Source: a virus. Taken from it: 29,473 bases of DNA. The translations under genes were made by a program, and so were the position numbers. Under the pieces are notes generated by a model. It made no database searches and was not told the DNA's origin. It worked only from the letters and a program-made list of their open reading frames with translations. Where the stretch lies: positions 1 through 29,473 of IMG/VR virus record IMGVR_UViG_3300020477_000093, one strand, 5' to 3'. Below, piece after piece: positions 1-29,473 of the stretch (the stretch's first letter is position 1; the number at the start of each line of letters is the position of its first letter).

Positions 1-1
1 T

Positions 2-664
2 TGTCAAGGTTGCTGGTGTGATATGGCATCTTGTGGATCAAATGGCGGATTTTATGGAAGAAAGACTGTCTGTGCAGAAGCAGGGCATTTCGACGGTGTT
101 AACGGAGGAGATGTTTATACGATTTGTGTAGGAGATGGAGGTAACGGTGGAAGTCATTGTTGGACTGCTTGTTGCGATGCTCCTCGAGGTTGTGCTTCAT
201 ATGTAACTGGACCAGGACTTACAAACTTTTGTGCTGTAGGTGGACGAGGTGGATATAATCTTTATTGTACTTGTCAATGTAATATGAGTCATTGTTTTGC
301 TGAAGCCGCACATTGTAACGGAATGATAATGTGTGCGCCAACTGGTTGTAATCAAGCAACAAATCTAGATTCAACAGGAACAGGATCAGTTAACGGTCAA
401 ATGTTTGAAAAAGAACAATTGAGTGCTGGACATTGTGATTGTGGCGGAAGATTTACAAGAACAGGTCAATCAGATGGTTTAACAAATTCAATAATGCAAC
501 ACATTGGACACTCAATGTCCTATTGTGGATGCGAAACCCCTTGCTATAGCTTTCGACACGCAGGTGGTGGAATGAACACTATGAAAGCATACTGTGGAAA
601 TCCACTAGAAAATTGTCTTGGTTCTCCTGGACGACCAGGCTTAGTTAGAGTAACATACGCATAA
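2..664 (+). CDS. Gly/Cys-rich tail-fibre or adhesin-like protein, 5' end outside the window
   Basis: The reading frame is open from base 2, so the true start lies upstream; an internal ATG at 23 is probably not the start, because alignment with the paralogue at 1370-2341 shows more than 100 N-terminal residues missing. The visible part is extremely rich in glycine and has more than 20 cysteines, often as CxC, CC or CxxC. It ends in a PGLVRVTYA-type tail, which is characteristic of glycine-rich phage structural domains. Blocks shared with the paralogue include SYVTG-GL-NFCA-GG and YT-C-G. Gly-rich proteins of this kind occur near tail-fibre genes of marine T4-like phages; a role in the distal fibre or receptor binding is inference. 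It is followed after 13 nt by a chaperone-like gene, as the paralogue is. Confidence 0.75.
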   Translation, partial: CQGCWCDMASCGSNGGFYGRKTVCAEAGHFDGVNGGDVYTICVGDGGNGGSHCWTACCDAPRGCASYVTGPGLTNFCAVGGRGGYNLYCTCQCNMSHCFAEAAHCNGMIMCAPTGCNQATNLDSTGTGSVNGQMFEKEQLSAGHCDCGGRFTRTGQSDGLTNSIMQHIGHSMSYCGCETPCYSFRHAGGGMNTMKAYCGNPLENCLGSPGRPGLVRVTYA

Positions 665-677
665 GGATAATAGTAAA

Positions 678-1370
678 ATGAGCGACACTTGGCAAGAAAC
701 TGTAGATGTAGATTATCAATATGATTGTCCCTCGGAGAATTATCTTGATGGTCCGGCGTCTGAAAGTATAACAGAAAATTACAACGGACCAGCCAGGTTG
801 GTTGCTCTTGTTGATAAAGAAACTAAATTAGTTGAAGTAACATTACGAGAATGGGAAGCATATGATGGTCGCCCAGACAGAATAAATTGCGATAACGTAG
901 TTATTGACTGTTCAGCAAATGCTTTAGTATGCGAAGTTCTTTCTGATTATCATAATAATCATTTAGATACATCCGAAGTGCATCCCGCAGAATCTAGAAC
1001 AATGAAATCGATTCCAACTCCTGACGGTTACGAAGAATTTACTTGGTTCTATCCAATTCATCCAGACGAATTATATGATTCAAACAAAACTACATATGAA
1101 GATGGTGAATGGAAGTTATATAAGAATACAAATCAAGATATTTTAGGACAGGGAGAACCTGCAAGTTGGGACGAAATACGACAAATGCGAAATGGAATGT
1201 TGTGGATGACAGATTCTACCGCAAATGCAGCCGATGCTCCCGCAGACCTTAAAGCAGGAGTAACTGATCTAAGGCAAAAATTACGGGACTTGCCTGAGGC
1301 ATTAAAGGATATAGACGATATCTTTGTTCCTTCATCGTTCCCATCAACTAAAATTTTGGAGCAAAAGTAA
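678..1370 (+). CDS. Tail-fibre accessory protein with tail-assembly-chaperone-like C-terminus (copy 1)
   Basis: A 230-residue acidic protein. The C-terminal part (about residues 165-222) has the pattern RNGML-TD, then PADLKA, then RQKLRDLP and FP. This resembles the phage tail assembly chaperone family (Phage_tail_APC type), which normally sits directly downstream of tail-fibre genes. The N-terminal part (about 34-50) has the block NYNGPARLVALVDKETK, which recurs in the protein at 2361-3119, so the two are paralogues. An AAGGA Shine-Dalgarno lies before the ATG, and the stop overlaps the next start (TAATG), so translation is probably coupled with the Gly/Cys-rich gene. It may be a folding or attachment factor for the neighbouring fibre protein, or a structural protein carrying that domain. 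The family match is by eye. Confidence 0.7.
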   Translation: MSDTWQETVDVDYQYDCPSENYLDGPASESITENYNGPARLVALVDKETKLVEVTLREWEAYDGRPDRINCDNVVIDCSANALVCEVLSDYHNNHLDTSEVHPAESRTMKSIPTPDGYEEFTWFYPIHPDELYDSNKTTYEDGEWKLYKNTNQDILGQGEPASWDEIRQMRNGMLWMTDSTANAADAPADLKAGVTDLRQKLRDLPEALKDIDDIFVPSSFPSTKILEQK

Positions 1371-2341
1371 TGGATATATTAACGCTAGGAAAAATGAATG
1401 CGATGGCCCGGAACACGGACCAGGCTCTCGAATTAATGTCTAATCATCTATATGAAACGCAACAAGAAATATGTGCTTTTCAAGCATCGAATGTAGATAA
1501 TATTAACTCCGCTGTAGCTACAGGATTGGCACAACTAAGCCAAAACGTTGCAGTTACAATGTCTACGGATCAAAAACATTTTTACATTTATAATACTTCT
1601 CACTGGTCAGCATATAATGGTGGATGTTGTTTACAATGGACAGTTCCTGAAGGAACATCTATTATTACTTTTGAGATTCTTTCTGGAGGTGGACCAGGGG
1701 GTTCAGCTGGATACGATTATGATATCGGACACGGTGGAGCCGGTGGAAACTATAACGAAAAAACTATATGTTTAGCAGGTGGACATTTTCAATCGTCTGC
1801 TGGAAACGAATCAGTTTATACATTATGTGCAGGCGGAACATCAGGATGTTCTTGCTGTACAACTTGTAACCGAGCGTGTAGACACGGATGTACTTCATAT
1901 GTAACAGGAGATGGATTATCCAACTTCTGTGCAATTGGTGGACACGGTGGATCAACATCTTGGGATGTACAATCATCTTGTTATAACTGTCATATCGGTG
2001 GAGTACAATGTGATAGAGGTAACTACAACGCAGGTTGGGTAACACATAACTGTAACGAAGCCACTTATGGTGGTGATATGTGTTTCAGAGGTATTGCCGC
2101 TGGTATGCACAAAGGATACAGTTGTTGTAATGAAATTACAAATGGGCAAGGAAGTCCTGCGGGACCGTTCACAGCACCTTGGTCTGGGGCGGCAAATCAT
2201 TATTGTTCAGGAGATCACGCTTGTTGTGCTGGTCACTCAGCATTCCCTGGAGGAGGTGGAGTAGGTGACGGAAATTCCTCAGGTACACCTTGTACAGGCG
2301 CTTGGGGAGCCGGTGGACTGGTTAAAGTGACTTATCAATAG
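1370..2341 (+). CDS. Gly/Cys-rich tail-fibre or adhesin-like protein (complete copy)
   Basis: 323 residues. Residues 1-75 are non-repetitive, probably helical, and could be an attachment or trimerisation segment. Residues about 86-110 (CCLQWTVPEG, then FEILSGGG) match the start of the glycine-rich domain often found at the tips of phage fibres. The remainder is Gly-rich with 23 cysteines in the whole protein, including a cluster at 160-174 (CSCC, C, C, C). The protein ends in GGLVKVTYQ. Such cysteine density is unusual for a virion protein assembled in a reducing cytoplasm and suggests metal binding or disulfides formed outside the cell. It is a paralogue of the partial gene at 2-664. It lies between two chaperone-like genes. 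Receptor-binding function is inference. Confidence 0.75.
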   Translation: MDILTLGKMNAMARNTDQALELMSNHLYETQQEICAFQASNVDNINSAVATGLAQLSQNVAVTMSTDQKHFYIYNTSHWSAYNGGCCLQWTVPEGTSIITFEILSGGGPGGSAGYDYDIGHGGAGGNYNEKTICLAGGHFQSSAGNESVYTLCAGGTSGCSCCTTCNRACRHGCTSYVTGDGLSNFCAIGGHGGSTSWDVQSSCYNCHIGGVQCDRGNYNAGWVTHNCNEATYGGDMCFRGIAAGMHKGYSCCNEITNGQGSPAGPFTAPWSGAANHYCSGDHACCAGHSAFPGGGGVGDGNSSGTPCTGAWGAGGLVKVTYQ

Positions 2342-2360
2342 AATTAGGAGAAATTAGAAA

Positions 2361-3119
2361 ATGGCTAAAGTACAAAGAACCGTAACATACAATATGCCTG
2401 ATGAGTTTGAGCAGGAAGTGCCTACTACTGCGTTGGGTAAAACCTCTACGCAGGAGTATAACGGGCCGGAAACTCTAATTCTCTGGATAGATAAAGAATC
2501 AAAAGATATTGAGCAAACTTGGGACAAGGATGATTATACAGAACAACCAGTTCCATTAAATTGCGAATTACACGAATTACACGCAGATTCAGACGAAAAT
2601 TGTATTAAAATTGGAATACTATTCGGTGGATTTGCTCAACGAAAACTTTATGAAATTCAAGTTGGTCCAGCCGCAGATAAAAACAGAGTTATTCCAGATC
2701 CTTCGGATCCTAGATGTATCTTTTCTGAAAATGATATTATCGATGATTATACTCAACCTCTAAAATTTAGGACTGATTTTCGCCGATATGATGATGATTT
2801 CATACGTTCAGAACGTAATGGTAGATTAAAAGAATCTGATGGAAGAATTGCAGACGATATGCCTGCAGACCTTAAAGCAGAATGGGAAGCATATCGCCAG
2901 AAATTACGTGATATTCCTGCTGATTGGGCTGCCGTACCTAATCATTTAATTATGTTTCCTCAAGCTCCAGATGGAGAATATGACGATAAGTATGTTAAGA
3001 ATGAAGATCCAGAACACGAAGTAACTTTAATTTCGGCTCGTACGGCTGCGGATAATGATGCAATTGGTCAATTAATCCCGATTGCTGGAGTAGATGAAGA
3101 TGAAAGTTCTCTTAAATAG
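2361..3119 (+). CDS. Tail-fibre accessory protein with tail-assembly-chaperone-like C-terminus (copy 2)
   Basis: 252 residues, strongly acidic. It is the second copy of the protein at 678-1370. The block EYNGPETLILWIDKESK is at about residues 32-48, and the chaperone-like domain at about 146-200 reads RSERNGRL-ESD, PADLKAEWEAYRQKLRDIP, then FP. Unlike copy 1, it continues for about 50 residues past the domain. The RBS TTAGGAG lies upstream of the ATG. It is the last gene of the tandem fibre modules, and a strong terminator follows within 30 nt. Role as in copy 1: a probable partner or chaperone of the Gly/Cys-rich protein just upstream (inference from family and order). Confidence 0.7.
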   Translation: MAKVQRTVTYNMPDEFEQEVPTTALGKTSTQEYNGPETLILWIDKESKDIEQTWDKDDYTEQPVPLNCELHELHADSDENCIKIGILFGGFAQRKLYEIQVGPAADKNRVIPDPSDPRCIFSENDIIDDYTQPLKFRTDFRRYDDDFIRSERNGRLKESDGRIADDMPADLKAEWEAYRQKLRDIPADWAAVPNHLIMFPQAPDGEYDDKYVKNEDPEHEVTLISARTAADNDAIGQLIPIAGVDEDESSLK

Positions 3120-3145
3120 GACCAAAAGAAAAAATTAATATTTTG

Positions 3146-3171
3146 AAGGCTTCTTTCGGGAAGCCTTTTTT
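3146..3171 (+). terminator. Rho-independent terminator after the fibre modules
   Basis: A perfect 8-bp stem AAGGCTTC/GAAGCCTT (3146-3153 and 3160-3167) encloses the loop TTTCGG and is followed by an uninterrupted T run at 3166-3171. It separates the structural modules from the sugar-enzyme cassette. Confidence 0.9.
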
Positions 3172-3198
3172 ATTTGTAATATAAGTATAGAAAAAGAC

Positions 3199-3227
3199 TT
3201 GACAAGTCTGATTGGTTATGTTATAAT
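3199..3227 (+). promoter_or_regulatory. Perfect sigma70-type promoter of the sugar cassette
   Basis: TTGACA at 3199-3204, a 17-nt spacer, and TATAAT at 3222-3227. The -35 box is preceded by AAAAAGAC, as it is at 23313 and nearly so at 26579. It should be read by unmodified host RNA polymerase, implying early expression of the cassette independent of the late genes on either side. Confidence 0.9.
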
Positions 3228-3262
3228 TGTCGTTAAAATTTAATCTGAATTGAGGTGATGTG

Positions 3263-4405
3263 ATGAAAAAAGGTCGTTCTAAGGCTTTCTTTATTAATGG
3301 TGGCGCTGGAAGAGTAATATGTTCTATACCTGCATTTGAAAAATATGCAAAAGATTCTGGTGATAAAAATTTTGTAATTGTCTGTGAAGGCGGAATGGAC
3401 TTCTACCGAGGTCATCCTGTCTTACAAAAACACTCATACGAAGTATGGCATAAAGGTCTTTTCGACCAACATCTCCGCGATAAAGATATCGTAACTCCAG
3501 AGCCATACAGAATCAACGAATATTTCAATCAAAAATGTTCTCTTGCTCAAGCATTTGATATCGAAATCAATGGTCTTGATAAGCCTAGAGAATTACCTCC
3601 CACTTCCATCACTCTCAATAAGATGGAATCAGTTACTGGATATCAAGCGATTCAGCAAATCAAATCCCAATTAAACAAAGACAAAGCACTTATTGTTCAG
3701 CCATTTGGTAGGTCTGTAACCCAAGTAGGAGAATATTTAATTGACGGCACTTCAAGATCCTTTGAAGTACAGAATATAATCAATATTATTGATGGTCTCC
3801 GTAAGTTTTATGCAGTAATTGTAATGGCGGATCTTGCACTTCCTATTCCAGAAAATAAAGAAGCACCAGTTGCAATGCCCAGAGAACCCAATCTAAGATT
3901 GTGGGCTTCTATGATAAATTCCGCAGACCATTTCTTGGGATGTGATTCTGTTGGACAGCATATGGCAAAAGCACTTGGTAAAACCGCTACTGTAGTTATT
4001 GGTTCTACTGTACCAATTAATATTTCTTATCCTAATGATGATAATATTGACATTATAGATATTGGAAAAGAAAATGGAAGAGATTATGCTCCTATTAGAC
4101 TCACTATGGATGATGAGAAAGATAGGGCGAATGATGGTTCAATGATGCTAACTGAAGAACAAGAGCTACGGGTTATCGATTCGTGTATAGAATATTTAGG
4201 CGAAGGAAAGGGATTTCAAGGAAGATTTATTCCTACCGGACATACTCAAAGTTGTTCAATGCACAATCCTACTGAAGAAGCAATTAAAGAATCTAAATAT
4301 GATTTCAAAGCGGAAAATCTTTTAGCAGATTCTAACAAAGATAAAAACGCTACTATTGAACCGTTTGGAAAAGTTGAGCCTTACGAAGTGAAAGTGAATG
4401 AGTGA
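3263..4405 (+). CDS. GT9/heptosyltransferase-like glycosyltransferase
   Basis: 380 residues from the ATG at 3263, chosen over the GTG at 3260 because GAGG at 3252-3255 is 7 nt from the ATG. The N-terminus (FFINGGAGRVICSIPAFEKY) looks like the nucleotide-sugar transferase opening of family GT9, where a glycine-rich loop is followed by a P-A helix. The C-terminal half (about residues 210-250) has the block ADHFLGCDSVGQHMAKALGK, then VVIGST, which resembles the GT9 donor-binding stretch with an invariant acidic residue and H-AxALG. Proteins of this family transfer L,D-heptose from ADP-heptose to LPS. The last 50 residues are charged and unmatched. Heptose specificity is inferred from the HldD-like gene in the same cassette. 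First gene after a strong promoter; its stop overlaps the carbamoyltransferase remnant. Confidence 0.6.
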   Translation: MKKGRSKAFFINGGAGRVICSIPAFEKYAKDSGDKNFVIVCEGGMDFYRGHPVLQKHSYEVWHKGLFDQHLRDKDIVTPEPYRINEYFNQKCSLAQAFDIEINGLDKPRELPPTSITLNKMESVTGYQAIQQIKSQLNKDKALIVQPFGRSVTQVGEYLIDGTSRSFEVQNIINIIDGLRKFYAVIVMADLALPIPENKEAPVAMPREPNLRLWASMINSADHFLGCDSVGQHMAKALGKTATVVIGSTVPINISYPNDDNIDIIDIGKENGRDYAPIRLTMDDEKDRANDGSMMLTEEQELRVIDSCIEYLGEGKGFQGRFIPTGHTQSCSMHNPTEEAIKESKYDFKAENLLADSNKDKNATIEPFGKVEPYEVKVNE

Positions 4406-4520
4406 ATGGATAGCTGGTATTACTCTAGGGCATAATTCTGGAGTTTGTTTATTAAAAGATGGTGAAATTATTTTCTCTGTTGAGGAAGAAAGACTATCAA
4501 AGTTTAAAATTAAATTATAA
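4398..4520 (+). pseudogene. Truncated carbamoyltransferase N-terminus (remnant duplicate)
   Basis: A 40-codon reading frame, MSEWIAGITLGHNSGVCLLK, then DGEII and VEEERLSKFK. It lines up without gaps with residues 1-37 of the full carbamoyltransferase that starts 9 nt after its stop (MSQWIAGMSRGHNATVCLLK and so on). It then ends at a TAA after a few unrelated codons. The DNA of the two copies has clearly diverged, mostly at third positions, so this is not a recent duplication. Its ATG overlaps the stop of the glycosyltransferase gene. It keeps the first strand-turn-strand of the fold but none of the metal or carbamoyl-phosphate site, so it is unlikely to be an enzyme. Confidence 0.75.
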
Positions 4521-4529
4521 GGATAAAAT

Positions 4530-6311
4530 ATGAGTCAGTGGATTGCAGGAATGTCTCGTGGACATAATGCTACAGTATGTTTATTGAAAGACGGAGAAAT
4601 CGTGATGCAAATCGAAGAAGAAAGATTATCACGTAGAAAATATGATGGCGGACCATATGCCGGAATAGTTAAAATTTTGGACTATACAGATAAACTTGAT
4701 TATCTAGTGATTGCTCATACCCAGCCAGATGTTAGTAATGTAGATTTTAGGGGTGGAAGCATATACAATGGACTTGCTCAAAAATTGGGTCTAATTAATG
4801 ATGATTCTCAAGTATTGGATATGCACAAATGGCACCATAAATTACACGCCGCTTGTGCTTTTTATAGGTCTGGATTTGATGAAGCAGTGGCAGTTATTGT
4901 TGATGGTGCCGGAACATTTATTCCATTGATTTTGAATCAAGAAGAAGTTATGTCTTGGGAATTGGAAACGATAATGACTTGTAATTATCCAGATGAGTTT
5001 AAAACTCTCTATAAACATCAAGGAGGTAGAGGACCTTGGGCATCTTATTATGATGCAGAACAGGAATCTAGTCGAGAAGGCGAAACAGGAACACACGAAT
5101 TGGTACTTGATGATTCTGGTGGTATCGTAAAAGCATATGAAGCCGTAACACAATATTGTGGATGGGCGCCTATCGAAGCTGGTAAAACTATGGGCTTATT
5201 TCCATATGGCGGACCATCTGATTATTTTCCTCCAATTTATTCAGACGGAGGTGGCGGAGAATGGAAAACTACAGACAGAAATTTGATTATTCCAACATTT
5301 CCCAATGGAGCAGTGGTCAATGAAACTCGTTACAAAGGATTGAGAAGTACCGCAGAAGATATGCGAGGTGATGTAACTTTGCTCCAGAATCGTAGAGATA
5401 TGGCTTGGGCTATTCAAAAAGAATCTCAACAAATGGTTCTTGATTTGATTCGCAAAGCGGTTGAGATGAGTGGTAAGAAAAATGTTGTTCTTTCTGGTGG
5501 ATATGGATTGAATTGTGTCGCTAATTACTGGTATCTTGATCAATTAAAAGACGAAGATATAAATTTTTATGTAGAACCTGTCAGTAATGATGCAGGAACT
5601 GCTATGGGTGCGGCATTCCTGGCCCATTATTCTCTTACTAAAGACACAAAAGTACGACCATATGGAGAGAATCTGTGTTTGGGTCCTGAGGTAATGCAAT
5701 CTACTGAAGATATTATTAAAATTGCAGAAAAATATGGAGCAACTGGTGTATATGAAAAACAATATGCAATAGATGCCGTTAAATTAATTTTGAAAGAAAA
5801 CATTGTTACCTTATTTCAAGATAGGTGTGAGAGCGGTCCAAGGGCTTTGGGCAATCGTTCTATCCTATATGATCCACGAACGGTTGAGGGAAAAGACTAT
5901 GTTAACTCCGTAAAAAAGAGGGAATATTTTCGACCGTTCGCAGGATCTATTCTTCACGAACACGCCCACGATTGGTTTGATATGCGTGGAATGGAAGAAT
6001 CTCCTCATATGATGTATGCAATGTATTGTAAAACAGAAGAATATGCAAAACAAATTCCGGCTATTATTCACATAGACGGAACTTGTAGAATACAAACTGT
6101 TAAAGAACATCAAAATCCAATTTACTATGAAATCATTAATGAGTTTTATAAGCAAACTGGAGTTCCAATTATCTTTAATACATCTTTCAACCTTGCTGGT
6201 GAACCCTTGGTGGAAACTATCGATGATGCGATTAGAACATTAGCGGAAAGCGATATCGAATACCTATATATACCAGAGAAAGAACTTATTATAGAAGTAG
6301 CAAACAAGTAG
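4530..6311 (+). CDS. NodU/TobZ-family carbamoyltransferase
   Basis: 593 residues, full length for the family. The N-terminal Kae1-like domain has GHNATVCLLKDG (about 11-22), EEERLSRRK (29-37), the metal-binding HHKLHA (102-107) and a VDGAG loop (124-128). The ATP/carbamoyl-adenylate part has LSGGYGLNCVAN and SNDAGTAMGAA. The C-terminal carbamoyltransferase domain starts near residue 430 with ESGPRALGNRSIL and has NTSFNLAGEPLV near 550. These enzymes make carbamoyl-adenylate from carbamoyl phosphate and ATP, and O-carbamoylate a hydroxyl, usually on a sugar. The acceptor is unknown; the flanking heptose-type genes make a sugar of LPS or virion likely (inference). RBS AAGGAT precedes the ATG. 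Confidence 0.9.
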   Translation: MSQWIAGMSRGHNATVCLLKDGEIVMQIEEERLSRRKYDGGPYAGIVKILDYTDKLDYLVIAHTQPDVSNVDFRGGSIYNGLAQKLGLINDDSQVLDMHKWHHKLHAACAFYRSGFDEAVAVIVDGAGTFIPLILNQEEVMSWELETIMTCNYPDEFKTLYKHQGGRGPWASYYDAEQESSREGETGTHELVLDDSGGIVKAYEAVTQYCGWAPIEAGKTMGLFPYGGPSDYFPPIYSDGGGGEWKTTDRNLIIPTFPNGAVVNETRYKGLRSTAEDMRGDVTLLQNRRDMAWAIQKESQQMVLDLIRKAVEMSGKKNVVLSGGYGLNCVANYWYLDQLKDEDINFYVEPVSNDAGTAMGAAFLAHYSLTKDTKVRPYGENLCLGPEVMQSTEDIIKIAEKYGATGVYEKQYAIDAVKLILKENIVTLFQDRCESGPRALGNRSILYDPRTVEGKDYVNSVKKREYFRPFAGSILHEHAHDWFDMRGMEESPHMMYAMYCKTEEYAKQIPAIIHIDGTCRIQTVKEHQNPIYYEIINEFYKQTGVPIIFNTSFNLAGEPLVETIDDAIRTLAESDIEYLYIPEKELIIEVANK

Positions 6312-6318
6312 GAGAAAA

Positions 6319-7746
6319 ATGCAAAATGCTGAGGAAAAATATTTGTCGGAATTAACCGAAGAAGAATTAGAAGAAGAAAGAAAACTGAGAGTAGTAGATC
6401 CAGCTAGGAGCAAAATTTATGAAGAGGAAAGGAAAATGAAGAAAGAAAGCGATCCTACTGGAATACATCGCAATGATTCTGCTATTCCTCCACGAGAATT
6501 TGAAGGAGCGGATCCGAAAAATTTAGGTAGGGAAGGAGATGTAGATGGTTCTATTCCTGTCGATGCTCTTTCTGGTCAATCAGATGCTTTAATTTATAAG
6601 AATAAAGTTCCTGTGAGTACTGGCGGAGTTCTTGGAGTTGATATGACTACCGAGGAACAACGAGAACAAAGAAAAAATATTCCGGACGAACTTAATATTT
6701 ACGGTCAACCTTCAGAACCTCTTCAGCCTCCACCAAATGCTCCTAAGACAGAAGGATATAGTCTTGAGGAAGTAAGAGAAATTGTTCAAAAGAAATGGAG
6801 AGAAGAACACGGACAACCCGAGACTCCAATATCTGATGAAGAACAAGCAAAACGTACCAAAGCCGCCCAAAAATTAATTGTCGTTACTGGTGCCGCAGGT
6901 TTTATGGGGTCACATTTGGTAAGAGCATTAAATAGTGCAGGACGAGAGGATTTATTGCTTGTTGATGATTTGAGCGATCCTGCTAAACTAAAAAATATTT
7001 CTAATTGTGTATTTCAGGACTATTCAGATAAAAGTAAGTTTCTAGAACTTTTTGCTTTTATTGCAGAAAATGGAATGGTTGAACGTATATATCATCTTGG
7101 TGCAGAAAGCGACCGTAATTGTCAAGATGGAAAATATTTGATGGAAAACAATTTTCAATATACAGCCAATCTTATGGACCTATGTCATATGCACAAAATA
7201 CCTATGGTATATGCTTCTAGTGCCGCAGTATATGGTCAATCAAAAACTTTCGATGATACCACAGATAATTATGTTCCAGAAAGTTATTATGCTTTAAGTA
7301 AACTCCAAGCAGATAGATATCAAAGAAAATTTACGGCTCACGCGGAAAGTAGAATTGTCGGATTAAGATACTTTAATGTTGTATCAGAAGGAGAATATGA
7401 ACAACATAAAGGAGATATGAAATCAGCGGTAGCTTGGATGACAGACCAATTTGACTGGAAGGGAGAAATAGAATTATTTGAAGGTTCAAAAAACTTCCGC
7501 CGTGATTTTGTACACGTTAAAGCCGCTATTTGGATGACAATGAATGCTATGGACAAGGGACGTTCTGGAATTTATAATATAGGAACGGGAACAGCAAGAT
7601 CATTTTATGATATGGCTATGGAGATTTGCGAAGATGACCAGAAAATTAAATACATTCCTATGCCGGAAGAAATAGCAAAGGGATATCAAAAACTAACTAA
7701 AGCAAATATGGATAATGCTTGTTTTGGAATAACTACCAGGCCTTAA
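6319..7746 (+). CDS. HldD-type ADP-heptose 6-epimerase fused to a charged N-terminal extension
   Basis: 475 residues. Residues 1-184 are charged, Pro- and Glu-rich, probably largely disordered, and match no family I know. Residues 186-475 are an extended short-chain dehydrogenase. They contain the NAD motif GAAGFMG (191-197), YASSAAVYG (298-306), the catalytic YALSK (Y324, K328), GLRYFNV (348-354), HKGDM (363-367, whose Lys matches the second base of HldD), and LFEGSKNFRRDFVHV. The last three blocks are diagnostic of HldD (RfaD) over GalE. HldD converts ADP-D-glycero- to ADP-L-glycero-D-manno-heptose for LPS. The C-terminal helix of E. coli HldD appears shortened. ADP-heptose itself must come from the host, because no HldE homologue is in the window. 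RBS AGGAG precedes the ATG. Confidence 0.85.
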   Translation: MQNAEEKYLSELTEEELEEERKLRVVDPARSKIYEEERKMKKESDPTGIHRNDSAIPPREFEGADPKNLGREGDVDGSIPVDALSGQSDALIYKNKVPVSTGGVLGVDMTTEEQREQRKNIPDELNIYGQPSEPLQPPPNAPKTEGYSLEEVREIVQKKWREEHGQPETPISDEEQAKRTKAAQKLIVVTGAAGFMGSHLVRALNSAGREDLLLVDDLSDPAKLKNISNCVFQDYSDKSKFLELFAFIAENGMVERIYHLGAESDRNCQDGKYLMENNFQYTANLMDLCHMHKIPMVYASSAAVYGQSKTFDDTTDNYVPESYYALSKLQADRYQRKFTAHAESRIVGLRYFNVVSEGEYEQHKGDMKSAVAWMTDQFDWKGEIELFEGSKNFRRDFVHVKAAIWMTMNAMDKGRSGIYNIGTGTARSFYDMAMEICEDDQKIKYIPMPEEIAKGYQKLTKANMDNACFGITTRP

Positions 7747-7747
7747 T

Positions 7748-7948
7748 ATGATTACAATAATTTGGTTATTAACATTAACGGTATGCGGAGCAAAGGGAGA
7801 ATGTGTAAGTCAAGTAATACAAGATTTTGAAGATCAAGATAAATGTTTAACAATTCAACAGGAATATGAAGATTTTCCTAAAGATCGAAATCCTAGATGG
7901 AAGACGGTAAAATACGAATGTAAGATCAAGGACGGTGAGCAAGTTTGA
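7748..7948 (+). CDS. Small predicted secreted Cys-containing protein
   Basis: 66 residues, starting 1 nt after the epimerase stop. The first 17 residues are hydrophobic (MITIIWLLTLTVCGAKG) and look like a signal peptide or an N-terminal anchor. The rest is polar, with three cysteines (C19, C33, C58) that could form disulfides in the periplasm. No family recognised. Its stop codon overlaps the TTG start of the next gene. Confidence 0.65.
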   Translation: MITIIWLLTLTVCGAKGECVSQVIQDFEDQDKCLTIQQEYEDFPKDRNPRWKTVKYECKIKDGEQV

Positions 7949-8436
7949 GGGAAATTCTAGTAAAGGATAATTATCTAGATATCGAAGATTTTGAGGTTAT
8001 CCGAGATACAATGTCCACAGATATGTTTCCTTGGTTTTTCAATGAGGAGAAGATTTATAATGTAACCGAAAATACTCTTTTCAATTATCAATTTACCCAT
8101 ACCTTTTATCACGAAGACGAAAGAAAATCCCACCATTTTAATATTCTTCATCCTTTACTGGAAAAACTGGAACCGAAGAAGTTGATAAGAATTAAAGCTA
8201 ATCTGAATCCAATCTCTCATAAGCTGATAGAATTTGAATCTCATACAGATCAAGAATACGAGTGTAATGGAGCAATATACTATATAAATGGGAACAATGG
8301 ATACACGAGATTCGGAGATGAGAAAATACAATCAAAAGAAAATCGAATAGTATTTTTTGGAGCGGAGATGATTCATACAGGAACCAATTCTACCGATTGT
8401 AAGAATAGGATGGTTATTAATTTTAACTATTTTTAG
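7945..8436 (+). CDS. 2OG-Fe(II) oxygenase-like protein
   Basis: 163 residues. The pattern fits a compact prolyl-hydroxylase-type 2-oxoglutarate/Fe(II) dioxygenase: HTD at 100-102 (H-x-D metal pair), NNGYTRFG at 117-124, ENRIVFFGAEMIHTG with the distal H144, and R155 in NRMVINFNYF for 2-oxoglutarate. The N-terminus (LVKDNYLDIEDFEVIRD) is also typical. Such genes are common in marine T4-like phages; substrates are mostly unknown. The start is TTG overlapping the previous stop (TTGA); no in-frame ATG lies near enough to keep the conserved N-terminus. It could modify a sugar or protein made by the cassette (inference). Confidence 0.7.
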   Translation: MREILVKDNYLDIEDFEVIRDTMSTDMFPWFFNEEKIYNVTENTLFNYQFTHTFYHEDERKSHHFNILHPLLEKLEPKKLIRIKANLNPISHKLIEFESHTDQEYECNGAIYYINGNNGYTRFGDEKIQSKENRIVFFGAEMIHTGTNSTDCKNRMVINFNYF

Positions 8437-8440
8437 TTAA

Positions 8441-8469
8441 ATCCATATTTATCCTGGATCTTTCTTTTT
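8441..8469 (+). terminator. Weak terminator-like hairpin between convergent genes
   Basis: ATCCA (8441-8445) pairs with TGGAT (8455-8459), followed by CTTTCTTTTT. It lies just past the stop of the oxygenase and overlaps the stop of the opposing gene. The stem has only 5 bp, so it is weak. Confidence 0.3.
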
Positions 8470-8646
8470 AAGTTCTTTTTTGAAATTGTCAATCATTCCT
8501 AAGATTGTTTCATATTCCTCTAATTCTCGGCTTAATTCATTATTACATCCGATAAGATAGTCAATACGTTTTCCGTACTTTTCTTCCATCTTTCTCTCAA
8601 TTTCAATCTCAAGACCTTTCTTCCACACAAGTTCGGCTAGATTCAT
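8449..8646 (-). CDS. Small charged coiled-coil protein
   Basis: 65 residues, very rich in Glu and Lys (KGLEIEIERKMEEKYGKR, then ELSRELEEYETIL), almost certainly helical and probably a coiled coil. No family recognised. It overlaps the start of the upstream minus-strand gene by 4 nt, so the two form a coupled pair. It converges on the oxygenase gene. Confidence 0.6.
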   Translation of the reverse strand: MNLAELVWKKGLEIEIERKMEEKYGKRIDYLIGCNNELSRELEEYETILGMIDNFKKELKKKDPG

Positions 8647-8873
8647 AGCATTTCTTCATTTTCCAATAATTTTGTGAGAATAAGATGCTTCATTTCCTCA
8701 TAATCCTTATCAAATTCTGCCGTTGCTGGATCACCGTGCATTACAAAGGTGTGAGACTCTATAGGAAATCTCTCCCGTTTGATTACATAGAAATCTGACA
8801 GTATTTTATCTAAAACTTCAGAATATCGCTTGTAACGGCGTTGATGAAAAGGGACATAGTCTTTTTCTTCCAT
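8643..8873 (-). CDS. Small hypothetical protein, first of a minus-strand pair
   Basis: 76 residues, no recognisable family. The RBS AAGGTGAT lies immediately upstream of its ATG on the minus strand. A T4-type late -10 box (minus-strand TATAAATA at 8930-8923) lies about 50 nt upstream. It is translationally coupled to the next gene by a 4-nt overlap. These are the only minus-strand genes seen in the window. Confidence 0.65.
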   Translation of the reverse strand: MEEKDYVPFHQRRYKRYSEVLDKILSDFYVIKRERFPIESHTFVMHGDPATAEFDKDYEEMKHLILTKLLENEEML

Positions 8874-8886
8874 ATCACCTTTATTA

Positions 8887-8894
8887 TATAAATA
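8887..8894 (+). promoter_or_regulatory. T4-type late promoter box
   Basis: Exact TATAAATA in the intergenic region upstream of the holin-like gene. The predicted start is near 8900. It would be recognised by the gp55-type sigma encoded at 26658. Confidence 0.6.
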
Positions 8895-8922
8895 GTTAAA
8901 ACACGTTTTCGTTTCTGTTTAT

Positions 8923-8930
8923 TATTTATA
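8923..8930 (-). promoter_or_regulatory. T4-type late promoter box for the minus-strand pair
   Basis: Exact TATAAATA read on the minus strand. The predicted start is near 8917, about 44 nt before the ATG at 8873. It points toward the plus-strand box at 8887. Confidence 0.6.
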
Positions 8931-8966
8931 CGCTTAAAGTGAACTGATTCCAGAAACGGAAAATCA

Positions 8967-8974
8967 CATAAATA
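8967..8974 (+). promoter_or_regulatory. Near-consensus late promoter box
   Basis: CATAAATA, one mismatch from the late box, about 20 nt before the holin-like ATG at 8995. This leaves a short leader containing AATAAGGG. Confidence 0.45.
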
Positions 8975-8994
8975 ACTATAGGAATAAGGGTACA

Positions 8995-9318
8995 ATGGAA
9001 ACTTTACTAGCAATATTTGGTGCAAAATGGTGTTGTGTATTTGCATCCACAGCTGGTGGAATAACTAATGGATTGGTTCACACTTGGATTGGATGGAAAG
9101 GCGAATTAAAAAATGTCGCATTGGCGGCTGCGGCAGGTTGGATAGCCGCAGAATTTTTTATACCAGCTTTAATGGAACAATTTGAATTTGGTCCATACAC
9201 GGCATTAGCAATAGCGTTTATGATAGGATATATGGGGATCAGAGTGCTTCCTCATTTGGAGAAGAAAATTGTCAAAAAAGTCGATAATGCTATAGATAAA
9301 ATTGGCAATGACAAATAA
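8995..9318 (+). CDS. Small multi-pass membrane protein, possible holin
   Basis: 107 residues with three hydrophobic stretches: about 3-28 (with a CC pair), 40-58 (VALAAAAGWIAAEFFIPAL) and 67-85. A basic, amphipathic C-terminal tail follows (LEKKIVKKVDNAIDKIG). The size, topology and charged tail fit a phage holin, which forms the inner-membrane lesion that frees the endolysin. No lysin is in the window, so the call rests on topology only. It is the first gene before the neck genes and has late promoter boxes upstream. Small membrane proteins with other roles cannot be excluded. Confidence 0.5.
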   Translation: METLLAIFGAKWCCVFASTAGGITNGLVHTWIGWKGELKNVALAAAAGWIAAEFFIPALMEQFEFGPYTALAIAFMIGYMGIRVLPHLEKKIVKKVDNAIDKIGNDK

Positions 9319-9333
9319 AGAAAAAAGGTTGTA

Positions 9334-10077
9334 ATGGCTAAATTACAAACAATAGATGAATTGAGGGATTATGCGTATCGAAAACTTGGAGCTCCGAAGA
9401 TTGAGATCCAAGTGGACGATTCTCAAGCATATGACAGAATAGATGATGCTCTCCAATTATTTGTGGAGCGACATTTTGATGGAGCTGAAGAGAAATTCAT
9501 AACAATTGAATTTACCGCGGCTGACGAAACAAACGAATATTTAACCTTGTCGGATGATATCGTGGCAGTAACACGAATCTACGAACCGGGGAGATATAGT
9601 TCTGAAGCAATGTCTGATGTTCGCTACAGAATTATGTTTGATGAAATGTTCGATATGACCAAAGTCAATATGCAGTTTTTTGAGATAACGATGGAACATC
9701 TTGAAATGATCCAAAGTTATTTCAGACTAGACAGAACCTTCACATTTAATAAGGCTAGTCATAGGCTTTATTCACATTCAGGAAAGATCATAGAAGGAAA
9801 TAAAATTCTTATCCGAGCCTGGCAAGCAGTTAGACCTGATGAATCAAACGGCTATGCTGTGGATATATTTAATGACGAATGGATTAAAAAGTACGCCACT
9901 GCTCAAATTAAACAGCAATGGGGTGCTAATATGAAACAATTTGACGGAATGCCTCTTCCTGGTGGAATCACCATTAATGGGCAACAAGTTTGGGATGAAG
10001 CTAAAGAAGAGATAGATAAACTCGAAGAAGAATTTTCCCTTAACTACGAACTTCCAGTAAACTTTATAGTGGGGTAA
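9334..10077 (+). CDS. gp13: Neck protein gp13
   Basis: 247 residues. The start LQTIDELRDYAYRKLGAPKIEIQVDD, the block YDRIDDALQLFVERHFDG, and the C-terminal QQVWDEAKEEIDKLEEEF match the gp13 head-completion/neck protein of T4-like phages. With gp14 it forms the collar that closes the packaged head and receives the tail. Directly followed by gp14 and gp15, the conserved order. The RBS AAAGGT lies before the ATG. Confidence 0.9.
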   Translation: MAKLQTIDELRDYAYRKLGAPKIEIQVDDSQAYDRIDDALQLFVERHFDGAEEKFITIEFTAADETNEYLTLSDDIVAVTRIYEPGRYSSEAMSDVRYRIMFDEMFDMTKVNMQFFEITMEHLEMIQSYFRLDRTFTFNKASHRLYSHSGKIIEGNKILIRAWQAVRPDESNGYAVDIFNDEWIKKYATAQIKQQWGANMKQFDGMPLPGGITINGQQVWDEAKEEIDKLEEEFSLNYELPVNFIVG

Positions 10078-10081
10078 TCTT

Positions 10082-10693
10082 GTGGGAATGTTTGACAATA
10101 TGTCTAAGTCACCTATCATCCAAGATATGGTGGAAGAGGTTGTCGAAGTTATAGGTTTTCAAGCTAAATACCTTCCTCGCAAATACAGTACGGCTCTTGA
10201 TCCTATCTTCGGAGAGGACCCATCGAGCAAATTTGATACTGTATGGACATTGCAAATTCTTATTGATGAATATCAAGAATACGGAGATGTAGGAGATTTC
10301 TACGGTAAATTTGGTATAAGTGTAACCGATGAAATGAAGGTTACTTTCACTAAGAAATCTTTTGCCGAACAGACAGCCGCCACGGATGATGATACACCGA
10401 TTGCTGGTGATTTGTTATACTTCACGGATGCAGAAGCATTATTTGAAGTTACTTTTGTAGGAAATGATAGCACGTTTTATCCATCACCAGAAGGTCCTGC
10501 ACACGTTTGGACATTAACTCTTAAACCTTGGGAATACGGTGGAGAAGATATTGATGTGGCTGATGCAGAAATAACCGCATTAGAAACAGAAATTGAAACG
10601 GCTGTAACTAATGAATTAGCAACTCCTGATTGGGATAGTATGGATGATGATATTCTTGATCTATCAGAAATGAATCCGTTTGGAAGTACATAA
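10082..10693 (+). CDS. gp14: Neck protein gp14
   Basis: 203 residues. Recognised by QAKYLPRKYSTALDPIFGED, SSKFDTVWTLQILIDEYQEYGD and FYGKFGISVTDEMKVTFTKKSF, hallmarks of gp14, the second head-completion/neck protein. GTG is the likely start: GGGG at 10071-10074 is 7 nt upstream, while the in-frame ATG at 10088 is 13 nt away. The acidic C-terminus (MDDDILDLSEMNPFG) is also typical. Confidence 0.9.
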   Translation: MGMFDNMSKSPIIQDMVEEVVEVIGFQAKYLPRKYSTALDPIFGEDPSSKFDTVWTLQILIDEYQEYGDVGDFYGKFGISVTDEMKVTFTKKSFAEQTAATDDDTPIAGDLLYFTDAEALFEVTFVGNDSTFYPSPEGPAHVWTLTLKPWEYGGEDIDVADAEITALETEIETAVTNELATPDWDSMDDDILDLSEMNPFGST

Positions 10694-10703
10694 GGAATAA
10701 ATT

Positions 10704-11396
10704 ATGTTAGGTACAACTTTTTATCACGGAACAACAAAAAAATTAATCATCGCCTTTGGATCAGTATTTAATAATATTCACGTTCAACGGAAGGAGTCTG
10801 ACGGTACACTTATAAAAGATATTCAAGTACCGCTTGCTTACGAATCCAGAAAGAAATATCTTGCACGATTGATTCAAGACGCCAAAAAGAACAAACAAGT
10901 TCCTCGTATGGGTTTTATCTTAACGGGATTACAGGCTGACTATTCACGGGCTGGGAATCAAATGAATCAGTATAAATTTACTTCGGCAGTACCCAATATG
11001 GGAACTGTTATGTATGCTCCCATTCCGTACAATTACACTTTTGCTCTTGATATTTACGTGGATTATATGGATGATGGACTTCAAATCATTGAACAGATTT
11101 TACCTTATTTTCAGCCCGATTTTAATATAGTAATCGAAGAGGTTCCTGAATTAGAGTTAAAAAGAGATATTCCCATTGAGTTGACTGGAATAAATATGGT
11201 AGATGAATTTGAGGGAGATTTTGCAGAACAAAGAATTGTCAACTGGCAACTAGACTTTGAAATTAAAGGCTGGCTTTATCCACCAATACGAGAACAAGGA
11301 GTGGTCAAAACTGTTACCACAAAATATTCTACTCCTGATATTATAGGAGATGACAAACAGCCAGAAGAAAAAGACTGGTTTGTGTTAAACGAGTAA
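10704..11396 (+). CDS. gp15: Tail terminator / sheath stabiliser gp15
   Basis: 230 residues. FYHGTTKKLIIAFGSVFNNIHVQR at the N-terminus, VPLAYESRKKYLARL, and PRMGFILTGLQADYSRAGNQ are characteristic of gp15, which caps the tail tube and contracted sheath and forms the connector to the neck. It sits third in the conserved 13-14-15 run. RBS AAGGAA lies before the ATG. Confidence 0.9.
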   Translation: MLGTTFYHGTTKKLIIAFGSVFNNIHVQRKESDGTLIKDIQVPLAYESRKKYLARLIQDAKKNKQVPRMGFILTGLQADYSRAGNQMNQYKFTSAVPNMGTVMYAPIPYNYTFALDIYVDYMDDGLQIIEQILPYFQPDFNIVIEEVPELELKRDIPIELTGINMVDEFEGDFAEQRIVNWQLDFEIKGWLYPPIREQGVVKTVTTKYSTPDIIGDDKQPEEKDWFVLNE

Positions 11397-11402
11397 AGTT
11401 AA

Positions 11403-11636
11403 ATGATTGATGTTAACAGATTTATCCTGTTACTGAAACAGACAAAGATTGTACCGGCTCCAGAGATAAACAAGGTAAAGACTGTACTTAAAAAACTTGA
11501 AAGAGGACAAAAATTGAATATTAAACAGATGGAAATTTTTCAAGATATAGCAACAAAAGCATCGGTAGATCCGATGACAAATAATCTGGCGATATTGTCT
11601 TTAACTAAGCAGGTCTTGAAAAGACAAATGAAATGA
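11403..11636 (+). CDS. Small hypothetical protein
   Basis: 77 residues, basic and probably all-helical (KQTKIVPAPEINKVKTVLKKLERG). No family recognised. It lies between gp15 and gp16 and overlaps the next start by ATGA, so it is part of the late operon. No clear Shine-Dalgarno; it probably depends on translation of gp15, which ends 6 nt upstream. Confidence 0.6.
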   Translation: MIDVNRFILLLKQTKIVPAPEINKVKTVLKKLERGQKLNIKQMEIFQDIATKASVDPMTNNLAILSLTKQVLKRQMK

Positions 11637-11854
11637 TTACTTTTAAAAAATACAATGAAATTGTTAATGGTATTGCGAAAAAGCTAAAAACCTCAAAAGA
11701 TAGTGCGGTTAATGCTCTTGTAAAAGCACAGGAAAAAGGAATGAATCCTTTGAAATGGCAGAAGCATTTGGCTATGTTGCAAACGTTTGTTCAAATAGTA
11801 GCACATTATGATGGAGATTATGAAAAAACCAAGAACAACGCAAAAAAGCATTAA
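11633..11854 (+). CDS. Small basic hypothetical protein
   Basis: 73 residues, lysine-rich and helical (NEIVNGIAKKLKTSKDSAVN). Starts on the ATGA overlap with the previous gene. Its end overlaps the 5' end of the terminase small subunit gene. No family recognised. Its position beside the terminase genes may point to a packaging accessory role, but nothing in the sequence shows it. Confidence 0.6.
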   Translation: MITFKKYNEIVNGIAKKLKTSKDSAVNALVKAQEKGMNPLKWQKHLAMLQTFVQIVAHYDGDYEKTKNNAKKH

Positions 11855-12338
11855 AGATAAGCTAGACGCGGAATTAGCGGTAGCCGAAGAAATTATTGGA
11901 GATTTTGAAGATGGTGAAATTTTCCCTCCAGTTGAAGAAAAACGAATTGTAAACACACGCCGAGAACGTGGGTTAGCACCACGTACGGCAATACAATCAA
12001 ATCCAGTTGAGGGAGACCTCAACAATGATTATCAATATGCTAGAGAGAATCTATATAATCTTATAGAAAGAGGAAATGATGCTCTTGAAGGTATTCTTGA
12101 ACTTGCAAAAGAAATGGAACATCCTAGAGCATATGAGGTAGCTAGCGGATTAATCAAAAATGTATCTGAAACAACAATGGAATTGTTGAAGATGCAGAAA
12201 GAATTAAAATCACTAAAAGAGGGTGAAGCCCCAAAAACAAACGTTAATAACCTTTATGTAGGCAGTACCGCCGAACTGCAAGAAATGCTAAAAGGAAAAA
12301 CCTTAGGTAATGGTGGACGTGATGATAAAGAAAGCTAA
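11808..12338 (+). CDS. gp16: Terminase small subunit gp16
   Basis: Up to 176 residues. The core block DYQYARENLYNLIERGNDALEGILELAKEMEHPRAYEVASGLIKNV (spanning about residues 64-110) is the signature of gp16, which forms a ring and regulates DNA packaging by gp17. The N-terminal 60 residues are charged and linker-like. The start is uncertain: ATG at 11808, 11811 or 11820 are possible. All overlap the previous gene. Immediately upstream of two small genes and then gp17. Confidence 0.85.
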   Translation: MMEIMKKPRTTQKSIKDKLDAELAVAEEIIGDFEDGEIFPPVEEKRIVNTRRERGLAPRTAIQSNPVEGDLNNDYQYARENLYNLIERGNDALEGILELAKEMEHPRAYEVASGLIKNVSETTMELLKMQKELKSLKEGEAPKTNVNNLYVGSTAELQEMLKGKTLGNGGRDDKES

Positions 12339-12489
12339 AGAATGGGTACTCGACAAAATGTTCGATGTCTTTGGAAAAGACAAGTCAGGAGATAAACTAT
12401 ACGAAACTCGATGGGTATGGTATCATACAGTCCTCGTAGTAGAACTTTTCATAATAATCATCCTTTTATTATACATAGCAATTCGATAG
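12322..12489 (+). CDS. Small single-pass membrane protein between gp16 and gp17
   Basis: 55 residues from the ATG at 12322 (GGTGGA 4-5 nt upstream); an in-frame GTG precedes it directly. Residues about 36-53 form a strong transmembrane helix (HTVLVVELFIIIILLLYIAI), preceded by a charged cytoplasmic segment with WVLDKMFDVFGKD. It overlaps the 3' end of gp16. No family recognised. Tail or packaging roles cannot be told from sequence. Confidence 0.6.
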   Translation: MIKKAKEWVLDKMFDVFGKDKSGDKLYETRWVWYHTVLVVELFIIIILLLYIAIR

Positions 12490-12506
12490 TCTTGCTATAA
12501 GAAATT

Positions 12507-12755
12507 ATGGCAAATATCGTAATCAAGAAATGGACAGTTGCTTCCGTACAGGTAGTATATCATATTCCAGATTATATACATATTCTTAATGAATTTGTAT
12601 GGCAGACTGAAGATCAAATACCAGAGTTTCCAAGAATTACCCAGTTTCTTGACTATTGGGATAAGAACATTGATGGACCAATAAAAGAAGCATATATCTA
12701 TGACCACGGTTCATCTCAAGTTAGACACGTGGACAGAAGATTTAAAATCAACTAA
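12507..12755 (+). CDS. Usg-like protein
   Basis: 82 residues. The core YHIPDYIHILNEFVWQTEDQ, then PEFPRITQFLDYWDKNIDGPI, matches the small Usg family known mainly from alphaproteobacteria (pattern Y-x-x-P-D, FxWQ, D, P-x-FP-x-L, FL-x-FW, DGP). The biochemical function of that family is not established. It is placed between the terminase subunit genes. There is only a weak Shine-Dalgarno (TAAGAA). The match is by eye to a short motif set. Confidence 0.6.
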   Translation: MANIVIKKWTVASVQVVYHIPDYIHILNEFVWQTEDQIPEFPRITQFLDYWDKNIDGPIKEAYIYDHGSSQVRHVDRRFKIN

Positions 12756-12763
12756 TTTATATT

Positions 12764-14338
12764 ATGACAAAAATTGCCTACCTAGGAAATCCCCTATTAA
12801 AAAGAATCAATGTTCCTCAGAATTATACTCAAGAAGAAATAGCCGAGTATATAAAATGCAGGGACGATCCAATTTATTTCATTAGAGAATATATCTACAT
12901 TGTCAACGTAGATAAAGGATTAATGAAATTTGATTTATATCCGTTTCAGGAAGAATTAATCAATGGTCTAGTTGATAACAGATTTAGTATAGTCAAATGT
13001 CCAAGACAGTCTGGAAAATCTCAGACAAGCCTTGCGTTTATGCTACATTATGTTTTATTTAACGACCAGAGAAACGTAGCAATTTTAGCTAATAAAGGGA
13101 TGACTGCAAGAGAATTGTTGGGTCGTCTTCAAATGGCTTATGAAAAACTTCCTATGTTCTTGCAACAAGGTGTATTGGAGTGGAACAAAGGTTCTATTCA
13201 TTTAGAAAACGGATCTAGAATTCTTGCATCTTCTACATCGGCAAGTACCATTCGAGGTTATGCTTTTAATCTGATTTTTCTAGATGAGTTTGCATTTATT
13301 CCACAAAATCTAGCAGAAGATTTTTTCAATTCTGTTTATCCTACCATATCATCTGGAGAAACTTCCCAAGTTATTATTGTTTCTACACCGAATGGTATGA
13401 ATCATTTTTATAAGATGTGGCAGAATGCAATAGATGAAAGATCGGAATATAAAGCGTTTGAAATCAATTGGTGGGATGTTCCTGGACGAGATGAAGCGTG
13501 GAAGAAACAAACAATTGCAAATACGAGTGAGGAGCAATTCAAACAGGAATTTGAAACTGAATTCCTAGGTAGTGCTGGTACTCTAATTGCTCCTGCAAAA
13601 ATTTCTTCACTTGCTATTAAAAATCCTCTTTCACGAAAAGATGGTCTGGACGTTTATGAAGAAACAATACAAAATAACAGATATTTTATAGCCGTAGATG
13701 TAGCAGAAGGACGTGGACAAGATTATTCAGCCTTTAGTGTAGTTGATATTACAGAAATGCCGTGGAAGCAGGTAGCAAAATATCATTCAAATACAATATC
13801 TCCTCTGCTCCTTCCTACTATCATCCACCAAGTCGCATCCGCATATAATAATGCTACAGTTTTAATTGAATCAAATGGTCCTGGAGCAGAAGTTTGTAAT
13901 ATTCTTCATTACGATCTGGAATATGAAAACTCAATTAATGAATCCGGGGTTCAATCAAAATTAGGAATCAAAATGACTAAGCGAGTTAAAGCGGTTGGTT
14001 GTTCTAATTTTAAAGACCTTATAGAAAATGATAAATTAATTATTAATGATTTAGAGACAATATCAGAAATATCTCAATTTGTTGAACGTGGTAAAAGCTG
14101 GAAAGCAGAAGATGGTGGAAATGATGATTTAGTTATGGCTCTTGTATTATTCTCGTGGTTTTCATCTCAAGAATTATTTAAGGAATTGAATAACGTAGAC
14201 TTGAGGACTAAATTATATGATGAACAAATGCAACAATACGAAGATGAATTGACTCCATTCGGATTTATCGATGATGGTCAAATGGAAGAAGATAAGTATA
14301 CGGTTGAAGGTGGAGAAGTCTGGCAGATTTATAATTAG
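12764..14338 (+). CDS. gp17: Terminase large subunit gp17
   Basis: 524 residues. The N-terminal ATPase has the adenine-contact YPFQEEL (59-65), Walker A CPRQSGKS (79-86), Walker B LIFLDE (170-175), and the coupling motif STPNG (207-211). The C-terminal RNase H-like nuclease has D312 in FIAVDVAEG and D320 in GQDYSAF, with a third acidic site in GNDDLVMAL. It drives ATP-dependent, headful packaging through the gp20 portal. The last 40 residues are acidic. There is no obvious Shine-Dalgarno before the ATG (AATTTATATT), 8 nt after the preceding stop. Confidence 0.95.
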   Translation: MTKIAYLGNPLLKRINVPQNYTQEEIAEYIKCRDDPIYFIREYIYIVNVDKGLMKFDLYPFQEELINGLVDNRFSIVKCPRQSGKSQTSLAFMLHYVLFNDQRNVAILANKGMTARELLGRLQMAYEKLPMFLQQGVLEWNKGSIHLENGSRILASSTSASTIRGYAFNLIFLDEFAFIPQNLAEDFFNSVYPTISSGETSQVIIVSTPNGMNHFYKMWQNAIDERSEYKAFEINWWDVPGRDEAWKKQTIANTSEEQFKQEFETEFLGSAGTLIAPAKISSLAIKNPLSRKDGLDVYEETIQNNRYFIAVDVAEGRGQDYSAFSVVDITEMPWKQVAKYHSNTISPLLLPTIIHQVASAYNNATVLIESNGPGAEVCNILHYDLEYENSINESGVQSKLGIKMTKRVKAVGCSNFKDLIENDKLIINDLETISEISQFVERGKSWKAEDGGNDDLVMALVLFSWFSSQELFKELNNVDLRTKLYDEQMQQYEDELTPFGFIDDGQMEEDKYTVEGGEVWQIYN

Positions 14339-14357
14339 GTGATGAAATTTATAAAAT

Positions 14358-14365
14358 TATAAATA
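14358..14365 (+). promoter_or_regulatory. T4-type late promoter for the tail sheath gene
   Basis: Exact TATAAATA, 130 nt before the gp18 ATG. The predicted transcript starts near 14371, directly at a short ATG frame (14372-14449, 25 codons). The rest of the 5' leader holds nothing else that I recognise, apart from the sheath RBS TAGGAG. Confidence 0.8.
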
Positions 14366-14495
14366 GTTACAATGGTAGAAGGAGATAGTCTTTTCCCTCG
14401 AACCTCATCGGAATTATCGCATAATAATTCAATAACGGTAAAACGATAGGGGTAAACCATAATTTGAACATCTATTTTAATATAGGAGAAAAACG

Positions 14496-16208
14496 ATGGG
14501 ATTTCAATTAAGCCCAGGCGTACAAACGAAAGAAATTGATCTTAGTACGTCTATTCCCGCGGTTGCTACTTCCTTAGGAGGTACAGTCGGTCGTTTTACT
14601 TGGGGACCTGCATTTGAGCCTTATCTATGCACCTCAGAAGCCGACCTGCTTGCTGTCTTCGGAAAACCAACCAACGACACATTTCCAGCGTTTCTTTCTT
14701 CTGCCGCGTTCTTGAAGTACACAAACAGTCTTCAAGTAGTAAGAGTTGTTGATTCGGGAGCGATGAATGCCGCGCCTTCTGGAAACGTAACTCAAATAAC
14801 CGGTGAAGAAGATTTTGAAACACAACTGGACTCCGGTACTTTGACTGAAGGCTTTTATGCTCGATATCCTGGTACATACGGAAATGGCATTAGTGTACAT
14901 ACACACGATGGTTCCGCATCTTGGAGCTCCTGGCAGTATGCCGGTGCATTTGATGTGCAACCAGATACTGGAAACAACGAAATGGCAGTTGTCGTTGTCG
15001 TTGATTCAGAAGTTGTAGAAAGTTATCTTGTAGGTTTAGCACAGGGCGACAAAAATAGCGATGGTGGAAACATCTGGGGTATGGATGTTATTAATCCTCA
15101 GTCCAAATTGATTTGGATTGTAACCGCAAACGTTACAAATTCAGGAGCCGGAAGTCACACTTTTAGTGGTGGATTAGCAGTATCGGCTCAAGTCGATGCA
15201 CATTGCGATGACGGATCAAACGATGATCAATCAACTTGCGAAGGTAACGGCAATACTTGGGTCCCACAAGTGGATGCAGGTACTGTTGGAGCAAATGAGT
15301 ATATGCAAGGTTGGGATAAACTAGCAAATGCTGATGAAGTTAATATTTCACTAGCAATTGCAGGCGGACTCTCTAACGAAAACTCTGCTCAAGTTGCTGT
15401 TGTTTCTAAGTACATCATTGAGACGGTAGCAGAAGGTCGTAAAGACTGTATGGCTATTGTATCACCTCCAAAAGAAGAAGTTGTTAATGTTGGTGGAGCC
15501 ACTAACGCAGTTAACAATGTAATTGGTTGGAGAACGGATGTTGCATTTAATAGTGCTTCATCTTACGGTACTCTTGATGGAAACTACAAATACGTTTATG
15601 ATGTCTACAATGACACATATCGCTGGATCGGATTCAGTGGTGATGTAGCAGGGTTAATGGCTCATACTGATAGCGTAAGAGATGCTTGGTGGAGTCCAGG
15701 TGGTCTTAATCGTGGTCAGATTAAAGGAGTTGTAAAACTTGCTTATCAACCAACTCTAGCCCACAGAGATCAATTGTATATGCTTCCTAACGGAATCAAT
15801 CCAATTGTTACTTTCCCAGGACAAGGAACTGTCCTCTGGGGAGATAGAACTCTGCTGATTAAACCTAGTGCTTTCGATAGAATCAATGTTCGCAGATTGT
15901 TCATTATTCTCGAAAAAGCCATAGCAATATCCGCAAAATACTTCTTGTTTGAATTCAATAATGAATTCACTCGTAAGAATTTCTTGAATATGGTTAACCC
16001 ATATCTCGCAGGAATTAAAGCGAGACAAGGAATGTATGATTTTTATGTTCAATGCGACGGAGATAATAACACACCTGAAGTCATTGATGCAAATCAGTTC
16101 GTTGCGAGTATTTTTCTTAAACCTTCCAAATCAATCAACTTTATCACGCTTAACTTTGTTGCGACAAAGACTGGCGTTGATTTTGCTGAAGTGATTGGAC
16201 AAGTATAG
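14496..16208 (+). CDS. gp18: Tail sheath protein gp18
   Basis: 570 residues. The N-terminus SPGVQTKEIDLSTSIPAV, TSLGGTVGRFTWGPAF, and the C-terminal half with GQIKGVVKLAYQPTLAHRDQLY, NGINPIVTFPGQGTVLWGDRTL and RRLFIILEKAI are diagnostic of the contractile sheath. The variable middle (about residues 85-300) carries a small Cys-containing insertion at 234-256 (see findings). It is shorter than T4 gp18 (659 residues), as is usual in marine relatives. RBS TAGGAGA; late promoter upstream. Confidence 0.95.
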   Translation: MGFQLSPGVQTKEIDLSTSIPAVATSLGGTVGRFTWGPAFEPYLCTSEADLLAVFGKPTNDTFPAFLSSAAFLKYTNSLQVVRVVDSGAMNAAPSGNVTQITGEEDFETQLDSGTLTEGFYARYPGTYGNGISVHTHDGSASWSSWQYAGAFDVQPDTGNNEMAVVVVVDSEVVESYLVGLAQGDKNSDGGNIWGMDVINPQSKLIWIVTANVTNSGAGSHTFSGGLAVSAQVDAHCDDGSNDDQSTCEGNGNTWVPQVDAGTVGANEYMQGWDKLANADEVNISLAIAGGLSNENSAQVAVVSKYIIETVAEGRKDCMAIVSPPKEEVVNVGGATNAVNNVIGWRTDVAFNSASSYGTLDGNYKYVYDVYNDTYRWIGFSGDVAGLMAHTDSVRDAWWSPGGLNRGQIKGVVKLAYQPTLAHRDQLYMLPNGINPIVTFPGQGTVLWGDRTLLIKPSAFDRINVRRLFIILEKAIAISAKYFLFEFNNEFTRKNFLNMVNPYLAGIKARQGMYDFYVQCDGDNNTPEVIDANQFVASIFLKPSKSINFITLNFVATKTGVDFAEVIGQV

Positions 16209-16216
16209 GAGGAAAA

Positions 16217-16735
16217 ATGAACGTTGCAGATTTTGGAAAACAATATTCGGGTGACTACGCACGTCCTAATTTATTTAAGGTAAATATTGCCCAAATAGAT
16301 TCAGAAATGTGGATTAAAACTGCTTCACTTCCAGCAACTACTGTTGGAGTAGTAGAAGTTCCTTACCAGAACCGCAAATTAAAGGTTCCTGGTGACAGAA
16401 CATTCGCAGATTGGACAGCCACAGTAATTAACGATGAATCATATGTCGTTAGGAGTGCATTGTTATCTTGGCAAGAAGCCATAACCGGATTCACCAGTAT
16501 GGCATCTACAATGGGAGTTTCGACTGCCCATAGAAAGATAGAAATTCAACCTCTCAAACGAGATGGTTCCAATGATACACATATAGTAAATGTGTATGGC
16601 TGGCCGTCTGAGATAGGTGCGATTGATCTTTCTTGGGAGACTGTTGATGCTGTCCAGGAATATACTGTTACATTTACAGTATCTTGGGATGACGGTGGTG
16701 TTGACTCGGAAAAAGTAGACGTTTTAGCGGCATAA
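16217..16735 (+). CDS. gp19: Tail tube protein gp19
   Basis: 172 residues. DYARPNLFKVNIAQIDSEMWIKTASLPATTVG, VEVPYQNRKLKVPGDRTFADWTATVINDESYVVRSALLSWQEAI, and the closing YTVTFTVSWDDGG are typical of the gp19 tube subunit. Strong RBS TAGGAGG, 8 nt after the sheath stop, so both are made together from the same late transcript. Confidence 0.9.
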   Translation: MNVADFGKQYSGDYARPNLFKVNIAQIDSEMWIKTASLPATTVGVVEVPYQNRKLKVPGDRTFADWTATVINDESYVVRSALLSWQEAITGFTSMASTMGVSTAHRKIEIQPLKRDGSNDTHIVNVYGWPSEIGAIDLSWETVDAVQEYTVTFTVSWDDGGVDSEKVDVLAA

Positions 16736-16796
16736 TACGCTTAAAACAATTTTCCGAACATACGGTCTTGGTAATAAAAATTTGTTATTTGAGTCG

Positions 16797-16804
16797 TATA
16801 AATA
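16797..16804 (+). promoter_or_regulatory. T4-type late promoter for the portal gene
   Basis: Exact TATAAATA in the 105-nt gap after gp19. The predicted start is near 16810, leaving a leader of about 31 nt with ATGGTGAT before the portal ATG. Confidence 0.8.
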
Positions 16805-16840
16805 TAGTAATACTTACTTAAATTAACAAACAATGGTGAT

Positions 16841-18364
16841 ATGGAACTATTTGGTTATAAGATAGAGAAGAAAATCGGCTCATCTGTGGTAGATAAAGGA
16901 TCAAAATCTTTTGTCGCACCAAACCTAGACGATGGTTCCACAGTTATTGACGGAGGAGGAATACACGCCTTCTCCGTTAATTTCGATACCGCATTTAAAA
17001 CACAGCAAGAATTAATTGCTAAATATCGGGCTTGTGCGAGAAATCCAGAAGCTGAATCGGCAATTGATGACATAGTTAATGAAGCTGTGGTTCTGGATCC
17101 TTATAAGGACCCAGTTACAATCTATCTTGATAAACTGGACACAGTTGATGTGCCTAAGAATATCAAAGATATGATTGCACTAGAATTTGATGTTATTTCC
17201 AAGAAATTGGAGTTTAATAAGTCTGGACCAGAAATATTCAGACGATGGTATGAAGATGGAGCAATTCATTATCATATAATCTTTGATAACGATAATGTCA
17301 AAAAAGGTATTAAGGAGTTAAGATACATTGACTCCACTAATATCAAAAAGATCAAAGAAGTTATCAAAGAAAAAGACAAAGATGGAATTGAGGTAGTTAA
17401 AGGAGTTGATGAGTATTGGATCTATACTAAAGAAAGTAGAGGAATAACTCAGACACTAAAAGTTGCCCTGGAAGCGGTCGCCTATTGCGACTCTGGTCTT
17501 TATGACAAAGATAAGGAAGTTACTCTTTCTTACCTTCACAAGGCAATGAAGCCGATTAACCAATTGAGAATGTTAGAAGACTCAATGGTTATTTATCGGA
17601 TTACTAGAGCACCAGAAAGAAGGGTGTTCTACATTGATGTTGGTAATTTACCAAAAACAAAAGCGGAACAGTACCTCCGTAACATTATGAACAAGTTTAA
17701 GAATAAGATGGTTTATGATGCGAGTAGTGGTACTGTAGCTGATGGTAAAGATACAATGTCAATGATGGAAGATTTTTGGCTACCTAGAAAAGAGGGTGGT
17801 CGAGGAACTGAAGTCGAAACATTACCAGGAGGACAAAATCTTGGTGATATGGATGATGTATCTTATTTTCAGAAAAAGGTATATCAATCACTTCACGTTC
17901 CGTCAAGTCGGATGGAAACTGAACAATCTTGGAGTTTCTCTAGAACAGGTGAAATAACAAGAGATGAGATAAAGTTTCAGAAATATGTAACAAAGTTACG
18001 TAAACGTTTCTCCGATTTACTGTATTCATTATTAAGGACTCAGCTTTTAGCGAAAGGTATTATCGATAAAGGCGAGTGGAATGTCTATCAAGAGAATATT
18101 AATTTCGTATTTCAAGATGATGGATATTTCTCAGAATTGAAAAAATTAGAGATAATGACCTCGAGAATTGAAATGCTTGATACTATATCAAGTGGAGAAA
18201 TGATAGGTCGTTATTATTCAATTGAATGGGTTCGAAAAAATATTTTAATGCAATCTGAAGAAGATATGGATGTATTAGATAAACAAATGGAAGCAGAGAA
18301 AAAAGAAAAACAAGCTAAAAACACCGGCGGCGACGGCGATGACAAAGCACCCGATCTATATTAG
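16841..18364 (+). CDS. gp20: Portal protein gp20
   Basis: 507 residues. Recognised by YRACARNPEAESAIDDIVNEAV (about 61-82), LRYIDSTNIKKIKEV, LEDSMVIYRITRAPERRVFYIDVGNLPK, and SFSRTGEITRDEIKFQKYVTKLR, all core blocks of T4-like portals. It forms the dodecameric vertex ring through which gp17 packages DNA and on which the prohead core assembles. The C-terminus is charged and low in complexity (KEKQAKNTGGDGDD). Confidence 0.95.
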   Translation: MELFGYKIEKKIGSSVVDKGSKSFVAPNLDDGSTVIDGGGIHAFSVNFDTAFKTQQELIAKYRACARNPEAESAIDDIVNEAVVLDPYKDPVTIYLDKLDTVDVPKNIKDMIALEFDVISKKLEFNKSGPEIFRRWYEDGAIHYHIIFDNDNVKKGIKELRYIDSTNIKKIKEVIKEKDKDGIEVVKGVDEYWIYTKESRGITQTLKVALEAVAYCDSGLYDKDKEVTLSYLHKAMKPINQLRMLEDSMVIYRITRAPERRVFYIDVGNLPKTKAEQYLRNIMNKFKNKMVYDASSGTVADGKDTMSMMEDFWLPRKEGGRGTEVETLPGGQNLGDMDDVSYFQKKVYQSLHVPSSRMETEQSWSFSRTGEITRDEIKFQKYVTKLRKRFSDLLYSLLRTQLLAKGIIDKGEWNVYQENINFVFQDDGYFSELKKLEIMTSRIEMLDTISSGEMIGRYYSIEWVRKNILMQSEEDMDVLDKQMEAEKKEKQAKNTGGDGDDKAPDLY

Positions 18365-18376
18365 GAGATAAATATT

Positions 18377-18976
18377 ATGCCTACTGAGAATTTAGAAAAA
18401 CTTGTGCAAGCCGCACGAGATAAAAAACCCACCGCATTTAAACAGCATTTACACGCTGAAATTGGAACTAGAGCAGAAAAAGGTATCGCAGAAATAAGAG
18501 CCGATCTTGCTAAAAATATGTTCGTAAGCAAACCAGAAGAAATTCAGGAACATCATTGTAATGAAGAAGGAGAAGGAGTAGAACATACTCACGATGATGG
18601 AACTACTCACACTCACGAAGGTGGTGATAAACCTCATACTCACGATGAAGAAGTAGAAGAAGGTAAACTACCACCCGCACTCCAAAAAGCTATAGATGCA
18701 AAGAAGAAAAATAACTCAAAATCTGATGATGTTGACAAAACTCCTGCTAAAGAATCATACGATGATGAAGAAGATGAGGACGAAGATCCTGTAGGAGAAG
18801 ACACGGATAAGAGTGAGCCCGGAACACAAGGTGATGATAAAGAATATGCAAAGAAACGTGATGCTGTTCTAAAGAAGTTTGGTGTAACCAGTTGTGCTAT
18901 GATTAAAGATGAAAAGGAAAAGAAAGCCTGTTTTAAAGCACTAGATGATGCTCACGTTGCAGATCACGAGGAGTAA
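18377..18976 (+). CDS. Prohead-core-like acidic protein with a His-rich metal-binding segment
   Basis: 199 residues in the place of T4 genes 67/68 between portal and protease. The N-terminus (LEKLVQAARDKKPTAFKQHL) is helical and basic, as in prohead core proteins. Residues 59-90 are His-rich (HHC, then HTHDD, HTHEGG, HTHDEE), like flexible Zn/Ni-binding loops. Residues 113-150 are acidic linker, and the last 45 residues form a charged domain with two cysteines (KKFGVTSCAMIKDEKEKKAC). It is likely an internal core or scaffold component cleaved by gp21 (inference from position). The His-rich part is not expected in that role. Confidence 0.6.
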   Translation: MPTENLEKLVQAARDKKPTAFKQHLHAEIGTRAEKGIAEIRADLAKNMFVSKPEEIQEHHCNEEGEGVEHTHDDGTTHTHEGGDKPHTHDEEVEEGKLPPALQKAIDAKKKNNSKSDDVDKTPAKESYDDEEDEDEDPVGEDTDKSEPGTQGDDKEYAKKRDAVLKKFGVTSCAMIKDEKEKKACFKALDDAHVADHEE

Positions 18977-18978
18977 AA

Positions 18979-19554
18979 ATGAGTCTGATTAAATTCGGAG
19001 ATTATCTAGACGAACTATTAAATGCTCCTATTATTGAAACATTAGGAGAAGATGAAGTAATTGTCGAGTGGGCAGAAGAAGATTGGAATAAATTTACTGT
19101 TGCCGAAAAACTTGAACTAGAGACTGAAGCTAATGGTTGGTCAATGTGGCAAATTGGATCTATTGAAGATCCAGGCAAATCGGGGATGTACATTGTTGCA
19201 GAAGATGAGCATATCTGGGAATATATTCATCAATTAGAAGAAGCAACCTGTGATGCGTGTGGAGAAGATCCTTGTATATGTAATAAAACTGAAGCAGATA
19301 TAAATGCGGAAGAATGGCTTAAGGAATACAAAGCTAGAACTACTCAACAACGCAGACAAACGCAGAAAAATAAAGATCGGTTAAAATTTCAAAATCGTAG
19401 TCAGAAATTAAAAGATAAAATTGAGCGTAAAAAAGGCGGCAATAAAGTCAAACGTATGAAATTAAGAAAAAAGTGGTTGAAAGTTAACCGTGCTAAAATC
19501 GCTAATGCTCAAAAAGTATATGGCGGGAAAGTCAAATCGAAATATACAAAATAG
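18979..19554 (+). CDS. Prohead-core-like protein with zinc-type cysteines and a basic tail
   Basis: 191 residues. Residues 1-88 are acidic and Trp-rich (WAEEDW, NGWSMWQIG). Next comes a compact Cys cluster, CDACGEDPCIC (91-101), which could bind zinc. Residues about 117-191 are strongly basic (Arg/Lys-rich, RKKGGNKVKRMKLRKKWLK) and suit nucleic-acid binding. By position it replaces T4 gp68/gp67 prohead core genes. The basic tail could be packaged with DNA. No family match I can name. RBS AGGAG lies before the ATG; 2 nt after the previous stop. Confidence 0.55.
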   Translation: MSLIKFGDYLDELLNAPIIETLGEDEVIVEWAEEDWNKFTVAEKLELETEANGWSMWQIGSIEDPGKSGMYIVAEDEHIWEYIHQLEEATCDACGEDPCICNKTEADINAEEWLKEYKARTTQQRRQTQKNKDRLKFQNRSQKLKDKIERKKGGNKVKRMKLRKKWLKVNRAKIANAQKVYGGKVKSKYTK

Positions 19555-19561
19555 GAGTTAA

Positions 19562-20203
19562 ATGAGATTAATATCGGAAATTACCGAAAATGTAGAGTAT
19601 ATTCAAGAAGCTAACGGAAAGGATCTCTATATAGAGGGTGTTTTCTTGCAGGCGGACGTAAAAAATCGCAATGGCAGAATGTATCCTAGCAAAGTTATGG
19701 AGAAAGAAGTCAAGCGATATACAAAAGAATATATTGATAAGAAACGAGCGTTTGGTGAACTAGGACATCCTGAGGGACCAACTGTCAATTTAGATAGAGT
19801 TTCGCATATGATTACTGAATTGACTCAAGATGGAACAAATTGGAGAGGAAAAGCTAAAGTAACTGATACTCCACACGGAAATATCGTTAAAAGCCTTATC
19901 AAAGAGGGAGCCCAACTTGGAGTCTCTTCTCGTGGTATGGGTTCGCTTAAAGCGAATAAAAAAGGATATCAAGAAGTGCAAGATGATTTCTATCTTGCTA
20001 CAGCCGCGGATATTGTCGCGGACCCATCTGCTCCTGATGCTTTCGTAAATGGTGTTATGGAAGGAAAAGAGTGGATATGGGATAATGGAGCAATCAAAGA
20101 AAAAGAGATTGCAAAGTATAATAAAATAATCAAAAAGACGCCGAAAAATCGATTAACATCGATTGAAGCAACAATTTTTGAAGATTTTATGAATAAGTTG
20201 TAG
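19562..20203 (+). CDS. gp21: Prohead protease gp21
   Basis: 213 residues. GVFLQADVKNRNGRMYPSKV (27-46), FGELGHPEG with the catalytic His69, and LGVSSRGMGS with the nucleophile Ser122/123 are the conserved sites of the gp21 (herpesvirus-assemblin-like) maturation protease. The ADIVADPSAPDAFV block follows. It cleaves scaffold gp22 and capsid gp23 during head maturation, usually after an L/I-x-E motif. RBS TAGGAG, 7 nt after the previous stop. Confidence 0.95.
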   Translation: MRLISEITENVEYIQEANGKDLYIEGVFLQADVKNRNGRMYPSKVMEKEVKRYTKEYIDKKRAFGELGHPEGPTVNLDRVSHMITELTQDGTNWRGKAKVTDTPHGNIVKSLIKEGAQLGVSSRGMGSLKANKKGYQEVQDDFYLATAADIVADPSAPDAFVNGVMEGKEWIWDNGAIKEKEIAKYNKIIKKTPKNRLTSIEATIFEDFMNKL

Positions 20204-20243
20204 TAAAATGGAGACATATTGCTACGGTTAAACTAATTAGTTT

Positions 20244-20251
20244 TATAAATA
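20244..20251 (+). promoter_or_regulatory. T4-type late promoter for scaffold and capsid genes
   Basis: Exact TATAAATA in the 108-nt gap between gp21 and gp22, with a predicted start near 20257 and a leader of about 55 nt carrying GGATTAGGAGA. It gives the scaffold and capsid their own late transcript. Confidence 0.8.
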
Positions 20252-20311
20252 TAGTTACATAATCGATTAGAACTAATTTATAGATTAATCAATAGGATTA
20301 GGAGAACCCTG

Positions 20312-21439
20312 ATGAAGTTAAAAACAGAAACTGGCGAAATGTTGGTTTTGGACGAAGAAACCCAAGTCTGGAAAGGCGAGGAAGAAGAGTCCACAACTTC
20401 TATTACGGTGTCAGAGGCTGATGAACTTTTAGAGAAGGGTGACCTGGAAATGGTTGCTGACTCATCTGAAATTGAAACTGCCGAAGAATCTCTTGAAGAA
20501 GCCGGAGAACCCAAAGGTAAACCGCTAAAGAAGAAAAAAATAGCGGTAGCTGGTTCAGGCGAAGTCGAAGTCCACGAAGATGATGACGAGGACGAAGATG
20601 ACGAAGCTGATGGGGACGAGGCGGACGAAGATGACGATGACGAAGTAGAAGAAACCAAAGCAAAATCTGCCAAAAAAGAAGAAGTGGAATTGGAAGTTGA
20701 TGTTGATGTTGAAGACGATGTTAAGGCATTGTTTGATGGTCAAGATTTGACAGAAGATTTTAAGGCACGAACAAAACTCGTTTTTGAGACTGCGGTTAAA
20801 GCTAAGGTTAAGGAGAATATTGCATCTCTTGAAGAAAAGATGCAAGAACAACTTGCCGAACAGACAGCCGCACAACTTGCCGATATTACAGAGAAATTAG
20901 ATGGTTATCTAGACTATATGGTTTCCGAGTGGATCGAAGATAATAGCAAGGCTATCGAACACGAGCAGAAAAACGAAATTCTAGAAGGTTTCGTTAGTGG
21001 AATGCAGAAGTTGTTTGCTGACCATTACATTGAAGTTCCAGATGAACGATACAATGTAGTTGATGAGCAAGCTAAAGAGATTGAAACTCTTAAAGAACAA
21101 CTGGACGCTGAAATGAATAAAAACGTTGAAGCAAAAGGTAAACTTGCTGAAGCATCCGCTGAAAAGATTTTCAGAGAAGTAACAGAAGATTTGACTGAAA
21201 CACAAAAAGCTAAGATGAAAAGTCTCGCAGATGGTGTGGAATTTGAAGATGCTGAGACCTTTGCTGAAAAACTCAACACTCTGAAGAAAACTTATTTTCC
21301 TTCAGAGGCAGAGAAAGAAGAAGTTGTTGCAGAAGAGGGTGCTAATGGTACTTCCTCGGAGGTAGTGATGTCTGATGCAATGAAAAAGGTTATGGCTTCA
21401 CTTTCACAAACACGGGAAACAAGCATCTTAGGTGCTTAA
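20312..21439 (+). CDS. gp22: Prohead scaffold protein gp22
   Basis: 375 residues, longer than T4 gp22 (269) because of an acidic low-complexity block at about 85-125 (Asp/Glu runs after VEVHEDD). The rest is helical coiled coil, with DYMVSEWIEDNSKAIEHEQKNEILEGFVSGMQKLF typical of T4-like scaffolds. The C-terminus MKKVMASLSQTRETSILGA is also typical. It forms the internal core around which gp23 assembles, and is degraded by gp21. Several L-x-E sites are present. Confidence 0.9.
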   Translation: MKLKTETGEMLVLDEETQVWKGEEEESTTSITVSEADELLEKGDLEMVADSSEIETAEESLEEAGEPKGKPLKKKKIAVAGSGEVEVHEDDDEDEDDEADGDEADEDDDDEVEETKAKSAKKEEVELEVDVDVEDDVKALFDGQDLTEDFKARTKLVFETAVKAKVKENIASLEEKMQEQLAEQTAAQLADITEKLDGYLDYMVSEWIEDNSKAIEHEQKNEILEGFVSGMQKLFADHYIEVPDERYNVVDEQAKEIETLKEQLDAEMNKNVEAKGKLAEASAEKIFREVTEDLTETQKAKMKSLADGVEFEDAETFAEKLNTLKKTYFPSEAEKEEVVAEEGANGTSSEVVMSDAMKKVMASLSQTRETSILGA

Positions 21440-21472
21440 CATCATTTATCAAACTACTAGGAGAAACTGAAA

Positions 21473-22675
21473 ATGTTTTTATCAGAAGAAATTAAAGATA
21501 AGTGGCAGCCAGTTATGGAGCACGAAGATCTCCCAAAGATCGATGATGCTACCAAACGTGCGATAACACTTCGTCTTTTAGAAAATCAAGAAAAGGCTTT
21601 GCAAGAAGCCAATGTTACAGGTGCTAACGTAGACAATTGGGATCCAATTCTCATTTCGTTGGTACGCAGAACTATGCCTCAGTTAATGGCGTATGATACT
21701 ATTGGAGTCCAGCCTATGTCCGGACCTACTGGTCTCATTTTCGCTATGAAATCACACTATACTGGCGAAGCCAGCACAGGTGCTGAAGCATTAACAACTG
21801 CCGCTGGTCAACCCGATGTCGATTTCTCAGGGAATGACGGTGCAACTCCAGCCACTACTACTTACGCTACGTCCGACGGCGAAGCATTAGGTGGATTTGT
21901 TGCAAGTGGTGGAGCATTCAAAGAAATGTCTTTCTCAATCGAGAAGTCAAGCGTAACAGCCGCTACTCGTGCATTGAAAGCAAAGTATTCTTTGGAACTC
22001 GCACAAGACCTTAAGGCTATCCATGGATTGGATGCTGAGTCAGAATTAAGCAACATTTTGTCTGCTGAAATTCTTGCTGAGATCAATCGTGAAGTTATCG
22101 AGAAAATTCTTTCTCAAGCGACTGCAGGAGCAGCCGCTGGAACAACTACTTCCGGAACATTTGACGTTGCAGATTCCACTGATAACAGAGGAGCACGTTG
22201 GGGTGGTGAGCGTTACAAGTCACTATTGATTCAAATCAACCGTGAAGCTAACTTAATTGCTAAGAATACCGGCCGTGGTGCTGGTAACTGGTTGCTTGTA
22301 AGTCCAGATGTTGCATCTGCACTTGATATGGTTGCCGGATTAGCAGTTCCTAATATGGATGTTGGATCAGGAAATCCAATAGACCAGTCGAAAAGCGTTT
22401 TCGCTGGTACTCTCGGTGGAAAATATAAAGTTTTCATTGACCAATTTGCTTCCAGCGATAGTGTAACTGTCGGATATAAGGGATCAAATATGTACGATGC
22501 AGGGCTTTTCTACTGTCCATACGTACCGCTTCAATTGATGAAATCAATTGGTGAGGAAGACTTTCAGCCACGTTTGGGATTCAAGACTCGTTACGGTCTT
22601 ACTCATAACCCATTCGCTTCTGGAAGTGATGCGGCTAATCCGTACTTCCGAAAGTTTACTGTTGCAAATCTGTAA
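21473..22675 (+). CDS. gp23: Major capsid protein gp23
   Basis: 400 residues. The N-terminal ITLRLLENQEKALQEANVTG contains L-x-E sites for gp21 cleavage. After them come NWDPILISLVRRTMPQLMAYDTIGVQPMSGPTGLIFAM, DLKAIHGLDAESELSNILSAEILAEINREVI and RYGLTHNPFA, all gp23 hallmarks. It is shorter than T4 gp23 (521), in line with compact marine T4-like capsids. The gp24 vertex paralogue is not in this window. RBS AGGAGA; a strong terminator lies 60 nt after its stop. Confidence 0.95.
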   Translation: MFLSEEIKDKWQPVMEHEDLPKIDDATKRAITLRLLENQEKALQEANVTGANVDNWDPILISLVRRTMPQLMAYDTIGVQPMSGPTGLIFAMKSHYTGEASTGAEALTTAAGQPDVDFSGNDGATPATTTYATSDGEALGGFVASGGAFKEMSFSIEKSSVTAATRALKAKYSLELAQDLKAIHGLDAESELSNILSAEILAEINREVIEKILSQATAGAAAGTTTSGTFDVADSTDNRGARWGGERYKSLLIQINREANLIAKNTGRGAGNWLLVSPDVASALDMVAGLAVPNMDVGSGNPIDQSKSVFAGTLGGKYKVFIDQFASSDSVTVGYKGSNMYDAGLFYCPYVPLQLMKSIGEEDFQPRLGFKTRYGLTHNPFASGSDAANPYFRKFTVANL

Positions 22676-22704
22676 TAGTAAATAGTTGTAAATTCAACCG
22701 GTTT

Positions 22705-22727
22705 ACCCATTCCTATAGTAAATGGGT
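22705..22727 (+). other. Hairpin between gp23 and its terminator
   Basis: ACCCATT (22705-22711) pairs with AATGGGT (22721-22727) around a 9-nt loop, with no T run after it. It could protect the 3' end of the capsid mRNA from exonucleases, together with the terminator stem 10 nt further on (inference). Confidence 0.4.
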
Positions 22728-22737
22728 GACATATTTT

Positions 22738-22772
22738 AAGCCCCGTAATCTTAATAAGATACGGGGCTTTTT
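22738..22772 (+). terminator. Rho-independent terminator after the capsid gene
   Basis: The stem AAGCCCCGT/ACGGGGCTT continues inward as ATCTT/AAGAT around a 3-nt loop, and ends in TTTTT at 22768-22772. It is the strongest terminator in the window. Confidence 0.95.
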
Positions 22773-22789
22773 ATATTGTAGTGAAGTGA

Positions 22790-22797
22790 TATAAATA
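22790..22797 (+). promoter_or_regulatory. T4-type late promoter just before the gp3-like gene
   Basis: Exact TATAAATA, only 5 nt before the ATG at 22803. With the usual late-promoter geometry, the transcript would begin at or next to the A of the ATG. No Shine-Dalgarno is possible on such an RNA (see findings). Confidence 0.75.
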
Positions 22798-22802
22798 ATA
22801 GT

Positions 22803-23312
22803 ATGGCACAACAAGAACGACTATCCCCAGGGAAAATTAATTTAGCCAAGTCAACGAACTATAGGCTAAACATACATATGTTACCAAACGTACAGTTTTG
22901 GTTAACTACGTGTAATCTTCCTACCTTTTCCGTAAATGAGGTTCCAATTCCTGATCCTGTTCACGGATATAGATATAAATCAACGAATACTTCAACAATA
23001 GCTCCAATGACAGTCACATTCCTTGTGGATGAAGACTATCAAAATTATATGGAAATTTTAGATTTAATGTACAAAGCGGCTGGACCAGACCTATCTAAGA
23101 GATATAAAGAAGGAGAGGTGACGGGTTCAGACGGAAGTATACACGTTCTGTCTAATAACAAAAATATTTCTGATGTAGTATTCACATTTCACAATCTTTT
23201 TCCTACTATTCTAGGAGAACTCCAGATGACCAACGAATCAGCAGAACCGTTGCTCACGGATTTAACAATGCAATATGATTATATGACATATCAGAGAGGA
23301 ACTCCTCTCTAA
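22803..23312 (+). CDS. gp3: Tail-tube-fold protein, probably gp3-like tail completion protein
   Basis: 169 residues. NYRLNIHMLPNVQFWLTTCNLPTFSVNEVPIPDPVHGYRY, then MTVTFLVDEDYQNYMEILDLM, has the same pattern as gp19 (slot for ASLP, then a V-x-F-x-x-DE-x-Y strand), so it belongs to the tail-tube fold. In marine T4-like genomes the gene right after 23 is usually gene 3 (tail completion/sheath stabiliser), which is why gp3 is preferred over a gp19 or gp54 paralogue. There is no Shine-Dalgarno before the ATG; a late promoter abuts it. It lies alone between two promoters. Confidence 0.55.
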   Translation: MAQQERLSPGKINLAKSTNYRLNIHMLPNVQFWLTTCNLPTFSVNEVPIPDPVHGYRYKSTNTSTIAPMTVTFLVDEDYQNYMEILDLMYKAAGPDLSKRYKEGEVTGSDGSIHVLSNNKNISDVVFTFHNLFPTILGELQMTNESAEPLLTDLTMQYDYMTYQRGTPL

Positions 23313-23320
23313 AAAAAGAC

Positions 23321-23349
23321 TTGACATTTGAATTGAAGTAGTTTATAAT
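23321..23349 (+). promoter_or_regulatory. Perfect sigma70-type promoter of the uvsY-uvsW operon
   Basis: TTGACA at 23321-23326, a 17-nt spacer, and TATAAT at 23344-23349, preceded by AAAAAAAGAC. The expected start is near 23356, 2 nt before the uvsY ATG. It switches from late to early/middle-type expression at the head/recombination boundary. Confidence 0.9.
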
Positions 23350-23357
23350 GGTTCACT

Positions 23358-23765
23358 ATGAAAATTGAAGAACTAGAAAAATTAGTAGAAAAAGACCTCT
23401 ATATTGACGAAACAATCCTCGCCAAAGAGTCTCTTTTAACTCCTACCAAGCACAATAAGTATCTAAAGATGCTATTGAGGGAACGATTGAAGTTAAAGCA
23501 ACTTCAAAATGAACTCAATAAAGTATCTCTAGGTAGGACTTGTTATTATAATGGTTCAGATCCTGATCCTTATGAATATGTCCTCAAAGATCGAGAGGTC
23601 AAAGACTATGTTAAGGTAGATCCAGTTGTGATGGAAGCAGAAGCAAAAGTGGCTTTGCAAGACGAAACAGTTAAATATCTTGAAGAAGTCTGTAAAATGT
23701 TTGACAAACGTGGATTTGCTATAAAGAATGCAATCGACTTTATGAAATTTACGGAGGGCGGATGA
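23358..23765 (+). CDS. uvsY: Recombination mediator UvsY
   Basis: 135 residues (T4 UvsY has 137). MKIEELEKLVEKDLYIDETIL at the start, LGRTCYYNGS with a D-rich loop in the middle, and DKRGFAIKNAIDFMKFTEGG at the end line up with T4 UvsY. It loads the UvsX recombinase on gp32-coated ssDNA. No Shine-Dalgarno precedes the ATG (GGTTCACT), and the promoter -10 box ends 8 nt before it, so the mRNA is probably leaderless. The stop overlaps the next start (ATGA). Confidence 0.9.
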   Translation: MKIEELEKLVEKDLYIDETILAKESLLTPTKHNKYLKMLLRERLKLKQLQNELNKVSLGRTCYYNGSDPDPYEYVLKDREVKDYVKVDPVVMEAEAKVALQDETVKYLEEVCKMFDKRGFAIKNAIDFMKFTEGG

Positions 23766-24151
23766 GAGAATACTTAAAGAATTATTATGATGCTCCTTGG
23801 TCTGATAATAATATAGTCCACGAAACCGAAGATATAGTAGTATACAAAGATGGATTTCCTGTCACAGAAGGTCATCTTTTATTTGTACCTAAAAAGGTTG
23901 AGCAAAGAAAAGACATTACACGTTGTTTTGAAATGGCTTATGAATGGGGTGTAAAAGGTATAATGGATTATAAATGGACAGCATTTAACTTGGGTATTAA
24001 TAATGGAGAAGATGCTGGACAGACAGTAATGTGGACACACGTACATTTGATTCCACGAAGGAAAGGTGATCTAGGATCTTTTGAAAATGGTACTCCTTAT
24101 GATCCCGCTGGCGGAATTAGAAATATAATTCCAGGAAAGGGAAAATATTGA
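23762..24151 (+). CDS. HIT-like nucleotide-binding protein with altered triad
   Basis: 129 residues. GFPVTEGHLLFVPKKV (31-46) and NLGINNGEDAGQTVMWTHVHLIPRR (spanning 76-100) give the HIT (histidine triad) fold. The classic motif is H-x-H-x-H; here it is W91-T-H93-V-H95, so the first His is Trp while the middle (catalytic) His93 and the last His95 remain. HIT proteins hydrolyse or transfer nucleotides from phosphoramidates, dinucleoside polyphosphates or nucleotide sugars. Lodged between uvsY and uvsW with overlaps at both ends, so expressed with them. The substrate is unknown. Confidence 0.75.
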   Translation: MREYLKNYYDAPWSDNNIVHETEDIVVYKDGFPVTEGHLLFVPKKVEQRKDITRCFEMAYEWGVKGIMDYKWTAFNLGINNGEDAGQTVMWTHVHLIPRRKGDLGSFENGTPYDPAGGIRNIIPGKGKY

Positions 24152-25626
24152 AAGATATCATTGTACATAAAAAGGATGATGTATATTTGAATATTGAATG
24201 TGAGGCTGGAATAGCCCACGATTTATCAGATTTCTTCACCTTTAGAGTCCCGGGCTATAGATTTATGCCAGCATATCGAAATCGAGCGTGGGATGGAAAA
24301 ATAAGACTGTTTAATGCGTTTGGTGGTGAATTATATGTAGGATTATTGCCATACGTGGTCGAATTCGCGGAGAGAAGATCATTAATACTTGAATATCCCA
24401 CCTTGGTGCCTACTATCACGGATGAGGAAAATGTCAAGTTTTTTCGTGATTTAGACCCATATGTGGATGGTAAGAGCATAACTCCCTATGATTATCAGAT
24501 GGATACCGTATTTTATGGTATCAATCATAAAAGGGCTTTAATGCTCTCGCCCACCAGTTCGGGTAAGTCATTAATGATCTATGCTTTAGTGGTTTGGTTA
24601 CTGAAAACTATCGATAGAAAAATATTAATAATCGTGCCGACCACTTCGCTGGTTGAACAGTTATATAAGGACTTTGAAGATTATACTACGGGATCATCTT
24701 GTGGCTATAACGCTGAACAGACTCACAGGATATACGCTGGAAAAGATAAAGATACGGATTGTCCTATTGTAATTACTACGTGGCAATCTATATACAAACT
24801 GAAAAAGGATTGGTTTAAACAATTCGGTGCTGTAATCGGAGACGAAGCACATAATTTTAAAGCCAAATCACTTACTTCCATTCTGACCAAAATGACAGAT
24901 TGTGAGTATAAATTTGGGTTTACGGGTACTCTAGACGGTACCCAAACACACAAGTTGGTCCTTGAAGGACTCTTTGGTCCTGTACATAATGTTACGACAA
25001 GTAAAGAGTTGATGGATGCTGATTTGATTGCTCAATTGCATATTGAAGCAATCACTTTGGGATATACAGACGAAGAAAAGAAACTTGTGAAAGGGATGTT
25101 ATATGCGGATGAAATCGACTGGCTAGTAAAGTGTCAGAAAAGAAACGAATTTATCTGTACTCTAGCATTAACCAGGGATTCAAATACCCTAATTCTCTAT
25201 CAATTTGTACAAAAGCACGGTGAAAAACTGTTTAAATATTTGAAAGAGAAAAGTCCAGACAGACCGGTGTTCTTTGTATCAGGTGAAATCAAGACGGAAG
25301 TCAGAGAGGAGATACGTGCAATTACGGAAAAATCTGAAAATGCTATCATCGTGGCTAGTTATGGCACTTTTTCGACTGGTATTAATATTAGAAATCTTCA
25401 TAATATCATTTTTAGCCATCCTGTCAAGTCTCGCATTAGAAACTTGCAGAGTGTTGGGCGAGGTCTACGAAAATGCGACAACAAAAGCAAAGCAACTCTT
25501 TTCGACATAAGCGATGATTTGAGTTGGAAAAAGCATAAAAATTATTCTCTCCGCCATTTTTTAGAGCGGGTGAAAATATACAATAGTGAAAAATTTGATT
25601 ACAAACTAAGGAAAATACGATTATGA
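24148..25626 (+). CDS. uvsW: SF2 helicase UvsW
   Basis: 492 residues (T4 UvsW has 503 counting the full frame). The N-terminal part has FFTFRVPGYRFMPAYRNRAWDGKIRLF, as in T4 UvsW. The helicase core has motif I SPTSSGKS (134-141), Ia VPTTSLVEQ, II DEAH (232-235), III FTGTL (258-262), V ASYGTFSTGINI and VI QSVGRGLRK. It unwinds branched DNA and R-loops, shutting off origin-type initiation and promoting recombination-dependent replication. The start is TTG, overlapping the preceding stop (TTGA); GGAAAGGGA precedes it at the right distance. Confidence 0.95.
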   Translation: MKDIIVHKKDDVYLNIECEAGIAHDLSDFFTFRVPGYRFMPAYRNRAWDGKIRLFNAFGGELYVGLLPYVVEFAERRSLILEYPTLVPTITDEENVKFFRDLDPYVDGKSITPYDYQMDTVFYGINHKRALMLSPTSSGKSLMIYALVVWLLKTIDRKILIIVPTTSLVEQLYKDFEDYTTGSSCGYNAEQTHRIYAGKDKDTDCPIVITTWQSIYKLKKDWFKQFGAVIGDEAHNFKAKSLTSILTKMTDCEYKFGFTGTLDGTQTHKLVLEGLFGPVHNVTTSKELMDADLIAQLHIEAITLGYTDEEKKLVKGMLYADEIDWLVKCQKRNEFICTLALTRDSNTLILYQFVQKHGEKLFKYLKEKSPDRPVFFVSGEIKTEVREEIRAITEKSENAIIVASYGTFSTGINIRNLHNIIFSHPVKSRIRNLQSVGRGLRKCDNKSKATLFDISDDLSWKKHKNYSLRHFLERVKIYNSEKFDYKLRKIRL

Positions 25627-25940
25627 GCCAAGAATATCCATATAAGGGATCTATACATCTCAAACATACAGGACACGAATTGATATGCGATATTATTAAA
25701 GAAACTTCTGCTGGAGTATTACATATCAAAAATCCCTGCACTCTCCAGACAGTAGTTACAGGAGATGGATCTAGTCAAATGGCTATGGTTCCATATCTGG
25801 TAACCTCGAAAGTGGATGAGGTAGGAATAAAATTGACGGATGTCCTTTTTGTTACTGAATGTAGAGCGGATGTAGCTGAACAACATACCCAAATGTTCAG
25901 TTCTGTCATTCTTCCAAAAGCTGGAGGATTTGAAATTTAA
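25623..25940 (+). CDS. Small beta-rich hypothetical protein
   Basis: 105 residues, beginning on the ATGA overlap with uvsW. The first 40 residues (KGSIHLKHTGHELICDIIKE, then GVLHIKNPC) have an alternating pattern like the small Sm/LSm-type barrel. The rest (FVTECRADVAEQHTQMFSS) is helical. Similar small genes follow uvsW in marine T4-like phages, but no function is known to me. RNA binding is a guess from fold only. Confidence 0.6.
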   Translation: MSQEYPYKGSIHLKHTGHELICDIIKETSAGVLHIKNPCTLQTVVTGDGSSQMAMVPYLVTSKVDEVGIKLTDVLFVTECRADVAEQHTQMFSSVILPKAGGFEI

Positions 25941-25962
25941 CTTAATTAATGAAAGGAATACC

Positions 25963-26118
25963 ATGGATGCGTGTATGACATTAGCAAATGAATTAATATC
26001 TATATCCTCCACCCATATGATCATCGGAGGAATTATCTTTTCGGGAATGGCATTTTGTTTAGGAGTTATTTTTGAAAAATCCTTTCAGGAAGAACTTGAC
26101 AATAAAGCAAAAGTTTAG
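25963..26118 (+). CDS. Small single-pass membrane protein
   Basis: 51 residues from the ATG at 25963, chosen because GAAAGGA (25951-25957) is 5 nt upstream. An in-frame TTG at 25930 overlaps the previous gene and has its purine run too close. A helix of about 20 hydrophobic residues (MIIGGIIFSGMAFCLGVIF) is followed by a charged tail. No family recognised. Its last 23 bases contain the promoter of the downstream RNA locus, and its stop codon directly precedes that promoter's -10 box. Confidence 0.6.
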   Translation: MDACMTLANELISISSTHMIIGGIIFSGMAFCLGVIFEKSFQEELDNKAKV

Positions 26119-26124
26119 TATAAT
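26096..26124 (+). promoter_or_regulatory. Perfect sigma70-type promoter of the candidate structured RNA
   Basis: TTGACA at 26096-26101, exactly 17 nt, and TATAAT at 26119-26124, inside and just after the end of the small membrane-protein gene. The predicted start is near 26131. No coding frame of note follows, so its product is probably a noncoding RNA. Confidence 0.85.
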
Positions 26125-26130
26125 ATAAAA

Positions 26131-26410
26131 ATTTGCATCAATGTTCGCCGTGGGACGAGACACGGATTCCACCTAGATCAGAACCTAGGTAAGTAGCCTT
26201 TGGTGAAGTGAGCAGACTATAATACTCGACAAACGGAGTTGAGGTCTGTGTATTGATGTGCCGATGCAAGCACTAAATATACGTAAAAATCGGGTCGGGA
26301 CTCACCACATAATGGTATTGTCCACTAGAGACTTGTGAATCGACACAAGCGAGGCTATCAGGAACCGTAACCTGGCTCTATAAGCTAGGATGTATCTTTT
26401 TACCGACTGT
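26131..26410 (+). ncRNA. Candidate structured noncoding RNA, two multibranched domains
   Basis: A noncoding stretch with many consistent helices. Domain 1: CATCAAT (26136-26142) with ATTGATG (26252-26258) encloses CCGTG/CACGG (26148-26165), ACCTAG/CTAGGT (26171-26190), and CAGAC/GTCTG (26213-26248) with an inner 6-bp CTCGAC/GTTGAG helix. Domain 2: GTAAAAA (26283-26289) with TTTTTAC (26397-26403) encloses GGAC-ACCA/TGGT-GTCC (26298-26323) and TAGAG/CTCTA (26326-26380), which holds CTTGTG/CACAAG and CAGG/CCTG. The transcript would start within a few bases of the first helix. The 3' end is unknown; no T-rich terminator is visible. It matches none of tmRNA, RNase P, 6S or the riboswitches I could check by eye. 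Confidence 0.55.
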
Positions 26411-26442
26411 ATAAATTCTCTTTAAATAAAGACTTTAAAAAA

Positions 26443-26559
26443 TGAAATTGCGAAAGGGCGAAGCCCTTGAGCATCCTGTTTCGAGCAAAGCGAGAAACAG
26501 GACTTAGATGTAACTTTTGACTCTCGGACCTACGGTCCTCGAGAGGCTTCGCCATTTCA
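26443..26559 (+). repeat. Cloverleaf-like cluster of GC-rich palindromes
   Basis: An outer 12-position stem with one mismatch (26443-26454 with 26548-26559, TGAAATTGCGAA/TTCGCCATTTCA) encloses three hairpins: AGGGC-GAA-GCCCT (26455-26467), CCTGTTTC/GAAACAGG (26475-26501), and CTCTC-GGACC/GGTCC-GAGAG (26521-26545). It contains GCGAAGC, known as an exceptionally stable DNA mini-hairpin; the outer 3' arm lies next to GGCTTCGCC, the same motif on the other strand. The GC content stands out from the AT-rich surroundings. It could be a 3' part of the RNA, a replication or recombination site, or a small mobile palindromic element. Confidence 0.6.
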
Positions 26560-26586
26560 GGTTATATAGATATTTACATAAAAGAC

Positions 26587-26615
26587 TTGACTTATTGAAT
26601 TTAAAAGAGTATAAT
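26587..26615 (+). promoter_or_regulatory. Sigma70-type promoter of gene 55
   Basis: TTGACT at 26587-26592, 17 nt, and TATAAT at 26610-26615, with AAAAGAC before the -35 box as in the promoters at 3199 and 23321. A second TATAAT at 26637-26642 lacks a good -35. It leaves a leader of about 36 nt. Confidence 0.8.
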
Positions 26616-26657
26616 TAGAAGATATATTGTACTTAATATAATTTTGAAAAATATACT

Positions 26658-27278
26658 ATGGCTAAGAATGATCAAAAAGAACCAGTTGATTTAGATAACC
26701 CAACTCACTACATCAATAATAAGGATTTTCTACAGGCTATCATAGATTATCAAAAAGAAATCAAAGAAGCCAAGAAAGCTGGTAAATCAAAACCTTATGT
26801 TAGTGATTATATTGCTATGTGTTTCCTACAGATAGCACAAAGACTTTCCTATAGACCAAATTTTATTAACTACACATATAAAGATGATATGATATCGGAC
26901 GGTCTAGAAAATTGTCTGGCTTATATGCACAATTTCAATCCTTCGAAGAGCAAAAATCCTTTTGCTTATTTTACACAAATAATATATTACGCATTTTTAC
27001 GAAGAATCCAGAAGGAGAAGAAACAACAATATATTAAGTATAAAGTATATACCGAACATCAACAGGAGATTGAAGATGAACACGAAAAACTTTCTCCCGA
27101 TTTCATCAATGAAAAGGGATCTGCCGATTTTCATATTCATATAAAAGAGTTTATAGACGAAATGGAACGAAAAGAGAAAGAGAAGAAACAGAAACGAGAA
27201 CAGAAGAAAGCCGAGAGGGAAAGCAAAATACAAATAGAATCTACTCCTGAAAACAATCTTGAATTCTGGATGCAATGA
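26658..27278 (+). CDS. gp55: Late-transcription sigma factor gp55
   Basis: 206 residues. The central part (about 46-118: YIAMCFLQIAQRLSYRPNF, DDMISDGLENCLAYMHNFNPSKSKNPFAYFTQIIYYAFLRRI) is the minimal sigma region-2 fold of T4 gp55, which recruits host core polymerase to TATAAATA late promoters. Residues 155-195 are a Lys/Glu linker. The C-terminus (ENNLEFWMQ) has the hydrophobic-acidic character of the gp55 motif that docks on the gp45 sliding clamp (inference). It has no clear Shine-Dalgarno. Its stop overlaps the start of gene 47 (ATGA). Confidence 0.9.
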   Translation: MAKNDQKEPVDLDNPTHYINNKDFLQAIIDYQKEIKEAKKAGKSKPYVSDYIAMCFLQIAQRLSYRPNFINYTYKDDMISDGLENCLAYMHNFNPSKSKNPFAYFTQIIYYAFLRRIQKEKKQQYIKYKVYTEHQQEIEDEHEKLSPDFINEKGSADFHIHIKEFIDEMERKEKEKKQKREQKKAERESKIQIESTPENNLEFWMQ

Positions 27279-28327
27279 AAGTAGCAGTTATTACAGATAC
27301 ACATTTCGGTGCAAGATCAGATAGTCAAGCATTCTCTGATTATTTCTATAGGTTTTGGACGAATACTTTTTTCCCGTATTTGAAAGAACACGACATAAAA
27401 ACGATTATCCATTCGGGAGATTTGATGGATAGACGAAAATATGTCAATTATGATACCCTAGATCGGATGAGAAAAGAGTTTATTGGACCGATGATTGAAG
27501 ACAAAATTGTGATGCACACAATTGTCGGAAATCACGATACGTATTTTAAGAATCACGCTCGGCTGAATTCAGTCGAACAGTTATTTGATATAGACGGAAT
27601 TCCTGATAATGACACATTTCATACACCAGTTATCGGCTATTCTGAACCCACAGAACTAACATTACCAGACGGATATAAAGTAGATTTGATTCCTTGGATT
27701 GCGGCAGAAAATGAAGAGCAAATTCAAGATTTCATCAAAAAATCTAAGAATCAAATATGTTTTGGACATTTTGATCTATCGGGATTTGAAATGATGAAAG
27801 GGGTAAAATCTATGTATCATTCAAGAAGTCCAGAATTCCTTAATAAATATGATACTGTATACTCTGGACATTTCCACACAAAATCAGACAATGGACACAT
27901 TTATTATCTCGGTAATACGTATGAGATTACTTGGGCTGATTATAACGACCAAAGAGGGTTTCATATTTTCGATACTGAAACTCTAGAATGTGATTTTATA
28001 CCAAATCCGTATAAAATGCACAGTAAGATTATCTATGAGGATAAGCCAATCGATGTCGAGCCATATGCTGACCAGATTGTCAAGATCATCGTGGATAAGA
28101 AAGAAGATATTGAACTATTCACTAATACTGTGGACGCATTGGAAAAACGGTGTGAAATGATCAATATCATTGAAGACCACGGTCTATTATCTTCTGGTCA
28201 AATTGAATTTGAATCAGAAGATACCATCACCACGTTGGAAAAATACGTGGATAATTTGAGTATAGATAATACTAAACAAGTGAAAAAGATACTCCACGAA
28301 GTATATGTGGAAGCATTATCAATATAG
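27275..28327 (+). CDS. gp47: Recombination endonuclease subunit gp47 (Mre11/SbcD-like)
   Basis: 350 residues. Metallophosphoesterase motifs in order: DTHFGARSD (D8, H10), HSGDLMDRRKY (D49), VGNHDTYF (N87, H88), CFGHFD and YSGHFHTK. It is the nuclease half of the gp46-gp47 complex that resects DNA ends for recombination-dependent replication. The start overlaps the gp55 stop, so late sigma and recombination nuclease are translationally coupled. Length agrees with T4 gp47 (339). Confidence 0.95.
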   Translation: MKVAVITDTHFGARSDSQAFSDYFYRFWTNTFFPYLKEHDIKTIIHSGDLMDRRKYVNYDTLDRMRKEFIGPMIEDKIVMHTIVGNHDTYFKNHARLNSVEQLFDIDGIPDNDTFHTPVIGYSEPTELTLPDGYKVDLIPWIAAENEEQIQDFIKKSKNQICFGHFDLSGFEMMKGVKSMYHSRSPEFLNKYDTVYSGHFHTKSDNGHIYYLGNTYEITWADYNDQRGFHIFDTETLECDFIPNPYKMHSKIIYEDKPIDVEPYADQIVKIIVDKKEDIELFTNTVDALEKRCEMINIIEDHGLLSSGQIEFESEDTITTLEKYVDNLSIDNTKQVKKILHEVYVEALSI

Positions 28328-28335
28328 GAGATATT

Positions 28336-28503
28336 ATGACTAAAGAAAAACTCAATTTACCTAAAACCACTCCAATGGAAAATCCCAATCCTTCAGGTGA
28401 AGAAGTAACTATTGAAGTCGAATTGGAAGATTCTCCCCTCACATCCGTTGTTAGAACTATATTAGAAAAGACTAAGGAAAAGTCTGACTACAGATCCTTC
28501 TAA
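28336..28503 (+). CDS. Small acidic hypothetical protein between genes 47 and 46
   Basis: 55 residues from the ATG at 28336, with RBS TAGGAGA at the right distance. The N-terminal half is Pro/Asn-rich and likely disordered; the middle is acidic (EEVTIEVELED), and the end is helical (SVVRTILEKTKEKS). No family recognised. Small genes here are common in T4-like phages. Inserted with short gaps on both sides, so in the same operon. Confidence 0.65.
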   Translation: MTKEKLNLPKTTPMENPNPSGEEVTIEVELEDSPLTSVVRTILEKTKEKSDYRSF

Positions 28504-28508
28504 AAATA

Positions 28509-29473
28509 ATGATAAAATTTAAAACGGTTCGTTATAAGAACTTTTTGTCCACTGGTAATAAAGTGTCGGAAGTTCGTATAGATGACACACGTACATCTTT
28601 AATTATTGGTCAAAATGGTGCTGGTAAATCTACATTTATGGATGCCATATCTTTTGGACTGTTCGGTAAACCTTTCCGCAAAGTCAAACTAGACCAACTA
28701 GTCAATTCTATCAATAAGAAGAATTGTATGGTTGAACTAGAATTTGAGAATGGCGGAAAGGAATATCTGATTAAACGTGGTCTTCGTCCAGCAAAATTTG
28801 AAATATATGTTGATGGAGAAATGAATGACCAAATGGCTTCTGCACGAGACAGTCAGGATTTCTTGGAACGATATGTTCTGCGGATGAATGAAAAAGCATT
28901 TCGACAGATAGTTGTTTTGGGATCAGGATCATTTATTCCATTTATGAGACTTGGAGCAGGAGATCGGAGGGCTATTATTGAGGATCTTCTTGATATCCAA
29001 ATTTTCTCTCTTATGAATGATATTGTTAAGCAACGAATATCGGATAATAGTACCAGATTAACTGGAGTAGAACATCAAATAGAACTATTGGATCAGAGTA
29101 TCAGACTCCAAGAGGAACATCTTAAAGAGATTCAAGATAATAATGCAGAAGCCGTAAAAGAGAAGAAAGCGGAGCTGAAAAAAGCTAAGAAACAAATCGA
29201 AGGAATTAAAAACGAAATTGAGGAACTTCAAGATCAGGTACAAGATTATACTCCTCATAAGAAAAAGCACCGAAAACTTGAAGAATACAAATCTAAAATT
29301 ACATCAAAGCAAACCCATATAGTGGGTCAGATACAACTGGTCAACGAAAATTCTGAATGTCCTGAATGTACACAGGAAATAACGGAAGAACATAAGACCA
29401 AGGTGACTGAAAAGTTAGGAGGAAAAGCAGATGAATTGAAAGTGGCTATTTCTGATATTGATACAGAGATAAC
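28509..29473 (+). CDS. gp46: Recombination endonuclease subunit gp46 (Rad50/SbcC-like), 3' end outside the window
   Basis: 321 codons are visible and the frame is open at the window end. The N-terminal ABC-ATPase lobe starts MIKFKTVRYKNFLSTGNK and has Walker A GQNGAGKS (34-41), followed by the Q-loop region near RQIVVLGSGSF. From about residue 185 it becomes a Lys/Glu coiled coil. The zinc-hook CPEC (C284-x-x-C287) is at the coil tip. The return coil and Walker B are beyond the window. It works with gp47 as the end-resection motor. The start 5 nt after the small gene's stop lacks a clear Shine-Dalgarno. Confidence 0.95.
   Translation, partial: MIKFKTVRYKNFLSTGNKVSEVRIDDTRTSLIIGQNGAGKSTFMDAISFGLFGKPFRKVKLDQLVNSINKKNCMVELEFENGGKEYLIKRGLRPAKFEIYVDGEMNDQMASARDSQDFLERYVLRMNEKAFRQIVVLGSGSFIPFMRLGAGDRRAIIEDLLDIQIFSLMNDIVKQRISDNSTRLTGVEHQIELLDQSIRLQEEHLKEIQDNNAEAVKEKKAELKKAKKQIEGIKNEIEELQDQVQDYTPHKKKHRKLEEYKSKITSKQTHIVGQIQLVNENSECPECTQEITEEHKTKVTEKLGGKADELKVAISDIDTEI

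Follow-up and report, generated by a model that had tools for sequence, protein, structure and literature searches.

A T4-Type Late Promoter Held at a Fixed Distance from the Start Codon Predicts a Leaderless mRNA for a gp3-like Tail Gene in Marine T4-like Phages

Introduction

Leaderless mRNAs are usually regarded as a minor mode of translation initiation among bacteria using Shine-Dalgarno (SD) sites. A phage example is the leaderless cI mRNA of lambda, transcribed from PRM. In the usual geometry of sigma70 promoters, 6 nt following TATAAT set the transcription start (+1) on the A of an ATG.

Late promoters of phage T4, which depend on gp55, gp33 and gp45, carry an 8-bp box that is placed at positions −13 to −6 in one account (PMC1524935) and approximately one helical turn 5' of the transcription start in another (PMC2988020). 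Furthermore, a paper on phage AR9 remarks in passing, citing Brock 2008, that phage transcripts are often leaderless (PMC5312081); this remark lowers the novelty of a leaderless phage mRNA, not that of a conserved late-promoter spacing. A coupling of T4-type late promoters to leaderless mRNAs was not found among the matches listed in literature searches, which covered titles and beginnings of abstracts, mostly of papers available without subscription. In the papers describing the phages Mosig and Melnitz, the word "leaderless" occurs once each, inside a cited title.

The DNA analyzed here, referred to as the window, comprises 29,473 nt (positions 1 to 29,473 of the IMG/VR virus record IMGVR_UViG_3300020477_000093). 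It carries the same 8-bp box as the T4 late promoters and also encodes a gp55 homologue.

Results

The following features of the window are relevant for the gp3-like locus:

21473–22675, + strand: gene 23-like major head protein, upstream neighbour (phrog_138, E 3e-136; SD sequence AGGAG)
22738–22769, + strand: stem-loop of an intrinsic terminator downstream of gene 23, with a T run behind it (−19 kcal/mol, z −4.2)
22790–22797, + strand: T4-type late promoter box, TATAAATA (exact match; fixed spacing kept in relatives)
22798–22802, + strand: box-to-ATG spacer ATAGT, 5 nt (−5 to −1 if the T4 geometry holds)
22803–23312, + strand: gp3-like tail gene, 169 codons (phrog_45 tail tube, E 9e-26; synteny)
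26658–27278, + strand: gp55-like late sigma factor, presumed to recognize the late box (phrog_234 late sigma, E 2e-59)

The gp3-like protein is a member of the tail-tube family phrog_45 encoded beside uvsY, and its comparison with Pfam yielded nothing above the cut-off. The gene order g23–gp3–uvsY is common to the window, Melnitz and Mosig, and P-HM1 shows the order gp3–uvsY–uvsW. A separate gp19-like gene is located at position 16217 of the window (Pfam gp19, a match below the curated threshold). The gene at 22803–23312 is therefore better named gp3-like, although synteny alone sets gp3, the tail tube terminator, apart from other tube-family proteins.

Upstream of this late structural gene, the late box matches TATAAATA with zero mismatches and is followed by exactly 5 nt and the ATG at 22803–22805, as stated in the original prediction. 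With the box at −13 to −6 and the 5 nt filling −5 to −1, the A of the ATG (22803) becomes the predicted +1; the earlier assignment of +1 to or beside this base by T4 geometry thus agrees with the box position given for T4 (PMC1524935), and the promoter would place +1 at the start codon or no more than a few bases from it. The predicted 5' end of the gp3 mRNA shows nothing special in terms of structure (z 0.57). The expected cognate sigma factor is encoded in the window itself, its gp55-like protein being identical to T4 gp55 at 40% of 127 aligned positions. A strong terminator upstream of the box had also been proposed, and the stem-loop with its T run listed above corresponds to it; it is absent from the output of a simple scan, presumably owing to its bulge. 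The number of boxes in the window is ordinary (82 matches with at most one mismatch vs. 75 expected). Chance placement of the box was rejected because its 5-nt distance to the ATG is held in relatives, and not because the box is frequent.

In order to compare this spacing, 83 gp3-like loci from two scans (L001–L036 and L070–L116) were considered, the second scan representing the best 80 of a longer list, so that the sample consists of near relatives. Loci with the gene start off the contig (L036, L096 and L106) were excluded from the count, as was a distant outgroup of ten loci (L107–L116) that is reported separately; the remaining 70 loci and the window gave 71 sequences. Among the listed loci, identity to the gp3-like protein of the window ranged from 52 to 96%. 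The distance between box and ATG was 5 nt in 64 of the 71 listed sequences, 8 nt in three (L032, L073 and L074), and the box was displaced in four. This comparison, which the original prediction had suggested as a check, was strongly favourable. After clustering at 90% protein identity, the 5-nt spacing was retained in 26 of 30 representatives, with two representatives each for the 8-nt spacing and the displaced box. The set contains 36 distinct contexts and 17 spacer sequences (15 of 5 nt and 2 of 8 nt), all of which end in a pyrimidine, and an SD sequence between box and ATG is absent from the listed gp3 sequences. In a tree with long branches and unsure joins, sequences with the 5-nt spacing fell on either side of the midpoint root.

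In the four displaced loci (L018, L019, L029 and L031), the box starts 104 nt before the gp3 ATG. The unit of box, 5 nt and ATG is retained there and opens an inserted 40-aa ORF overlapping the start of gp3 by 32 nt; gp3 may therefore be translated through coupling to this ORF. Among the distant relatives L107–L116, GGAGG was found shortly 5' of the start in 7 of 10; the start of L112 is ambiguous, and L114 and L115 begin with TTG.

Based on these results, we consider it probable that the locus represents a conserved module, its late promoter fixing the translation start of a leaderless gp3 mRNA as well. RNA polymerase carrying the phage gp55-like sigma factor would open the promoter at the box at 22790–22797, and RNA synthesis would begin at 22803. 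The resulting mRNA would start with AUG, having neither a leader nor an SD site, and, as with known leaderless mRNAs, the ribosome would have to initiate at the AUG of its 5' end. Since a shift of the box by a single base would already lengthen or shorten the mRNA at this end, the spacing would be under selection. The exact +1, the late timing of transcription and leaderless initiation at gp3 are inferred from this arrangement. The original leaderless reading of gp3 is thereby supported as far as sequence data reach, the mRNA itself being a predicted one.

Late promoters were also inspected in six records of related phages (G001–G006). Distances between late box and gene were 5, 5, 5, 5, 5, 6, 8 and 8 nt, followed by values from 11 to 189 nt. 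The short-distance group (5–8 nt) consists of gp3 in all six records, a gp4-like gene in G001, and a gene of G006 that we take to be gp31-like from its N-terminus. Position 6 after the box is an A in 26 of 38 boxes located more than 9 nt from their gene, which is consistent with a T4-like +1 in these records. Moreover, the exact pattern TATAAATA-N5-ATG occurs at 7 sites in G001–G006 vs. 0 for the reversed pattern. Counts for the looser pattern TATAAATA-N4-9-ATG in eight records (25 vs. 13 reversed, with controls equalling or exceeding it in two records) are weak evidence.

G001, the closest large relative of the window, has gp3 at 5 nt, gp4 at 6 nt and one more gene 8 nt from a CATAAATA box. 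The gp4-like gene encodes a head closure protein (phrog_218), and its scan was confined to the best 80 loci, i.e., near relatives. In the 13 nearest loci (identity 64–81%), its late box lies at 6 nt in 11 and at 7 and 8 nt in one each. Among the other 67 loci, TATAAATA was found at 5 nt in three and a variant box at 5 nt in one, and in the rest the box is 25–37 nt off or none was found.

Further late boxes were observed in passing. In G001 (contig C1, approximately 4275–4290; locus L121), the palindrome TATTTATATAAATA comprises two divergent late boxes that overlap each other, one of them 6 nt from the gp4-like gene. In the window, the late promoter of the sheath gene (14358–14374), also present in G001–G003, G005 and G006, has an ATG 5–7 nt after the box; where checked, this ATG opens only a short frame of 3–25 codons, a possible leaderless mini-ORF. 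Two further TATAAATA boxes lie on opposite strands (8887–8894 and 8923–8930), flanked by a holin-like gene and a divergent ORF.

Among cultured pelagiphages, gp3 is preceded by ACTAAATA-N5-ATG in HTVC008M and by GATAAATA-N5-ATG in Mosig. As in the window, box, 5 nt and ATG are thus joined at gp3; in both phages, the same arrangement was also found at the DNA end protector gene (gp2-like), and in HTVC008M at the head closure gene (gp4-like) and others. Genome-wide, HTVC008M contains 13 HTAAATA-N5-ATG sites, 12 of which are annotated gene starts (gp010, gp014, gp019, gp020, gp025, gp026, gp027, gp053, gp063, gp092, gp093 and gp190), whereas G001 has only gp3, gp4 (at 6 nt) and the one gene at 8 nt. 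In Mosig, 7 of 10 such sites are annotated gene starts; for Melnitz, P-HM1, C48C1 and T4, sites were assessed by gene calling only. Called genes with the box at exactly 5 nt numbered 11 in HTVC008M, 6 in Mosig, 3 in Melnitz, 1 each in G001 and P-HM1, and 0 in T4 and C48C1. In Melnitz, gp3 as annotated is not leaderless, since by visual inspection the ATG at 5 nt opens an 8-codon frame overlapping the gp3 start.

Several controls were applied to these counts. Sites at 5 nt compared with the reversed pattern as 13 to 3 in HTVC008M, 10 to 2 in Mosig, 8 to 2 in T4, 5 to 2 in Melnitz, 3 to 2 in P-HM1 and 1 to 1 in C48C1. At 6 nt, no excess over the reversed control was obtained for Mosig (5 vs. 8), and little was found in the other genomes. 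The 11 called genes of HTVC008M at exactly 5 nt, with 0 at 4 or 6 nt, compare with a shuffle mean of 0.32 and a maximum of 2. Three permuted motifs gave 3, 3 and 4 genes at 4–9 nt in HTVC008M vs. 14 for the box; two of the original five, ATAAAT[ACT] and [ACT]TATAAA, were dropped post hoc, as they overlap the true motif, and the shuffle and the reversed pattern at 5 nt were used in place of permuted motifs.

T4 was considered as a precedent for fusion of box and ATG and was rejected: none of its four exact TATAAATA-N2-12-ATG matches (seven for the reversed control) is an annotated gene start. Furthermore, 34 called T4 genes have an [ACT]TAAATA box within 63 nt, none of them at 5 nt and the nearest at 9 nt.

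Downstream of gp3, a second promoter of a different type is located close to a start codon:

23321–23349, + strand: sigma70 promoter of uvsY, TTGACA-17-TATAAT (12 of 12 consensus matches)
23358–23765, + strand: uvsY-like gene, second near-leaderless candidate (phrog_231, E 4e-33; Pfam UvsY, E 6e-23)

In the window, 8 nt lie between TATAAT and the ATG at 23358. The promoter was scored in 55 of the 71 listed sequences, window included, with distances of 6 nt in 40, 7 nt in 12 and 8 nt in 3. As to the 16 unscored rows, four contigs end first, nine have no uvsY start within 400 nt (in three of these that were inspected, a different gene with leader and SD follows the promoter), and the remaining three have a weak −35 element, yet show TATAAT-N6-ATG. 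A leader of about 2 nt is predicted for uvsY of the window and of 0 nt for the 40 sequences with 6 nt. Two adjacent leaderless candidates served by two polymerase forms had been proposed: the two forms are supported by sequence (sigma70 promoter at uvsY in 55 of 55 scored sequences, late box at gp3 and an encoded gp55-like sigma factor), and gp3 retains its status, but uvsY of the window is only near-leaderless. In G001 (contig C1, 88578 and 105329), consensus sigma70 promoters were observed 9 nt before the ATGs of the DNA polymerase and primase genes, predicting leaders of about 3 nt.

Such short leaders bear on gp3 as well. Transcription could start 1–4 bases off the ATG, leaving a leader of 1–4 nt that the ribosome handles as leaderless; leaders of 1–3 nt would follow from the 8-nt spacings at uvsY of the window and at gp3 of three loci and from the 6-nt spacing prevailing at gp4-like. 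For gp3 we regard this as unlikely, since the predominance of 5 nt in the listed sequences and the spike at this distance in HTVC008M argue for a single fixed +1.

SD-like energies of at most −5 were obtained for 52% (G001) and 62% (window) of the called genes, compared to 20% of random sites in each. Since about half or more of the genes carry SD-like sites, leaderless starts look like the exception rather than the rule in this phage. The gp3 gene of the window itself received an SD-scan score of −5.9, originating from bases in or just 5' of the box and hence outside the predicted mRNA. An SD-like purine run abuts the box upstream in the window (22776–22789) and in relatives, approximately 16 nt from the ATG. 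The median duplex energy of this run is −3.85 in 32 gp3 contexts vs. −0.6 at 24 boxes of G001, and it might serve a leadered read-through mRNA. If so, the translated gp3 mRNA could be a leadered read-through product of the gene 22–23 unit, with the box being of minor importance. Many contexts in the subclade of the window show the run, in line with this scenario, which nevertheless appears quite improbable: a strong terminator precedes the box, the run is distant from the ATG and largely absent from the second subclade despite an unchanged 5-nt spacing there, and it fails to explain the conserved spacing.

The DNA further upstream differs among relatives, with dissimilar hairpins and inserted ORFs, while the unit of box and ATG is kept. 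In L015–L017 (68 codons) and L035 (75 codons), a small ORF lies between hairpin and box and the spacing is still 5 nt, so that a terminator beside the box is not required for the pattern. The same small ORF occurs in L020, but this contig stops short of any hairpin; in all five loci, the stop codon TAA of the ORF falls within the TATAAATA box.

An ATG near +1 was also found at other late promoters: at 2 of the 38 more distant boxes of G001–G006, an ATG follows at exactly 5 nt though the main gene lies further on, which suggests that promoter composition somewhat favours ATG there. That only promoter DNA is conserved at gp3, with the ATG reflecting base preference and the gene beginning elsewhere, is nevertheless hardly credible, since, in the 67 sequences with 5 or 8 nt, the conserved reading frame begins at this in-frame ATG, and the window's next in-frame ATG (codon 26) is methionine in only 4 of the 64 sequences with 5 nt (otherwise L, V, P, I, A, D or S). 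No alternative in-frame ATG is common to the set, none occurring within the next 39 codons in 39 of the 71 sequences.

Discussion

Judged from the sequences compared, the observation is not limited to a single site but extends to a putative conserved promoter–start codon module at several genes of marine T4-like phages. The distance between the sigma factor's box and the ATG appears to be selected across many phages and reused repeatedly in cultured pelagiphages. We lean slightly towards a broader interpretation, in which box, 5 nt and ATG form a portable, genome-wide module in marine pelagiphage-like relatives of T4. Here, the sigma factor rather than an SD site would pick translation starts, giving about a dozen leaderless genes; the module would capture inserted ORFs, as in L018, and uvsY would behave likewise with the host sigma70. 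The HTVC008M genes concerned encode gp2-like, gp3, gp4-like, baseplate, tape-measure and some metabolic proteins.

If correct, promoter recognition would be directly linked to start-codon choice, and phage gene starts would be predictable from promoter geometry. HTVC008M or Mosig on HTCC1062 offers a cultured system for asking why ribosome-binding sites would be shed late in infection.

In comparison with known systems, the locus shares its box and a gp55 homologue with T4, which, unlike the window, has no annotated gene start 2–12 nt from an exact TATAAATA. Like bacterial leaderless mRNAs, e.g., those reported for mycobacteria (PMC4633059), the predicted gp3 mRNA has a 5'-terminal AUG without an SD site. 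In contrast to these, a phage late sigma factor would set the start here, its box fixing +1; the spacing is maintained in many phage relatives, and SD-like sites are present on roughly half or more of the other genes.
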